64,000 nucleotides of DNA from Zoogloea oleivorans (lineage in GTDB: Bacteria; Pseudomonadota; Gammaproteobacteria; Burkholderiales; Rhodocyclaceae): NCBI RefSeq assembly GCF_008107625.1, contig NZ_SDKK01000009.1, positions 105,591 to 169,590 on the forward strand. Reading direction: 5' to 3'. The first letter of the stretch is position 1. Every line of letters starts with the position of its first letter. Shown piece by piece: positions 1 to 64,000 of this stretch. The notes beneath the pieces are model-generated. The model worked only from the letters and a program-made list of their open reading frames with translations. It had not been told where the DNA came from and made no database searches. A program made the translations under genes and the position numbers.

Positions 1-895
1 TCGATTTCCCCGGCTTCTGACTCACCCCTATTTGTTGCTGACGCTGACTGTCCTGTTTTGGTCAGGCAACATGGTGGTGGGACGTGGACTGCGTGAAGCG
101 GTACCACCCATGAGTCTGGCTTTCGGTCGCTGGATCCTGGCCCTGCTGCTGACCCTGCCCTTCGCCTGGCCCCACCGGCACACCCTGCGCGGGCTGAATG
201 CCGGCCAATGGGGCATCCTGCTGGTCCTCGGTGTGCTGGGCGTCGGGGCTTACAACACGCTGGCTTACCTGGCCCTGGCCCACACCACCGCAACCAATGC
301 GGCCCTGCTGAATTCCTTCATTCCGATCGCGATCATCGCCATCTCGTGGTTCCTCGGGCACCGGGCCACGCGGGTGGAGTCGGTCGGGGTGGCGCTGTCC
401 TTCATCGGCGTGATGACCATCGTCAGCCGTGGCGATCCGGCCGTGCTGGCCGGTTTGAGCCTGAATGTGGGCGATTTGTGGATGCTGGCGGCGGTACTGT
501 CATGGGCGCTGTACACCCTTGGCCTCAAGTGGCGTCCGGCGGGTGTGCACCCGATGGCCCTGCTGGCGACCTTGACGGTGATTGGTCTGGCGGTGCTGGC
601 GCCTCTCACCTGGCTGGAACTGGCTGGTGGCGTACAGCTGCATCTGAGTCCGGCAGCACTGGCCGGAGTGGCCTACACCGGGATCTTTCCGGCCTTTCTC
701 GGTTATGTTTTCTACAACCGGGCAGTGGCCGAAGTCGGTGCCTCGAAGGCCGGGCTGTTCATCCACCTGATGCCGGCTTTCAGCACGATCCTGGCTACGC
801 TGTTCCTTGGCGAGGTACCGCGGCTCTACCATTTTTCGGGAATTGCGCTGATTCTTGCCGGTATCTGGCTGACGACGGGTTTCAAGAACCGCTAA
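1..895 (+). CDS. EamA/DMT-family membrane exporter (5' truncated)
   Basis: Inner-membrane drug/metabolite transporter of the EamA (10-TMS) family; the substrate cannot be read from sequence. The reading frame is open to the left edge of the window, so the true start lies outside it. The visible protein is almost entirely hydrophobic helices, with the typical first-repeat FWSGNMVVGRGLRE near the N-terminus and a second EamA repeat beginning around the WMLAAVLSWALYTLGLKW segment. The protein ends in a hydrophobic helix followed by a short basic tail (FKNR), as is usual for the family. A TTG at 32 is in frame, but coding clearly continues upstream of it. The next gene follows after about 30 bases on the same strand. 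Confidence 0.9.
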   Translation, partial: RFPRLLTHPYLLLTLTVLFWSGNMVVGRGLREAVPPMSLAFGRWILALLLTLPFAWPHRHTLRGLNAGQWGILLVLGVLGVGAYNTLAYLALAHTTATNAALLNSFIPIAIIAISWFLGHRATRVESVGVALSFIGVMTIVSRGDPAVLAGLSLNVGDLWMLAAVLSWALYTLGLKWRPAGVHPMALLATLTVIGLAVLAPLTWLELAGGVQLHLSPAALAGVAYTGIFPAFLGYVFYNRAVAEVGASKAGLFIHLMPAFSTILATLFLGEVPRLYHFSGIALILAGIWLTTGFKNR

Positions 896-923
896 ACTCC
901 GCGCCTGACTTCCGGAGCAGCCC

Positions 924-1397
924 TTGCATTTCGAACACCTGATTGCGATCAACGATCCGCTCAATGCCTTCATCGAGCCCCTGGCCGTGGAGCAGGTCTG
1001 GGAAGGCCTGATGTACCGGGTGGAGGAGCCTTGTGTGTTCCTGCCCGGGCTGGATCGCTGCGAAATTTTGTCGCGTAGCCACGAGGGGGTGGAGCGCGCG
1101 CTGTACTTCGGCAGTGCGCACATCCGCGATACGGTCACCTTCGTGCACCACGAGTGGGTGTGTTTCGAGTCGGCTGCGAATGCCGAGCACGCGGGTGGCA
1201 AGCTCACCATCCGCCTCGAGCAGCCCGATCCGAACAGTCTCTACCTGCGCTTCACCTACTCGACGTCCCTGCCGGATGGCATGAGTGCTGGTGAAGGGCT
1301 TCAGGTGTCGGAATTCGTCAAGGCCGCGTACCGGGAATCGGACGTGGATACGGTCCGCATCATCCGCATGATCGCGGCCAACGGCCGCCCCCAGTAG
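924..1397 (+). CDS. DUF1857/AtaL-like SRPBCC-fold protein
   Basis: A 157-residue soluble protein resembling the DUF1857 (AtaL-like) group of the SRPBCC/START-like fold, which forms a ligand-holding cavity; no precise function is known. Support comes from the N-terminal pattern HLIAINDP, the segment LTREQVWEGL-like [11 protein letters not shown], and the alternation of strands with a long C-terminal helix. The start is TTG at 924, preceded by GGAG at about 913-916. It lies 21 bases upstream of the aminotransferase gene and is probably co-transcribed with it. The family assignment is by recognition of pattern only; the gene itself is convincing because the frame is full length with a ribosome-binding site. 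Confidence 0.7.
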
Positions 1398-1418
1398 CCA
1401 AAAAAACAAGGAGATACC

Positions 1419-2552
1419 ATGAAGGTCGCACGCCCCGAGATCCGTTCCTTCCAGCCGCCGGTCCGTACCCTGATGGGGCCCGGACCGTCCGATGTGCCGC
1501 CGCGGGTGCTGTCCGCCATGGCGCGGCCCACTGTTGGCCACCTTGATCCGGCCTTCGTCGGCATGATGGACGAGCTGAAAAGCCTGCTCCGCTACGCCTT
1601 CCAGACCGAAAACGAGCTGACCTTCCCGGTCTCTGCCCCCGGCTCGGTGGGCATGGAAACCTGTTTCGTGAACCTGGTCAGCCCCGGCGACAAGGTCATC
1701 GTGTGCATCAACGGCGTGTTCGGCCAGCGCATGGCCGAGAACGTGCGCCGGGCTGGCGGTGTGTTGGTGATCGTCGAAGATCCGTGGGGCGCCCCGGTCG
1801 ATCCGGCCAAGGTCGAAGAAGCCTTCGCTGCCAATCCAGATGCGGCCCTGTTTGCCTTCGTGCACGCCGAAACTTCCACTGGTGCGCTGTCCGATGCGGC
1901 TACGCTGGCGGCGATTGCCCGCCGTTACGGTGCGTTGACGATCATGGATTGCGTGACGTCCCTTGGTGGCGTGCCGGTTTTGCTGGACGCGTGGGGCATC
2001 GATGCGGCCTATTCGGGTAGTCAGAAGTGCCTGTCGAGCACCCCTGGCCTGTCGCCGGTGAGCTTTTCACCGGCCGCCGTCGAGCGCATTCGCGCCCGCA
2101 AGACGCCCTGTCCGAGCTGGTTCCAGGATCTGAGCCTGGTGCTCGGCTACTGGAGTGGCGCCAAGCGCACCTACCACCACACGGCGCCGGTCAATCCGCT
2201 CTACGGCCTGCACGAATCGCTGGTGATGCTGGCTGAAGAAGGCCTCGAGGCGGCCTGGCAGCGTCATCGCGACAACCACCTGCAGCTGCGTGCCGGCCTG
2301 GAAGCCCTCGGCCTGAACTTTGTGGTGCGCGAAGATGCCCGCCTGCCCCAGCTCAACACCGTGTGGGTGCCCGAAGGCATTGACGAAGCGGCGGCGCGCA
2401 CGCGTCTGTTGCAGGAGTTCGGCCTGGAAATCGGTGCCGGCCTCGGTGTTCTGGCCGGCAAGGTGTGGCGTATCGGCCTGATGGGCCATTCCAGCCGGCA
2501 GGCCAATATTGCCCTGTGCCTGGCGGCGCTCAAAACGGTGATCCAGCGTTAA
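1419..2552 (+). CDS. class V aminotransferase (alanine/serine-glyoxylate type)
   Basis: PLP-dependent fold-type I aminotransferase of the AGXT-like group (377 aa), which usually moves amino groups from alanine or serine to glyoxylate or pyruvate. The N-terminus has the family signature [13 protein letters not shown] and GHLDP. The PLP-binding lysine is Lys203 in SGSQKCLS, and the D-x-V-T-S-L-G-G segment before it matches the cofactor-aspartate region. Length is normal for the family. The ATG at 1419 follows GGAG (caaggagatacc). A strong hairpin terminator lies directly after the stop codon. The exact substrate pair cannot be assigned from sequence; phosphonate or taurine aminotransferases of the same class are less likely alternatives. 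Confidence 0.88.
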
Positions 2553-2559
2553 ATTTGCC

Positions 2560-2600
2560 CTGACAAACCTCGTACTGATACGAGGTTTGTCAGTCTTTCC
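2560..2600 (+). terminator. Rho-independent-type terminator after the aminotransferase
   Basis: Perfect 15-bp inverted repeat: CTGACAAACCTCGTA at 2560-2574 pairs with its reverse complement at 2579-2593 across a CTGA loop. It is followed by TCTTTCC, a weak U-tract. The position, 8 bases after the stop codon, fits a terminator closing the upstream operon. Confidence 0.8.
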
Positions 2601-2761
2601 CGACAGACAGTAATGTCACTTTCTGTGAAGCTGGAAGCGTCTTCAAGGTGGGGCATCCCGTCCTGCCATTTTCTGGCTGAAAGTCCTTTCTTCTGTCGGT
2701 TTCCTGTCTCTCCAAGCAGCTCGCCCGTCATACCTGGGCGCTCAGGATCACGCTTGCGTAC

Positions 2762-5554
2762 GTGCTCGTGGCGACCCTGTGGATTCTTTTTTCCGATCAA
2801 CTGATCGGCCTGGTTTTTCACGATCCGCTTGTACTTGCCGTGGCTGGCACGCTCAAGGGCTGGTTTTTCGTGGCGGTGAGTGGTGCTTTTCTTTATCGCA
2901 TCCTCAACAGCCTGGAGCGAAGCCACAGGGACGCGCTGCTGCCCCTGCCGGAGACGGCTCGCCCCGGGCAACTGATCACGGTGTTCCTTGTTCTGACTGC
3001 AGTGCTGGTACTCAGTGGCGTGCTGATCTATTCCAGTCTGGCGGAGTCGATTCGCCGGCAGCAGGTGGAGGAATTGGAGGCGGTCGCCCAAATCAAGGCT
3101 GGTCAGGTGGCCGAATGGGTCGAAGCACGCCGTGCTTACGCGGTGGATCGTTCCCAGGGACCCTTCCTGATGGATGTGCTGGAGACGTGGCAGCGTAGCG
3201 GGGATCCGCAGATCGAAGCCCGGCTGAGCGCGCGCTTGCAGCAGGATCAGCATTCCCATGCTTATGAGGCCATCGAACTGGCGGATGCGGATGGCAACAG
3301 CCTGCTGACGGTGGGCAATTTGCGGCACAGTGCGGATCAACTGCAGGAAATCACCCGGCGGGCGCTGCAATCGCCTACACCGGTTTTAGCCGATCTGAGC
3401 GCGATCTCCGGTGACAGCAGGATCCATCTGAGCTTTGCAGCCCAGGTTCGCGATCACACCCGTCCGGAGCGTCCGGTTTTCGGCGTGATGGCCTTCACCC
3501 TCGATGCCCGGCGCGAGCTTTTTCCCCTGGCGCAGGCCTGGCCGCGCAAATCGGCCTCGGGGGAAATCGTCATCTTGCGTCGAGAGGGGGACCAGGTCGT
3601 GTTTCTCAACGATCTGCGTCATCGCTCGCCAGGCCAGACTGCACTGAGTTTTCCCGTCGATAGCCTGCTCCCGGCCGCCCAGGCAATGCGTATCGGGCCG
3701 GGTAATTACGCGGGGCCGGATTATCGCGGGGTGCCGGTGCTGGCTGCAGCGCGGGCGGTATCCGGGACACCGTGGATGCTGATGGCCAAGATCGATCAGA
3801 ACGAGGTGTTTGCCAGTGTGCGTGGTCTGGCCATCGCGAGTACGGCCATCGTCGCGTCGATTGTTGCGGCGCTGGCGCTCTTTCTCGGCATGATCTGGCG
3901 CCAGCAACGTCTGCGCGAGGCACTGGTCCTGCGTCACAGCGAGGACAGCTACCGTTCCCTGTTCGAAAACATGCTCAACGCGGTGGCTCACTGCAAGCTC
4001 ATTTACCGGGATGGTCGGCCGGTTGATGTGGTCTTCCTGCGGGTCAATCCAGCTTTCGGTGAGGTTACCGGCCTCAAGGTGATCGTCGGCCGTACTCTCA
4101 GCGAAGCCTTGCCTGGTCATCCGGCGACGAGCGCGGAACTGCTGGCGGCGCTCGACCAGGTTGTGCAAACCGGCCAGCCGGCTCGGTGGGAGCAGTATTC
4201 CGTGGCGCTGGCACGTTGGTTTTCGTATGCGGTGTTCCGTCTGGCGGAGGGTGAATTTGTTGCCGTTTTCGACAATGTCACCGAAAACCGGCGCATCCAG
4301 GCGGAACTGGAGGGGCATCGGGAAAAGCTCGAAGACATGGTCAAGGCGCGCACCCGCGAGATCGAGGTACTTAACGACGAGCTGGTTGGCAAGGCCGCCG
4401 AAGCCCAGGCAGCCACCCAGGCCAAGAGCGCTTTTCTGGCCAGCATGAGCCACGAGATCCGTTCGCCGATGAACGCCATCATCGGCATGGCCCACCTGAT
4501 GCGCCGGGCTGGCTGCGATCCGGCGCAAACCGAGCAGCTCGACAAGATCGACAGTGCAGCCCGGCATTTGCTGGGTGTGCTCAACGACATTCTGGATCTG
4601 TCGAAGATCGAAGCCGGCAAGCTGGTTCTGGAAAAGCGTGATTTCCAGCTGACAGGCCTGATCCGGCTGATCACCACGGTGGTGGGTGAAGGCTTGCGCA
4701 GCAAGGGTCTGGGCTTTCGGGTGGATCTCTCGGGGATTCCCGAGTTTCTGCATGGGGATGAAACACGCTTGTCCCAGGCCCTGCTCAACTACCTCGGCAA
4801 TGCGGTCAAATTCACCGAAAAGGGTTACATCAGCCTGCGCGGTCGTCTGGTCGAGGAGAATGAGCGGGAGGTCTTGCTGCGCTTCGAGGTTGAGGACACC
4901 GGGATCGGGATGAGCGCTGCGCAGCAGATGCATCTGTTCGAGGTTTTCCAGCAGGCCGACGATTCGATGACCCGTCGTTTTGGCGGTACAGGCCTGGGTC
5001 TGTCGATCACCCGCCGCATTGCCGAACTGATGGGCGGCAATGTGGGGGTCGACAGCGAACCCGGTGTTGGCAGCACTTTCTGGATCACCGTCCGGCTTGG
5101 CAGGGGCGTTGTGGTGACATCAGAACCTGTCGCGACGGTATCGGCCGAGGAGTTGCTGGTGCGCTATTTCCACGGCACCCGGGTGTTGCTGGTGGAGGAT
5201 GAGGCCGTGAACCAGGAGGTTGCCCTGAGCCTGCTGGCTGATGTCGGCCTGGCTCCGGATGTGGCTCAAAACGGGGCCGAAGCGGTCAATCTTGCGGCGG
5301 GTGGAGGTTATGCGCTGATTCTGATGGACATGCAGATGCCGGTCATGGATGGCCTGGAGGCAACGCGCAGGCTGCGGGCTTTGGGTTGTCGTACGCCGAT
5401 TCTGGCCATGACTGCCAATGCCTTTGCCGAGGACAAAGTCCGTTGTCTGGAGGCTGGAATGAACGATTTCATCACCAAGCCGGTGGACCCGGACGCGCTG
5501 TTTGCGATGTTGTTGCGCTGGTTGTCGGAACAGCCCGGTGCCAGTGCTGTTTGA
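2762..5554 (+). CDS. membrane hybrid sensor histidine kinase with receiver domain
   Basis: Membrane-bound hybrid histidine kinase of about 930 residues. It has N-terminal transmembrane helices, a further helix near residues 80-100, a periplasmic sensor region to about 350, a helix at about 355-378, and a PAS-like region at about 390-510. A short coiled coil leads to HisKA with phospho-acceptor His564 (SHEIRSP). An HATPase domain follows ([23 protein letters not shown]), then a receiver domain with Asp856 ([11 protein letters not shown]) and the conserved Lys (FITKPVD). The start is doubtful. GTG 2762 is the first usual codon, but family-like sequence (ALRITLAY) continues in frame upstream to a stop at 2678-2680, so a non-canonical start such as CTG 2693 is possible. 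No partner regulator is adjacent. It converges on pbpC with 6 bases between the stops. Confidence 0.9.
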
Positions 5555-5560
5555 GGCCGT

Positions 5561-7900
5561 TCAGCGCACGCTGAGGCTGATGCGGTCATAGCTGCCTGTG
5601 TCGTCGAGCACGGTGATGTCGTAGTGTCCCGGTTCGGCAAGTCGTTGTTCGAACCCCTTGCCGGCAGCCAGGCGGGCGCTGGGGCGTCCGTTGACCAGCC
5701 ACACCACCTCCCCCCCCGGACCAGGCCCGCCAGCCTGACCACGCACCTCCAGGCGCAGCAGGGGGGCATTGCCACCCACGGGGCGCCGCAGGATTTCTCC
5801 ATCGCTGGCGCCGACAATCTTCAGGCCGCTCTCCGGGCGTGCCTGGCCGGCACAGGATGCGACCCACGCCGGCGGTATCGCGCGACGGCGCAAATCTTCG
5901 TCCAGCCAGGGTTCCAGTACCGCTGGCCAGCGTGCCATTGGCCGCGTGGCAAGGGGCCCGGTGTGGCAGTTAGCACGGGCGCGCAGCTGGCTGTCGGTGG
6001 TGATCTGGATCGCGTAGCGCGCTTCGCCGCCGCGCAGACGGTCGGGAAAGGTGGGCGGGGCAGCGTCGTTGAGGGTCCACGCCAGCCGGCTTTGCTGGCA
6101 GAGGCTGGCGTCCTCGTGGCTGGCCCGCGTGCCGAGGGGCCAGCAAATGCGCTCCTGTTTCACGTTTGGCGGGGGTGTTCGCCGGCCCGGAGGGCCGGCG
6201 TCGAGGGAATTAAACAAATCGACCAGCAGCGGTGCGGCGATATTGGCGCCGAAGAAGCCGGGATTCGGCGTGCCGTCCGGTCGTCCGATCCATACCCCGA
6301 TGGTGAATCGATCCGATACGCCCACCGACCACGCATCGCGAAAGCCGAAGCTGGTGCCGGTCTTCCAGGCGATGCCGCGGCGGATGCCGGCGCCACTTTC
6401 CACCGCCCGCCCCATCGGGCCGCCGGATTCGAGCAGGTCGCGGATGATGAAGGCGGCCCCGGCCGACAGCATGCGCTGCTCTTCCACAGGCGCGTCCGGC
6501 GTGTAGCGGGGCTTGCCGGCAAGGCCTTGGCGGGCGAAGGCGGTGTAGGCGCCAACCAGTTGTTCGAGGCTGGTGCTGGCGCCGCCGAGGATCACTGCCA
6601 GGTTGGGCTCGCCGCCCTTCGGAAATTCCAGTTTCAGCCCGCCCCGCCGCAGCAGCGACACGAAGCGCACCGGGTCGAGGCGCTCCAGCACCTCCACCGC
6701 CGGCACGTTGAGCGATTTGGTGAGGGCTTCGGCGACGCTGACCGGGCCGTGGAAGGATTGCTGGAAGTTGCCCGGCTGGTAGCCGGCGAAAGATTGGGGC
6801 ACGTCGGCTAGCAGGGATTCGGAGTGGATCAGGCCCTCGTCGAGGGCCAGGCCGTAGAGGAAGGGTTTGAGCGTGGAGCCCGGCGAGCGCTGGGCCCGCA
6901 CCATGTCCACGTGGCTGAAGCGTTCCTTGTCGGTGAAGTCGGCCGAGCCGGCGTAGGCGCGGACTTCGAGGGTCGCGTTATCCACCACCAACGCCGCCAT
7001 CGAGACCCGCGCCGGCAGCGCGCCGAGGCGGTCGGCGAGCAGCAGTTCGACGGTTTGCTGGGCTTGCGGGTCGAGGGTGGTGTCGATGCGCGGGCGGCCG
7101 GCGGCGGTTTTCTTCAGGCGTTCGGCCAGCAGCGGGGCGAGCAGTGGTTCGCGCAGGGTCTGGGCGTAGGCGGGTTCCTGCAGGGCGTCGGTGATGTCGG
7201 CCTCGGGCCAGCTACCGTGCATGCGCTGGATGACCTTGTCCCGGGCTGCACGGGCAGCGCTGGGGTGACGATCGGGGCGCAGCAGCGACGGCGCCTGGGG
7301 CAGCACCACCAGCAGCGCCGCTTCAGCGTGGCTCAGGCGGCGGGCCGGCTTGCCCAGGTAGGCGCGGCTGGCGGCCTCGACGCCTTCGAGCACACCGCCC
7401 ATCGGTGCGTAATTCAGGTACAGGGTGAGGATTTCGTCCTTCGACAGGCGGGCTTCGAGCTGCACGGCACGGAGGATCTGGCGGGCCTTGCCGGCGACGG
7501 TGCGCGGCGTCGGTTCCAGAACACGGGCGACCTGCATGGTGAGGGTCGAGCCGCCCGAGACAATGCGGCCGCTTGTTGCCCACTGGCCGGCAGCACGCAG
7601 CAGGGCGAAGGGATTGACCCCGGGATGCCAGCGGAAGTAGCGATCCTCGTAGCGCAGCAGGGCTTCCCGGTAGAGGGGCGAGACTTCATTGAGCGTGACC
7701 GGGTGACGCCACACGTGATTGCGGTCGGGGAAGGCGCGCAGCGGCGTGCCGTCGCGGGCCACGATGAGCAGCGCGTGGGGCGAATCGCGGCCGGGTAGCG
7801 GGGGCGGGAAGAGCCGGTCGGCGATCAGCAGCGCCAGCAACAGCGCGGCCAGGCCGTAGCGGAGGAGTCGAAAGCGCGGGGTAACAAGGCTGGGTGACAT
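5561..7900 (-). CDS. pbpC: penicillin-binding protein 1C (bifunctional class A)
   Basis: Class A PBP of the 1C type (779 aa; E. coli PbpC is of similar length). It polymerises and crosslinks peptidoglycan at the outer face of the inner membrane. A membrane anchor lies at about residues 14-28. The glycosyltransferase domain has catalytic Glu85 in EDRYFRWHPG and the GGSTLTMQ motif near 116-123. The transpeptidase domain shows SxxK (Ser342-Lys345), SxN (Ser396-Asn398) and KTG (513-515). A C-terminal BiPBP_C beta domain ends the protein, as is characteristic of 1C. It is the last gene of an operon with a macroglobulin and a CAAX-type protease, 13 bases after the latter. The pairing of pbpC with a bacterial macroglobulin is well documented. 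Confidence 0.96.
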   Translation of the reverse strand: MSPSLVTPRFRLLRYGLAALLLALLIADRLFPPPLPGRDSPHALLIVARDGTPLRAFPDRNHVWRHPVTLNEVSPLYREALLRYEDRYFRWHPGVNPFALLRAAGQWATSGRIVSGGSTLTMQVARVLEPTPRTVAGKARQILRAVQLEARLSKDEILTLYLNYAPMGGVLEGVEAASRAYLGKPARRLSHAEAALLVVLPQAPSLLRPDRHPSAARAARDKVIQRMHGSWPEADITDALQEPAYAQTLREPLLAPLLAERLKKTAAGRPRIDTTLDPQAQQTVELLLADRLGALPARVSMAALVVDNATLEVRAYAGSADFTDKERFSHVDMVRAQRSPGSTLKPFLYGLALDEGLIHSESLLADVPQSFAGYQPGNFQQSFHGPVSVAEALTKSLNVPAVEVLERLDPVRFVSLLRRGGLKLEFPKGGEPNLAVILGGASTSLEQLVGAYTAFARQGLAGKPRYTPDAPVEEQRMLSAGAAFIIRDLLESGGPMGRAVESGAGIRRGIAWKTGTSFGFRDAWSVGVSDRFTIGVWIGRPDGTPNPGFFGANIAAPLLVDLFNSLDAGPPGRRTPPPNVKQERICWPLGTRASHEDASLCQQSRLAWTLNDAAPPTFPDRLRGGEARYAIQITTDSQLRARANCHTGPLATRPMARWPAVLEPWLDEDLRRRAIPPAWVASCAGQARPESGLKIVGASDGEILRRPVGGNAPLLRLEVRGQAGGPGPGGEVVWLVNGRPSARLAAGKGFEQRLAEPGHYDITVLDDTGSYDRISLSVR

Positions 7901-7913
7901 GGGCGTTCAGGCC

Positions 7914-8789
7914 TCAGTGGGCCAGCCCGGGATAGGTGAATCCCGTGAAGTGGACCAGATTCACGCTGAAATGGGCGATGACGGCCGCTTCAATGCGCCG
8001 CGTTCGCGCGTAGATGAGGGCATAGCCGAGCCCGGCAAGTCCGGCGAGGCTGGCGTAGAGGAGGCCTCCCGACAGATGGACGGCGCCGAACAGCAGCGCC
8101 GGAAGGAGGATCGGCAGCGGCCGGGCCCAGGGCCGTGCGGTACAGAGCCGATGCAGTTTTTCCTGGATCAGGCTGCGGAAGAAGGTTTCTTCGGCAATGC
8201 AGGTGAACAGCAGGTTGATGGCGATGAACTGCCAGCCGAAGTCCGGCCATTTGAAATCCGGCCGGACGAAGCCGGACAGCCAGGCGCCGCCGAGCGTTGT
8301 CAGCACGATCAGTGCGGTAAGCGGCAAAATGCGGGCGATCAGCTGCCCGAGTTCGCGCCGGGATTCGACCCGCCGGGCAAAGAAGGCGAGCAGAAACAGC
8401 CCCGCTGTGGCCTTGTCGAAGCCGGCGCGCAGGGTGAAGGGGCGTGCGTCCGGGCTGGCTTGCCAGCCCTCGACGATGGGCAAGGCCCGAAAACCCGGCC
8501 AGGCGTGCAGGGCCAGCAGTAGCGCCAGGATTCCCGCCAGCCAGCTGGCGGCGAAGGCCACGCCCCGCTCCTGGCGTTGCGATGCCAGGCAGGCCAGGGC
8601 CAGCAGACCCAGCCCGCCAAGCGCCGGAAAACTCACAATATCTGCGGCCAGTGCGCTCGCACAGGCGCCGGTGAAAATCAGGCTCCAGGCGGGCACGGCC
8701 AGCGTTCCGAACCGGCAGGCCACCGGCCACCAGACGGCGGCAATGGCCAGCCCGAGCAGGATGAAGCTGGCTTCAGCGAGAGAGATCAC
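7914..8789 (-). CDS. CPBP-family intramembrane metalloprotease (CAAX/Abi type)
   Basis: Polytopic membrane protein (291 aa) with the CPBP/Abi signature: EExxxR as Glu200-Glu201-Arg205 (AEETFFRS), an isolated His238 after a hydrophobic helix (FGAVHLS), and HxxxN as His273-Asn277 (AHFSVN). These are the metal-binding and catalytic positions in the Rce1/CAAX-protease family. The start is GTG at 8789 and the protein has about eight hydrophobic segments. It sits between the macroglobulin gene (15 bases upstream) and pbpC (13 bases downstream), so it is almost certainly co-expressed with them. A role in envelope proteolysis or in processing a partner is inference; the natural substrate is unknown. 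Confidence 0.88.
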   Translation of the reverse strand: MISLAEASFILLGLAIAAVWWPVACRFGTLAVPAWSLIFTGACASALAADIVSFPALGGLGLLALACLASQRQERGVAFAASWLAGILALLLALHAWPGFRALPIVEGWQASPDARPFTLRAGFDKATAGLFLLAFFARRVESRRELGQLIARILPLTALIVLTTLGGAWLSGFVRPDFKWPDFGWQFIAINLLFTCIAEETFFRSLIQEKLHRLCTARPWARPLPILLPALLFGAVHLSGGLLYASLAGLAGLGYALIYARTRRIEAAVIAHFSVNLVHFTGFTYPGLAH

Positions 8790-8804
8790 GGCAGCAGCAG
8801 CCTG

Positions 8805-11800
8805 TCAGGGCGCGGTTTTCTCCTTGCCGTCGATGACCGTCAGGCTGCCCTCCCCTTCCGCCAGCCCGTAGGTGTCGGGCCGGTACATGTCTTCGGCGTA
8901 GAGGGGCGGGAAGACGAACTTGCCGGGCGTGACCACCCGGGCGCGGTAGAACAGGTTGATCTCGCCCTGCAGGCGCACCGCGGCGACGAAGCGGTCGTCG
9001 CGGAATTCCACGTGCTGGATGCGCCGGTCGGCCATGGCGTCGGCCGGGTCGATGCCGGCGATGCTGACCGAGCCCATTTTTTCGCCCTGCACGATGTTGA
9101 GGTTTTCGATCTCCAGCCCGGCCGGGATGCGATCAACCACCAGGCCGTTGCCGACGAGGATCTTCGGCTTGACCTGGAGGCGCACCAGCACGCTTTCGCC
9201 GACTTTCAGCGGGCGCTTGCCGATGGGTTTGCCGTCGCCGTCGTAAAGCTCGCGGCTCAGGGCGATGGCATCGCTGCGGGCGGCAGGCATTCTGGCCGGA
9301 TTGCCGCCGATGGACAGTTCGACGAAGAGCTTGTCCTTGTGGGTGTTGCGGATGGCCAGATCGTTGGCGAGGCTGGCGGCATCGACGGCGCGGATCTGGC
9401 TACCGGGGCCACTCACGGTTTCGGGCTTGGTGCTCCCGATTTCGGCGCTCCAGGCGATGCCCTTGTCGCGGGTGCCCAGTTCGCGGCCGATGAGGAACAG
9501 GGCGAGTTTCTCCTGGGTGCTGGTCCAGGGGTTTTTCTCCAGTTCGGTGGCGGTGATGGCGACGAGGTTGGCGGCGCCGGCGGCGCTAATCTTGTGGCGT
9601 TGCAGCAGGGTGTAGGACAGGGCCGCGTCGCGCAGCGGGCTGCCGTAGTCGCCCCACCAGTAGCCACCGTCGCGGGGTTTGGCGATGCCTTCGGCGATGG
9701 CCGTGGTGGCGCGGCCTTCGTCGCCCATCAGTTTGAGGGCGATGCCGAGCTGGACCAGGGCCAGGCCGGAGTGGGCCTGGGCGCGCAGTTCGTAGAGCTG
9801 GCGCAGGGTGGCCAGCGGGGCCTTGGATTCCCGCGCCAGCACGTAGGCGCCGTAGGCAAGCACGCCGAAGCGGCCGTTGCCGGCGTAGTGGCGGTCTTGC
9901 CAGATGGCGTTTTCGTTGTAGACCGGCTTGGCCGAGGGCAGACCGGAAACGCCTTCCTGCAGCGCGCGCAGCAGGAAATCGGTGGCCTTCTGCTGCATCT
10001 GGACCGGCACCGTGAAGCCCTGTTCGCGGGCGTCGAGCAGGAAGTGGGTGACGTAGGACGACAGCCAGTATTCGTAGTCGGAGACATTGCCCCACAGGCT
10101 GAAGCCACCGTTGGGCGCCTGCATGGCACCCAGCCGGGCGATGGCTTTTTCGAGCATTTCGGCGCGCTGTTCGCGGGTGAAGGGCTTGAGGCCGAAGCGG
10201 CGGGCGGCGTCTTCATCGACGAACACGTGGGGGTAGGCGGTGCTGGTGGTCTGCTCGGTGCAGCCGTAGGGATAGACCAGTAGGCCACGAATGGCGCTGC
10301 GCACGTCGATGGGCGGCTGATCCGACAGGGCGAGATGGGCTTCCACCGAACTCCGCAGGAAGCCGCCGGTTTCCGCGTCCTTGAGGTTGAGGGTTTCGCC
10401 GGGGGCGAGGGTGAAGCGGCGACTGATCTGCTGGCGCGGCGTGGGGGCCTGCACCTGCAGCGCGAACTGGCGGTTCAGCTTGAGCGGCCCGCCGCTGACA
10501 TTCACCTGCACGCTGGCCAGACCGAAGGCGCTGCCGGCCTCCACCGGAAAGCGCAGGGTCTGCCGGCGCTGGTCGGGCAGCGTGAGGCTGGTGCTGGCGT
10601 TGTTGATGCGCAGGCCGTCGGGGGAGCTGAGCTCCACCTTCAGTTTCTGCTCGGCACCGGACAGGTTGTGCAGGTCGAGGGCGATCACCGCGCTGTCGCC
10701 CACGGTGAGGAAGCGCGGTGTGGATAACTCGGCCACCAGCGGGGCGGCCACCACCACTTCGGTGTCGGCGCTGCCGAACTGCTCCGGCGTGGCGACCACC
10801 GCCATCAGGCGCAGGCTGCCGTTGAAATCGGGCACCTGCAGGGTGACTTCGGCCTCGCCCTGCTCGTTGAGGCTGACCGGGCCGGAGAACAGGTCGATCA
10901 GCTTGACCTTCTTGGGAAGGCTGTTGGTGGGCTTGGGCGCCGCGTCGCCACCGAACTTGAGCTTGCCCTTCTTGCCGGTCATCTTTTCGATGAGACGGCC
11001 ATATACGTCGTACTGGTCGGCCCCGTAGCGCAGCTTGCCGAAGAAGTGGCCGTGGGGGTCGGGGCTGGGGAAGCGGGTGATGTTGAGGATGCCCACATCC
11101 ACCGCTGACAGGGTCAGCACGGCTTTCTGGCCCTTGGCGGCGGGCACTTTCACCTTAACCTTGAGGGGCGTTTCGGGGAGCATCTTTTTCGGTGCATCCA
11201 GGCTCACCGCCAGCTTGCGCTCGCTGCGTTCCAGCGGCAGATGGGCTAGGCCGAGGGCCCGCGCCGGGGTGACTTTTTCACCGGCGCTGCCGGGGCGCAG
11301 CACCATCACCGACACGTAAAGATCGTGGCGGCGCCATTCCTTGTCGAGCGGGATGTCCACGGTGGTGGCGCCATCGGGCACGGCCATGCGCTTGCTCCAC
11401 AGGGTCCGGTCGCCTTCGATGCTGATCAGGGCCTGGCCGCCGTGGGGCGGGCTGATGGTGAGTTTTGCCGTGTCACCGTCCTTGTAGGCCGGCTTGTCGA
11501 GCTTGAGGGCGACCCGGTCGGGGCGGATGCCCTGGTCTTCGTCGTTGCGGGCGCTCCAGCCGGCGTAGAAACGGTATTTGAGGGTCTTGCCGGTTTCCGG
11601 GTCGCTGATTTCCAGGCGATAGCGGCCGTATTTGACCGGCATCTGCAGCTTGCCGCGGCCGCCGACGGGAAGGGTGACGCTGCTGGTGGCGACCAGTTCT
11701 TCGGTTTCGGTGAAGCCGGAATGCCAGCCACGCTGGTCGTCGAAACGCCAGTAGTAGTCGCGGTTTTCGCGGAACAGGCGGGCCGGCAGCGTGGCGGCCT

Positions 11801-13922
11801 TGAGGGCGCCGTCGCGGTCGGCACGGATCACCTCGAAGGGCGCCTGGCTGCCTTCCCGGGCGTAATCACCGGTAAACAGCGGACGCACGCCAACCAGCAC
11901 CGGCGCCGGCCAATAGACGCGTTCGACCGAGCGGATCACCGGGCGGCCGCCGCTTTCCAGCAGGCTGAGGGTGGCGCGCACGGTGAAGGGCGACTGGCGT
12001 TCGGCAACCGGTGCCAGGTCGATGTCGAAACTGCCCTTGCCGGTATCGTCGAGGCTGCTTTCGTCCAGTTCGACGCGGCTTCTGGCGCTGTCTTCGTTGG
12101 CATCGCCGAACTCGAAGTCGGGGAGCTTTTGGGCCAGCGGGTTCTTCTGGCGTTCGTACTGGACGATGCCGAGCAGGCGGTTGCCGGCAGCCGGGGCGCC
12201 GTAGAGGTAGCTGCCCTGCACGGCCAGTTCAAAAGGCTGTTTCGCGTCGAGGCTGGGGTGGGCCGGGTTGAGTTCGAGCTTCATGCGCTCGGGCAGGAAT
12301 TCCTCGACGCCGAAGCGGTAGGTGTTGGTGGGCAGCTTGTCGGCCGGGTCGGCGCGCAGTTCGAGTACCCAGGCGCCGGTCGGGGCGTCAGCGGGTAATT
12401 CGATGGGGCGGCGGTAATAGCCGCCAAAGCCGGCATCCGGCTGCCAGCTGGCGGTGAACTGGCTCTTGCCGTCGGGACGCTTGAGGATGGCCTGTACCGG
12501 CTGGGGCGGCACCGGGCGACCGTCGGCGTCACGGGCCAGGACAGACAGCTCGAAGCGTTCGCCGGGGCGGTAGAGGTTGCGGCCGGACCACGGAAACAGG
12601 CGTACGGCCCGCCCGGGCAAGCCGGCGATGTCGAATTCGGACAGATCGAGCGCCGGCTCGCGGGTGGCGATCAGCGATACCTGCTGGCCCTGGCGAGCGA
12701 GGATCACGCGGGCGTCCTTCGGGCGTTCGGCGAAACTGGCGCGGCCGTCGCCGTCGGTTTCGCCGCGGGCCAGCACCTTGCCAGCCTGGTCGAGCCACTG
12801 GATTTCGACATTGCGCAGGCCTTTGCCGTCGGTCAGGGAGCTGACCACCGCGTCGGCGCCCTTGTCGAACAGGCGTACGTGCAGGCCCAGGTCGCTGACG
12901 TAGAAATAGCTCACCTGGTAGTCGTAGCGGAAGCGGTTGGGCTGGCTCATCACGGCGATGTAGACGCCGGGCTCCTTGAGCTCCTTGATGTCCTCGACCG
13001 GGATGAAGGTGACGCTGCGCCGGTTGGCCTGCTGTTCGGTGACGAAACGGCCGGAATAAACGCTGTCGGTGAGGCTGTGGAGGCTGTCGAGTTCCCAGTT
13101 GCCGACGGCGCCGCGCAGGTTCAGGCGGCGGTTTTCGTAGTCGTATTCTTCGCCTTCGTCCTCTCCTTCGGCTTCGGTGCCCGGCGCGGGCTTGGGCGCC
13201 CTGGCCTGACTGATGACCCGGTCGAGAAAGCGCGGCAATTGGTCGGGCCGGACCCGCAGGAACTGGATGTCCACCTCGGGCACATTCACCGTGACGACCG
13301 GCAGGCCGCCGTTCTGCTTGGCCGGCAGGACCATGCCGCGGCTGGCGAAGTAGTAGGCCGGCGAGACGGCGGCGGTGCGGATCGACAGGCGGGATTCGGC
13401 ATCGAGCTTGCCATCGCCGCGAGCCGGCAGACCGGCCGCCACCTTCACCACGTAGCGGGCCTGGGGCTTGATGTGCGGGAAGAACAGCAGGCGCGGATTG
13501 TCGCCGACTGTCCAGGCGCCCTTGACCTGCTTGCCGCCGTCGGTGGCCACGTCCTTGGGATCGGTACTGACCGGAGCGGCGGCCTGGGCGTTGGCGGTCT
13601 GGCTGTCGCCACCTTCGCCATCGTTGTCGCCGTCAGTGCCGGTGCCGGTCACCTCGCCGTCCCGCGGGGGCATCTCGAAGACCTGGATCTCGCCGTCGTA
13701 GGCGTGGCGTGGGTCGAGGGGCAGGCTGAAGGTCAGGGCGAGGGCCGGGGAACCGTCGAAATCCCGGTTGGCCAGCTCGACCAGGCGGAAGGGGCCATTG
13801 CTGCCGTCGCTTTCGTCGCCGGGGTTCGAGCGGGTGAAAAAGTAGAATCCGGCGGCCAGCGTGATGGCCAGTGCCACCAGGACAGGAATCAGGGCAAAGC
13901 CCCGGCGGGTGGAGGCGATCAC
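8805..13922 (-). CDS. bacterial alpha-2-macroglobulin with thioester motif (YfhM-like)
   Basis: Very large envelope protein (about 1705 aa) of the bacterial alpha-2-macroglobulin family, thought to trap foreign proteases in the periplasm. It has an N-terminal hydrophobic anchor (FALIPVLVALAITLAAG), many macroglobulin-like beta domains, the bait-region and MG7 area, and the thioester motif GCTEQT (Cys1221, Gln1224) at the start of the alpha-helical TED domain. The frame is open further upstream to 14093, but I chose GTG 13922. It has an AAAGGAAG ribosome site six bases away, begins just before the membrane anchor, and avoids overlap with the upstream lipoprotein gene. No lipobox is visible, so it is anchored by a helix rather than a lipid. 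Pairing with PbpC is a known arrangement for trapping proteases when the wall is breached. Confidence 0.93.
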   Translation of the reverse strand: MIASTRRGFALIPVLVALAITLAAGFYFFTRSNPGDESDGSNGPFRLVELANRDFDGSPALALTFSLPLDPRHAYDGEIQVFEMPPRDGEVTGTGTDGDNDGEGGDSQTANAQAAAPVSTDPKDVATDGGKQVKGAWTVGDNPRLLFFPHIKPQARYVVKVAAGLPARGDGKLDAESRLSIRTAAVSPAYYFASRGMVLPAKQNGGLPVVTVNVPEVDIQFLRVRPDQLPRFLDRVISQARAPKPAPGTEAEGEDEGEEYDYENRRLNLRGAVGNWELDSLHSLTDSVYSGRFVTEQQANRRSVTFIPVEDIKELKEPGVYIAVMSQPNRFRYDYQVSYFYVSDLGLHVRLFDKGADAVVSSLTDGKGLRNVEIQWLDQAGKVLARGETDGDGRASFAERPKDARVILARQGQQVSLIATREPALDLSEFDIAGLPGRAVRLFPWSGRNLYRPGERFELSVLARDADGRPVPPQPVQAILKRPDGKSQFTASWQPDAGFGGYYRRPIELPADAPTGAWVLELRADPADKLPTNTYRFGVEEFLPERMKLELNPAHPSLDAKQPFELAVQGSYLYGAPAAGNRLLGIVQYERQKNPLAQKLPDFEFGDANEDSARSRVELDESSLDDTGKGSFDIDLAPVAERQSPFTVRATLSLLESGGRPVIRSVERVYWPAPVLVGVRPLFTGDYAREGSQAPFEVIRADRDGALKAATLPARLFRENRDYYWRFDDQRGWHSGFTETEELVATSSVTLPVGGRGKLQMPVKYGRYRLEISDPETGKTLKYRFYAGWSARNDEDQGIRPDRVALKLDKPAYKDGDTAKLTISPPHGGQALISIEGDRTLWSKRMAVPDGATTVDIPLDKEWRRHDLYVSVMVLRPGSAGEKVTPARALGLAHLPLERSERKLAVSLDAPKKMLPETPLKVKVKVPAAKGQKAVLTLSAVDVGILNITRFPSPDPHGHFFGKLRYGADQYDVYGRLIEKMTGKKGKLKFGGDAAPKPTNSLPKKVKLIDLFSGPVSLNEQGEAEVTLQVPDFNGSLRLMAVVATPEQFGSADTEVVVAAPLVAELSTPRFLTVGDSAVIALDLHNLSGAEQKLKVELSSPDGLRINNASTSLTLPDQRRQTLRFPVEAGSAFGLASVQVNVSGGPLKLNRQFALQVQAPTPRQQISRRFTLAPGETLNLKDAETGGFLRSSVEAHLALSDQPPIDVRSAIRGLLVYPYGCTEQTTSTAYPHVFVDEDAARRFGLKPFTREQRAEMLEKAIARLGAMQAPNGGFSLWGNVSDYEYWLSSYVTHFLLDAREQGFTVPVQMQQKATDFLLRALQEGVSGLPSAKPVYNENAIWQDRHYAGNGRFGVLAYGAYVLARESKAPLATLRQLYELRAQAHSGLALVQLGIALKLMGDEGRATTAIAEGIAKPRDGGYWWGDYGSPLRDAALSYTLLQRHKISAAGAANLVAITATELEKNPWTSTQEKLALFLIGRELGTRDKGIAWSAEIGSTKPETVSGPGSQIRAVDAASLANDLAIRNTHKDKLFVELSIGGNPARMPAARSDAIALSRELYDGDGKPIGKRPLKVGESVLVRLQVKPKILVGNGLVVDRIPAGLEIENLNIVQGEKMGSVSIAGIDPADAMADRRIQHVEFRDDRFVAAVRLQGEINLFYRARVVTPGKFVFPPLYAEDMYRPDTYGLAEGEGSLTVIDGKEKTAP

Positions 13923-14031
13923 GGGCGACTTCCTTTCGAGCTGGCGCCACTTCGCACCGGCTTGCATGACGGGGAGATTCAGCCGCCAATCTACCCGAGG
14001 GCAGGCCTGGCGGGAAGGACGAGCGCCGGCC

Positions 14032-14241
14032 TTAGCGGCTGGCGGCTTCGGCGTCCTTGCGGCGCTGCTCTTCCTGCTGGCGGGCGGCGTCAAGTTGCTG
14101 CTCGATGTTTTGCTTCAGGGTCTGGGCCTGTTCGGCCTCGCGGGCCTTGAGTCTGGCGGCAGTGGCGGCACTGCTGGCAGCATCAAGGCCGCAGGCCGTG
14201 AGAAGGCCGGCGAGGAGAAAGGGAAGAAGGCGGCGGGGCAT
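14032..14241 (-). CDS. small lipoprotein with charged helical tail
   Basis: A 69-residue protein. The N-terminal signal MPRRLLPFLLAGLLTAC ends in a lipobox (L-T-A-C, lipidated Cys17). It is followed by an Ala/Arg/Glu/Gln-rich stretch that should form one long amphipathic helix (residues 25-69). ATG 14241 has GGAG about 6 bases upstream. It lies 109 bases before the macroglobulin start on the same strand and may be the first gene of that operon. No homologous function is recognised. An outer-membrane tether or coiled-coil partner of the macroglobulin is speculation. Confidence 0.7.
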   Translation of the reverse strand: MPRRLLPFLLAGLLTACGLDAASSAATAARLKAREAEQAQTLKQNIEQQLDAARQQEEQRRKDAEAASR

Positions 14242-14345
14242 GAGGTTCTCCGGTGCGGGAAGCGGACGGGGTGGATGCCCGCAACGGTAGTCCCGTTTTG
14301 CACCGACGTCATGCGTGCGTCGGATAAAGCGGCGTGTTGATCGAT

Positions 14346-14370
14346 CAGGCCCGGCGCGGAGCCGGGCCTG
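14346..14370 (-). terminator. hairpin downstream of comEA-like gene
   Basis: Perfect 10-bp stem CAGGCCCGGC / GCCGGGCCTG with a 5-base GCGGA loop, just after the stop of the ComEA-like gene. No T-run follows on the minus strand, so it is a plausible but incomplete intrinsic terminator or a 3'-end stabilising hairpin. Confidence 0.5.
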
Positions 14371-14376
14371 GCAGGC

Positions 14377-14652
14377 TTACTTTTTGGCCGCTTCGGCTCC
14401 GCCGGAGACGCTGAGTTCGTCCTTCAGCTTGGTGATGCTCTTGTCGCCGAAACCCTTGACGTTCTTGAGGTCGTCGACGCTCTTGAAGGGACCGTTCTTG
14501 GTTCGGTAATCGACGATGGCCTGGGCCTTGGAGGGGCCGATGCCCTTTACGCCGTCGAGTTCGCCCGGGGTGGCGGTGTTGATGTTCACTGCTGCAAATG
14601 CCAGGTTGATGCCGGCAAGGGTGAGGCCGATGAGGGACAGGATGCGCTTCAT
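14377..14652 (-). CDS. ComEA-like helix-hairpin-helix DNA-binding protein
   Basis: Exported 91-residue protein with a Sec signal peptide (MKRILSLIGLTLAGINLAFA, cleavage near residue 20). Tandem helix-hairpin-helix motifs follow: VNINTATPGELDGVKGIG, and KSVDDLKNVKGFGDKS. This is the short single-domain ComEA form found in proteobacteria, which binds double-stranded DNA non-specifically in the periplasm during natural transformation uptake. The C-terminus is an Ala/Lys tail. It is transcribed alone on the minus strand, with the upstream gap 14653-14807 available for its promoter. No other competence gene is in the window apart from the GspE/PilB-type ATPase at 15.2 kb. Confidence 0.88.
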   Translation of the reverse strand: MKRILSLIGLTLAGINLAFAAVNINTATPGELDGVKGIGPSKAQAIVDYRTKNGPFKSVDDLKNVKGFGDKSITKLKDELSVSGGAEAAKK

Positions 14653-14807
14653 GGTTTTCTCCGGTTGAGTGACGTTGTCATTTTACTGCCAACTTATATG
14701 TCATTGGCAAGGGGTTTGGCCGGCTATCGCAACATTTGGAGATCGTTTTCTACTAACCGATTGATGCGCGGCGCGTTGAAGGAAGACGTTCTTTCCCGGA
14801 GTCAGTC

Positions 14808-15014
14808 ATGAAACGCCTCATCTGCATCATTCTTGCCGCTGCGTCCCTTGGAGGCTGTGTCGTGTTGCCCGTCGGTCCTGGTCATGGTCACCGTCATCAC
14901 GGCTATGCCGACGCGCCCGTCATGGTGGTGCCGCCGGCACGGCCGATGCCTTACCGGGGTTACGAGCGCCGCCATGATCGCGGCTACGACCGGGGCAACC
15001 GGGGGGGCTGGTGA
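14808..15014 (+). CDS. small His/Arg/Gly-rich lipoprotein
   Basis: A 68-residue protein with a lipoprotein signal: MKRLICIILAAASLGGC, lipobox S-L-G-G-C, Cys17. The mature part is rich in His, Gly, Arg and Pro (GHGHRHHGYAD, then repeated RGYERRHDRGYDRGNRG). The ATG at 14808 follows a weak purine run (cggagtcagtc). Similar short proteins with HHGY-type compositions are common in betaproteobacteria without a known role; metal binding by the His cluster is a guess. It is divergent from the comEA-like gene, sharing the 155-base gap 14653-14807. That gap also holds a TGCCAA/TTGGCA dyad of uncertain meaning. Confidence 0.65.
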   Translation: MKRLICIILAAASLGGCVVLPVGPGHGHRHHGYADAPVMVVPPARPMPYRGYERRHDRGYDRGNRGGW

Positions 15015-15183
15015 GATGTCGGCCCTGGTGGCCGGCAAGGTGGGTAAAGATGGGCAAATGTCCGGCAGTTGCGATCTGAAAATCGGTATCGTCGATTTCC
15101 ACGATAAATTCCGGGCAGATGGGTAGACTCCCTCCAGCTGTCCGGACACTTCCGGGTGGCATGTCTGCTGCCGAAGCCTGCCG

Positions 15184-16992
15184 ATGCCGTCCACGTCTCG
15201 AAAAACGGGGAATACCGCCCCTGAACACCGCCTCACCCTGCTCGAGGTACTCGACCTGTTGGTGGCCGATCGCCTTGTCGAGCGGGCCGATGCCGACGCC
15301 CTGCGCGTGGGCCAGGCCCAGCGCAGCGCCGATATCCATCCGTTGATCCTCATCGCCGGCCAGAAATGGCCCTCGAAGCTGCCGCCCCACCGGGTGCTGA
15401 CCCTCGAAGAGTTGACCGAATGGCTGGCCGGCAAGGTGGAGCTGGATTACCTGCGCATCGACCCCCTGAAAATCGATTTTGCCGCCGTCACCGCAGTGAT
15501 GTCCTCTGCCTACGCGACCCGGTTTGGCGTGCTGCCGGTGCAGGTGGGCCTGCGTGAAGTGGTGGTGGCCACCACCCAGCCTTACCTGCGCGAGTGGGAA
15601 GCGGAAGTTGCCGGCATCCTCAAAAAGGACATCCGCCGCGTGCTGGCCAATCCGGCCGATGTGGCGCGCTACCTGGTGGAGTTCTACAACCTGGCCCGTT
15701 CGGTGAAGAACGCGGCACAGAGCGGTGGCCATGGCGGCGCTTCGTCCTTCGAGCAACTGGTCGAGCTGGGTCAGGTCAATCGCCAGTTCGACGCCAACGA
15801 CCGGCACATCGTCAATATCGTCGACTGGTTGTGGCAGTACGCCTTCGAGCAGCGCGCCAGCGACATCCACATCGAGCCGCGGCGCGACATGGGGCTGGTG
15901 CGCTTTCGTATCGACGGGGTGCTGCATCAGGTGTACCAGATGCCGATGAGCGTGATGACGGCGATGACCAGCCGCATCAAGATCCTCGGGCGCATGGACG
16001 TGGTGGAAAAGCGCCGCCCGCAGGACGGCCGCATCAAGACGCGGGTGACCAGCGGCAAGGAAGTCGAGCTGCGCCTGTCCACGCTGCCCACCGCCTTTGG
16101 CGAAAAGCTGGTGATGCGCATCTTCGATCCCGAGGTGCTGGTGCGCAACCTCACCGAACTGGGTTTTTCGGAGCAAGACGAGGCGCGCTGGAATTCCATT
16201 TCCGGGCGCCCCAACGGCATCATCCTGGTCACCGGCCCGACCGGTTCGGGCAAGACCACCACGCTGTATTCAACCCTCAAGCAGCTGGCCACGCCCGAAG
16301 TGAATGTGTGCACCATCGAAGACCCGATCGAGATGGTCGAGCCGGCCTTCAACCAGATGCAGGTGCACCCGGCCATCGACCTGGGCTTTGCCGAGGGTGT
16401 GCGGGCGCTGATGCGGCAGGATCCGGACATCATCATGGTCGGCGAAATCCGCGACCTGGAAACCGCCGAGATGGCCATCCAGGCAGCCCTCACCGGTCAC
16501 CTGGTGTTATCGACGCTGCACACCAACGACGCCCCGTCGGCGGTCACCCGCATGCTCGACCTGGGCGTGCCGGCCTACCTGCTCAACGCCACGCTGCTCG
16601 GCATCATGGCCCAGCGCCTGGTGCGCATCCTGTGCCCGCACTGCAAGCAGGCGCATCCGATGACGCCCGAGGAAGAAGCGATCTGGGATCATCTGGTGAC
16701 GCCCTGGAAGGCCACCCGGCCGGCCCGCATCCACCGCGCCATCGGCTGCATCGAATGCCGCATGACCGGCTACATGGGGCGCATCGGCTTGTACGAGATC
16801 CTGCTCATGTCGCCGGAGGTACGGAAGGCGGTGGGCGGCGAGGTGGATCTCGCCCGGGTGCGTGACCTGGCCGTGCGCGAGGGCATGAAGCCTCTGCGCC
16901 TGTCCGGCGCGCTCAAGGTGGCCGCGGGAACCACCACCCTGGCCGAGGTGGTCAAGGTGGCGCCGCCAGCGGAACATGAGTCGGGGCGCTGA
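15184..16992 (+). CDS. GspE/PulE/PilB-type secretion ATPase, stand-alone
   Basis: Hexameric traffic ATPase (602 aa) of the type II secretion/type IV pilus assembly family. An N-terminal MshEN/GspE-N-like region covers about residues 1-190. The core has Walker A GPTGSGKTTT (Lys357), an Asp box (EDPIEM), Walker B (DIIMVGEIRD) and a His box. A C-terminal zinc module carries CPHC and CIEC pairs, as in GspE. The ATG at 15184 has only a weak ribosome site. No pilin, secretin or platform gene lies nearby, so the machine it powers is unknown. Proximity to a ComEA-like gene makes a pilus/competence link conceivable but unproven. Confidence 0.9.
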   Translation: MPSTSRKTGNTAPEHRLTLLEVLDLLVADRLVERADADALRVGQAQRSADIHPLILIAGQKWPSKLPPHRVLTLEELTEWLAGKVELDYLRIDPLKIDFAAVTAVMSSAYATRFGVLPVQVGLREVVVATTQPYLREWEAEVAGILKKDIRRVLANPADVARYLVEFYNLARSVKNAAQSGGHGGASSFEQLVELGQVNRQFDANDRHIVNIVDWLWQYAFEQRASDIHIEPRRDMGLVRFRIDGVLHQVYQMPMSVMTAMTSRIKILGRMDVVEKRRPQDGRIKTRVTSGKEVELRLSTLPTAFGEKLVMRIFDPEVLVRNLTELGFSEQDEARWNSISGRPNGIILVTGPTGSGKTTTLYSTLKQLATPEVNVCTIEDPIEMVEPAFNQMQVHPAIDLGFAEGVRALMRQDPDIIMVGEIRDLETAEMAIQAALTGHLVLSTLHTNDAPSAVTRMLDLGVPAYLLNATLLGIMAQRLVRILCPHCKQAHPMTPEEEAIWDHLVTPWKATRPARIHRAIGCIECRMTGYMGRIGLYEILLMSPEVRKAVGGEVDLARVRDLAVREGMKPLRLSGALKVAAGTTTLAEVVKVAPPAEHESGR

Positions 16993-17051
16993 TTTGCGGG
17001 TACCCTCGCTTCCGCGTGACCAAACAGTCCGGCATTTCACTGGAGAACAGC

Positions 17052-18560
17052 ATGGCCTCATCTTCTGAAAACGTCAGCATGGCGTTGTTCTGCGACTTCG
17101 AAAATGTGGCGCTCGGCGTGCGTGACGCCAATTTCGAGAAGTTCGACATCAAGCCGATTCTCGAGCGCCTGCTGCTCAAGGGCAGCATCGTCGTCAAAAA
17201 AGCCTATTGCGACTGGGAGCGCTACAAGGGTTTCAAGGCCACCATGCACGAGGCCAATTTCGAGCTCATCGAAATTCCCCACGTACGCCAGTCCGGCAAG
17301 AATTCGGCCGACATCCGTCTTGTCGTGGATGCCCTCGACCTGTGCTACACCAAGTCCCACGTCAATACCTTCGTCATCATCAGTGGCGATTCCGACTTCT
17401 CGCCGCTGGTTTCCAAGCTGCGCGAAAACAACAAGCAGGTGATTGGCGTGGGGGTGAAGCAATCGACTTCCGACCTGCTGATCGCCAACTGCGACGAATT
17501 CATCTTCTACGACGACCTGGTGCGCGAGATGCAGCGCACCTCGGCCAAGCGCGAGCCGCGCGAAGCCCAGCCCAGCACACGGCGCTCCCCGGCCGAAGAG
17601 AAGGGCCGCAAGGACGAGCAGGAAGGTCGCAAGACTCGTGGCATCGAACTGGCCGTGTCCACCTTCGAGGCCCTGATGGCCGAACGGGGCGACAGCGGCA
17701 AGATCTGGGCGTCGGTGCTGAAGGAGGCGATCAAGCGCCGCAAGCCCGATTTCAGCGAGGGGCGCTACGGCTTCCGGGCCTTCGGCAACCTGCTCGAAGA
17801 AGCCCAGGCGCGTGGCCTGCTGGAATTCGGCCGCGACGAGAAATCAGGGACTTACGTTTATCGTTCCGGTGCTGCCGCCCGCAGCGAGTCGGCGGTGGTG
17901 GAACAGGCGCAGACGGTGGAGTCTGGCGTCGAGGTCGTGCCCGTTCCCGCCGAGCGTCGCCCGTCGCGGCGCAATGGCCGGGGCGCGCGCAAGAGCGTCG
18001 TCGACAACGTGGCAACGGCGCAGAGCGAACTCGAAGCCGCCTATGCCGAGCACGTCGCCCAATCCGAGTTTGCTGCCCGCGACGAGCCGCTTGCGTTGCC
18101 TTCCGCGCCCATCGAGCACGTCGAGCCGGCCGAGACCCGTCGCCCGCCGCGTCGGGGGAGAGGCGAACGCAAGCCGGCTGTCGAGCAGCTTGCGTCGGTA
18201 CCGGAAGCTGTTGAAGCGCCGGCTGTACCCGCGCCGCCGGTTGAAGCGGCAAGCCCGCCAGTCGCCAAGGAAGAGCGTCGCCGCAGCAGGGGCAGCCGCA
18301 AGCCGAAGGAGCAAGCGCCGGAGGCAGTGGCGTCCGACTTGGTGGCCGAACCCGCTGTTGCCGAGCCCGAAGCCAGAACGGAGACGCGTCGAAAAGGGCG
18401 CAGCGGACGCAAGACGGCAGATCAGACTACCGAAGTCGTGCCGTCCGAATCCGCTGCATCTGGCGAAGCGTCGGCCCCGCCGGCATCTGCTGAAACTGCC
18501 GCCAAGCCGGCTCGCAAACCCGCTGCGCGTAGCCGGCGTCCGCGCAAGACGGAGGAGTGA
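17052..18560 (+). CDS. NYN-domain (LabA/DUF88-like) RNase with OST-HTH/LOTUS domain and Arg-rich tail
   Basis: A 502-residue protein. The N-terminal NYN (PIN-like) nuclease domain, residues about 8-158, carries the acidic metal-site residues Asp15 (CDFEN), Asp87 (SADIRL) and Asp113/Asp115 (SGDSDFSPL). An OST-HTH/LOTUS domain at about 196-272 (KIWASVLKEAIKRRKPDF) is a known RNA-binding partner of NYN nucleases. The last 230 residues are low-complexity Ala/Pro/Glu with five basic blocks at about 302-314, 363-374, 409-419, 446-454 and 486-500 (for example RRPPRRGRGERK), reminiscent of RNase E tails. I chose ATG 17052 for its GGAG six bases upstream; a GTG at 17016 is in frame. A role in RNA turnover is inferred from the domains. 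Confidence 0.88.
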   Translation: MASSSENVSMALFCDFENVALGVRDANFEKFDIKPILERLLLKGSIVVKKAYCDWERYKGFKATMHEANFELIEIPHVRQSGKNSADIRLVVDALDLCYTKSHVNTFVIISGDSDFSPLVSKLRENNKQVIGVGVKQSTSDLLIANCDEFIFYDDLVREMQRTSAKREPREAQPSTRRSPAEEKGRKDEQEGRKTRGIELAVSTFEALMAERGDSGKIWASVLKEAIKRRKPDFSEGRYGFRAFGNLLEEAQARGLLEFGRDEKSGTYVYRSGAAARSESAVVEQAQTVESGVEVVPVPAERRPSRRNGRGARKSVVDNVATAQSELEAAYAEHVAQSEFAARDEPLALPSAPIEHVEPAETRRPPRRGRGERKPAVEQLASVPEAVEAPAVPAPPVEAASPPVAKEERRRSRGSRKPKEQAPEAVASDLVAEPAVAEPEARTETRRKGRSGRKTADQTTEVVPSESAASGEASAPPASAETAAKPARKPAARSRRPRKTEE

Positions 18561-19486
18561 TTCCGGCACCCTCCCTTGCACGCTGGTTGCCGGCGCTGGC
18601 CCTGATCGTCCTGTCCTGTACCTGGGGCTACACCTGGGTGTTGCTCAAGCAGGGCCTGGCCTACGCCTCGCCCTTTGCGCTGGCGGCCCAGCGCTGCGTC
18701 GGCGGCGCACTGGCGCTGGTGCTGGCGGTCAAGCTTACCGGGCGCTCGCTGCGCCTGGTGGCGCCGGGGCCGACGCTGGCCATCGGGCTGGTGCAGGTCA
18801 CCGGCTTCGTGGCCTTCCAGACCTGGGCGCTGGTGGAAGGCGGGCCGGGCAAGACGGCGGTACTCATCTTCACGATGCCGATCTGGACGCTGCTGCTGGC
18901 CTGGCCGATTCTGGGTGAGCGGGTGCGCGGCAAGCAGTGGATCGCCGCCGGCAGCACGCTGGCCGGCCTGTTGCTGATCATCGCGCCGTGGAACATGCAC
19001 GCCAGCCTGTTCAGCAAGTTTCTCGGCCTCAGCGCGGCGCTGTGCTGGGCCGTCGGCACCATCCTCATCAAGCGCCTGCGCAGCCGTCAGCCGGTGGATC
19101 TGCTGGTGCTGACCACCTGGCAGATGATCGTAGGTTCGGTGCCGCTGGTTGTGCTGGCGGCGCTGGTGCCGGAGCGCGCCACCGACTGGTCGTCCGATTA
19201 CATCGCCATCATCAGCTTTTTGTCGATGGCCAGCGTGGCGCTGTGCTGGTGGTTGTGGATCTGGATCCTCGACCGCGTGCCGGCCTGGGAAGCCAGTCTG
19301 TCGGTGCTCGGGACGCCGGTGGTGGCGATCCTGTCGTCGCGGCTGACGCTGGGCGAGGACTTCAAGACCAGCGAGATCGCCGGCATCCTGCTGATCGGCG
19401 GCGGGCTGGCGCTGCTGTCCCTGTTCGGGTGGATGGCGAGCCGGCGGTCCGGCGCGCCTGTACAGCGCCGCTTGCCGCCGCTATAG
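18557..19486 (+). CDS. EamA/DMT-family membrane exporter
   Basis: Ten-helix inner-membrane exporter of the EamA family (309 aa); substrate unknown. The first repeat opens with SCTWGYTWVLLKQGL and the second repeat starts after about residue 155 (FLGLSAALCWAVGTILIKR). The C-terminus has the usual LLIGGGLALLS helix and a basic tail. GTG 18557 overlaps the stop of the NYN gene (GTGA), which suggests translational coupling. The GGAGGA just before it is unusually close for a ribosome site, so the exact start is uncertain; an in-frame TTG at 18576 is an alternative. Confidence 0.87.
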   Translation: MIPAPSLARWLPALALIVLSCTWGYTWVLLKQGLAYASPFALAAQRCVGGALALVLAVKLTGRSLRLVAPGPTLAIGLVQVTGFVAFQTWALVEGGPGKTAVLIFTMPIWTLLLAWPILGERVRGKQWIAAGSTLAGLLLIIAPWNMHASLFSKFLGLSAALCWAVGTILIKRLRSRQPVDLLVLTTWQMIVGSVPLVVLAALVPERATDWSSDYIAIISFLSMASVALCWWLWIWILDRVPAWEASLSVLGTPVVAILSSRLTLGEDFKTSEIAGILLIGGGLALLSLFGWMASRRSGAPVQRRLPPL

Positions 19487-19617
19487 TCCGCCCCGCGGTC
19501 TGTGTACCGCTTTGATTCATCCGCGGGGGCTTCCCCCGAAATGTAAGCCGGGGCCGATCTCCTGCCCGTCCCGGCGGCTGGTGCCGCTTCAGTGCGCACC
19601 CCCTTGAGGAGCTTTCC
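19487..19617 (+). promoter_or_regulatory. leader region of the ABC importer operon with GC hairpin
   Basis: The 131-base gap between the exporter and the binding-protein gene. It contains a very stable hairpin, CGGGGG-CTT-CCCCCG at 19524-19538, with no following T-run, and a clear ribosome site (TTGAGGAGC) before ATG 19618. I see no match to a riboswitch class I know. The gap could hold the operon promoter, but no convincing -35/-10 pair stands out. Confidence 0.35.
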
Positions 19618-20499
19618 ATGAATTCCGTGCCCTTCCCGCGGCGCGCGCTGCTGCGTGCCTGTGCTGTTTCCGTTCTTGCCGCCGTTGCCGGCCTGCCCTT
19701 CGCCGCCCAGGCCGAGGACGTGCTGCGGGTTTCTGCGATTCCCGACGAAGCGCCCACCGAACTGCAGCGCAAGTTCGCCCCCCTTGGCGCCTACCTGGAA
19801 GCCGAAACCGGGATGAAGGTCAGCTTCGTGCCGGTGACCGACTACGCCGCCGTGGTCGAAGCGCTGGCAACCCGCAAGATCGACCTGGCCTGGTTTGGCG
19901 GCTTCACCTTCGTCCAGGCCAAGATCCGCACCAACGGCACTGCGGTACCCCTGGTCCAGCGCGTCGAGGATTCGAAATTCACCTCGAAATTCATCACCGC
20001 CAGCGACAGCATCCACAGCCTGGCCGACCTGAAGGGCAAGACTTTCGCCTTCGGTGCGCCCTCCTCCACCTCCGGCCACCTGATGCCGCGCTACTTCCTG
20101 AGCCTCGAAAGCCTGAATCCGGACAAGGACTTCAAGAACGTGGCCTTCTCGGGCGCCCATGACGCCACCGTCGCCTTCGTGCAGGCCGGCAAGGTGGACG
20201 CCGGGGTGCTCAACGCCTCGGTGTGGGACAAGCTGGTCGAGCAGAAGAAGGTGGATACGAGCAAGGTGCGCGTCTTTGCCACCACGCCGCCCTACTTTGA
20301 CTACAACTGGACGGTGCGCGGCGACCTCGACCCGAAGATCCAGGCCAAGATCACCCAGGCCTTCCTCAAGCTCGACCCGGCCAACCCGGCCCACAAGGAA
20401 ATCATGGCCCTGCAGCGGGCCAGCAAGTTCATCCCCACCAAGGCGGAGAACTACAAGGGCATCGAAGCGGCCGCCCACGCGGCCGGTCTGCTGAAGTAA
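19618..20499 (+). CDS. PhnD-family ABC substrate-binding protein, putative selenate type
   Basis: Periplasmic solute-binding protein (293 aa) of the phosphate/phosphonate-binding (PhnD) family. The signal peptide [19 protein letters not shown] ends near AAQA-ED, around residue 31-32; the RRALLR start is weakly Tat-like. The mature N-terminus ([18 protein letters not shown]) and the segments [13 protein letters not shown] and [13 protein letters not shown] are characteristic of the subgroup annotated in databases as putative selenate ABC transporter binding proteins. That substrate has not, to my knowledge, been firmly shown. It heads an operon with one ATPase and two permeases. Phosphonate or another oxyanion is a fair alternative. 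Confidence 0.88.
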
Positions 20500-20516
20500 G
20501 CCGACCCGGAATCATC

Positions 20517-21335
20517 ATGGGTTTCACCCTCGAAGGCGTCGGGCTGACCCACGCCAACGGTTTCCGGGCGCTCGCCGGTGTCGACATGCAGGTGGCGCCG
20601 GGCGAACGGTTGGCCCTGATCGGCGCCTCGGGGGCCGGCAAGACGACCCTGCTGCGGGTCATCGCCGCGTCCCTGCGCCCTGGCGAAGGGTGTGTGCGCC
20701 TGCTCGACGGGGAACCGTGGGCGTGCTCGCCGCGAAAGCTGCGCGGCTTGCGGGCGCGCATCGGGCTGGTGCACCAGTCGCCGCCGATCCCGCCGAGGCA
20801 GCGGGTGGTGACCGCCGTGCTGGCTGGTCGGCTCGGCCAGTGGCCGCTGTGGAAATCCCTGGCCTCGCTGGTGCTGCCCGCCGACCCGCAGGGCGCCCAG
20901 GCCGAACTGGCCCGCCTCGACCTGGCGGACCGGCTCTACGAGCGCTGCGACCGCCTGTCCGGCGGCCAGCTCCAGCGCGTGGCGCTGGCCCGGGTGCTGT
21001 ACCAGAAGCCCGACCTGCTGCTCGCCGACGAGCCGGTGTCGGCCATGGACCCGGCCCTTTCCGAACTCACCGTGGCCTTGCTCAACGAAGAGGCGGTTCG
21101 CCGCGGCGTGACCCTGGTGGCCAGCCTGCACGCGGTGGACCTGGCCCTGCGCCACTTTCCGCGGGTGGTCGGGGTGAAGGACGGCGCCATCCTCTTCGAC
21201 CTGCCGGCCGCATCCGTCACCGAAGCCTTGCTGCGCGAGCTTTACGCGGCTGAAGGCGGCCTGCCACTGGCCGGATCGGTGGCACCGGACGAGGCACCAG
21301 CCATCGTCGATCTGCCCCCGCTGCGCTGCGCATGA
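20517..21335 (+). CDS. PhnC-type ABC transporter ATP-binding protein
   Basis: Cytoplasmic ATPase subunit (272 aa) driving the adjacent importer. Walker A is [10 protein letters not shown] (about residues 36-45), the Q-loop is VHQSPP, the ABC signature [15 protein letters not shown], and Walker [14 protein letters not shown], followed by a switch His (SLHAVD). It is closest in layout to PhnC-type ATPases. ATG 20517 lies 17 bases after the binding-protein stop. A nested palindromic repeat separates it from the first permease gene, so expression of the downstream genes may be modulated by that structure. Confidence 0.9.
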
Positions 21336-21342
21336 ACGATTT

Positions 21343-21411
21343 CGTGGGTCGGACTTCAGTCCGACATGGGCCTTCGATGGCGTGTGTTGTCGGACTGAAG
21401 TCCGACCCACG
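21343..21411. repeat. nested palindromic REP-like element, copy 1
   Basis: Two 24-base arms (21343-21366 and 21388-21411) are perfect reverse complements around a 21-base spacer. Each arm is itself a hairpin, GTCGGACT-TC-AGTCCGAC. A second copy with the same arms and a spacer differing at four positions lies at 22247-22323, after the next gene. The organisation resembles REP/BIME elements in gene gaps. It occupies most of the space between the ATPase and first permease genes. Confidence 0.9.
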
Positions 21412-21423
21412 GGGGGTGTGGCG

Positions 21424-22245
21424 ATGAGCACTGCCGTGCGAGATCCGGCCGCCCTGCCCCGCCTGGGCTGGACCCTCGCTGCGCTGGTGCTGCTGTGGCC
21501 GCTGCTGCAGCTGGCCGAATTCAAGCCGGCGGCGCTGTTCGAGGCCGGCAATCTGAATGCGATGGGGCATTTCGTGGCGGGCTTCCTGCCCCCGGAAACC
21601 GCGCCGGATTTTCTTGCCCTGCTCGGCAAGGCCACCGTCGAGACCCTTGCGATGGCCACCGCCGGCATTGCGCTGGCCGTGCTGCTGGCGGTCCCCCTCG
21701 GCCTGATCCTGACCCGCAGCCTGTCCATCGCCCGCCTCGGGCCGGGGCGCGGCGGCTGGTTGGGCACGTTGATCCGGGCGCTGGCCCGGGGTGTTCTGGC
21801 CGTGTTGCGCGGCGTGCCGGAGCTGGTGTGGGCGCTGCTCTTTGTGCGCGTCTTCGGTCTTGGCGCAGCGGCCGGCGTGCTGGCCCTGGGTATCACCTAC
21901 GGCGGCATGCTCGGCAAGGTGTACGGCGAAATCCTCGAATCCAGCGACGCCCGTCCGGTGCGCACCCTGCTCGAAGCCGGCAGCGGCCGCCTGGCTGCGC
22001 TGTGCTACGGCCTGTTGCCCAATGCCGCGCGGGAGCTGGTGTCCTACACCGTGTATCGCTGGGAATGCGCGGTGCGCGCGTCAGTAGTGATGGGTTTTGT
22101 CGGCGCCGGCGGGCTTGGCCAGTTGATGGACCAGTCGATGAAAATGCTCAACGGTGGTGAGGCGGCGAGCATTCTGGCGACCTTCCTGGTACTGGTGCTG
22201 GCGGCTGACGCCCTCAGCGAATTGCTGCGCCGGAGGCTGGCATGA
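21424..22245 (+). CDS. PhnE-type ABC transporter permease 1
   Basis: Inner-membrane permease (273 aa from ATG 21424) with about six helices. It carries the EAA-type cytoplasmic loop typical of BPD permeases (EAGSGRLAALCYGLLPNAAREL) and the family ending VMGFVGAGGLGQLMDQSM. The frame is open upstream to 21382, inside the repeat element. I chose ATG 21424 because it opens the protein (MSTAVRDPAA) after the GGGG-rich end of the repeat. It has a paralogous partner at 22331, so the importer probably has a heterodimeric membrane part. Confidence 0.88.
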   Translation: MSTAVRDPAALPRLGWTLAALVLLWPLLQLAEFKPAALFEAGNLNAMGHFVAGFLPPETAPDFLALLGKATVETLAMATAGIALAVLLAVPLGLILTRSLSIARLGPGRGGWLGTLIRALARGVLAVLRGVPELVWALLFVRVFGLGAAAGVLALGITYGGMLGKVYGEILESSDARPVRTLLEAGSGRLAALCYGLLPNAARELVSYTVYRWECAVRASVVMGFVGAGGLGQLMDQSMKMLNGGEAASILATFLVLVLAADALSELLRRRLA

Positions 22246-22246
22246 G

Positions 22247-22323
22247 CCCCCGTGGGTCGGACTTCAGTCCGACAAGAGCCTTCGATGACGCGTGTTGTCG
22301 GACTGAAGTCCGACCCACGGGGG
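22247..22323. repeat. nested palindromic REP-like element, copy 2
   Basis: Arms at 22247-22274 and 22296-22323 form a perfect 28-bp inverted repeat around a 21-base spacer. The inner 24 bases of each arm are identical to copy 1 at 21343-21411, and each arm contains the same GTCGGACT-TC-AGTCCGAC hairpin. The element begins 2 bases after the first permease stop and ends 7 bases before the second permease start, so it fills the gap almost exactly. Confidence 0.9.
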
Positions 22324-22330
22324 CGATGCG

Positions 22331-23101
22331 ATGAGGGCGGGCGTTTCCGTTGGTGCGCTGTTTGCCGTGGCCCTGGTGCTGGCGGCGGTGGGGGCGAGCT
22401 TCGCCTACCTCGACATGCCTCTCGGAGCGCTGTTTTCGGGCTCGGCGGTGGACGAGGCGGTGAGCTTCGTGAAGCGCTTCTTTCCGCCCGATCTGTCGCC
22501 GGACTTTCTCGCCAAGGTGGGTTTTGCGACGCTGGAAACCCTCGCCATCTCGCTGCTCAGCACGCTGCTGGCGGCGCTGGTCGGGGCGCTGCTGGCCTTG
22601 CCGGCGGCCGGACGGCACGGTGTTGCGGCGCGGATGGGCGCGCGCTTCATTCTCAACCTGCTGCGTTCGGTGCCGGAACTGGTGTGGGCCACGCTGATGG
22701 TGCTGGCCGCCGGCCTCGGTCCCTTTGCCGGCACGCTGGCATTGGCCCTGCACACCACCGGCGTGCTTGGCCGCCTGTTTGCCGAAGCCCTTGAAAACAC
22801 CCCGCCGGCGCCAGCTGAGGCGCTGGTCGGTGGCGGTGCGCCGGCACTGGCGAGCTTCTTCTACGGCACCCTGCCGCTGGTGGCATCGCAGTGGCTGGCC
22901 TACGGCCTGTATCGCTGGGAGATGAACATCCGGATGGCGGCGATTCTTGGTTTTGTCGGGGCCGGTGGTCTCGGCGCCCTGCTCTACTACAGCCTGTCCC
23001 TGTTCCACGAAGCCCAGGCGAGCACGGTGATCCTGGCCATGCTGGCGATGGCCATTGCGGTGGATGGGGCGAGTGCGTGGCTGCGGCGGGCCGCCGCTTG
23101 A
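22331..23101 (+). CDS. PhnE-type ABC transporter permease 2
   Basis: Second permease subunit (256 aa) of the importer, paralogous to its neighbour. The shared features are the SVPELVWATLM segment, the loop ALVGGGAPALASFFYGTLP, the phrase YGLYRWEMNIR and the final ILGFVGAGGLGALLYYS. ATG 22331 follows directly on the palindromic repeat. An out-of-frame ATG at 22326 opens only a two-codon reading frame. The ribosome site appears to be the GGGGGCG end of the repeat, so translation of this gene could be sensitive to the folding of the element. Confidence 0.88.
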   Translation: MRAGVSVGALFAVALVLAAVGASFAYLDMPLGALFSGSAVDEAVSFVKRFFPPDLSPDFLAKVGFATLETLAISLLSTLLAALVGALLALPAAGRHGVAARMGARFILNLLRSVPELVWATLMVLAAGLGPFAGTLALALHTTGVLGRLFAEALENTPPAPAEALVGGGAPALASFFYGTLPLVASQWLAYGLYRWEMNIRMAAILGFVGAGGLGALLYYSLSLFHEAQASTVILAMLAMAIAVDGASAWLRRAAA

Positions 23102-23120
23102 GGATGACCCGCCGACGCGC

Positions 23121-23393
23121 TTAGGCGCTGGCGAGTGCCTTGGTGATCAGTTCGGTCATGAGGGCGTTCATTCCGCCTTCGTGGGCAGCGCCACGTTCCT
23201 GGAGTTGTTTCACCAGATCGATCGGCAGCTTGCAGGCAAAGGGAACCTGGCCCAGGGCCCGTTCCTGCTGGCGTTGTTCACGCTTGTCGGACGCGCTGGC
23301 TGCGCCAGTGCCGAAGCGGTTGGGAACGCCGGCCGCACCCATTTTTCCATTGATTTTCAAACCCTTGTTTTTCTCCAGGTCGGTGCTTTTCAT
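23121..23393 (-). CDS. small conserved protein with RHH-like C-terminus
   Basis: A 90-residue basic protein. The N-terminus (MKSTDLEKNKGLKING) is charged and disordered-looking. The C-terminus (VPFACKLPIDLVKQLQ, then MNALMTELITKALASA) has the strand-helix-helix pattern of ribbon-helix-helix or ParG-like DNA-binding proteins. I recognise it as a type of short hypothetical protein conserved in betaproteobacteria, without assigned function. ATG 23393 has AAAGGAAAT eight bases upstream. The frame is open to 23456 but that extension lacks a ribosome site. It converges on the ABC importer operon. Confidence 0.68.
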   Translation of the reverse strand: MKSTDLEKNKGLKINGKMGAAGVPNRFGTGAASASDKREQRQQERALGQVPFACKLPIDLVKQLQERGAAHEGGMNALMTELITKALASA

Positions 23394-23584
23394 ACTTGTG
23401 ATTTCCTTTGCTTCGTCTTGCCGGCGAAATCGCCAGCGCTTCCGATTATCACCCAATGAAACGGCAGCAACGGGAAACGCCGGATTTATCTGCCAAACGG
23501 TGTAGTCGGCAGGCTCTGCCTTTCTCCGCGAATCGCGCTACGATTGGCGCCTGCCAACGATCCCACGACCACGAGAGCCCCGCC

Positions 23585-24970
23585 ATGGAATACGAAGTCG
23601 TCGACGCACAAGTCTCCCCCACCGGTCGTCTGGAAGTGCTTTCCAGGAGCGAAGCGGCCAAGCTGTCCCACAAGGGCCATGGCAGCCTGCACGAGCTGTA
23701 CCGCAACTGTTCGCTGGCGGTGCTCAACTGCGGCAACGAGCTGGATGACGGCAAGGAGCTGCTGGAACGCTACAAATCCTTCGATATCCGCATCCTCCAG
23801 CGGGAGCGCGGCATCAAGCTCGACATCACGGCAGCGCCGGCCAGTGCGTTTGTAGACGGCAAGATGATCAAGGGCATCCAGGAGCATCTGGTCACCGTAT
23901 TGCGCGATATCGTCTATGTGAACAACGAGATCGGCGGCAACCCGAAGTTCGATTTCGGGAGCTCGGAAGGCCTTACCGACGCGGTGTTCCACATCCTGCG
24001 CAATGCCGGCATCCTGCAGCCGATGAACCAGCCGAACCTGGTGGTGTGCTGGGGCGGGCATTCGATCAGCCGCGAGGAATACGACTACACCAAGGTGGTC
24101 GGTCACCAGCTGGGCCTGCGTGGCCTCGACATCTGCACCGGCTGCGGGCCGGGCGCCATGAAGGGGCCGATGAAGGGCGCCGCTCTGGCCCACGCCAAGC
24201 AGCGCATCACGAACGGCCGCTACCTGGGCTTTACCGAGCCGGGCATCATCGCTGCCGAGGCACCCAACCCCATCGTCAGCGAACTGGTGATTTTTCCCGA
24301 CGTCGAGAAGCGCCTGGAGGCTTTCGTGCGCACCTCCCACGGCATCGTGGTGTTTCCGGGTGGAGCCGGCACGGCGGAGGAAATTCTCTACATCCTCGGC
24401 ATCCTGCTCCATCCCGACAACGCCGAGCTGCCCTTTCCGCTGGTGTTTACCGGCCCGAAGAGCGCGGCCGAGTATTTCGTGCAGATTGACCGCTTCATCG
24501 GCGAAACCCTCGGGGCCGAGGCGCAAAAGCGCTACAAGATCATCGTTGACGATCCGGCCGAGGTGGCGCGGGTCATGCAGGTTGGCATCGAGGAAGTGCG
24601 CGCCTTCCGCAAGGAAAAGCGCGATGCCTATTACTTCAACTGGCTGCTGCGCATCGAGCACGAATTCCAGAAGCCTTTCCGGCCGACCCACGAAAGGATG
24701 CGCACCCTCAAGCTGCACAAGAACCAGCCGACCCACCTGCTGGCGGCCAACCTGCGGCGCGCCTTTTCGGGGGTGGTGGCGGGCAATGTGAAGAACGAGG
24801 GCATCCGCGAGATCGAAAAGCACGGCAGTTTCGAGATCTACGGCGAACCGGCGATCATGGGGCCGATGGATGCGCTGCTGGCGTCCTTCGTGGCCCAGGG
24901 CCGCATGAAGCTGCCGGGCAAGAAATACAACCCGTGCTACCGCGTGCTGGCCGGCAACCCTCCCGACTGA
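23585..24970 (+). CDS. ppnN: purine/pyrimidine 5'-nucleotide nucleosidase PpnN (YgdH)
   Basis: LOG-superfamily nucleosidase (461 aa; E. coli PpnN is 454) that cleaves nucleoside monophosphates to a base and ribose 5-phosphate. It has the N-terminal DUF4478-like region (HKGHGSLHELYRNCSLAVLN), the central lysine-decarboxylase-like/LOG domain with VVCWGGHSIS, the GCGPGAMKGPMKGA loop and the catalytic PGGAGTAEE motif, and the C-terminal DUF3412-like region with the RRAFSGVVAGNVK segment. In E. coli the enzyme is stimulated by (p)ppGpp. ATG 23585 follows GAGAGCCCC. It appears to be monocistronic. Confidence 0.93.
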   Translation: MEYEVVDAQVSPTGRLEVLSRSEAAKLSHKGHGSLHELYRNCSLAVLNCGNELDDGKELLERYKSFDIRILQRERGIKLDITAAPASAFVDGKMIKGIQEHLVTVLRDIVYVNNEIGGNPKFDFGSSEGLTDAVFHILRNAGILQPMNQPNLVVCWGGHSISREEYDYTKVVGHQLGLRGLDICTGCGPGAMKGPMKGAALAHAKQRITNGRYLGFTEPGIIAAEAPNPIVSELVIFPDVEKRLEAFVRTSHGIVVFPGGAGTAEEILYILGILLHPDNAELPFPLVFTGPKSAAEYFVQIDRFIGETLGAEAQKRYKIIVDDPAEVARVMQVGIEEVRAFRKEKRDAYYFNWLLRIEHEFQKPFRPTHERMRTLKLHKNQPTHLLAANLRRAFSGVVAGNVKNEGIREIEKHGSFEIYGEPAIMGPMDALLASFVAQGRMKLPGKKYNPCYRVLAGNPPD

Positions 24971-25042
24971 AGCAAAAAAGTCGCGCTGCGTCAGCGTGTT
25001 AAAATCGCCGGCTGTCGATCTGCCGTGCTCCGTGGACATTAA

Positions 25043-25321
25043 ATGAGAGATCCCTACGATATTCTGGGTGTTTCGCCGACCGCGCCGCTCGATGCCATTA
25101 AAACGGCCTATCGCAAGGCGGCGCGGCTGTACCACCCGGACAAGAATCCGTCACCGAATGCGGAAGCGCGCTTTCGCGAAGCGCAAATGGCCTACGACCT
25201 TCTCTCCGATGAAGGCAAACGGCAGGAACACGATTTGCAGCGCCGTCGCAATCTGATTGACGATCCGCTGGAGGAAGCCGCCTCCCTCTGGAACTCCTAC
25301 ATTGAAAAAGCTATTTCGTGA
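25043..25321 (+). CDS. J-domain (DnaJ-like) co-chaperone, minimal
   Basis: A 92-residue protein that is almost only a J-domain. DPYDILGVSPTAPLDAIKTA begins the fold and His31-Pro32-Asp33 is the HPD motif that stimulates Hsp70 ATPase. It lacks the Gly/Phe, zinc-finger and C-terminal substrate domains of DnaJ, so it probably recruits DnaK to a dedicated client. It heads a tight operon with three unrecognised genes; its stop codon overlaps the GTG of the next gene (GTGA). The short acidic C-terminal extension may contact a partner protein; this is inference. Confidence 0.88.
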   Translation: MRDPYDILGVSPTAPLDAIKTAYRKAARLYHPDKNPSPNAEARFREAQMAYDLLSDEGKRQEHDLQRRRNLIDDPLEEAASLWNSYIEKAIS

Positions 25322-25833
25322 CCTCTATTTATTTTGAAGATCTGGCCGAGCGCTATTCCAGCGAAATTGACGACCTGCGTTCCGATTCGGAAGGCAAGGA
25401 TGTGCTCAAGAAGCGTCTGCAGGAAAAGCGTCAATCCTTTGAATACCTGATGCCGATGCTCGAAGAGGCGCCCGAAATGGTCGCCCCGGCCTTTCACGGC
25501 GCCTTCAAGCTCAATGACCGCAAGATGCTCGACAAGGCGTCCCGCAGCACGCCGGGGATGCCGGGTTTCCCGCGCTGGAAAGAGCTGGCCAAAACCCTCG
25601 TGATTGCTCCGTGGGCGCTGCCGCTGATCGATGCCTGCCTGAATGCCGACGAAGCCGATGGCGATGCCTTCCTCGTCACCACCGTGGTCCTCGAATGGCT
25701 GCTGACCGAAGACCTGCGCCGTCCGCAGGCTGCGTCCGCCGTGGACGACGAAGATGAAGACGATAGCGAAGACCTGAGTGAATCCGGTGAAGGCTGGATG
25801 TCCGAGCAGGGCTTCGATGCCATTGACCGATAA
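25318..25833 (+). CDS. uncharacterised acidic protein in J-domain operon
   Basis: A 171-residue soluble protein I do not recognise. It has a helical N-terminus (FEDLAERYSSEIDDLRSDSE), a central mixed segment with RKMLDKASRSTPGMPGFPRW, and a strongly acidic C-terminal stretch (VDDEDEDDSEDLSESGEG, about 141-158). There is no signal peptide or membrane helix. GTG 25318 overlaps the stop of the J-domain gene, so the two are translationally coupled; the third gene begins 12 bases after its stop. Coupling to a J-protein suggests it works with DnaK or is its client, but no function can be stated. Confidence 0.75.
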   Translation: MTSIYFEDLAERYSSEIDDLRSDSEGKDVLKKRLQEKRQSFEYLMPMLEEAPEMVAPAFHGAFKLNDRKMLDKASRSTPGMPGFPRWKELAKTLVIAPWALPLIDACLNADEADGDAFLVTTVVLEWLLTEDLRRPQAASAVDDEDEDDSEDLSESGEGWMSEQGFDAIDR

Positions 25834-25845
25834 GCGAGATTGCCC

Positions 25846-26616
25846 ATGACTCACCCCGTCATCCAACAGGCGAAAGCCCTGATCCTGTCCGGTGAAATTG
25901 CGGAGGCCGAATCCTTTCTGGTGGCCATCGCCGAGAAGGAAGGCGATCACGCGCTAGTCAGCGTGCTCGACGAAATGGCGCCGAAGGACGTGCTGGCGCT
26001 GATGCGCGAATTCGACACCAGCAAGGAATCGGTGATCAACCTGGTGGTCAGCCCCGAGCAGTTCGTCGAGGCGATTCTGCTCGAGCGCAAATACGGCGAG
26101 CCGATCGAGAAATACGTGCCGCGCCTGCGCAACACGATGAACTCGGTGATGCATCGCACCGGTCCGGCCTGCGCCGAGGTGCTCGAATGCCTGGCCGAGC
26201 ACGACGAAGGCGTGCGCCTGCTGGCCGACTACTTCACCGACGAATACGACGCCCTGCAAACCCTGGCCTACCACGGCGTTTTCGAGAAGGACTCGGATGC
26301 CGAGCGTGCCTTTGCGCCCAAGCGCGTGTCCACCTGGGATGCCGAGCAGCGTGACGACCTCGACCAGGGTCTCGAGATTGGCGACGCCATCGAAATGGTG
26401 CGGGTGCGCATGTCGCGTTCCGAAGTCGCCGATTCCGACTGGATGGAAACGGCCTGGGTGCTACGCCACGAATTCACCGATACCTTCGAACTGCTGATCA
26501 TCGAGATCCGCGACCGCATCGCGCGGGCCAATGAAGCCGCCAACATGCCCGTAGCCGAATCCGGCGAGCCCGGTGTACCCAAGCTCGACGAAGACGACGA
26601 CGAGTCCGCGATCTGA
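25846..26616 (+). CDS. uncharacterised helical protein in J-domain operon
   Basis: A 256-residue soluble protein of unknown family. The opening HPVIQQAKALILSGEIAEAE looks like a TPR-type or similar helical repeat. The rest is helix-rich, with EFDTSKESVINLVVSPEQFV and a conserved-looking HEFTDTFELLIIEIRDRI near the end, then an acidic tail (LDEDDDES). No transmembrane segment or catalytic motif stands out. ATG 25846 is the natural start; an in-frame ATG at 25840 is two codons earlier. It ends 2 bases before the next gene, so the cluster is one operon. Confidence 0.75.
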   Translation: MTHPVIQQAKALILSGEIAEAESFLVAIAEKEGDHALVSVLDEMAPKDVLALMREFDTSKESVINLVVSPEQFVEAILLERKYGEPIEKYVPRLRNTMNSVMHRTGPACAEVLECLAEHDEGVRLLADYFTDEYDALQTLAYHGVFEKDSDAERAFAPKRVSTWDAEQRDDLDQGLEIGDAIEMVRVRMSRSEVADSDWMETAWVLRHEFTDTFELLIIEIRDRIARANEAANMPVAESGEPGVPKLDEDDDESAI

Positions 26617-26618
26617 CG

Positions 26619-27845
26619 ATGTTCAGTGAAACCGCCGTTGCCAAAGTTGATGCGCGTCCCTATTTCGAACGGGTGCTGGGCCACGCCCTGAAAGAGGGTT
26701 TGGTCGACGAGGCACGTTTGGCGTCGATCAGGCGCGAAGGGGCCAAGGGAATCGTGCAGCTGGCCGGCTTCTTCGGCACGGCCAACCTGCGCCCCGAACT
26801 TGAAGCGGCGCGCACCCGGCTGGTCACGCTGGTCGGCCTGGCCCTCGAAGCGGAGGCCGGTGGGCAACTCGATGCCGCTGCCCGTCTGCTGCGCGACAAG
26901 AGCCTGCTGGCCCTGTCGAAGGCTGGCGCCGAACGTCTGCGCGGCCTGCTCAAGTTGCCCACCGACAGTTTTCTGGAGCCCCCCAACGCCCTCAACGAGG
27001 ACGAAAAGGTGTTCCTGTCGCGGTGGACCTTCGACGAGCCGATGACGTTTGCGCGCTACCTGCTGGAGCGCAAGGCCCGCGAGAAGAACCACAACCTGCA
27101 TGAATTGAGCTACTGGCTGGCCGGCAAGTTCGGCGTCAGCCGCGACGAGGTGCAGGGCTGGCATGTGTCCTGTGATTCGGTCGTCAATAGCGTCCTGCTG
27201 GTGCTGTTTGCCGAGAAGAATCCGAAAGGCTTTTTCAGCGGCGAGCGTTTTACCAAGTTGCACGAAGCCGCGCGCAAAAAGCGCAAACACGATTTCTCCC
27301 TGCTCGACGCGTGGCGCGAAGAAGCCCCGCCAGCGCTGCAGGCCCTGCTCGACCGGGCGCGGGAGCATTTTCTCAGCGACGTGCTGGCCCTCATCCGCGG
27401 TCATGAGGCCATCGACCTGTATCGCCGTCAGGAGCGCTTTTCCGGCCTGTTCTTCTTCGATGCCAGCGATGTGGATGAAGTCACCCACCACGACAAGGCG
27501 ATGGAAGAGGAATGGCGGCGCATCACCGGCGGCCACGGCGATCACACTGACGTGCAGTGCACGGCGCTGCTGATGGTCGCGACCGGCCTCGAGCCGACCC
27601 CGGTGCTGCGCAAGAAGGACGCCATCGCAATCTGGCAGCACTTTCGCGATGCCGGTTTCGATGACAAGGCCGTCGAAGCCTTCATCGAAACCGTGGTGCC
27701 CTTCGAATACCAGGCCGACGTGCTGCGTCTGTGGCAGGAAGACCTCGGCCCGGAAGCCGGCGTAAAGCTCGACGACGACATCCAGGCCCACGCCCTGACT
27801 TATCTGCACGAGGCGTGCCGGCCGGGCTGGAAGAAAAAGCCCTGA
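26619..27845 (+). CDS. uncharacterised 408-aa protein in J-domain operon
   Basis: A large soluble protein, mostly alpha-helical by composition, that I cannot assign. Noticeable segments are FERVLGHALKEGLVDEARL at the N-terminus, HNLHELSYWLAGKFGVSRDEV in the middle, and the charged His/Asp-rich stretch DASDVDEVTHHDKAMEEEW with GGHGDHTD around residues 285-315, which could bind a metal. No signal peptide or transmembrane helix is apparent. It is the last gene of the J-domain operon, 43 bases before pdxH. Its size and position suggest the main effector or scaffold of the set, but that is inference only. Confidence 0.75.
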   Translation: MFSETAVAKVDARPYFERVLGHALKEGLVDEARLASIRREGAKGIVQLAGFFGTANLRPELEAARTRLVTLVGLALEAEAGGQLDAAARLLRDKSLLALSKAGAERLRGLLKLPTDSFLEPPNALNEDEKVFLSRWTFDEPMTFARYLLERKAREKNHNLHELSYWLAGKFGVSRDEVQGWHVSCDSVVNSVLLVLFAEKNPKGFFSGERFTKLHEAARKKRKHDFSLLDAWREEAPPALQALLDRAREHFLSDVLALIRGHEAIDLYRRQERFSGLFFFDASDVDEVTHHDKAMEEEWRRITGGHGDHTDVQCTALLMVATGLEPTPVLRKKDAIAIWQHFRDAGFDDKAVEAFIETVVPFEYQADVLRLWQEDLGPEAGVKLDDDIQAHALTYLHEACRPGWKKKP

Positions 27846-27888
27846 CGCTGCCGCCCCGTAGCGGATCCATCCTCCGGAGGAGTCCCCG

Positions 27889-28536
27889 ATGAGCAACAAG
27901 CCCCCCCTCGCCGACCTGCGTCAAAGCTACGACAAGGGCAGCCTCGACGACCATGAAGCCACCGACGACCCGTTGCATCAGTTTGGCGTCTGGCTCACCG
28001 AAGCCCTCGACAAGAAGCTGCCCGAACCCAACGCGATGACGGTGGCCACCGTGGGCGCCGACGGCCGCCCGTCCACCCGTGTGGTGCTGATCAAGGCTTA
28101 CGACGAGCGCGGCATCGTCTGGTACACCAACTACGCCAGCCGCAAGGGCGAGGAGCTGGAAGCGCATCCCTTTGCCGCGCTGCAATTCCACTGGGTCGAG
28201 CTGGAACGGGTGGTGCGCATCGAAGGCCGTGTCGAAAAGCTTGCGCCCGAAGAGTCCGACGCCTATTTCGCCAGCCGTCCCCTCAGCCACCGCATTGGCG
28301 CGTGGGCCTCGAACCAGAGCCAGCCCATCGCCGGTCGCGGCACTATCGTCGCCCGTGCCGCCGAATACGCCCTCAAGTTCGGACTCAACCCGCCCCGCCC
28401 ACCCCACTGGGGCGGCTACCGGCTGCATCCGGACTACTGGGAGTTCTGGCAGGGCCGGGCTTCCCGGCTGCACGACCGGATGGCCTACCGGCTGGCCGAC
28501 GACGGCCTGTGGCACAGGGAGCGCCTGTCGCCCTGA
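27889..28536 (+). CDS. pdxH: pyridoxamine/pyridoxine 5'-phosphate oxidase
   Basis: FMN-dependent oxidase (215 aa, family length) that makes pyridoxal 5'-phosphate. It has the N-terminal [14 protein letters not shown], the FMN site [16 protein letters not shown], the [13 protein letters not shown] region, and the C-terminal substrate and FMN-binding signature [12 protein letters not shown] with the ending [11 protein letters not shown] 27889 is preceded by a strong GGAGGAG ribosome site. That site lies in a palindromic context (TCCTCCGGAGGA). The gene follows the J-domain operon by 43 bases and may be read through from it. Confidence 0.97.
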
Positions 28537-28596
28537 GCGCTGGCCGCCCGGGCCTTCAATGCGATAATGATCACCCGCCTGCCGAAGAGGTTAGAG

Positions 28597-29433
28597 ATGT
28601 TGCGCCGTCTTGCTGTCACTTCCATGCTCATGCTGGGCTCCCTGCCTGCTTTTGCCGATGAGGCAAGCTATCGCTTCTCGCCGGTCAATCAATGGGACAT
28701 CAACAAGACGGCGGCTTACTGGAACCCGATCATCCAGTACGTTTCGGACAAGAGCGGGGTCAAGCTGCAGCTCAAAATCGGGCGCACCTCGGCCGATACG
28801 ACCAGCTACGTGCTGGCCCAGGAAGTCGAATTCGTATTCACCAACCACCTCTTCAGCCCCGAGCGCGAAACCCTCGGCTGGAAAGTCTTCGGCCGCCGCA
28901 ACGCACCACCGCTGCACGGCCAGATCGCCGTGCCGGCCGATTCGCCGATTACCCGCATCGATGAGCTGAAGGGCCAGGAAGTGGCCTTTGCCGGCCCCGA
29001 AGCCTTTATCGGCTACAAGGTGCCATCGGCCCACCTGCAGTCAAAAGGCGTCGACATCAAGGCTGTTTTCGGTGGCAACCAGAACGCCGCCATCGCCCAG
29101 ATGTTTGCCGGCAAGGCCAAGGCCGTCGGCAGCAACTCGATGCTGATCGAGGGCTACACCGCCCGCGAGAACAAGAAGTTCCGCGTCCTGTGGACCTCCG
29201 AGCCCTACCACGACCTGGCCCTGATGGCCGCCGGCAAGGTGCCGGAGAAAGACCTGAAAGCCGTCGCCAGCGCCTTCCTGAGCATGCACAAGGATCCGCG
29301 CGGGCAGGAAATCCTGCACAAGGCCTCGCAGGAAGTCGGGCTCAGCAGCGACGCCTATTTCATCCCTGCCAGTAGCAGCGATTACGTCTCCTACCGCAAG
29401 TTCTACCAGAGCGCTCCGGCAGGTTTGCGCTGA
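28597..29433 (+). CDS. PhnD-like periplasmic binding protein linked to a sensor kinase
   Basis: Exported 278-residue protein of the phosphate/phosphonate-binding superfamily. The Sec signal is MLRRLAVTSMLMLGSLPAFA, cut before DEA. The mature part has FSPVNQWDINKTAAYWNP and the ligand-binding lobes (EVEFVFTNHLF, EVAFAGPEAF). ATG 28597 has AGAGG six bases upstream; an in-frame ATG at 28567 is less likely. No transporter genes adjoin it. Instead a hybrid histidine kinase starts 19 bases downstream, so it probably works as a ligand sensor presenting its state to the kinase rather than as an uptake protein. The ligand is unknown. Confidence 0.85.
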   Translation: MLRRLAVTSMLMLGSLPAFADEASYRFSPVNQWDINKTAAYWNPIIQYVSDKSGVKLQLKIGRTSADTTSYVLAQEVEFVFTNHLFSPERETLGWKVFGRRNAPPLHGQIAVPADSPITRIDELKGQEVAFAGPEAFIGYKVPSAHLQSKGVDIKAVFGGNQNAAIAQMFAGKAKAVGSNSMLIEGYTARENKKFRVLWTSEPYHDLALMAAGKVPEKDLKAVASAFLSMHKDPRGQEILHKASQEVGLSSDAYFIPASSSDYVSYRKFYQSAPAGLR

Positions 29434-29451
29434 GACCCCGGCCAGACGCTC

Positions 29452-31500
29452 GTGGGCAAGCTCATCAGGTTGTTGCCGCAGTCGCTGGTGGCGCGCATCT
29501 ATGCGCTGTATTCGGCGACGCTGCTGATTTTTGTCGGCCTCGGCCTCGCCCTTTTTTACCAGTACCAGTTTGTCCAGGAGCTGGAAACAGCCCAGCAGTC
29601 GGCCACCATGCTGATCGAGGTGACGGCTCAGACGATCTCCGACAGCGCCGTCATTGGCGACTACGACACGATCAAGCGGACCCTCGAAAAATCCATACTC
29701 GGTTCGCAGTTCACCTCGGCCAACTTCATCGATCTGTCCGGTGGCGGCATGCACAGCGACAACCGCCTGATCCCCGAGGCCGAAGCGCCGGGCTGGCTGC
29801 GCGACAAGGTGGCGGAACGCCTTTACGAAGTTAACCGCGTCATCTCGGCGGGCGGGCGCGACTACGGTGTGCTGCGTCTGGCCTTTGACGTGGATTTCAT
29901 TGCCGGCGGGTTGTGGAAGCTCTTTCGCTCGGCCCTGTTGCTGACCCTGGTCGGCTTCTCCGGTGGCCTGGCGCTGATCTGGTTTCCGCTCAAGCACTGG
30001 CTTGGCTCCCTCGACCGGGTTCGTCATTTCGAGCCCCATGAATCGGCCAGCCGGGCTAGCGACAATGCGCAACAGCTGGCCGATCTGCCGCTGGAGTTCC
30101 GGCCCATGTTCGACGTGCTCAACCAGACCGCCGCCCGCCTGCGCCAGGAACTGGCGAGCCGGGAACAGGCCCTGGTTTCCCTGCGTAAGCTGCTGGCCGA
30201 TCTGCAAACGCTGCCGGCGGCGCCGGGGGCCACGCCGGAAGAAGACATCGGTGCGCTGTCCCTGGCCATCCGCCGCCTGGTGGACGAACGGGAGGCGAGC
30301 CGCATCGCGCTGGAGCAGGCGCGCGACACGGCCGAAGCAGCCAACCGCGCCAAGAGCGACTTTCTGGCCAACATGAGTCACGAGATCCGCACCCCGATGA
30401 ACGGCATCATCGGCATGACCGAGCTGGCCCTGGACACAGCGCTCACCGACGAGCAGCGCGATTACCTCGACACCGTGCGTGCCTCGTCGAATTCGCTGCT
30501 CATCATCATCAACGACATCCTCGACTTCTCAAAAATCGAAGCCGGCAAGCTCGACATCGAAAGCGTCGGTTTCAATCTGCCCGGGCTGGTGCACGAGACC
30601 CTGCGTCCGATTGCCTTGCGCGGCACGGGCAAGGGCCTGAAGGTCGATTGCCTCATCGACGTCGGCGTTCCGCAGCAGGTAACGGGCGACCCCATCCGCA
30701 TCCAGCAGATTCTCCTCAACCTGCTCAGCAATGCCGTCAAATTCACCGAGAAGGGCGAGGTTATGCTGACCGTGCAGCGGGAAGCGGATGACCGGGGGCA
30801 GGAATGGCTGCGCTTTGCCGTACGGGACACCGGCATCGGCATCACCCCGGAGGCGCAAAAATACGTCTTCGACGCCTTCTCGCAGGAAGATACGTCCACC
30901 ACCCGCAAGTTCGGCGGAACCGGGCTGGGCCTGTCGATCTCCAGTCGCCTCAGCACACTGATGGGCGGCAGGATCTGGCTGGACAGCGAACCGGGACGCG
31001 GCTCGACCTTCTACTTCATGCTGCCATGTCGGCTTGCGGAAATGCCAGAGCCGCTGCTGTGCCCTGAGCCAGCGGCACAACACCCGGGCAGCCAGGCCAG
31101 CGCAATGGAAGACCCGGCATCAGGGCTGTGTGTTCTGCTGGTGGAAGACAACCCGGTCAACCAGCGGGTCGCCACGGTACTGCTGACGCGCCGAAACTAT
31201 GCCGTCGAGATTGCCGGGAACGGGGCGCTGGCCCTCGAAGCCTTCCGCCACAAGCACTTCGACGTCGTGCTGATGGACATGCAGATGCCGGTCATGGACG
31301 GGCTGGAGGCCACGCGGCGTATCCGCGCGCAGGAAGCCGGGGCGACCCGGGTCCCGATCATCGCCATGACCGCCAACGCCATGACCGGCGACCGGGAGCG
31401 CTGCATCGACGCCGGCATGGACGACTACATCGCCAAGCCGATCAACGCGAACGAGTTGTTCGAGCGACTGGAGAAGTGGACGACTGCCAGGCAGTGTTGA
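29452..31500 (+). CDS. membrane hybrid histidine kinase with C-terminal receiver
   Basis: Hybrid two-component sensor (682 aa) in the inner membrane. TM1 is at about residues 13-38, a periplasmic region of about 120 residues follows, and TM2 lies at about 163-181. A cytoplasmic linker with coiled coil leads to HisKA with His310 ([10 protein letters not shown]), then the HATPase ([25 protein letters not shown]). The receiver domain has Asp609 ([11 protein letters not shown]) and YIAKPIN. GTG 29452 starts the frame, 18 bases after the binding-protein gene; the two are surely co-expressed. No output domain or separate regulator is adjacent, so the phosphate must go to a distant Hpt or regulator. 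A 21-bp repeat array follows the stop. Confidence 0.92.
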
Positions 31501-31517
31501 GCGATTTTCGTCGAGGC

Positions 31518-31707
31518 CTGGGTGGCCATCACTCAGGCCTCCATGATTGTCGTGTAACCCTGGATGGCAATCATCAAGCGCCTGATGACGACCATCAGAG
31601 CGCTGACGACGCTCATCAACACCTGGATGATTGGCATCAGCGGTCTCATAAGAATCATCAAGCGTCTGATGAATTTCATGAGATCTCTGATGATTCGACT
31701 CAGACCT
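31518..31707. repeat. degenerate 21-bp tandem repeat array, nine units
   Basis: Nine consecutive units of 21 bases (one junction shifted by 1 base) begin 17 bases after the kinase stop. Unit boundaries are near 31518, 31539, 31561, 31582, 31603, 31624, 31645, 31666 and 31687. A rough consensus is CTGATGA, then five variable bases, then CATCA and a variable end. The period is seven codons, so translations in several frames give heptads; for example, the minus strand reads HQALDD/HPGLDE-like units. Frames at 31564-31770 (+) and up to 31710 (-) lack a ribosome site, so I do not call a gene. The function is unknown. Confidence 0.8.
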
Positions 31708-31739
31708 CACACGGTTTTCGTGAAAATCGGCAAGAAAAC

Positions 31740-32324
31740 TCAGGCCTGCAGCGCAGGCATCATCACCTGAATCAACTCGCCACCTTCAGGCGTCACCCAG
31801 CTGCCGGCCAGCTCGGCAATCAACTGGTTGGTGCTGGTTAGCGTTACACCGGCCTGCGCCATCCTGCGCAAGGCAATGTCATCGGCCATACTGGTCGGCG
31901 ACCCGCCCGCATCGGCAACGACCTGCACCTCGAAGCCGTCCCCCACCAGGCTAAGGGCCGGATAAACCGTGCACACGTCATTGGTGACGCCGGCAATGAT
32001 GAGTTTCCTGCGCCCGGTCGCCTTGACCGCTGCGGCAAAGTTTTCGTCATCCATGGCATTGACGATGCCGAAGCGTTTGACGCGTGCCGCAAATTCAGCG
32101 GGCAGGATGGATTCCAGTTCGCTCAGCAGGGGGCCCTGGGCGTATTCCTCCATGCTGGAGGTCAGCACGACCGGCATTTTCAGGATGCGGGCGGCCTGCG
32201 CCAGCATCAGCGCATTCCGTTTCATCTCTTCAAACGAAATCGACTTGACCCAGCCCATAGTGCCAACCTGATGGTCGATCAGCAGCATGGCGGCATTGTC
32301 AGCGGTAAATCTTGCGAAGCGCAT
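31740..32324 (-). CDS. isochorismatase-family (YcaC-like) cysteine hydrolase
   Basis: Cytosolic hydrolase (194 aa) of the isochorismatase-like superfamily. The catalytic triad is visible: Asp17 (LLIDHQ), Lys83 and the nucleophile Cys118 (GVTNDVCT), preceded by the usual cis-peptide position. It is closest in look to YcaC-type proteins of unknown substrate. It is the last gene of a minus-strand operon behind a pirin and an Old Yellow Enzyme homologue, 27 bases after the pirin gene. This suggests a role in handling small electrophilic or aromatic compounds, which is inference from neighbours. Confidence 0.9.
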   Translation of the reverse strand: MRFARFTADNAAMLLIDHQVGTMGWVKSISFEEMKRNALMLAQAARILKMPVVLTSSMEEYAQGPLLSELESILPAEFAARVKRFGIVNAMDDENFAAAVKATGRRKLIIAGVTNDVCTVYPALSLVGDGFEVQVVADAGGSPTSMADDIALRRMAQAGVTLTSTNQLIAELAGSWVTPEGGELIQVMMPALQA

Positions 32325-32351
32325 GTTTTTCTCCTTGCAGAATTGATAGGG

Positions 32352-33179
32352 TCAGACAGACCCGAACTCCCCGCGCTGGTACGCGGTAATCCGTGCAGCC
32401 AGAGCTTCGGCGGAAGCCAGGGCCAGCGGCCCCTGCCAGTGCACCGGCTGATTGAGCGGCAGGCCAGAAAAGACGACGACCTTGGCACTCCCCCGCGTCG
32501 CCTCCAGCGTAATGTCATGGGACGTGGCCTGGGCCTGGAACACCGGCAATCCCGAGTCGCTGGCATCGAACGGTTCACCGTTGATCTCCACCGCGCCGAA
32601 GATCGGCATGATGAAAGCGCTGTGGCCGGGCGACACCGGAACGGCCAGGCTGGCGCCCTCGTCGAGCGAGATGTCCAGCAGGCAGACATCGGTGGGCGGA
32701 CGCAGTGACGAGCGTGCCTCGCCAAAGGAGCCCAGCGGAACGCGAAGCTTCACCCCGGGCAGGTGCATGACCGGCACATCCTGCGGCTCAAGACTGAGCG
32801 AGAAAGGCTCGGCGTCCTGTTTTTCGACCGCCAGATTGACGAAGATCTGCAGCATATGAACGGTCTTGCCCGTGTGGACAGGCACCTCGTCATGCACCAC
32901 TCCGCGACCGGCGGCGGTCCAGTGCAGGCCGCCAGGCTGAATGAGGTTGCGCGTGCCCAGCGAATCCCGGTTCCGGACACCCGTTTCCGAATCGAGAAAC
33001 AGGTAGGACACCGCGGAGAAGCCGGCATGCGGGTGCGTCTGGAAGGTGGCGGCGCTCATCCAGGCGTGATCAACACCCAGAAAGGGGTCGATTGGCCTGG
33101 CCATCTCGCCACCGCGCAGCGCAAAGGCACGAAAGCCGCTGCCGATGTTCATGTGCTGCAAATGGGCAATCTCGCGCAT
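32352..33179 (-). CDS. pirin-family cupin protein
   Basis: Bicupin of the pirin family (275 aa). The N-terminal domain has the metal site pattern HPHAGFSAVSYLF with VDHAW before it, then WTAAGRGVVHDE, which corresponds to the second metal-ligand region. The C-terminal domain is cupin-like. Some bacterial pirins show quercetin 2,3-dioxygenase activity, others regulate metabolic enzymes. I chose ATG 33179, which has GAGGG seven bases upstream; a TTG at 33194 overlaps the stop region of the upstream ene-reductase gene. It is second of three genes in the operon. Confidence 0.9.
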   Translation of the reverse strand: MREIAHLQHMNIGSGFRAFALRGGEMARPIDPFLGVDHAWMSAATFQTHPHAGFSAVSYLFLDSETGVRNRDSLGTRNLIQPGGLHWTAAGRGVVHDEVPVHTGKTVHMLQIFVNLAVEKQDAEPFSLSLEPQDVPVMHLPGVKLRVPLGSFGEARSSLRPPTDVCLLDISLDEGASLAVPVSPGHSAFIMPIFGAVEINGEPFDASDSGLPVFQAQATSHDITLEATRGSAKVVVFSGLPLNQPVHWQGPLALASAEALAARITAYQRGEFGSV

Positions 33180-33190
33180 GGCGGCGTCCC

Positions 33191-34261
33191 TCAATTGGCG
33201 TTGGTCCCGCTGGCGAACGGATAGTCCGTGTAGCCCTCGGCGCCCGGCGAATAGAAGGTGTTCTTGTCCGGGGTGTTGAGGGGAAGGCCCTGGCGGAAAC
33301 GCTCGGGCAGATCCGGGTTGGACAGGAAGGCGCCACCGAATACCGTCGCGTCGGCCCGCTTATCGGCCAGCACGGCTTCCGCGCCAGTCTGGTCCAGGCC
33401 GCCGCCAATCAGGTAGGCGCCGTTGAACAGCGGGCGCAGCAAGGCGTGGTAATCGACCTTGGCGCCGAACAGCGCGACGTGCAGGTAGGCCAGATCGAGG
33501 CCGCGCACTTGCTCGACCAGATAGGTGTAGGTCTCCTGGGGATTGGCGTCGGTGATGTCGTTGAAGCCCATCTCCGGCGAAATCTTGATCCCGACGCGAT
33601 CCCCGCCGGCCTCGGCAACCATGGCGGCCAGCACCTCCAGCACGAAGCGGGCGCGGTTTTCCACCGAGCCGCCGTATTGATCCTGGCGCTGGTTGCTGCC
33701 GGACGACAGGAACTGTTCGGGCAGGTAGCCCGAGGCGGTGTGCAGTTCGACGCCATCGAAGCCGGCGGCCAGGGCCCGGCGGGTGGCGAGGCGGTAGTCC
33801 TCGATCACGCCGGCGATGTCTTCCAGACTGAGTTCTCGAGGGGTCACGAAATCCTGCAAGCCGCTGGCGGTCCAGGTCTGGCCGGCCGGCTTGAGCGCCG
33901 ACGGCGCGACGGGCTGGGCGTCGTTTGGCAGCAGCGACGGATGCGAGATGCGCCCGCAGTGCATCAGCTGCATGAAGATCCGGCCACCCTTGGCATGAAC
34001 GGCCTCGGTCACCTTCTTCCAGGCCGCGACCTGGGCATCGGTCTCGATGCCCGGCGTGCGCACATAACCCTTGCCCATGGCCGACGGGAAAACGCCTTCG
34101 GTAATGATCAGACCGGCGCTGGCGCGCTGGCTGTAATAGGTGGCCACCAGATCGCTCGGGGTGCCGTTGTCGTCGGAACGCGAACGGGTCATCGGTGCCA
34201 TGACCAGACGGTTTTGCAGCGTAAGGCGGCCGATACGAACGGGAGTGAAGAGCTGGCTCAT
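33191..34261 (-). CDS. Old Yellow Enzyme family ene-reductase (NemA-like)
   Basis: FMN-dependent NAD(P)H:flavin oxidoreductase (356 aa) of the OYE family, reducing activated alkenes, quinones or nitro compounds. It has the N-terminal LFTPVRIGRLTLQNRLVMAPMTR, the FMN segment GRIFMQLMHCGRISHP, and the active-site strand VELHTASGYLPEQFL. Here the usual His-x-x-Asn pair is His174-Ser177, as in an HxxS subgroup I recall from other bacteria. The QDQYGGSVENRARF motif and the C-terminal FMN phosphate loop are present. It is the first gene of a three-gene operon divergent from a LysR regulator, the classic arrangement for substrate-induced expression. Confidence 0.93.
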   Translation of the reverse strand: MSQLFTPVRIGRLTLQNRLVMAPMTRSRSDDNGTPSDLVATYYSQRASAGLIITEGVFPSAMGKGYVRTPGIETDAQVAAWKKVTEAVHAKGGRIFMQLMHCGRISHPSLLPNDAQPVAPSALKPAGQTWTASGLQDFVTPRELSLEDIAGVIEDYRLATRRALAAGFDGVELHTASGYLPEQFLSSGSNQRQDQYGGSVENRARFVLEVLAAMVAEAGGDRVGIKISPEMGFNDITDANPQETYTYLVEQVRGLDLAYLHVALFGAKVDYHALLRPLFNGAYLIGGGLDQTGAEAVLADKRADATVFGGAFLSNPDLPERFRQGLPLNTPDKNTFYSPGAEGYTDYPFASGTNAN

Positions 34262-34366
34262 GGGGCAATCCTGAGTGAAGTTAAGGTGAAGCCATGATCT
34301 GCCAACTCGAATTCGCGATAAAGTGGCTAAAATCGAAATGATTGATCCAATGATGGGGCAATGTAA
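34262..34366. promoter_or_regulatory. divergent promoter region between ene-reductase operon and lysR
   Basis: The 105-base intergenic region from which the ene-reductase-pirin-hydrolase operon and the LysR gene diverge. It is more AT-rich than the flanking genes, for example gataaagtggctaaaatcg. LysR sites of T-N11-A type would be expected here, but several overlapping candidates exist and none is clearly best. Confidence 0.5.
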
Positions 34367-35257
34367 GTGAAACTATTGAATGACATGGCCTTGTTCGTGG
34401 AGGTGGTCAAGGCGAAGGGCTTTCGCCATGCGGCGGAGGCGGTCGGCATCCCCAACTCGACGGTGTCCCGCCGCATCAGCGCCCTCGAAAAGGCCATCGG
34501 CCTGCGGCTGCTGCACCGGACGACCCGCAGGATCGAGCTGACCGAAGCGGGCCAGATCTACTTCGAGCGCTGCAAACGCATCGTCGATGAGGCCAAGCTG
34601 GCGCACGAGCAGCTGGGGGAGCTGCTGGCACAGCCGAGCGGTGTGCTGCGCGCCTCCCTGCCAGTGGATTTTGCGAACATCTACCTGGCGCCGCTGATTG
34701 CCGAGTTTGCGCGCCTGTATCCGGGCATCAGCTTCGACTTGGACCTGACCCCACGGGTGGTCGATCTCGTCGCCGAGCCTTTCGATGTCGCCATCCGCAT
34801 GGGCCATCCACCGAGTTCCAACCTGATTGCCCGGCAACTCGCCAACCTGGCATGCCGCCTCTACGCCTCACCGCGTTATCTCGAGCAGTTTGGTGAGCCT
34901 TCACACCCCTGCGATCTGGCAAAGCACGAGTGCATCGGCTTCCGCTCCGGAAAAGCCAATGTGTGGCTGCTGCACAAGGGGGATGAAGCGCTGGAGATCA
35001 CGGTCGGCGGCCGCTTCCAGCTCAACAGCGTGGGCTTGATCCGGCGGCTTGCCAGCCTTGATCAGGGCATCGCCGTCCTGCCGGCCGAAATCGTTGCGGA
35101 AGATGTCGCCCACGGGCGCTTGCAGCGCATCCTCCCCGACTGGGAAGGCCCGGCAACCCCGGTCTACGCGATGACTGAAACGCGTCTGCTACCGGCCAAG
35201 ACGCAGCGTTTCATCGAGTTTCTGCGCGAACGGCTAAGCGGCCATGCCTTTGCATGA
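34367..35257 (+). CDS. LysR-family transcriptional regulator
   Basis: LTTR of 296 residues. The N-terminal winged helix-turn-helix (residues about 3-62) includes GFRHAAEAVGIPNSTVSRR and LEKAIGLRLLHRTTR. The rest is a periplasmic-binding-type effector domain of the CrgA/DmlR-like group (FDVAIRMG, GVLRASLPVDF). GTG 34367 is the start, giving MKLLNDMALFVEVV; ATG 34385 is possible. It is divergent from the ene-reductase operon and probably regulates it in response to a substrate-like effector. A strong bidirectional hairpin terminator follows the gene before gyrB. Confidence 0.92.
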   Translation: MKLLNDMALFVEVVKAKGFRHAAEAVGIPNSTVSRRISALEKAIGLRLLHRTTRRIELTEAGQIYFERCKRIVDEAKLAHEQLGELLAQPSGVLRASLPVDFANIYLAPLIAEFARLYPGISFDLDLTPRVVDLVAEPFDVAIRMGHPPSSNLIARQLANLACRLYASPRYLEQFGEPSHPCDLAKHECIGFRSGKANVWLLHKGDEALEITVGGRFQLNSVGLIRRLASLDQGIAVLPAEIVAEDVAHGRLQRILPDWEGPATPVYAMTETRLLPAKTQRFIEFLRERLSGHAFA

Positions 35258-35293
35258 AATAGCCAGGATCCGGAGATTGCGGCACGATCGACC

Positions 35294-35331
35294 ACCATGA
35301 AAAAAGCTCCCGAAGGAGCTTTTTTCATGGT
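35294..35331. terminator. bidirectional terminator between lysR and gyrB
   Basis: Perfect 17-bp inverted repeat: ACCATGAAAAAAGCTCC at 35294-35310 and its complement at 35315-35331, with a CGAA tetraloop. The arms supply an A-run and a T-run, so it can terminate the rightward lysR and the leftward gyrB transcripts. Confidence 0.9.
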
Positions 35332-35353
35332 CTGAGTCAGCCGCAAAAATCAA

Positions 35354-37858
<2,505 letters not shown>

Positions 37859-37917
37859 TCAGGTACGGCAGGACGACCCCCGAAACCGGGGGACGGGCAG
37901 ACGAAGGGCGCGCGGAC

Positions 37918-39027
37918 TTAAATGCGCATCGGCATCACGACGTATTTGAAGTCGGTGTTGTCGGCCAGCCCGAAGAGGGCGCTGGCGTTGCCGTCGTTGA
38001 AGCGGATTTCGATCTCGTTGGCGGACACGTTGGTCAGCACGTCGAGGAGATAGGTGACGTTGAAGCCGATGTCGAGGGTGTCGCCGCTGTAGTCGACTTC
38101 GAGCTCTTCAAGGGCTTCTTCCTGCTCGGCGTTGGTGCTCAGGAGCTTGAGGCTGCCTTCGGAGAGCATCAGGCGCACGCCGCGGAACTTCTCGTTGGTG
38201 AGAATGGCGGCGCGTTGCAGGGATTGCAGCAGGGCCAGGCGGCTGGCCTTGACCAGCTTGGGGTGGCCTTGCGGAATGACGCGCTCGTAGTCGGGGAACT
38301 TGCCGTCTATGAGCTTGGAGATCAGTTCGATGTTGCCGAAGCGGAAGACGGCCTGGTTGCCCACCAGGGTGACTTCCAGCGCCTCGTCGGAATCGGCCAG
38401 TTGGCGGGCCAGTTCGACCACCGTTTTGCGCGGCAGGATGACGTCGGTGCGGGCGTAGTCGCCGACCAGCGGGGATGCCGCGTAGGCCAGGCGGTGGCCG
38501 TCGGTGGCAACCATGCGCAGCAGGTTGCCAGCCACGACCAGCAACAGGCCGTTGAGGTAGTAGCGGATGTCCTGCTGGGCCATGGCGTACTGCACCAGCG
38601 CCAGCTGCTTCTTGAATGCGCGCTGGGTGGTGGTGAAGTGCACGCCTTCGCCTTCGGGCGGAGCCAGGCGCGGGTAATCGGCGGCCGGCAGGGTCTGCAG
38701 CTGGAAGCGGCTCTTGCCGGCTTTCAGGGTGATGCGCTTGTCGTCGAGGGTGAGGCTGACGTCGGCGGTGTCGGGCAGCGCGCGCAGGATGTCCTGCAGC
38801 TTGCGGGCGCCGACGGTGATGGCCACGTCTTCCGAACCGAGGGAGGCGGCGGTGGTGCTGTTGCGGATCTGGATCTCGATGTCGGTGGCGAGAAGGGTCA
38901 GGGCGTCACCCTTCTTCTCGATCAGCACATTGGAGAGGATCGGCAGGGTGTGGCGTTTTTCGACAATGCCGGACACCGATTGCAGCGGGGCGAGAAGGGC
39001 GTCGCGGGGCGCAGTGAAGAGCAGCAT
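37918..39027 (-). CDS. dnaN: DNA polymerase III sliding clamp (beta subunit)
   Basis: Ring-shaped processivity clamp (369 aa, normal length) for DNA polymerase III. The three-domain clamp fold begins with LLFTAPRDALLAPLQSVSGI, and the C-terminus ends YVVMPMRI, the usual VMPMRL-type end that closes the partner-binding cleft. It lies between dnaA (77 bases upstream) and gyrB (74 bases downstream) in the same direction, the standard origin-proximal order. Confidence 0.98.
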   Translation of the reverse strand: MLLFTAPRDALLAPLQSVSGIVEKRHTLPILSNVLIEKKGDALTLLATDIEIQIRNSTTAASLGSEDVAITVGARKLQDILRALPDTADVSLTLDDKRITLKAGKSRFQLQTLPAADYPRLAPPEGEGVHFTTTQRAFKKQLALVQYAMAQQDIRYYLNGLLLVVAGNLLRMVATDGHRLAYAASPLVGDYARTDVILPRKTVVELARQLADSDEALEVTLVGNQAVFRFGNIELISKLIDGKFPDYERVIPQGHPKLVKASRLALLQSLQRAAILTNEKFRGVRLMLSEGSLKLLSTNAEQEEALEELEVDYSGDTLDIGFNVTYLLDVLTNVSANEIEIRFNDGNASALFGLADNTDFKYVVMPMRI

Positions 39028-39104
39028 GGACTCAGGTCTCCGTATCTTTTTTCAGGGTGCGGGGCGCCATGGCGCCAAACCGCAAATCATAACTATCAGA
39101 AGCT

Positions 39105-40589
39105 TCAGCCACGCAACACCTGGGTGAGCACATGCAGGTCGTGGTTGAGCTGGGTGTCGCCCAGGCGCAGCTCGGCGATCGTGCGGCAGGCATGCAGCAC
39201 GGTGGTGTGGTCGCGACCGCCAAAGGCTTCGCCGATGGCCGGCAGGCTCATGGGGGTCAGGTCCTTGGCGAGGAACATGGCCACCTGGCGCGGCCGGGCG
39301 ATAACCCGGGTGCGCTTCTTGGAGTGCATGTCGGCGATCTTGATCTTGTAGTAATCGGCCACCGTCTTCTGGATGAACTCGGCGGTGAGCTGGCGGTTGT
39401 GGGCGTTGAGGAGATCCTTGAGGGCCTCCTTGGCCACTTCCAGCGTGACTTCCTTGCCGTGGAAGCGGGCAAAGGCGAGCACCTTCTTGAGCGCGCCTTC
39501 GAGCTCGCGCACGTTGGAGCGCAAATTCTTGGCGATCAGGAAGGCCACGTCCTCGTTCAGCGCAATGCGCTCGACTTCGGCCTTCTTCTTGAGAATGGCG
39601 ACGCGCATCTCCAGCTCGGGCGGCTCGATCTGCACCGTTAAACCCCAGTCGAAACGGGAGATGAGACGGTCTTCGAGGCCCTGGACATCCTTGGGGTAGG
39701 TGTCGCTGGTGATGATGATCTGCTTCTTGGCCTCGGTGAGGGCGTTGAAGGCATGGAAGAACTCTTCCTGGGTCCGGTTCTTGTTATTGAAGAACTGGAT
39801 GTCGTCGATGATCAGCACGTCGAGCGAGCGGTAGTAGCGCTTGAATACGTCGAAGGACTTTTGCTGGTAGGCGCGCACCACGTCGGCGTAGTAGTCCTCG
39901 GCGTGCACGTAGCGGATCACCGCCCGCGGGTTGGCCTTGAACACCGTGTTGCCGAGGGCGTGGATCAGGTGGGTCTTGCCGAGGCCGACGCCGCCGTAGA
40001 TGAACAGCGGGTTGTAGGAGACGCCCGGGTTCTGGGCCACCTGCAGGGCCGCGGCGCGGGCCAGGTCGTTGGCGCGGCCGGTGACCAGGGTGTCGAAGGT
40101 GAAATCCGGGTTGAGGCGCGACTTGTCGTAATTGGCGACTTCGGCGGAGACCGAGGCTTCGGCGGCGATCTGGCGTCCGGTGTTCATGGCCGCCGGGACG
40201 TGGTTGCTGATCGGGGCGGGCTGGTTGCCGGCAGTGGGCGCAGCCGCAGCGGGGGCGGAGGCTGCCGGTGCTGCGGCGGCCGTCGTCGAGGTGCCCGGGC
40301 GACGCAGGCCGCCGGCCGGCGCGAGGGTTACCTCGATGGTCGGCATGCCGCCGAAGTACTCTTCGCTGAGTTCCTCGATGCGCCGCAGGTAGCGGTCGCG
40401 CAGCCACTGGCGGTGAAAATTGGACGGTGCCACCAGACGCAGGCCAGCCGCGTCCTCTCCTTGCAGGTCTTCAGCGCGCAGGGGGAGGATCCAGGTCTTG
40501 AACTGCTGGGCAGGCAACTCCTGTTCCAGGCAGCTCAGGCAATGCGTCCAGAACGCAGCGCATTGGGGCGACGATGAGGCTTCAGGCAC
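39105..40589 (-). CDS. dnaA: chromosomal replication initiator DnaA
   Basis: Replication initiator ATPase (494 aa). Domain I ([21 protein letters not shown]) is followed by an Ala/Pro-rich linker of about 60 residues (about 95-155). The AAA+ domain has Walker [11 protein letters not shown] and the LIIDDIQFF Walker B. Domain IV carries [14 protein letters not shown] and the DnaA-box recognition signature [11 protein letters not shown]. The start is GTG 40589. The 296-base gap upstream, shared with rpmH, contains a perfect DnaA box and a near match, consistent with autoregulation or origin function. Confidence 0.98.
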
Positions 40590-40729
40590 GATTGGCGGGT
40601 GGTTGTGTTTCGACAGGAGAAGGCGCGCCTGTTAGCGTTTTCTGGCGCTGCCCCGACCATTGGCGGGGCTGTTGGACTCGCGCGCAGGGAGGTCCAGCCA
40701 ATCGAGCATTGTACCCCTCCGCAGTAGAC

Positions 40730-40771
40730 TTATCCACAGCTTCCAGCGCCTGCCAGCAGGGCTGTGGATGA
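40730..40771. promoter_or_regulatory. DnaA-box pair in the dnaA-rpmH gap
   Basis: TTATCCACA (perfect consensus) at 40730-40738 and TGTGGATGA at 40763-40771, which on the other strand reads TCATCCACA, one mismatch. They face each other about 25 bases apart, roughly 140-180 bases upstream of the dnaA start. They may serve dnaA autoregulation or form part of the origin. The surrounding DNA is not AT-rich, which weighs against an unwinding element here. Confidence 0.75.
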
Positions 40772-40823
40772 CTGCCCGGGCATGCCGCTCATGCAGCACT
40801 TGCCTCCTGGACGTGAAACGTGC

Positions 40824-40850
40824 TTGACAAACAGGGGGTTAACGTATGAA
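40824..40850 (+). promoter_or_regulatory. putative promoter of rpmH-rnpA
   Basis: TTGACA at 40824-40829 matches the -35 consensus. TATGAA at 40845-40850 is a possible -10 with 15-base spacing, slightly short. The leader to ATG 40886 is about 30 bases. A sigma-70 promoter at this place upstream of rpmH is expected in proteobacteria. Confidence 0.5.
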
Positions 40851-40885
40851 ATTACGCGTTTGACTCAACTTTTCGGGCACGAAAA

Positions 40886-41020
40886 ATGAAACGTACTTAC
40901 CAACCTTCCGTCGTCCGTCGCAAACGCACCCACGGCTTCCTGGTTCGCATGGGCACCCGTGGCGGCCGCAAGGTCATCGCCGCGCGTCGCGCCAAGGGCC
41001 GTCATCGTCTCGCCGTCTAA
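40886..41020 (+). CDS. rpmH: 50S ribosomal protein L34
   Basis: A 44-residue, highly basic ribosomal protein read directly from the sequence: it starts [18 protein letters not shown] and ends [10 protein letters not shown] before TAA 41018-41020, the textbook L34 pattern. It is the first gene of the conserved rightward cluster rpmH-rnpA-yidD-yidC-mnmE and sits back to back with dnaA. It is too short to be caught by usual length filters. Confidence 0.98.
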
Positions 41021-41054
41021 GGTCTCTCCGGAGACCTCTTCCGCTGCCGGCGCC

Positions 41055-41429
41055 ATGGATTGTTCGGCAGAGGAAGTTGTAGATACGGCAGGATTCGGCT
41101 TCGGCTCGTCCTTGCGACTGCATAAAACGGATGAGTTCTCATCCGTTTTTGCTTTTCGCCGGGTGGTGCGCGGGAAGTATTTCGCCCTCCACTATTGCCC
41201 GAACAAGGTCGGCACGCCCCGTATCGGCCTCGTTGTCGCCAAGAAGCTTGCCAAGCGTGCGGTTGTCCGCAATCTGGTGAAGCGCCTTGGTCGCGACGTG
41301 TTTCGTCACGCCCAGGCAACCCTGCCCCACTACGATCTGGTGTTACGATTGTCGGCCAAGGTTGGTGATGTGACGAAACGCACCATGCGCGAAGAGATGA
41401 TCGGTCTGCTGGGACGCCTGCCTAAATGA
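41055..41429 (+). CDS. rnpA: ribonuclease P protein component
   Basis: Protein subunit of RNase P (about 124 aa), which with the rnpB RNA trims tRNA 5' ends. It has the conserved [37 protein letters not shown] (the RNR-type motif) and a C-terminal helix. The frame is open upstream to 40959, overlapping rpmH. I chose ATG 41055 because it gives the family length, although no good ribosome site precedes it; a GGTCTC-TCCG-GAGACC hairpin at 41021-41036 lies in the gap. Its stop overlaps the yidD start (ATGA). Confidence 0.93.
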
Positions 41430-41635
41430 AGGTCGTTATCCTGGCGCTGCTGCGCGTCTATCGTTACGCCATCAGCCCCATGCTTGGACGCAATTGCCGT
41501 TTTGTTCCGTCCTGTTCCGAATACGCCGTGGAGGCCGTGGAGCGTCATGGCGCCCTCAGGGGTTCCTGGTTCGCTGCGCGCCGGGTGTGCCGCTGCCATC
41601 CGTTCAGCGGTGGCGGCTTCGATCCTGTGCCATGA
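41426..41635 (+). CDS. yidD: membrane protein insertion efficiency factor YidD
   Basis: A 69-residue protein of the YidD (haemolytic domain) family. It has the hallmark [23 protein letters not shown] and the second Cys pair region [18 protein letters not shown]. It is thought to assist YidC/Sec-dependent insertion of membrane proteins at the inner face of the membrane. ATG 41426 overlaps the rnpA stop by four bases and yidC follows after 54 bases, the conserved order. Confidence 0.96.
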
Positions 41636-41689
41636 AGCCATTGCCTTCCCCCGACTTCCCGCCCCAACTCCTTCCTGACACTGACTCCG

Positions 41690-43327
41690 ATGGATAACCG
41701 TCGCCTGCTCCTTCTTCTCGTCTTCTCGTTCTCCCTGGTCATGCTGTGGGACGGCTGGCAGAAGCACAACCAGCCCAAGGTGCCGGCATCCGCCGCAGCC
41801 GCCAACTCTACTGCCGGTGTACCGACGCCGACCGCGGGCACTCCGGGCGCTGTTGCGCTGCCCGGCGGGCCTGTTGCCGCAGCGGCTGTCTCCGCACCGC
41901 TGGCCACCATCCGCACCGATGTGCTGGTGGCCGAAGTGTCGGCCCAGGGCGGTGACATCGTCCGGCTCGAGCTGACCAAGCACAAGTCGACCGAAGACCA
42001 GACCCGCAACTACGTGCTCTTCGACAACGGCGAGAAGCACAACTACGCGGCCCAGACGGGCCTGATCGGCACTGGCCTGCCGAACCACAAGACGCCCTTC
42101 ACGCTGGCCGCCACGGCCGTCGAGTTGAAGGACGGCGAGGATGCCGTCACCCTGCGCCTCGATGCGGCACCCACTGCCGATGGCGTCAAGGTGACCAAGC
42201 TGATCACCTTCCACCGCGGCAGCTACATGGCCGAAGTCAGCTACGAGATTGCCAACGGCAGTGCCGCAGCGCTTGCACCCCATGCCTACTTCCAGTTCAC
42301 CCGTGACGGTCAGCCGGCCGAGCAGCCTGGCGGCTTCGGTGTGCAAACCTTCACCGGTCCGGCTTTCTACACCGAAGCCGAGAAGTACCAGAAGGTCGCC
42401 TTCGAAGATATCGCCAGCAAGAAGGCCAAGTTCGTTACCAAGACTTCCGACGGCTGGGCTGCCATGGTCCAGCATTACTTCGTCGCCGGCTGGGCGCCGA
42501 AGGAAGGCGAGCGCGAATTCTTCGCCAACCAGGTGAGTTCCGACCTCTACTCCGCGGGCGTGATCCTGCCGGTGGCGTCCATCGCCCCGGGCCAGACCGG
42601 CAAGCTCAGCGTGCCGCTCTACGCCGGTCCGCAGGAGCAAAGCCGTCTGGAGCAGTTCGCCAAGGGCTTCGACCTGGTGGTGGACTATGGTTTCCTGACC
42701 ATCATTGCCGCCCCGCTGTTCTGGGTACTCGAGTGGTTCCACAAGCTCACCGGCAACTGGGGCTGGGCCATCATCCTCGTCACTGTTGCCCTGAAGGCCT
42801 TGTTCTTCCCCCTGTCCGCGGCCAGCTACAAGTCGATGGCCAAGATGAAGACCCTCGGCCCGCGCCTGCAGCGTCTCAAGGAGCAGTGCGGCGACGACAA
42901 GATGAAGCTGCAGCAGGCCATGATGGACCTGTACAAGCGCGAGAAGGTCAATCCGCTGGGCGGCTGCCTGCCGATCCTGATCCAGATTCCGGTGTTCATC
43001 TCCCTGTACTGGGTGCTGCTGGGTGTCGTTGAAATGCGCGGCGCGCCGTGGCTGGGCTGGATCCAGGATCTGTCGGTGAAGGATCCCTACTACATCCTGC
43101 CCTTGATCATGGGTGCCACCAGCCTGATCCAGACCCGCCTCAACCCGGCCCCGCCCGATCCTATCCAGGCCAAGGTGATGATGATGATGCCCGTCCTCTT
43201 CACCGTCATGTTCCTGTGGTTCCCGTCCGGCCTGGTGCTGTACTGGGTCGTGAACAACACCCTGTCGATTGCCCAGCAATGGCAGATCAACCGCATGATT
43301 GCAGCCGGTGGCAAACCCGCCGAGTGA
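41690..43327 (+). CDS. yidC: membrane protein insertase YidC
   Basis: Oxa1/YidC insertase (545 aa) that folds and inserts inner-membrane proteins with or without SecYEG. The N-terminal helix is [21 protein letters not shown] large periplasmic P1 beta-sandwich domain spans residues about 60-335. The conserved five-helix core follows, containing [40 protein letters not shown] and the final [15 protein letters not shown]. It is in the rpmH-rnpA-yidD-yidC-mnmE cluster. The mnmE start lies inside its 3' end, so the two are translationally coupled. Confidence 0.97.
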
Positions 43328-44666
43328 CGTTATCGCGGCGATTGCCACTGCGCCGGGGCGCGGTGGCATCGGCGTGGTCCGGCTTTCCGGGCCGAATCTT
43401 TCTGCGCTCGCGGCCGGTTTCTGCGGTCGCGAGCCGCAAGCCCGACTGGCCCAGTTTGCCCGCTTCCGTGACGGCAGCGGCGGCCTGATCGACGAAGGCC
43501 TCCTCCTCTACTTCCCGGCGCCCCACTCTTTCACCGGCGAAGACGTCATCGAATTGCAGGGCCACGGCGGCCCGGTGGTCATGCAGATGCTGCTGGCCCG
43601 CTGCCTCGAACTCGGCGCCCGCCTCGCCCAGCCCGGCGAATTCACCCGCCGCGCCTTCCTCAACGGCAAGCTCGACCTGGCCCAGGCCGAAAGCGTCGCC
43701 GACCTCATAGAAGCCTCTACTGCTGCCGCTGCGCGCTCCGCAGTGCGTTCCCTCACCGGCAGCTTCTCGAAGGAAGTGCACGCCCTCTGCGAGCGCCTGA
43801 TCGACCTGCGCATGCTCGTCGAGGCGACCCTCGACTTCCCCGATGAAGACGTGGATTTCCTCATCGAGGCCAAGGCCTTCGAGCGCATCGAGGTCGTCGC
43901 CACCGAGCTGCGCGCCATCCTCGACCGGGCCCGCCAGGGCAGCCTGCTGCGCAACGGCCTGCACGTCGTGCTGGTCGGCCAGCCCAACGTCGGCAAGTCC
44001 AGCCTGCTCAACCGCCTCGCCGGCGAAGAGCGTGCCATCGTCACCGACATCGCCGGCACCACCCGCGACGTCCTGCGCGAGACCATTCAGATCGAGGGCA
44101 TCCCGCTCCACATCACCGACACCGCCGGCCTGCGCGACACTACCGACGAAGTGGAGAAAATCGGTATCGCCCGTACCTGGCAGGAAATCGAACGCGCCGA
44201 CGTGGTGGTGCGTCTGGTGGATGTACGCGCCGGCTTGACCGCCGCCGATGCCGACATTGACGTTCGCCTGCCTGCCGGCGTCGAACGGATTACCGTCTTC
44301 AATAAAGTGGATCTGGCCGATCGTGCCCCCGAGCGAGTCGAAACCCGCAGCGACGGCAAGCGTGGCGTCAGCCTCTACTTGTCTGCCAAAGCCGGCCAGG
44401 GCGTTGATCTGTTGCGCGCCGAACTCCTTCGTGTCGCCGGCTGGCACCGCCACGGCGAGGACGTGATCCTCGCCCGGGAGCGTCACCTGATCGCCCTGCG
44501 TGAAGCCCTCGCCCGCGTTGAAGCCGCCCTTGAGGCTCGTCAGGCGCTTGAGCTGATGGCCGAGGAACTCCGCCTCGCCCAGGAGGCGATCAACTCCCTC
44601 ACCGGAGAGTTCACGCCGGACGATCTTCTCGGGGTGATCTTTTCGCGTTTCTGTATTGGAAAATAG
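43308..44666 (+). CDS. mnmE: tRNA modification GTPase MnmE (TrmE)
   Basis: G-protein (452 aa from GTG 43308) that with MnmG modifies U34 of certain tRNAs. The N-terminal formyl-THF-binding domain begins [19 protein letters not shown]. The G domain inserted in the helical region has [20 protein letters not shown] and the NKVD-type box (VFNKVDL). The C-terminus ends FCIGK, with the conserved cysteine. I prefer GTG 43308; TTG 43299 is an in-frame alternative; both lie inside the yidC end. mnmG, rsmG and parAB, which follow in some bacteria, do not follow here. Confidence 0.96.
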
Positions 44667-44712
44667 CGAGCATGTCCGACATGCTCCGCAGTGTTCCGCC
44701 CAACCCCTTGAG

Positions 44713-44736
44713 GCCCGCGTAAATGCGGGCTTTCTT
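44713..44736 (+). terminator. intrinsic terminator after mnmE
   Basis: GCCCGC-GTAAAT-GCGGGC stem-loop at 44713-44730 followed by TTTCTT. A second dyad, GAGCATG-TCCGA-CATGCTC at 44668-44686, lies just before it. Together they probably end the rpmH-mnmE transcript. The stem includes ATG 44723, the nominal start of the next frame. Confidence 0.75.
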
Positions 44737-45049
44737 GTCTGTACAGCGCTTGTGTGTGTCCATCGCCTTCGCGGTGGTGGCGCTCATCGGCTGCACCGCT
44801 GCGGGATGCGCGTTTCACCCGGGAGTGACCACCGTCGGTGGCGGCGAATTTGTTATCACGAAGCAAGCTGTCAGCAGATTTTCTGAAACGGGTGAAATGA
44901 GAAAAGACTCGCTGGTCGAAGCAAGTCGGTTTTGTTCGTCAAAATTGAAAGACCTGCGCATCATCGGTCTCAAGGAAACCCAGCCGCCCTACTCTCCCGG
45001 CAACTACCCGCATATCGAACTGAGATTCGAATGTGACCCTTCCAGGTAG
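44723..45049 (+). CDS. small putative lipoprotein
   Basis: About 108 residues. A hydrophobic signal (VSIAFAVVALIGC) ends in a lipobox with Cys24; a second candidate is Cys29. The mature part contains GGGEFVITKQAVSRFSETGEM and the ending PPYSPGNYPHIELRFECD, a pattern I recognise from short betaproteobacterial hypothetical proteins without known function. ATG 44723 lies within the mnmE terminator stem, so a later start (TTG 44735, TTG 44750 or GTG 44756) is likely. It has no obvious operon partner. Confidence 0.65.
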   Translation: MRAFLSVQRLCVSIAFAVVALIGCTAAGCAFHPGVTTVGGGEFVITKQAVSRFSETGEMRKDSLVEASRFCSSKLKDLRIIGLKETQPPYSPGNYPHIELRFECDPSR

Positions 45050-45083
45050 CGGCTTGTGAGCTCACAGGCAGAGGGTTTCTGCT

Positions 45084-45293
45084 TTAGTGCAGCCACTTTT
45101 TCTTCAGAATTTCCCATTCGTGCGTGGAGCAGAAGTATTCGACGACCTCGATTTCCCGCTGCTCAACCTGGTGGCGCCGCTCGTAGCCGGTCGGGGATTT
45201 GCCTTCCCTCTGGCGCCGATCCTTGCCTGAGCGTCGTTCATGGCCGCACCAGTTTTTCCCTCGGGTAATCAGTAGCTTTTCCATGGCGCTCAC
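45084..45293 (-). CDS. short hypothetical protein with ERRSGKDRR motif
   Basis: A 69-residue charged protein with the repeated basic pattern ERRSGKDRR and GYERRHQ, then a C-terminal HEWEILKKKW. Similar Arg/Asp-rich motifs occur in many short bacterial proteins of unknown role. The start is GTG 45293 or ATG 45284, neither with a clear ribosome site. It is the only minus-strand candidate gene in the rightward-coding 41-61 kb block, so it deserves caution. I include it because the composition is not that of a shadow frame and nothing is coded opposite it. Confidence 0.45.
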   Translation of the reverse strand: MSAMEKLLITRGKNWCGHERRSGKDRRQREGKSPTGYERRHQVEQREIEVVEYFCSTHEWEILKKKWLH

Positions 45294-45415
45294 TCATCAA
45301 GGTTCTCTTGTGTGTTTGAGCATCCGCCTTTGACGGCGTATTGGATGCGAATTATTTCTCGATCGATGGGTCTGCTACCTATGTGGGCTGAGACATTTTT
45401 CTCACTTCCCGCCAC

Positions 45416-45435
45416 AAGGTGAGCGCACCTTTTTT
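45416..45435 (+). terminator. putative terminator in the 45.3-45.5 kb gap
   Basis: AAGGTG-AGCG-CACCTT hairpin followed by TTTT on the plus strand. The stem is short, and the gene it would serve is unclear, since the nearest plus-strand gene ends at 45049. The remainder of the 235-base gap shows no coding frame. Confidence 0.4.
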
Positions 45436-45528
45436 CGTAATCTAGCTTTACAAATAAGGCCTAATGTTCTGTGCCTTGCGTGCCGTTCACTCTTGAGTTC
45501 ATCGGCCCAAATAGAAAGGGAGAGTTTC

Positions 45529-45741
45529 ATGAGCATTGATTCTGTTGGCGGCGCTTCGAGTGCTGCCTATACCCCGGCGGTACAGCGTCAGCAGCCTGAA
45601 GCGGCTGAAGTCAAACAGGCAGGTCGTGACGGTGATCGTGACAAGGAGTACGGTGTGAGCAAGGTGGAACCCAGTCCTCCTGCTCCGAGCGTCAATACCG
45701 ATGGCCAGGTCGTGGGACAGATTATCAACACCACTGCCTGA
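45529..45741 (+). CDS. small Ser/Ala/Gln-rich conserved protein
   Basis: A 70-residue hydrophilic protein starting MSIDSVGGASSAAYTP. The middle is charged (AGRDGDRDKEYG) and the end, VNTDGQVVGQIINTTA, resembles the C-terminal signature of a group of short betaproteobacterial proteins of unknown function. ATG 45529 has GGGAG seven bases upstream, so I prefer it over earlier in-frame codons (45493). A good intrinsic terminator follows 36 bases after the stop, which supports expression as a single gene. No signal peptide is apparent. Confidence 0.7.
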   Translation: MSIDSVGGASSAAYTPAVQRQQPEAAEVKQAGRDGDRDKEYGVSKVEPSPPAPSVNTDGQVVGQIINTTA

Positions 45742-45776
45742 GCCGGTCTGCGTTCCGGTCAGTAACACTCCATCAG

Positions 45777-45805
45777 CCCCGGCCCGACGCCGGGGTTTTT
45801 GTTTT
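45777..45805 (+). terminator. intrinsic terminator after the small Ser/Ala-rich gene
   Basis: CCCCGGC-CCGAC-GCCGGGG stem-loop at 45777-45795 followed directly by TTTTTGTTTTC. This is a textbook Rho-independent terminator. Confidence 0.9.
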
Positions 45806-45874
45806 CGGGGTACGACTGGCATCATTCAGGGTGTGCCGTGTGTATCGCAACCAAAGACGCAGGAGAGTTATGCC

Positions 45875-46636
45875 ATGGGCTGGGAACCGGATCGATACCT
45901 GCAGTTTTCCGATGAGCGTTTGCAGCCGGCCATCGATCTGTTGAACAGGATCCCCCTCGCGCGGTCGGAACGCATCGTGGACCTGGGCTGTGGGGCCGGC
46001 AACGTGACCCGCCTGCTCACCCAGCGCTGGCCGGAGGCTGACATCACCGGCCTCGACAGCTCGCCTGAAATGCTCGACCGCGCCCGTCGCGTTTTGCCGA
46101 CGGCGCGTTTCGAACTGAGCGGGGTCGAGCGCTGGGAGCCGGACGGGCCCCCCGATCTGCTCTTCTCCAACGCGGCGCTGCACTGGGTTGGCGATCATTC
46201 CAGCCTATTTCCGCGCCTGCTCGACAGCCTGTCGCCTGGTGGGGTGCTGGCCGTGCAGATGCCTGGCAATTTTGAGGCCCCTTCCCATCGCCTGATCCGC
46301 GAGCTCGCGGCGTCTCCTGCGTGGACTGGAAAGCTCGGCCCGGGGCGCATGGGCGCGGTATTGCCGATGGCTGACTACCAGCACATCCTTGCTCCCCGCT
46401 GCACGCGCCTGAGCTTGTGGGAGACAACTTACTGGCAGAGCATGAGCGGCCCGGCGCCGGTACTCGACTGGTTGCGTGGCACGACCCTGATCCCCTACCT
46501 TGCACCGCTGGATGATGTGACCCGTGCTGCCTTCCTTGCCGAACTGGGGGCTAGTCTCGCTGCGGCTTATCCGGCCGATGCGACAGGCACCACCCTCTTC
46601 CCCTTCCGGCGCATCTTCATCCTCGCTCAACGATGA
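45875..46636 (+). CDS. tam: trans-aconitate 2-methyltransferase
   Basis: SAM-dependent methyltransferase (253 aa; E. coli Tam is 252) that methylates trans-aconitate, an inhibitory by-product of the TCA cycle. The opening WEPDRYLQFSDERLQPA is typical of Tam. The SAM site is VDLGCGAGNVTRLL, with acidic loop GLDSSPEML and FSNAALHWV. ATG 45875 has AGGAGAG upstream; the frame is open to 45701, but that region includes the preceding terminator. Its stop overlaps the sirtuin start (ATGA). Confidence 0.92.
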   Translation: MGWEPDRYLQFSDERLQPAIDLLNRIPLARSERIVDLGCGAGNVTRLLTQRWPEADITGLDSSPEMLDRARRVLPTARFELSGVERWEPDGPPDLLFSNAALHWVGDHSSLFPRLLDSLSPGGVLAVQMPGNFEAPSHRLIRELAASPAWTGKLGPGRMGAVLPMADYQHILAPRCTRLSLWETTYWQSMSGPAPVLDWLRGTTLIPYLAPLDDVTRAAFLAELGASLAAAYPADATGTTLFPFRRIFILAQR

Positions 46637-47475
46637 ACCCCGCCCTGAACGCCCTCTTTGCCGAAGCTGCGCAACGCATTGCCGGTGCCGATGGTGTGCT
46701 CATCACCGCTGGTGCGGGAATGGGCGTGGACTCCGGGCTGCCCGACTTTCGCGGCAACTCCGGTTTGTGGCGCGCTTATCCGGCCCTTGGCAGTGCCCGT
46801 ATCGCTTTCGAGGAGATCGCCTGTCCGGATGCCTTCCTGCGTAGCCCGACTCTCGCGTGGGGTTTTTACGGACACCGCCTGAACCTGTATCGGCGAACCG
46901 TCCCGCACCGGGGGTTTGCGATTCTGCAGGAGATCGCCAGCCGCCTGAGCCACGGCAGCTTCGTGTTCACCTCCAATGTGGACGGCCAGTTTCAGCGGGC
47001 CGGTTTTGCGGAGGCCACTGTGTGTGAGGTGCACGGTTCTCTGAATCACCTCCAGTGCATCGGTGCTTGCGGCGGAGTGATTACGCCGGCTGACGATTTT
47101 GTTCCGGAGGTTGACGAAGCGGCCTGCCTGTTGCGCTCACCGCTGCCCCGCTGTCCGATCTGCAATGACCTGCTGCGCCCCAATGTATTGATGTTCGGCG
47201 ACTGGGGCTGGCTGTCGGGGCGAACGGCGGTCCAGCGGCAGCACCTGACGCGTTGGCTGCAGTCTACATCACGCCCGGTGGTCATCGAGATTGGTGCCGG
47301 CACTCATGTGCCCACTGTGCGCAGCTTCAGCGAGACACTCGGTGAGCCACTGATCCGCATCAACCCCACCGAACCGGAAATTCCCGGCCGTGGTGTCAGT
47401 CTGCCCCTCGGCGGGCTTGCTGCACTGTCCGGCATTCGCGCTGCGCTTGTCGCGCTCAACTTCTTGACAGACTGA
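46633..47475 (+). CDS. SIR2-family NAD-dependent protein deacylase
   Basis: Sirtuin-type enzyme (280 aa) with the NAD-binding signature GAGMGVDSGLPDFRG (about residues 27-41), TSNVDGQF in place of the common TQNID, catalytic His134 (EVHGS) and a zinc module of Cys142, Cys146, Cys174 and Cys177. The C-terminal Rossmann segment EIGAGTHVPTVR closes the site. It removes acyl groups from lysines or acts in related NAD chemistry. The start overlaps the end of tam by four bases, so the pair is translationally coupled. A parS centromere site lies just after its stop. Confidence 0.9.
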   Translation: MNPALNALFAEAAQRIAGADGVLITAGAGMGVDSGLPDFRGNSGLWRAYPALGSARIAFEEIACPDAFLRSPTLAWGFYGHRLNLYRRTVPHRGFAILQEIASRLSHGSFVFTSNVDGQFQRAGFAEATVCEVHGSLNHLQCIGACGGVITPADDFVPEVDEAACLLRSPLPRCPICNDLLRPNVLMFGDWGWLSGRTAVQRQHLTRWLQSTSRPVVIEIGAGTHVPTVRSFSETLGEPLIRINPTEPEIPGRGVSLPLGGLAALSGIRAALVALNFLTD

Positions 47476-47482
47476 GCCTTCT

Positions 47483-47498
47483 TGTTTCACGTGAAACA
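47483..47498. other. parS centromere site 1
   Basis: TGTTTCACGTGAAACA, a perfect 16-bp palindrome that fully matches the ParB-binding consensus TGTTNCACGTGAAACA. It lies in the 29-base gap between the sirtuin stop and the TSUP permease start, about 6.9 kb from dnaA. Neither parA nor parB is in the window. Confidence 0.93.
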
Positions 47499-47504
47499 CT
47501 GCTG

Positions 47505-48269
47505 ATGGATTTGCCTTTGTTGCTGCTTGCGCTCGGCGCTTTTTGTGCCGGCCTGGTCGACGCCGTGGTGGGTGGTGGCGGTCTCATTCAGATACCGATG
47601 CTGTTTTCGGCCTACCCTCAGGCGTTGCCGGCAACCCTCTTTGGCACCAACAAGCTGGCCAGTGTTTTTGGGACCACCAGTGCTGCCATTCAGTATGGAC
47701 GACGTCTGGCAATTCCGTGGCGGGCAGCAGCTCCCGCCGCAGGTACCGCTGCGCTGGGTTCGTGGCTCGGGGCGCAAGCTGTTGTTTTATTTCCGCCCGC
47801 TGCGCTGCGCCCGTTGATTCTGATGCTGCTGATTTTGGTCGCCATCTACACGTTCGTACGCAAGGATTTTGGGGTCATTCACCAGCGCCTCAGTGACCCC
47901 TCCCGCGAGTTGCGTCTGGCGATCCTGATTGGTGCGCTGATCGGCTTTTACGACGGCTTCTTCGGCCCCGGGACCGGCAGCTTTCTGATCTTTCTGTTTA
48001 TCCGCTTTCTTGGCATGGATTTCCTGCACGCCTCCGTGTCAGCCAAGATCGTCAACGTGAGCACCAATCTTGCGGCCCTTGCTGTCTTCGTATTCCATGG
48101 CCAGGTGTTGTGGCAGGTTGCTGCGCTGATGGCTTGCTGCAACCTGCTGGGCTCGCGCGTCGGGGCCGCCCTCGCCCTGCGTCACGGCGCGGTTTTTATC
48201 CGCAAGGCTTTCCTTGTGGTCGTGGTGGTGCTGATCTTGTGCTTCAGTGTCGACACTTTTTTGTATTGA
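47505..48269 (+). CDS. TSUP-family (TauE/SafE) membrane permease
   Basis: Inner-membrane permease (254 aa, about eight helices) of the sulfite exporter TauE/SafE family, transporting sulfur-containing anions or similar small molecules. The first repeat has the FCAGLVDAVVGGGGLIQIP signature and the second repeat GFYDGFFGPGTGSFLIF. ATG 47505 follows the parS site by six bases. No ribosome site of normal strength is apparent because the parS palindrome occupies its place. The downstream gene starts 15 bases after its stop, overlapping a second parS site. Confidence 0.92.
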   Translation: MDLPLLLLALGAFCAGLVDAVVGGGGLIQIPMLFSAYPQALPATLFGTNKLASVFGTTSAAIQYGRRLAIPWRAAAPAAGTAALGSWLGAQAVVLFPPAALRPLILMLLILVAIYTFVRKDFGVIHQRLSDPSRELRLAILIGALIGFYDGFFGPGTGSFLIFLFIRFLGMDFLHASVSAKIVNVSTNLAALAVFVFHGQVLWQVAALMACCNLLGSRVGAALALRHGAVFIRKAFLVVVVVLILCFSVDTFLY

Positions 48270-48275
48270 CAGGAG

Positions 48276-48291
48276 TGTTCCACGTGAAACA
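48276..48291. other. parS centromere site 2, overlapping a start codon
   Basis: TGTTCCACGTGAAACA, identical to the classical parS consensus. The GTG at 48284-48286 in its right half is also the start codon of the spermidine-synthase-like gene, which reads GTG AAA CAG. It is 793 bases from parS site 1. Confidence 0.93.
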
Positions 48292-49147
48292 GTCCGATGC
48301 TGTCGTCGTTCCTCTCGCCACTGATATCGGGCTCGCGATTCGTCGCCAGGCGCCAGTCCACGAGACGACGAGTGCCTGCCAGCACATCGCGGTGGAAAGG
48401 AGTGCCACCTTCGGTCGTCTCTATCGTCTCGATGGCGATGCAATGGCCGCCGAGGCCGACGAGTTCATGCTTCACGAAAGCCTGGTCCACCTCCCCGCCC
48501 TTAGTCATCCGGGGCCGGCAAGTGCCCTGATCCTCGGCGGGGGCGATGGCGCCTCGGCTCGTGAACTCCTCAAGCATCCGAGTGTGATGCGCATCCTGGT
48601 GGCTGAGCTCGATCCCGACGTCGTTCGCGTGGTGAGCGACAAGATTCCGACGCTGCCCGCCGGTGCCTTCGACAACCCCCGCGTTGTACTGCGTCTCGGC
48701 GACGCCGCCGACACCCTGCGCATGGCACAGCAGGCCGGCGAGCGTTTCGATCTGATCCTGTTCGATCTAACCGAAGCCGATGATCCGGCCTGTGCCCATC
48801 TGCATGGCGACGATTTTCTGCGCCTGTGCGCGGCCAGCCTGACGCCCCGGGGTATGATCCACGTCCAGCTTGGTTCGCCCTTTTACCAGCCGCACAAGAG
48901 CGCCGCCCTGCATCAGCGTCTGCGCGCCGTTTTTCCCTCGGTACGCACCAGCCTGATCAGCGTGCCTCTTTATGGCGGCCCCTGGCTCCTGGCCTGCGCC
49001 AGCCTCCTTGAACCGCGGGATGACAGCGCGGCAAGCCTCGACACCCGCCTGGCCGAACGGCGAATCACCGGTCTGCGTTATTACAATCCGGTCCTGCATC
49101 ACGCCAGCCAGGTCCTGCCTAACTACATTCGCGAGCTCCTCGCCTGA
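48284..49147 (+). CDS. spermidine-synthase-like methyl/aminopropyltransferase
   Basis: A 287-residue Rossmann-fold protein of the spermidine synthase (SpeE) type. It has the N-terminal beta region QHIAVERSATFGRLYRLDGD with DEFMLHESLVHLP, the nucleotide-binding loop LILGGGDGASAREL, the acidic residue in ELDPDVV, and the LFDLTEADDP segment equivalent to the catalytic-Asp region. GTG 48284 has AGGAG eight bases upstream and lies inside a parS site; the frame is open to 48110, but that would overlap the TSUP gene. No speD or speC is nearby, so true polyamine synthesis is uncertain. Confidence 0.87.
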   Translation: MKQSDAVVVPLATDIGLAIRRQAPVHETTSACQHIAVERSATFGRLYRLDGDAMAAEADEFMLHESLVHLPALSHPGPASALILGGGDGASARELLKHPSVMRILVAELDPDVVRVVSDKIPTLPAGAFDNPRVVLRLGDAADTLRMAQQAGERFDLILFDLTEADDPACAHLHGDDFLRLCAASLTPRGMIHVQLGSPFYQPHKSAALHQRLRAVFPSVRTSLISVPLYGGPWLLACASLLEPRDDSAASLDTRLAERRITGLRYYNPVLHHASQVLPNYIRELLA

Positions 49148-49152
49148 AGCCC

Positions 49153-50478
49153 ATGCACACTCGTCCCCGCTCCCATCCCGGTACCGCTGCTCCCGTCCTG
49201 CCCGAAGACAGCCTCGCCTACGCATTGCTCACCACCGCCCAGCTCGTGGCCGACGTGGTCGCCGGTGGCACCCTGACCGAGTCCCTCGCCAAGCTGTGGA
49301 TCGCCCGTCCGGCCACCCCGCCGGGCGTGCGCGGTGCCATTCTCGATCTCGCCTACGGCACCCTGCGGGACTTCGGTCGTCAGGACTTCATCCTCGACAA
49401 GCTGCTCCAGAAGCCCTTGCAGGAGCCGGTCCAGTCGCTGTTGCGGGTGGCTCTGCATCGTCTGGATACACGTCCTGACACCGCCCACACCACGGTCGAT
49501 CAGGCTGTCAGTGCGGCGGCAACGGTGCTCGGCGGCAACTTCAAAGGCGTCGCCAATGGTGTCCTGCGCAATGCCCTGCGTCAGGCTGTCGACCTCAACA
49601 AGGCTGCCGATGCCGACATGGTTTCCGAGTTTCGGCACCCGGCCTGGTGGATCCGCCGTATCCGCACTCAGTACCCGGACAACTGGCGCAGCATTCTTGC
49701 CGCCGGCAATACCCACCCGCCGATGGCCCTGCGCATCAACCCGCTGCGTGCTACCCGCGATGAAACCCTGGAGAGTTTTGCCGAGGCCGAGTTGCCGGTT
49801 TGCGTGTTGCCCAATGGCGCCCTGTTGCTCGAACGCCCGGTGCCGGTAGCCCGCATCCCCGGCTTTGTCGAAGGCTGTGTCAGTGTGCAGGATGCCGGTG
49901 CCCAGTACGCCGCCCTGCATCTGGACCTGGCCGATGGCCAGCGCGTCCTCGACGCCTGTGCGGCGCCCGGCGGCAAAACGGCCCACATCCTCGAAAGCGC
50001 CGACGTCATGCTGACGGCGCTCGACACCGATCCGGCTCGCGCACGTCGCGTCAGCGAGAACCTCGATCGCCTCGGTCTCAAGGCCAACGTAAAGACCGCC
50101 GATTGCCGGGATCTCAACCGCTGGTGGAACGGCCGTCCCTTCGACCGCATCCTGGCCGACGTTCCCTGCTCCGCCTCTGGCGTGGTGCGCCGCAATCCGG
50201 ACATCAAGTGGCTGCGCCGCTCCGACGACATCGCCCGCTTCGCTGCCCAGCAGAAAGAGATCCTTGAAGCCTTGTGGCAGGTCCTCGCGCCGGGTGGCAA
50301 AATGCTCTATGTCACCTGCTCGGTGTTTGCCGAAGAAAACCGGGAGCAGATCGCCGGATTTGCGGCCCGTCATCCCGACTGTCGCCGCCTGTCCATTGCC
50401 GACCAGCCCGACTGCCAGTACTTGCCTTGCGCCGAACATGACGGATTCTTCTACTCCCTGCTCGAAAAAACCCCCTGA
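49153..50478 (+). CDS. rsmB: 16S rRNA (cytosine-967-C5)-methyltransferase
   Basis: RsmB/Sun-type RNA methyltransferase (441 aa). The N-terminal NusB-like RNA-binding domain is at about residues 20-150 (VRGAILDLAYGTLRDFGRQD). The SAM-binding methyltransferase domain has DACAAPGGKTAHILE and ALDTDPARARRV, and the two catalytic cysteines of m5C enzymes are Cys339 (DVPCSASG) and Cys389 (VTCSVF). It starts five bases after the preceding stop and its 3' end overlaps the DUF4390 gene by 41 bases. That coupling is seen in many betaproteobacteria. Confidence 0.94.
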   Translation: MHTRPRSHPGTAAPVLPEDSLAYALLTTAQLVADVVAGGTLTESLAKLWIARPATPPGVRGAILDLAYGTLRDFGRQDFILDKLLQKPLQEPVQSLLRVALHRLDTRPDTAHTTVDQAVSAAATVLGGNFKGVANGVLRNALRQAVDLNKAADADMVSEFRHPAWWIRRIRTQYPDNWRSILAAGNTHPPMALRINPLRATRDETLESFAEAELPVCVLPNGALLLERPVPVARIPGFVEGCVSVQDAGAQYAALHLDLADGQRVLDACAAPGGKTAHILESADVMLTALDTDPARARRVSENLDRLGLKANVKTADCRDLNRWWNGRPFDRILADVPCSASGVVRRNPDIKWLRRSDDIARFAAQQKEILEALWQVLAPGGKMLYVTCSVFAEENREQIAGFAARHPDCRRLSIADQPDCQYLPCAEHDGFFYSLLEKTP

Positions 50479-51055
50479 GCGTCGCCGCTTTCTGCAGCAG
50501 GCCGGCGGCCTTGCTGCGGGGGCATGGCTCGCTCTCGGCGCCGCGTCGGTTCGTGCTGCCGAAGCGGAGATTCGTGCGGCCTCGATCATCCCGAGTGACG
50601 ACCAGTACATCCTCAACGTCGATATCGCCGCCGAGCTGACGCCCCTGCTTGCCGACGTGGTGGCCCGCGGGGTGTCGCTCTACTTCGTTACCGAGTTCGA
50701 ACTGAGTGCCTCACGCTGGTACTGGCTCGACGAGGAAGTCGTCAGCAAGACCCTGACCTACCGTCTCTCCTACCAGTCCCTCACCCGCCAGTACCGTCTC
50801 ACCACTGGCGCCCTGCATCAGAATTTCGGTAGTGCCGAAGAGGCGCTGCGCACCATGCTGCGCATCCGCAACTGGGGCATTGCCGACCGCAACGCCCTGC
50901 GCATCGGGCGCAGCTACAACGCTTCGCTGCGCTTCCGCCTGGACGTCGGTGAGCTGCCCAAGCCACTGCAGGTCAGCGCCTTCGGGCGCAAGGACTGGAA
51001 CCTCTCCAGCGACTGGTATCGGTGGACTTTCGTCGCGGCCCGGGAAGCCAAATGA
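50438..51055 (+). CDS. DUF4390 protein with Tat-type signal
   Basis: A 205-residue exported protein of the DUF4390 family, function unknown. The N-terminus has a twin-arginine motif (ERRRFLQQAGG) followed by the hydrophobic segment LAAGAWLALGAASVRA, consistent with Tat export. The mature domain (AEIRAASIIPSDDQYILNVD, and YRLSYQSLTRQYRL) is beta-rich. ATG 50438 lies inside rsmB; the stop overlaps the kinase start (ATGA). Its constant position before NtrY-like kinases suggests a periplasmic partner or input for that kinase, which is inference. Confidence 0.85.
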   Translation: MTDSSTPCSKKPPERRRFLQQAGGLAAGAWLALGAASVRAAEAEIRAASIIPSDDQYILNVDIAAELTPLLADVVARGVSLYFVTEFELSASRWYWLDEEVVSKTLTYRLSYQSLTRQYRLTTGALHQNFGSAEEALRTMLRIRNWGIADRNALRIGRSYNASLRFRLDVGELPKPLQVSAFGRKDWNLSSDWYRWTFVAAREAK

Positions 51056-53178
51056 GACCCACCGCCCTCGTCGTAGCCGCGGCCATCGCTGGCATCCTGC
51101 TCTTCCTGCTCGCCACCGCCAGCGCCAATACGCCCCTTTTTGCGCGCAATTACACGTTGCTGCTGGGCCTCAACGGCATCATTGCCGTGGGGCTGGCGAG
51201 CCTTGTCTTCGTCCAGTTGCGGGGCCTGTGGCGCGAGTACCGGGCACGTCGTTTTGGCTCCCGCCTCAAGCTGCGCCTGATGGCCATTTTCGCCGCCATG
51301 GCGGTGGTGCCGGGCGTGCTGGTGTATGCGGTGTCCCTGCAGTTCGCCGTCAAGAGCATCGAGTCGTGGTTCAACGTGCGCGTCGATGCGGCGCTCGAAA
51401 GCGGCCTTCAGCTCGGCCGCACCAGCCTCGACATCCTGCTTACCGAACTTGCTTCCAAGGCCGATCAGATCGCCCTTGAACTGGAGGTCGCCCCGCAGAT
51501 TCGCTCCCCGTTGCTCAACCAGTTGCGCGAGCGCAGCAGTGTTGAATCGGCGACGGTCTTCTCGCCGGCGGGCAAGATCATCGCCACTGCCGATACCCAG
51601 CTCGACACCCTGATGCCCGAGCAGCCGACCGGCAGCCAGCTCCGCCAGGCACGCCAGACCTACGGTTACCGGGCCGTGGAGGGCAACGCCAGCGACGGGC
51701 TGGTGCTGCGCGTCATCGTGCCGATTCCTGCTCGCCGTCTCGGCGAGCCGCAGTTGCTCCAGCTGACCCAGGGGGTCCCGCGTTCCTTCTCGATGCATGC
51801 GGCCAGTGTCGAGGCCGTGCACCGGGATTACCAGGAGCTGTCCCTGGCCCGCAACGGCCTGAAGCGCATCTACACGCTGACCCTCACACTCACTCTGCTG
51901 CTGGCGCTGTTCGCCGCGGTGGCCGTTGCCTTCGTGCTCACCCAGCGCCTGGCCGCCCCGCTGTTCATCCTGGCCGAAGGCACCCAGGCTGTTGCCGCTG
52001 GTGACTTCAGTCCGCGTCAGGCCCTCCCCGCCCGCGACGAACTCGGTGTGCTGACCCAGTCCTTCAACCAGATGACCCGCCAACTCGAAGACGCCCGTGC
52101 CCAGGCCGAGAGCAACCGGGCCGCCGTCGAACGCAACCGCGCCTACCTGGAAGGCGTGCTCGCCAACCTCTCGGCCGGGGTGCTGGCCTTCTCGCCGGAC
52201 GGTCATCTGCGGGCCGCCAACCACGGTGCGATGACCATTCTCAACGACCAGCTGGACGGCTACGAAAGGGTTCGCCTGAACGACTGGGAAGACCATCTCA
52301 TCTTCCGTAATGCCCTTGTCGAAGGCTTCGAGGCACCCGAGCCGGACTGGAACCGGCAGATCGAATTCTCCAATCCGGATGGCAGCACCCAGACCCTGCT
52401 GCTTCACGGCACGCGTCTGCCGGACGATACCGGTGGCGGCTGGGTGGTGGTTTTCGACGACATCACCCACCTCATCGCCGCCCAGCGCACGGCTGCCTGG
52501 GCCGAAGTGGCGCGTCGCCTCGCCCACGAAATCAAGAACCCGCTGACGCCCATCCAGCTGTCCGCCGAGCGCCTCCAGTTCAAGCTTGCCGACAAGCTCG
52601 ACGACGAAGGCCGGGCGATGCTCGAGCGTTCCACCACGACCATCGTCAATCAGGTCGAGGCGATGAAGAACCTGGTCAACGCCTTCCGCGACTACGCCCG
52701 CATGCCGACCCCAGTGATGGCGCCCCTCGAACTCAACGCCCTGGTGCGCGAGGTGCTGGTGCTCTATGAAGGCTCGCCGGTGATGATCCATGCCGAACTC
52801 GCCGCCGAGTTGCCCCCGGTGATGGGCGACGCCACCCAGATTCGTCAGGTCATTCATAACCTGCTGCAGAACGCCGAGGACTCCCTGGCCGACCGGGACG
52901 ATCCGGAAATCCAGCTGTTAACCCGAGCCGACGCCCGCCGGGTAGACTTGATCCTGCGCGACAACGGGGCCGGTTTTCCGCCTGAAATCCTGTCCCGTGC
53001 TTTCGAGCCCTATGTGACCACCAAGACCCGCGGCACCGGTCTTGGTCTGGCCATCGTCAAGAAGATCATCGACGAACACGAGGGCGAGATCCGTCTCGCC
53101 AACCGCGAAGCCGGCGGTGCGGAAATCCGCATCCGCCTGCGCAGCGCCCCTCACTCAGAGTCCAGTGCCCATGGCTAA
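51052..53178 (+). CDS. NtrY-like sensor histidine kinase
   Basis: Membrane sensor kinase (708 aa) of the NtrY type. Two N-terminal helices (TALVVAAAIAGILLFLLA and NYTLLLGLNGIIAVGLA), a third near residues 80-100, a periplasmic region, another helix at about 278-302, a HAMP domain and a PAS domain (about 360-470) precede HisKA with His492 (RRLAHEIKNPLTPIQ). The HATPase domain follows (NLLQNAEDSL, DNGAGFP, GTGLGLAIVKKI). The start overlaps the DUF4390 stop and the stop overlaps the response regulator start. In related bacteria NtrY/NtrX respond to redox or nitrogen state and regulate respiration and envelope genes. Confidence 0.93.
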   Translation: MRPTALVVAAAIAGILLFLLATASANTPLFARNYTLLLGLNGIIAVGLASLVFVQLRGLWREYRARRFGSRLKLRLMAIFAAMAVVPGVLVYAVSLQFAVKSIESWFNVRVDAALESGLQLGRTSLDILLTELASKADQIALELEVAPQIRSPLLNQLRERSSVESATVFSPAGKIIATADTQLDTLMPEQPTGSQLRQARQTYGYRAVEGNASDGLVLRVIVPIPARRLGEPQLLQLTQGVPRSFSMHAASVEAVHRDYQELSLARNGLKRIYTLTLTLTLLLALFAAVAVAFVLTQRLAAPLFILAEGTQAVAAGDFSPRQALPARDELGVLTQSFNQMTRQLEDARAQAESNRAAVERNRAYLEGVLANLSAGVLAFSPDGHLRAANHGAMTILNDQLDGYERVRLNDWEDHLIFRNALVEGFEAPEPDWNRQIEFSNPDGSTQTLLLHGTRLPDDTGGGWVVVFDDITHLIAAQRTAAWAEVARRLAHEIKNPLTPIQLSAERLQFKLADKLDDEGRAMLERSTTTIVNQVEAMKNLVNAFRDYARMPTPVMAPLELNALVREVLVLYEGSPVMIHAELAAELPPVMGDATQIRQVIHNLLQNAEDSLADRDDPEIQLLTRADARRVDLILRDNGAGFPPEILSRAFEPYVTTKTRGTGLGLAIVKKIIDEHEGEIRLANREAGGAEIRIRLRSAPHSESSAHG

Positions 53179-54421
53179 AATTCTCATCGTTGACGACGAA
53201 GTCGGCATCCGCGAACTCCTCTCCGAGATCCTGCGCGACGAGGGGCACGACATCCTCCTCGCCGAGAATGCCGCCGCCGCCCGGGCTGCCCGTAATGCCG
53301 CGCGGCCCGACCTCGTCCTCCTCGACATCTGGATGCCCGATACCGACGGCGTCAGCCTGCTCAAGGAATGGTCCGCCAATGGTCAGCTGAGCATGCCGGT
53401 GGTGATGATGTCCGGCCACGGCACCATCGACACCGCCGTCGAAGCGACCCGCATCGGCGCGATGGAATTCCTCGAAAAGCCGATTGCCCTGCAAAAGCTC
53501 CTCGCCGCCGTCAAGCGCGGACTGTCCCGCATCAAGCCGGCCCACGCGCCGAGCCCCCTCGGCCTCGGCGCCTTTGCGCGTTCGGCGCCACTGCGCGATC
53601 TGCGCAAGCGCCTCGAACAGATGGCCGAGAAGTCGCGCATCATCCTGCTGCGGGTGGGTCCCGGCAGCCTCGCCGAGCTGTGCGCCCGGACGCTTCAGCG
53701 GGTCGGCACCCCGTGGCTGGACCTGTCGGTGTCGTCGATGCCGCTGGAGCTCAACATCCTCGAAACTGCCCGCAACGGCCTGCTCTACGTGCCGGAGCTG
53801 ATTTACCTGTCGCGCCCCCAGCAGAAGAATCTGGTCTTCGCCATGGACCGCCTGGAGCGCCACGCCCAGACCCTGGTGGTGGCCACCGAGCATCGCCCGG
53901 AAGAACTCGTCGAGCACGGCTGGGACGAGCGCGCGCTGGCCCGCCTGTTCGAGGTTTCGCTGGCCCCGCCGGCTCTGGGTGAAATCCGTGACGAGATCCC
54001 CGAGATTGCCAGCCAGATCCTGCTGCACTACGTGGAGGCTGGCGAGGTGCCGCCCCACCGCCTGTCCTCCGCCGCCCTCAATGCCCTGCGCAACCAGGCC
54101 TGGCCCGGCGGCTATGCCGAGCTGAAGGCGGCCATCAAGTCCCTGTCCCTCGGCACGCTTGAAGAAGAGATCGGGATGGACGACGTGGCCCACCTGCTGG
54201 TCAAGAGTCCCTCGGTGGCCCTTGGTCTGCCTCTCGATCTGCCCCTGCGCGAAGCACGGGAAATCTTCGAGCGCCTGTACTTCGAACACCATCTGCAAAT
54301 CGACGGCGGCAACATGACCCGCCTCGCCGAGAAGACCGGTCTCGAACGTACCCACCTCTACCGCAAGCTCAAGCAACTCGGCATCAGCGTCGGCCGGCGC
54401 CACGAAGAAACGAACTCCTGA
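53171..54421 (+). CDS. NtrX-like response regulator with degenerate AAA+ domain
   Basis: Response regulator of 416 residues: receiver domain with Asp52 (LVLLDIWMPDTDG), conserved Ser/Lys positions (MMSGHG, FLEKPI), a central region of about 200 residues, and a Fis-type helix-turn-helix at the C-terminus (NMTRLAEKTGLERTHLYRKL). The central domain aligns in position with a sigma-54 activator AAA+ module but lacks its motifs. Walker A is reduced to RVGPGSLAE, the Walker B Asp-Glu is replaced by VPEL in LLYVPELIYLS, and no GAFTGA loop exists. It should therefore bind DNA without sigma-54 ATPase activity. ATG 53171 overlaps the kinase gene end. Confidence 0.9.
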   Translation: MAKILIVDDEVGIRELLSEILRDEGHDILLAENAAAARAARNAARPDLVLLDIWMPDTDGVSLLKEWSANGQLSMPVVMMSGHGTIDTAVEATRIGAMEFLEKPIALQKLLAAVKRGLSRIKPAHAPSPLGLGAFARSAPLRDLRKRLEQMAEKSRIILLRVGPGSLAELCARTLQRVGTPWLDLSVSSMPLELNILETARNGLLYVPELIYLSRPQQKNLVFAMDRLERHAQTLVVATEHRPEELVEHGWDERALARLFEVSLAPPALGEIRDEIPEIASQILLHYVEAGEVPPHRLSSAALNALRNQAWPGGYAELKAAIKSLSLGTLEEEIGMDDVAHLLVKSPSVALGLPLDLPLREAREIFERLYFEHHLQIDGGNMTRLAEKTGLERTHLYRKLKQLGISVGRRHEETNS

Positions 54422-54492
54422 CCGCCTTCGCGGCAGTTCCACAAACCCAACACAAGGCGGCTCGCGGTGCCTCGCCCGGGCTGGACGACACC

Positions 54493-55920
54493 GTGAAAAT
54501 CATCATTCTGGGCGCAGGACAGGTCGGGACTTCGGTCGCCGAGAGCCTCGTTTCCGAGGCCAACGACATCACCATCGTGGACAACGATGTGGAGCGTCTC
54601 AACGCCCTGCAGGAACGCCTCGATTTGCGGGTCGTCACCGGCAATGCGGCCTCCCCGTCGATCCTCGATGCCGCCGGGGCGCAGGACGCCGACCTGCTCA
54701 TTGCCGTTACCCAGTCGGACCAGACCAACCTGTGCGCCTGCCGGGTCGCCAAGACCCTGTTCAACGTGCCGACCCGCATCGCCCGCCTGCGTGCCGCCGA
54801 TTACGTCGATTACCCGGAACTGCTCAACGACAGCAACTTCGCGGTGGACCATTCCATCTGCCCCGAGCAGATCGTCACCGACTACATCCGCAAGCTCATC
54901 GAATTTCCCGAAGCCCTGCAGGTTCTCGAGTTCGCCGACGGCATGGTGACCCTGATTGCCGTGAAGGCCTTTGAAGGCGGCCTGCTGGTCGGCAAGCCCC
55001 TCAAAACCATCCCCCAGCGTCTGCCCAATGTCGATGCCCGGGTCGTCGCCATCTTCCGTCGTGACCAGCCTGTCGCCCCTACCGGCGACACCATTATCGA
55101 GCGTGGTGACGAAGTCTTCATCCTTGCCGCCACCTCGCATATCCGCAAGGTGATGACCGAGCTGCGCCGCATGGACAAGCCGATCCGCCGGATCATCATC
55201 GCCGGTGGCGGCAACATCGGTTTCCGCCTCGCCAAGGCCGTCGAGGGCAGTGTGAATGTGAAGCTCATCGAGCACGATCGACGCCGCGCCGAACACCTCG
55301 CCAGCCAGCTCGGCAAAGCCCTGGTGCTGCGTGGCGACGCCACCGACGAAGCCCTCCTCGACGCCGAAAGCATCGAGGAGACCGACATGTTCCTGGCCCT
55401 CACCAACGATGAGGAAGACAACATCATGTCGGCTTCGCTGGCCAAGCAGATGGGCGCCCGCCGGGCCCTCGCCCTGATCAACCGCAAGTCTTACGTGGAC
55501 CTGGTGCAGGGCGGGCGCATCGACATCGCCATCTCGCCGGCCCAGACTTCCATTGGCCAGCTCCTCGCCCGCGTCCGGCGCGGCGACGTGGCCGCCGTGC
55601 ACAGCCTGCGCCGGGGTGCCGCCGAAGCCCTCGAAGTCATCGCCCACGGCGACGCCAAGCATTGCAAAGTCATCGGGCGCCGAATCGAGGAGCTCGACTT
55701 GCCCGACGGTGCCAGCATCGCCGCCATCGTCCGCAACACGGGCCAGAGCCGTACTGAATACAATGAACTGGTCGCCTACGAGGTGCCCATTTTCGAAGTC
55801 ATCATTGCCCACCACGACACGGTGATCCGTGCCGAAGACCACGTGATCGTCTTCTGTACCAGCAAGAAACTGGTGCCCAAGGTCGAGAAGCTGTTCCAGG
55901 TCGGTTGGGGGTTCTTCTGA
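54493..55920 (+). CDS. trkA: Trk potassium uptake regulator TrkA
   Basis: Cytosolic NAD-binding gating subunit (475 aa) of the Trk K+ uptake system. Two RCK modules in tandem, each with RCK_N and RCK_C, are visible: IIILGAGQVGTSVAESL opens the first and IIIAGGGNIGFRLAKAV the second. Start GTG 54493, 71 bases after the response regulator. Its last base is the first of the trkH ATG (TGATG), so the pair is translationally coupled. TrkA-TrkH downstream of NtrY/NtrX is a recurrent arrangement in proteobacteria. Confidence 0.96.
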   Translation: MKIIILGAGQVGTSVAESLVSEANDITIVDNDVERLNALQERLDLRVVTGNAASPSILDAAGAQDADLLIAVTQSDQTNLCACRVAKTLFNVPTRIARLRAADYVDYPELLNDSNFAVDHSICPEQIVTDYIRKLIEFPEALQVLEFADGMVTLIAVKAFEGGLLVGKPLKTIPQRLPNVDARVVAIFRRDQPVAPTGDTIIERGDEVFILAATSHIRKVMTELRRMDKPIRRIIIAGGGNIGFRLAKAVEGSVNVKLIEHDRRRAEHLASQLGKALVLRGDATDEALLDAESIEETDMFLALTNDEEDNIMSASLAKQMGARRALALINRKSYVDLVQGGRIDIAISPAQTSIGQLLARVRRGDVAAVHSLRRGAAEALEVIAHGDAKHCKVIGRRIEELDLPDGASIAAIVRNTGQSRTEYNELVAYEVPIFEVIIAHHDTVIRAEDHVIVFCTSKKLVPKVEKLFQVGWGFF

Positions 55921-57377
55921 TGGACGCGCTCCTGCCGGTCGCCAACGTCCTCGGGCGACTGCTGTCGATCTTCAGCTTCGCCTACCTGATGCCCATCGCC
56001 GCAGCGGTCATCTACAACGACGGCACTACCGCCGACTTCGTTGCGGCGATGGCCATTTCCCTCGGCACGGGTCTGACCCTGTTCGCAGTCACCCGCTCCA
56101 GCTACCGGGAGCTCAAGCCCCGCGACGGCTTTCTGCTGGTGTCCACGGTGTGGGCCCTGATGGCGGCCATCGCCACCATCCCGTTGCTGCTCGTCTACGA
56201 CAGCATGAGCTTCACCGACGCCTTCTTCGAGACCATGTCGGGCCTCACCACTACCGGTGCCACCGTGATGACCAAGCTGGACGATGCGCCGCCGGCCATC
56301 AACCTGTGGCGCCACGAGCTCAACTGGCTGGGCGGGATGGGCATCATCGTGCTGGCAGTTGCAGTGCTGCCCATGCTCGGGGTGGGTGGCATGCAGCTCT
56401 ACAAGGCCGAAACCCCCGGCCCGATGAAGGATGCCAAGCTCACCGCGCGCATTGCCGACACCGCCAAGGCCCTGTGGCTGGTTTACGTGGGCATGACCAT
56501 CGGGTGCACCGTACTCCTCAAACAGGCGGGCTTGTCGTGGCTCGATTCTGTGTGCCACGCCTTTGCCGCGATGTCCCTCGGGGGGTTCTCAACGCGGGAT
56601 GCCAGTGTCGGTGCGTTTGATGATCCGATGGTCGAGTTCATCCTGATTGTCTTCATGGTGATTGCGGCGATGAATTTCGCCACCCATTTCGTCGCGGTGC
56701 GCAGCCGTGACCTGCGCATCTACTGGCGTGACCTGGAGGTGCGCGGGGTGATCGGGCTGGTGACCGTCTCCTGCTTCGGCGTGGCGCTCTATGTGTGGAT
56801 GGAGGGGACGTTCGAGGACTATCCTACGGCCCTGCGTCACGTCAGCTTCAACCTCGTCTCCATCGGCCTCAGCTCCGGTTTCGTCAGCCAGGACTACGAG
56901 AAGTGGCCAGTCTTTGCCCCCTTGTGGATGATGTTCCTGGCCAACATCACCTGCAGCTCGGGTTCGACCGGTGGTGGCATCAAGATGATCCGTACCCTGA
57001 TCCTGGCCAAGCAGGCCAACCGGGAGCTCACCCGGCTCGTGCATCCGGCAGTGGTCAATCCGGTCAAGATGGGCGGCAACGCCATTCCCAACAACGTGGT
57101 GATCGCCGTCCTTGGTTTCATCTTCCTGTACTTCATGAGCGTGGTGATGCTCACCTTCCTGCTGATCCTCAGCGGCCTCGACTTCATCAGCGCCCTGGGG
57201 GCCGTGGTGGGCAGCATCACCAATGCAGGACCGGGCCTTGGTGTCGTCGGTCCGTCCTCCAACTACTCCGTTCTCACTGACTTCCAGACCTGGGTGTGCA
57301 GCTTCACCATGCTTCTCGGGCGACTCGAAGTCCTCTCGCTCGTCGTCGTGTTCACCCCCCAGTTCTGGCGCAAGTAG
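55920..57377 (+). CDS. trkH: Trk potassium transporter membrane subunit TrkH
   Basis: K+-conducting membrane subunit (485 aa; E. coli TrkH is 483). It is made of four M1-P-M2 repeats with selectivity-filter segments at MSGLTTTGATVM, MSLGGFSTRD, SIGLSSGFVS and SITNAGPGLGVVG. The loop SSGSTGGGIKMIR is the conserved intramembrane gate region. ATG 55920 shares its A with the trkA stop. The last residues (FTPQFWRK) are those usual for the family. Confidence 0.96.
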   Translation: MDALLPVANVLGRLLSIFSFAYLMPIAAAVIYNDGTTADFVAAMAISLGTGLTLFAVTRSSYRELKPRDGFLLVSTVWALMAAIATIPLLLVYDSMSFTDAFFETMSGLTTTGATVMTKLDDAPPAINLWRHELNWLGGMGIIVLAVAVLPMLGVGGMQLYKAETPGPMKDAKLTARIADTAKALWLVYVGMTIGCTVLLKQAGLSWLDSVCHAFAAMSLGGFSTRDASVGAFDDPMVEFILIVFMVIAAMNFATHFVAVRSRDLRIYWRDLEVRGVIGLVTVSCFGVALYVWMEGTFEDYPTALRHVSFNLVSIGLSSGFVSQDYEKWPVFAPLWMMFLANITCSSGSTGGGIKMIRTLILAKQANRELTRLVHPAVVNPVKMGGNAIPNNVVIAVLGFIFLYFMSVVMLTFLLILSGLDFISALGAVVGSITNAGPGLGVVGPSSNYSVLTDFQTWVCSFTMLLGRLEVLSLVVVFTPQFWRK

Positions 57378-57471
57378 TTGCCCCTTGATCTGCGTCGTCG
57401 CCGTCAGGGCGGCAAATGGCGGATAATCCCGCCTTTGCCGCCCTGAGCGGTTCTGCTGCCGAGGATTCCAA

Positions 57472-58545
57472 GTGAGCCGTCCGAAGAACGACACCTTCCT
57501 GCGCGCGTTGCTGCGCCAGCCCACCGACTACACCCCGATCTGGCTGATGCGCCAGGCCGGCCGCTACCTGCCCGAATACCGCGAGACGCGCAAACGCGCC
57601 GGCAGCTTCCTCGACCTGTGCAAGAACCCCGGCCTGGCCTGCGAGGTCACTCTGCAGCCCCTGGCCCGCTACAACCTCGACGCCGCCATCCTGTTCTCCG
57701 ACATCCTTACCGTGCCGGACGCCATGGGCCTTGGCCTGTACTTCGCCGAAGGTGAAGGCCCGAAGTTCGAACGCCCGCTGAAGGAAGAGTGGGAAATTCG
57801 CAATCTGGCCGTGCCCGATCCCCACCTCGAACTGGGCTACGTGATGGACGCCGTCGCCGAGATCCGTCGTGCGCTCGACAATTCCGTGCCGCTGATCGGC
57901 TTCTCCGGCAGCCCGTGGACCCTCGCCTGCTACATGGTCGAAGGCGGCGGCTCGGACGACTACCGCAAGGTCAAGGGTCTGCTCTACAGTCGCCCGGACC
58001 TGATGCATCACATCCTCGACGTAACCGCCCAGTCCGTCATCGCCTACCTCAACGCGCAGATCGAAGCCGGTGCCCAGGCTGTCATGATCTTCGACTCCTG
58101 GGGCGGTGTGCTGGCCCATGATGCTTACCACGAGTTCTCGCTGGCCTACATCCGCAAGGTAGTAGCCGGCCTGACCCGCGAGAAGGACGGCGAGAAGATC
58201 CCTGCCATCGTGTTTACCAAGGGTGGCGGCCTGTGGCTGGCCGATATTGCCGACTGCGGTGCCGATGCCGTCGGCCTCGACTGGACCGTGGATATCGGTG
58301 CCGCCCGTCGTCTGGTGGGCGACCGCGTTGCCCTGCAGGGCAACCTGGATCCGTCGGTGCTGTTTGGCAGCCCGGAAGCCGTTGCAGCCAAAGCGAAGAA
58401 GGTGCTGGACTCCTACGGCCCCCACGCCGGCCATGTTTTCAACCTCGGGCACGGCATTTCCCAGTTCTCGCCGCCGGAAAACGTCACAGTGCTGGTCAAT
58501 ACTGTCCACGAATACAGCTGCGAGCTGAAGACGCAGTCGGTCTGA
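57472..58545 (+). CDS. hemE: uroporphyrinogen decarboxylase
   Basis: Haem-biosynthesis enzyme (357 aa) converting uroporphyrinogen III to coproporphyrinogen III. The N-terminal signature [34 protein letters not shown] with the catalytic Asp, and [16 protein letters not shown] are all present. GTG 57472 is the start, with GAGGA upstream. A strong terminator follows. The gene borders an AT-rich gap containing DnaA boxes; in Caulobacter and related alphaproteobacteria the chromosomal origin also lies beside hemE. Confidence 0.97.
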
Positions 58546-58567
58546 GCCGGTTTTGCGGTAATACCGG

Positions 58568-58600
58568 AAAGGCCGGCGCGTGCCGGCCTTTTTGTTTTCT
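58568..58600 (+). terminator. intrinsic terminator after hemE
   Basis: Perfect 10-bp stem AAAGGCCGGC / GCCGGCCTTT (58568-58577 and 58582-58591) with a GCGT loop, followed by TTGTTTTCT. A textbook Rho-independent terminator. Confidence 0.93.
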
Positions 58601-58639
58601 GGAGCCTGCTGAACCTCCTCGCAAAAACGGCCCCGTCAA

Positions 58640-58870
58640 GCACTAAATTTTCTTTAAAGGGCTTGACTTGTGCACAGCGCCACGGATTTTGTCAGTTTTG
58701 TTACCAAAATCCGGGGCAGAATTTTGCATTCCTCCAAGCTGCTGTTTTTAAACGAAATATTATTTAATCGGGATTTTGGCAAGATAGGAAAAAGGCTTAC
58801 AAAAGGGGCGCTTAGGGAGACTTTACCCAGTTTTCCCACAAAGTTATCCACAGGCTTTGTGGACAAGGAA
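58640..58870. other. AT-rich gap with DnaA-box cluster (candidate origin or DnaA-controlled site)
   Basis: Part of the 439-base hemE-priA gap. Counting bases, 58681-58800 is about 37% GC and 58741-58800 about 32%, far below the flanking genes. At its right end TTATCCACA (58844-58852, perfect DnaA box) faces TGTGGACAA (58858-58866; TTGTCCACA on the other strand, one mismatch), five bases apart. Weaker matches are TTGTGCACA at 58668-58676 and TTTCCCACA at 58832-58840. An AT-rich unwinding-type stretch next to DnaA boxes is the layout of a bacterial oriC. Regulation of priA by DnaA is the alternative. No coding frame here is convincing. Confidence 0.6.
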
Positions 58871-58984
58871 AAATACCCTCGCCCAGCCAAGGATTTCAGC
58901 ATTGTTTCCCAGCCATCGCCTCATAAAGACTCGGCAAGCCACTGATTTCACAACCCTTTTCCAAGATCCCCAAAAACTGAGGCC

Positions 58985-61165
58985 ATGAGCACTGCCATTG
59001 TCCGCGTCGCGCTTCCCATACCGCTGCCGCAATCCTTTGATTACACGGCAGAAAACGTTTCCGCCGGGGATCTCGGCCGGTGCGTGCGGGTGCCTTTCGG
59101 GCGTGGCGAGAAAACCGGCCTGATCGTCGCCCTGCCCGATTGTGCCGATCTGCCTGTGGACAGACTCAAGCCGGTCATCGCCATCCAGCGCGAAGCACCG
59201 GCGCTGCCCGCCGACTGGCTGGCCATGGTCGAATTCACTGCCCGCTACTACCAGCACCCGCTGGGCGAAGTCGTCGCCATGGCGCTGCCGCCGCGCCTGC
59301 GCAAGGCCGATGCCGTAGCCGGCGCCGAAGCCGACCCGCTGCTCGACCTGACCGATGCTGGCCGCGACGCCCTCGCCGCCAGCAAACGCGAAAGCCGCGC
59401 GCTGGCCCTGCTGCGTCGCCTCGCCGAAGGTGGGCCGTGCCGGCGCTCCCTGTTGCGCAATGAGGACGGCGCCAACCCCGCCGTCGCCGATGCGCTCAAA
59501 CGTGGCTGGATCGCCCCCTGCATGGCTGCCGAACCGGCCGCCATGGCCGGCGCCCCCACGCTCACCGACGAGCAGCAGGCCGCCGTCGAAATCATCGGTG
59601 CCGAGGCCGGCAAGTTCCAGCCCTTCCTGCTGGCTGGCGTCACCGGCAGTGGCAAGACCGAGGTCTACCTGCGCCTCGTCGCCCAGGCCATCGCCCGCGG
59701 TGAGCAGGCCCTGATGCTGGTCCCCGAAATCGCCCTCACGCCCCAACTCGAAACCCGGGTAGCCAACCGCTTCCCGGCCGCCCGGGTGGTCAGCCTGCAT
59801 TCGGCACTCGGCGAGGCGGCCCGCTCGCAGGGCTTTGTGCAGGCCATGGAAGGCCGCGCCGAGATTGTTCTTGGCACGCGCCTGTCGGTATTCACGCCGC
59901 TGCCCCGTCTCGGCCTGATCGTCGTCGATGAAGAGCACGACGCCAGCTACAAGCAGCACGAGGGCGTGCGCTACAACGCCCGCGATCTGGCCATCTGGCG
60001 TGCCCGCCAGCGCGGCGTGCCGATCGTCCTCGGCTCGGCCACCCCGTCCCTCGAAAGCTGGCACGCCGCCGACACCGGCCGCTACCGCCGGGTCGAGCTG
60101 GCCAACCGGGCGGTGGCCATCACGCTGCCCAGGGTGCGGCCGGTGGATGTGCGCCGCGAGAAACTGCAGCACGGCGTCTCCGAGCACCTCCTGCGGGCCA
60201 TCGAGGCCCGCCTGCAGCGCGGCGAGCAGAGCCTAGTCTTCCTCAACCGGCGAGGCTATGCCCCGGTGCTGTCGTGCCCGTCCTGCGGCTGGGTCAGCCG
60301 CTGCCCGCACTGCACCGCCAACATGGTGCTGCACTTGGCCGACAAACGCCTGCGCTGCCACCATTGCAGCTTCGACGCTGGCATTCCCCTCGCCTGCCCC
60401 GATTGCGGTGACCAGGACATCCAGCCCTTCGGACGCGGCACCCAGCGCCTCGAAGAAACCCTCGGCGAACGCTTCCCCGACGCCCGCGTGCTGCGCGTGG
60501 ACCGGGACGCCGCGCGGACGCGCAGCCAGTGGGAAGCCCTGCTCGACAAGATCGGCAAGGGCGAGGCCGACATCCTGGTCGGCACCCAGATGATGGCCAA
60601 GGGCCACGACTTCCCCCGGCTCACCTTCGTCGGTGTGCTTAACGCCGATTCATCGCTGTTTGCCGCCGACTTCCGTGCGCCGGAACGACTGTTCCAGCAA
60701 TTGATGCAGGTAGGTGGCCGGGCCGGGCGCGGCGAGCTGCCCGGCGAGGTGATGGTGCAAACCCAGTACCCCGATCATCCCCTCTACAAGTGCCTGGAAA
60801 AGCACGATTTCGCCCGCTACGCCGCCCTCCAGCTGGAGGAACGCAAGCAGGCCCGCTTTCCGCCCTACGCTGCCAACGCCCTGCTGTGCGCCAATGCGCC
60901 CGAAGTGGCCACCTCAATCGCCTGGCTGAAGGACGCCCGCGCCGCCGCCATGCCCCTCGCCCAGGCCTACGGCGTGCAGGTTTTTGACCCGGTACCGATG
61001 CGCATGGTCCGCCTGGCGCGCCGGGAGCGCGCCCAGCTTCTTGTCGAAGCCCCGGCCCGCCCGGCCCTGCAGGCTTTCCTCACCGAATGGAGTCGCCACC
61101 TGTGGGCCCTCAAGCCCCCGCGGGAGCTGCGCTGGCACCTGGACGTGGATCCGGCAGAGGTTTGA
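58985..61165 (+). CDS. priA: primosomal replication restart helicase PriA
   Basis: Superfamily 2 helicase (726 aa) that reloads replisomes at stalled forks. An N-terminal 3'-DNA-binding domain covers about residues 1-105. Walker A is AGVTGSGKTEVYL and Walker B VVDEEHDASYKQ. The eight-cysteine zinc module starts CPSCGWVSRCPHC and continues RCHHC and ACPDCGDQD; helicase motif V/VI is near QVGGRAGRG. Length is family-normal. It starts 439 bases after hemE beyond the AT-rich DnaA-box region. Its 3' end overlaps a convergent PEP-CTERM gene by 56 bases. Confidence 0.97.
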   Translation: MSTAIVRVALPIPLPQSFDYTAENVSAGDLGRCVRVPFGRGEKTGLIVALPDCADLPVDRLKPVIAIQREAPALPADWLAMVEFTARYYQHPLGEVVAMALPPRLRKADAVAGAEADPLLDLTDAGRDALAASKRESRALALLRRLAEGGPCRRSLLRNEDGANPAVADALKRGWIAPCMAAEPAAMAGAPTLTDEQQAAVEIIGAEAGKFQPFLLAGVTGSGKTEVYLRLVAQAIARGEQALMLVPEIALTPQLETRVANRFPAARVVSLHSALGEAARSQGFVQAMEGRAEIVLGTRLSVFTPLPRLGLIVVDEEHDASYKQHEGVRYNARDLAIWRARQRGVPIVLGSATPSLESWHAADTGRYRRVELANRAVAITLPRVRPVDVRREKLQHGVSEHLLRAIEARLQRGEQSLVFLNRRGYAPVLSCPSCGWVSRCPHCTANMVLHLADKRLRCHHCSFDAGIPLACPDCGDQDIQPFGRGTQRLEETLGERFPDARVLRVDRDAARTRSQWEALLDKIGKGEADILVGTQMMAKGHDFPRLTFVGVLNADSSLFAADFRAPERLFQQLMQVGGRAGRGELPGEVMVQTQYPDHPLYKCLEKHDFARYAALQLEERKQARFPPYAANALLCANAPEVATSIAWLKDARAAAMPLAQAYGVQVFDPVPMRMVRLARRERAQLLVEAPARPALQAFLTEWSRHLWALKPPRELRWHLDVDPAEV

Positions 61166-61748
61166 GCCCTCGCCGCCGGGTGATCATCAAGCCGCTGACC
61201 GCCAGCCCCAGAAGCGCCATCGAGCCTGGCTCGGCGACATTGCGAACCAGAAAGCCGCGAATCTCCCCACCGGGAAACAGGTTCGTGTGGATGTTCAGGT
61301 AGGTCCGCTCGTCCTCCAGCCCGGCCAGCAAGACCACCTCCGCCAGCGCCGGTGTGCCGCCGTTGTTATTCACGAACGTCGTGTTCCAGCTGCCCGGCAG
61401 GGTCAGGTCAAACGTGTTGAGGTAGGTGCCCGCGCTGACGCCTCCGGGAAAGCCGGAAAAAGTAGGCGTCTGGGTCGCGACGCCGGCCGTACCCGTGCCA
61501 GGGACTGCCGTGCAGCAATGAATGTGGGCCGCCGTCGTCACTCCGGAAAGGCCACTGAAGACGACGTTCACCAGCATTGAGTGAAGCACCGTGTCGATCG
61601 TCACCGTGGCCGTACCGGAACCGGTAGCCCCGGTGATCTCGGGCGTCAGATCCGCCGAATACACCAGTAAATCGGCCTGGGCCAGCGGTGCCGACAGGCT
61701 CAGTACGCCGGCTAAGAGCCACGGAAAACCTGCTTGTCGATTCATCAT
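61110..61748 (-). CDS. CHRD-domain protein with PEP-CTERM sorting signal
   Basis: Exported 212-residue protein. The signal peptide lies near residues 1-23 (FPWLLAGVLSLSAPLAQA), a CHRD (chordin-like) beta domain covers about 25-165 (TVLHSMLVNVVFSGLSG, AHIHCC, YLNIHTNLFPGGEIRG), and a C-terminal PEP-CTERM signal follows (VAEPGSMALLGLAVSGLMI then RRR). PEP-CTERM proteins are processed by exosortase and linked to extracellular polymer. The ATG at 61748 has GGAG six bases upstream. Unusually, about 20 residues follow the Arg cluster (GLKPLPDPRPGASAAPAG), coded opposite the priA 3' end. Confidence 0.85.
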   Translation of the reverse strand: MMNRQAGFPWLLAGVLSLSAPLAQADLLVYSADLTPEITGATGSGTATVTIDTVLHSMLVNVVFSGLSGVTTAAHIHCCTAVPGTGTAGVATQTPTFSGFPGGVSAGTYLNTFDLTLPGSWNTTFVNNNGGTPALAEVVLLAGLEDERTYLNIHTNLFPGGEIRGFLVRNVAEPGSMALLGLAVSGLMITRRRGLKPLPDPRPGASAAPAGA

Positions 61749-62023
61749 CGGAGTCTCCTTCGTTTTGGGTATGGGGAACGAACTCTGCGGATGGCTCCCG
61801 CTTCGATCCAGCCAGTCGACGGGGCCATTCACTGTTTGTAGCAGACGCAGCAGGGACTCCCAAGGTGACGCCCCCGGAAGGCCGGATGGCTTCCCGCCGG
61901 TTACAAATGAACATGGCCTTACATTTCCCCTGACAACCCGCGGACATGGGCCACGTTATTCGCTGCAAGGGTTGGCAATCAGGCCAATCCGGAACGAACA
62001 AACTGTCCATCAGGAGAACGAAT

Positions 62024-62317
62024 ATGCTGAAGAAGATCATCGCCCTCGCCATCGCCGCCGGTTTCGCCTCCGCCTCCTTCGCCCAGGCCCCCGCCGCTGT
62101 GCCGGCTGCCACCCCCGCAGTAAAGCCGGTCGCCGCCGTGGTGGAAAAGAAGGTCGAAGCACCGAAGGCTGAAGCTGCCAAGGCTGCCGAGCCGATGAAG
62201 ACCGAAGCGGCCAAGGTCGAGAAGAAGGCCAAGAAAGTGAAGGCGTCCGCCAAGGCGGACGCCGTGAAGGCCGAAGCCGCTCCGGCCGCTGCTGCAACTG
62301 CACCTGCCGTGAAGTAA
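62024..62317 (+). CDS. small exported Ala/Lys-rich protein
   Basis: A 97-residue protein with a Sec signal (MLKKIIALAIAAGFASASFA, cleavage before QAP). The mature part is made of Ala, Lys, Val, Pro and Glu only, in patterns such as EKKVEAPKAEAAKAAEPMK and VEKKAKKVKASAKADAVK. The composition resembles histone H1-like or PAK-rich tails, and the region is likely disordered and strongly cationic. ATG 62024 has AGGAGA upstream; the frame is open to 61946 but without support. A terminator follows. The function is unknown. Confidence 0.75.
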   Translation: MLKKIIALAIAAGFASASFAQAPAAVPAATPAVKPVAAVVEKKVEAPKAEAAKAAEPMKTEAAKVEKKAKKVKASAKADAVKAEAAPAAAATAPAVK

Positions 62318-62339
62318 GCCGCGCCAGCTTCTGCAGGAG

Positions 62340-62380
62340 CGGGGCGTGTTCCGGGAGACCGGGATACGCCCCGTTTCATT
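62340..62380 (+). terminator. intrinsic terminator after the Ala/Lys-rich gene
   Basis: CGGGGCGT at 62340-62347 pairs with ACGCCCCG at 62366-62373, with a short inner CC/GG pairing, followed by TTTCATTTT. It closes the Ala/Lys-rich gene. Confidence 0.8.
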
Positions 62381-62550
62381 TTGAATCCAGGGCTGCTGTG
62401 CCAGCAAAATCCATGACTCAGATCAAGATCCGGCGCTCAGTGAAGGAGTCCAATCCGTCTGCGGTTTAGACAGACTCTAAAAAAACATCCGTCATCCCCC
62501 AGAGAAGCCTTGCCCGATTTCTATCGTCAGCACGTATGGAGGATGTCCCC

Positions 62551-63552
62551 ATGAAACTTTCCCACCTTGCCCTGGCCACGGCATTCGCCTGTGGCAGCCT
62601 CAGCTCCCTTGGTTGGGCGGCCAAGCCCACCGAACCGGTCAGCCCGATCCAGCCCGCCAAGGTCACCAATCCGAAGCTCGTCGAGCTGGGCAAGAAGCTC
62701 TATTTCGACCCGCGCCTGTCCAAGTCTGGCTTCATCTCCTGCAATTCCTGCCACAACCTGTCGATGGGCGGCACCGACAACCTCAAGACCTCCATCGGTC
62801 ACAACTGGCAGAAGGGCCCGATCAACGCGCCTACCGTGCTCAATTCCAGTCTCGCCCTGGCCCAGTTCTGGGATGGCCGTGCCAAGGACCTGAAGGCCCA
62901 GGCCGGCGGCCCGATCGCCAACCCGGGTGAAATGGCCTTCACCCATGAACTGGCTGTGGATGTACTCAAGTCCATTCCCCAGTACGTGACCGAGTTCAAG
63001 ACGGTATTCGGCTCCGACGAAGTGAGCATCGGCAAGGTGACCGACGCGATTGCCGCCTTTGAGGAAACCCTCGTTACGCCCAACTCGCGCTTCGACAAGT
63101 GGCTGAAGGGCGACAAGAAAGCCATCACCGCCAGGGAAGCGGCCGGTTACGCCCTCTTCAAGAACAGCGGCTGCGTGGCCTGCCACAACGGCCCGGCCTT
63201 CGGCGGCACGTCCTTCCAGAAGATGGGCGTTGTCGAGGCCTACAAGGCCACCAGCCCGGCAGAAGGCCGCTCGGCGGTAACCGGCAAGGACGCCGACCGT
63301 CTCAACTTCAAGGTGCCGACCCTGCGCAACGTCGAACTCACCTATCCGTACTTCCACGACGGCGAAGCCGCCACCCTTGAACAGGCCGTGGACACCATGG
63401 GTCGCCTGCAGCTCGGCAAGCAGTTCACCGCTGACGAAAACGCCAGCATCGTGGCCTTCCTGAAGACCCTGACCGGCGACCAGCCCGCTTTCAAGCTGCC
63501 GCAACTGCCGCCCTCGAGCAACACCACCCCGCGTCCGAAGCCCTTCGAATAA
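62551..63552 (+). CDS. di-haem cytochrome c peroxidase
   Basis: Periplasmic peroxidase (333 aa) that reduces hydrogen peroxide with electrons from c-type cytochromes. A signal peptide (MKLSHLALATAFACGSLSSLGWA) precedes two haem-binding motifs, CNSCH (Cys64, Cys67, His68) and CVACH (Cys208, Cys211, His212). The segments LGKKLYFDPRLSKSG, FWDGRAKDLKAQ and FKVPTLRNVELTYPYFHDG are typical of bacterial CcpA/MauG-like peroxidases. ATG 62551 has GGAGG eight bases upstream; ATG 62536 is less likely. The next gene is a Fur-family regulator, which suggests control by peroxide, iron or haem. Confidence 0.94.
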   Translation: MKLSHLALATAFACGSLSSLGWAAKPTEPVSPIQPAKVTNPKLVELGKKLYFDPRLSKSGFISCNSCHNLSMGGTDNLKTSIGHNWQKGPINAPTVLNSSLALAQFWDGRAKDLKAQAGGPIANPGEMAFTHELAVDVLKSIPQYVTEFKTVFGSDEVSIGKVTDAIAAFEETLVTPNSRFDKWLKGDKKAITAREAAGYALFKNSGCVACHNGPAFGGTSFQKMGVVEAYKATSPAEGRSAVTGKDADRLNFKVPTLRNVELTYPYFHDGEAATLEQAVDTMGRLQLGKQFTADENASIVAFLKTLTGDQPAFKLPQLPPSSNTTPRPKPFE

Positions 63553-63560
63553 GCGCGGCA

Positions 63561-63590
63561 CGGAGCCGGCGCCCGTCGCGGCCGGCTCCG
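63561..63590 (+). terminator. hairpin between the peroxidase and fur-like genes
   Basis: Perfect 10-bp stem CGGAGCCGGC / GCCGGCTCCG around a 10-base loop, directly after the peroxidase stop. No T-run follows, so it may stabilise the peroxidase mRNA end or attenuate read-through into the regulator rather than fully terminate. Confidence 0.5.
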
Positions 63591-63608
63591 CGGATGGAGG
63601 CATCGACC

Positions 63609-64000
63609 ATGGAAACCATGAGTATCAGTCAGGCCACCGAGCTCTTGCGTACGGCGGGTATCCCGGTGACTCAACAACGGGTCGAAATCGTCCGTGCAAT
63701 GCTGTCGTTTCCAACCCACCTGTCGGCCGACCAGGTTTTTGCCAGGGTGCGTCAGAGCGTGCCCGAAACCTCACGCGCCACCGTCTACAACACCCTGAAA
63801 CTGTTCAGAGAGAAGAAATTGGTCCGAGAGCTCATCGTGGATCCGGAGCGCCTGGTGTATGACTCCAACACCAGCCCCCACTACCACCTCTACAACGCTG
63901 AAAACGGGCAGCTCACCGACGTCTCCGCCGATGAACTGCAGGTAATCGGCATGCCCAGCCTGCCGCCGGGACTGCAGCTGGAAGAAGTCGACGTCATCAT
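63609..64000 (+). CDS. Fur-family transcriptional regulator (3' truncated; PerR/Irr-like)
   Basis: Metal- or haem-dependent regulator cut by the window's right edge; 130 residues are visible. The winged helix includes GIPVTQQRVEIVRAMLSF, HLSADQVFARVRQ and RATVYNTLKLFREKKLVREL. The dimerisation part begins with VYDSNTSPHYHLYN, where the HYH replaces the HHH metal site of Fur. No CxxC zinc motif is visible so far. This pattern resembles Irr/PerR-like betaproteobacterial Fur homologues. ATG 63609 has GGAGG eight bases upstream. Its position right after the peroxidase gene suggests it regulates it. Confidence 0.9.
   Translation, partial: METMSISQATELLRTAGIPVTQQRVEIVRAMLSFPTHLSADQVFARVRQSVPETSRATVYNTLKLFREKKLVRELIVDPERLVYDSNTSPHYHLYNAENGQLTDVSADELQVIGMPSLPPGLQLEEVDVI

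Follow-up and report, generated by a model that had tools for sequence, protein, structure and literature searches.

Between hemE and priA in this genome, 18 kb from the gap between dnaA and rpmH, lies a short AT-rich stretch that bears DnaA boxes. Is this where the chromosome begins its replication, as the original prediction held possible, or is it a DnaA-binding platform of another kind? We investigated this in a window of 64,000 nucleotides, the whole stretch of DNA analysed here (positions 105591-169590 of contig C40 in a genome of 5.68 Mb and 107 contigs), and in related genomes. The hemE-priA gap is probably a DnaA-reactivating locus of the DARS2 type and not oriC, a function predicted from comparison of sequences.

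The AT-rich, box-bearing stretch is real and conserved. Overall, the GC content of the window is 0.643, and by base count it falls to 0.317 across 58741-58800. This agrees with the island of 32% GC that had been claimed, which lies within the most AT-rich part of the window; the 60, 100 and 200 bp windows of lowest GC content in the 64 kb start at 58746, 58686 and 58636, respectively (5 bp steps). The neighbours named by the original prediction, hemE, priA and dnaA, are confirmed by NCBIfam (Table 1). Elsewhere in the window two parS sites, at 47484 and 48277, flank a gene (47505-48269) that has a weak match, below the curated cut-off, to an NCBIfam family of unnamed function and that we take to be TauE-like. 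Methyltransferase-like and sirtuin-like genes, again below curated cut-offs, are also present in the parS stretch.

Table 1. Features of the hemE-priA element and of the dnaA-rpmH gap (window positions; distances are relative to box II)
Feature	Sequence	Position	Strand	Remarks
hemE (uroporphyrinogen decarboxylase), upstream neighbour		57472..58545	+	NCBIfam TIGR01464
Distal DnaA box A	TTGTGCACA	58668..58676	+	176 bp before box II; preceded by GCTTGAC
IHF-type site	AAACAGCAGCTTG	58735..58747	-	8/9 consensus positions; 109 bp before box II
AT-rich stretch		58746..58805	.	28% GC, the minimum among 60 bp windows of the 64 kb
DnaA box III	TTTCCCACA	58832..58840	+	8/9; start 12 bp before box II
DnaA box II	TTATCCACA	58844..58852	+	9/9
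DnaA box I	TTGTCCACA	58858..58866	-	8/9; inverted; start 14 bp after box II
priA (primosomal protein N'), downstream neighbour		58985..61165	+	NCBIfam NF004067 and TIGR00595
dnaA-rpmH gap, likelier oriC		40590..40885	.	TTATCCACA at 40730; AT-rich end near rpmH

The inverted pair formed by boxes II and I, five bases apart, was found as first described, as were two weaker boxes nearby, distal box A and box III, each of which matches TTWTNCACA at 8 of 9 positions. With up to three mismatches allowed, TTATCCACA-N5-TGTGGACAA occurs at a single place in the window, which yields two rows for its two strands; shuffled controls gave a mean of 0.02 and two rows in none of 100 shuffles. It is unlikely that so close an inverted pair arose at hemE-priA by chance. 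Together with box III the pair makes a triple, in which two boxes run in the same direction and the third is inverted. Triples were scored as the summed matches of boxes III, II and I (27 possible) with starts at -12, 0 and +14. The hemE-priA triple of the window scores 25/27, and in 2000 base shuffles of the gap the maximum was 21, reached in three. The dnaA-rpmH gap had been credited with a similar box pair. Its two boxes, the one given in Table 1 and TGTGGATGA at 40763, have starts 33 bp apart and do not form a close pair, and its best triple score is 16/27.

How does this compare with the DnaA-binding sites of E. coli? The best triple scores there are 25 in the DARS1 gap and 24 in the DARS2 gap; the oriC region, with 18, and the datA region, with 21, were considered as alternative matches and rejected, both being below the 25 of the window. 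The position of datA, not annotated in the record used, is the one we take it to have. A further triple of DARS geometry, scoring 22/27, is found in the ygdT-mutH gap of E. coli K-12, on the mutH side of DARS2 (about 1952-1986 in stretch L284), and outscores both the datA region and oriC. The DARS2 core was located through the deletion primers given in the part of PMC4585315 used here. In the passages of PMC5742627 consulted, DARS are defined by three boxes, equally spaced in DARS1 and DARS2, with box I opposite to boxes II and III; the window has these three boxes at -12, 0 and +14, with the same 25/27 as DARS1. A datA-like element, which with IHF would drive the hydrolysis of ATP-DnaA and not the release of ADP, is very improbable here. 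The same passages give datA, too, DnaA boxes and one IHF site (PMC5742627), but the best triple of its region has a box I of 5/9, against the totals of 24-25 in DARS1, DARS2 and the window.

The original prediction had proposed to compare the gap across relatives, and in this comparison the boxes proved to be kept. HemE was matched in 37 genomes of a first set of 40, which returned 30 loci, and in all of 40 further genomes (two of them, G027 and G030, repeats), which added 28 new loci; within the genus, hemE had no match in 3 of 23 genomes, and dnaA none in 3 of the 18 searched. Among the resulting 58 stretches downstream of hemE, a triple, counted at a score of at least 22/27, is present at 18 of 20 loci of the genus itself and at 25 of 38 others, the remaining 13 of the 38 scoring below 22. 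On the opposite strand of the same 58 stretches a score of 22 was reached in one. These counts leave out L164, which is the same place as L179, and include L013, where 220 bp were available after hemE.

The spacing is conserved along with the boxes. For 43 single-anchor loci downstream of hemE (the average leaves out six loci that lack an anchor and nine that have more than one), the mean match at -12 on the plus strand and +14 on the minus strand is 7.56 and 6.95 of 9, against a background of 3.20 (sd 0.85) over offsets -60 to +59 on both strands; the 24 of these loci that lie outside the genus give 7.46 and 6.25. When 441 three-box geometries were counted in a 2.23 Mb sample of stretches, which takes in the own stretches of four elements, the geometry (12,14) was the commonest with five matches, all of them hemE-side elements; the mean over geometries was 0.12 and the runner-up had three. 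Further afield, TTATCCACA-N5-TGTGG is found in 228 of 299 genomes of the order (reversed control: 4 among the matches listed) and the core pattern, at no more than one mismatch, in 200 of 235 genomes of the class (reversed control: 1 among the matches listed). This class-wide reach is a result for the pattern; a DARS function at all of these sites is a prediction from it. Four genomes of family f8 (L031, L179, L180 and L184) carry two copies of the triple per hemE-side gap, 290-465 bp apart and each scoring at least 20/27.

Three further features accompany the core. A distal box of at least 8/9 is found between -195 and -171 at 18/18 loci of the genus and 23/25 other loci having the triple, mostly at a distance of 175-179 or 185-191 bp, with about one helical turn between the two groups. 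A minus-strand IHF-type site of at least 8/9 lies at -113 to -106 in 12 of the 18 triple-bearing loci of the genus, the other six having no 8/9 site at that distance, and in 23 of the 25 others. The site is common near -109 to hemE-side, exbB-side and other cores: with cores too near a stretch end left out, it is present at -112 to -107 in 53 of 76 named-record cores among the matches listed and in 17 of 28 class cores, and at a control distance in 0/76 and 0/28. Thirdly, a 6/6 Fis consensus between the IHF site and the core, at -77 to -79, is found at 16 of 25 other hemE-side loci and at 1 of 18 in the genus; the best match anywhere in the scan of the window has 5/6 positions, so that a full consensus is absent there. 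A 6/6 Fis consensus at -77 to -79 also occurs in 38 of 77 named cores among the matches listed. A himA-family IHF gene and an Hda gene were both found above cut-off.

Could the hemE-priA gap still serve this genome as its oriC, or as an additional active origin? The AT-rich stretch, the perfect DnaA box and the IHF-type site are all like oriC, and in the part of PMC4403523 drawn upon DoriC places a hemE-side oriC in Ralstonia pickettii 12D, 291 kb from the dnaA-side one. Yet the triple is missing from the oriC region of E. coli, and dnaA, rpmH and yidC are found in none of 200 core-bearing stretches (30, 22, 118 and 30 loci among the matches listed, with some overlap; stretches of 3-8 kb, some truncated where the contig stops). 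A second copy of the core lies elsewhere in the same genome, and GC skew argues against an origin at the element, as follows. Altogether, an origin in this gap is quite improbable.

The skew was read in relatives where element and dnaA lie far apart. In four of them, assembled into at most two contigs, the pair directly follows hemE and dnaA lies over 1 Mb away (G237, G223, G215 and G199); ten stretches of 20 kb were sampled from each. The single-contig genome G027, which has the triple and lacks the exact pair, was sampled at 20 places. Raw GC skew keeps its sign across the element in each of the five genomes (left/right: -0.035/-0.034 in G237, -0.034/-0.036 in G223, +0.037/+0.038 in G215 and +0.028/+0.013 in G199). 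An origin-type change near dnaA is clear in G237, where raw GC, fourfold GC and fourfold TA skew, negative at 2.68 Mb, have all turned positive by 2.78 Mb (dnaA at 2.730 Mb, element at 1.577). It is coarse in G223, where raw GC and fourfold TA skew change between 2.32 and 2.60 Mb (dnaA at 2.457, element at 1.266) and fourfold GC skew shows no change near dnaA, and in G215, where raw GC skew changes between 0.08 and 0.50 Mb (dnaA at 0, the record start, element at 1.847) and fourfold TA skew elsewhere, at 3.32-3.90 Mb. In G199 the skew is weak; in G027 it changes at 1.52-1.80 Mb, neither at dnaA (1.281 Mb) nor at hemE (0.143 Mb); in G030, where 91 kb separate element and dnaA, it is ambiguous. 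Overall, the skew speaks firmly against replication starting at the element in these relatives, and with only moderate firmness for a start at dnaA. That the element is the oriC of the genus, as its conservation had suggested, was rejected since there is no skew change at the element in the far-element relatives.

Within the window the skew is less informative. In its contig and in G006, as in the genus generally, the two gaps are about 18 kb apart and the skew samples too coarse to separate them. Raw window skew was dropped as a test: the cumulative curve peaks near 41 kb because fourfold sites of the coding strands are rich in C. From about 35000 to 64000 the raw GC skew is opposite to gene direction, and this same C-richness makes a plain cumulative skew misleading there. 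The oriC of this genome presumably lies at dnaA-rpmH, where the most AT-rich 60 bp have 38-40% GC; a perfect box precedes dnaA at 15/15 loci of the genus that hold the dnaA start. In the original prediction, then, a DnaA-binding platform at hemE-priA fits well, with binding predicted, and a working oriC fits poorly, given the same-sign skew of five relatives and boxes that are DARS-like and not oriC-like.

The second copy of the core is in the exbB-xseA gap (contig C47, 82163-82199 of the same genome, G000; about 1489-1537 in stretch L276) and has a 9/9 IHF-type site at -110. NCBIfam confirms xseA; the exbB gene is TolQ/ExbB-like, below cut-offs. A third, weaker triple-like match is found in the genome at C66, 3939-3975 (L289, L291), and the one downstream open reading frame examined has no Pfam match at 1e-8. 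The sites recur in other genomes. Among the matches listed, 30 loci of the order have exbB and/or xseA beside the core in 15, hemE-priA in one and neither in 14, while 118 named-record loci have hemE and/or priA in 65, exbB and/or xseA in 11 and neither in 42; these last are shares and not frequencies, because the named set was picked with a pattern that resembles the core in the window, and it contains records of the same genus. In 30 loci of the class the corresponding numbers are 11, 1 and 18. Many Acinetobacter are among the 28 loci with neither pair in the 80 named loci listed, and one Acinetobacter core (L302) adjoins ttcA. Single loci have the core beside ttcA, xerD, proS and cysK.

These neighbourhoods bear on another reading, in which DnaA bound in the gap controls the transcription of priA (or hemE), or is simply titrated there, with no nucleotide exchange. 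The core ends 118 bp before priA, counted from box I to the priA start, and the hemE and/or priA genes share its stretch in the 65 named and 11 class loci given above. However, the core is also found by exbB and/or xseA in the order, the named records and the class, and by other genes at the four single loci, and the second copy is oriented the other way relative to xseA; nor is the exact I-II-III geometry obviously needed for titration or repression. We consider this reading unlikely.

The anatomy of the element fits the E. coli DARS2 scheme with IHF, with binding and activity at hemE-priA being predictions. In E. coli, according to the excerpts used (PMC8682772, PMC4245941, PMC5742627), ADP-DnaA molecules on boxes I and II face each other head to head; they lose their ADP, and the apo-DnaA takes up ATP again. 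At hemE-priA, likewise, boxes I and II would be occupied by ADP-DnaA in a head-to-head arrangement, with box III alongside, and IHF would bend the AT-rich arm at its site (58735-58747). ADP would then be released and apo-DnaA would rebind ATP, and the raised level of ATP-DnaA would promote initiation at an oriC in the dnaA-rpmH gap. We infer the binding of DnaA and IHF, the release of ADP, an influence on timing and any role for the distal box from this likeness. Several observations count against a DARS2 reading: the AT-rich arm is also like an origin unwinding element, the element is often just upstream of priA, which is also compatible with local gene control, and DARS2 needs Fis, yet few loci of the genus have its consensus (one of 18). 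The mismatch in the IHF-type site of the window, the six triple-bearing loci of the genus with no such site at that distance, the 13 loci outside the genus with low triple scores and the mixed positions of skew change weigh on the same side.

DARS itself is a kind of site already known. What appears to be new is where the element lies, that a second site recurs, how widely the core pattern extends across the class, and that a hemE-side origin is read in another way; among the literature matches listed, going by titles and abstract starts, neither hemE-priA nor exbB-xseA was the subject of a DARS paper. A wider reading, which we hold tentatively and at somewhat less than even chances, is that DARS is an old system of the whole class (gamma- and betaproteobacteria), often with about two sites per genome and the one before priA most widespread, that DARS1 and DARS2 of E. 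coli are relocated descendants, and that hemE-side 'second origins' in Betaproteobacteria are DARS mistaken for oriC. If the DARS reading of the element is right, a type of origin prediction would be corrected, boxes at -12, 0 and +14 with an IHF-type site near -109 would give a simple signature for DnaA-recycling sites, and the DnaA cycle could be tested far from E. coli. The DARS-like element hints that this mode of recharging DnaA is widespread.

Compared with known systems, the element is most like E. coli DARS2. Both have core starts of -12, 0 and +14 with box I inverted, an IHF-type site on the minus strand roughly 100 bp ahead of box II (-109 in the window, -99 in DARS2), an AT-rich arm and a further DnaA box near -190. 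An IHF site at a set distance marks the DARS2 type, and the window has one as a consensus match (8/9 at -109). DARS2 has two equal best IHF-type sites of 8/9, one on the minus strand at -99 and one on the plus strand at -83, with the same 3 bp between them as in the published IBS1-2, whereas the site of the window is 10 bp further from the core, with one mismatch to the consensus. In the passages of PMC4245941 used, moving the IHF sites of DARS2 by 10 bp from the core leaves moderate activity, and by 5 bp only partial activity. The distal box differs as well, at -176 against -197 and in opposite orientation; boxes IV-VI of DARS2 are dispensable in the same passages (PMC4245941), so the distal box may mean little. 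Both IHF and Fis are required at DARS2 according to parts of PMC8682772, PMC4245941 and PMC5742627, whereas the full Fis consensus is absent from the window. Finally, DARS2 is in the rppH-ygdT gap before mutH and the sites here are at hemE-priA and exbB-xseA; not being beside mutH, the element is not the positional counterpart of DARS2, by the position criterion in the part of PMC4245941 used.

DARS1 shares the core geometry and its score with the window, but lies at bioD-uvrB and has no IHF-type site above 7/9 within the scanned -260 to +60. AT-rich DNA, a perfect TTATCCACA and an IHF site are found in E. coli oriC (features as given in passages of PMC4245941), which differs in having no triple geometry, and the element, unlike an oriC, is away from the skew change in five genomes. 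The hemE-side 'oriC' of R. pickettii 12D, a computational prediction as presented in part of PMC4403523, likewise has DnaA boxes beside hemE in a betaproteobacterium. It may be the same thing as the element of the window.
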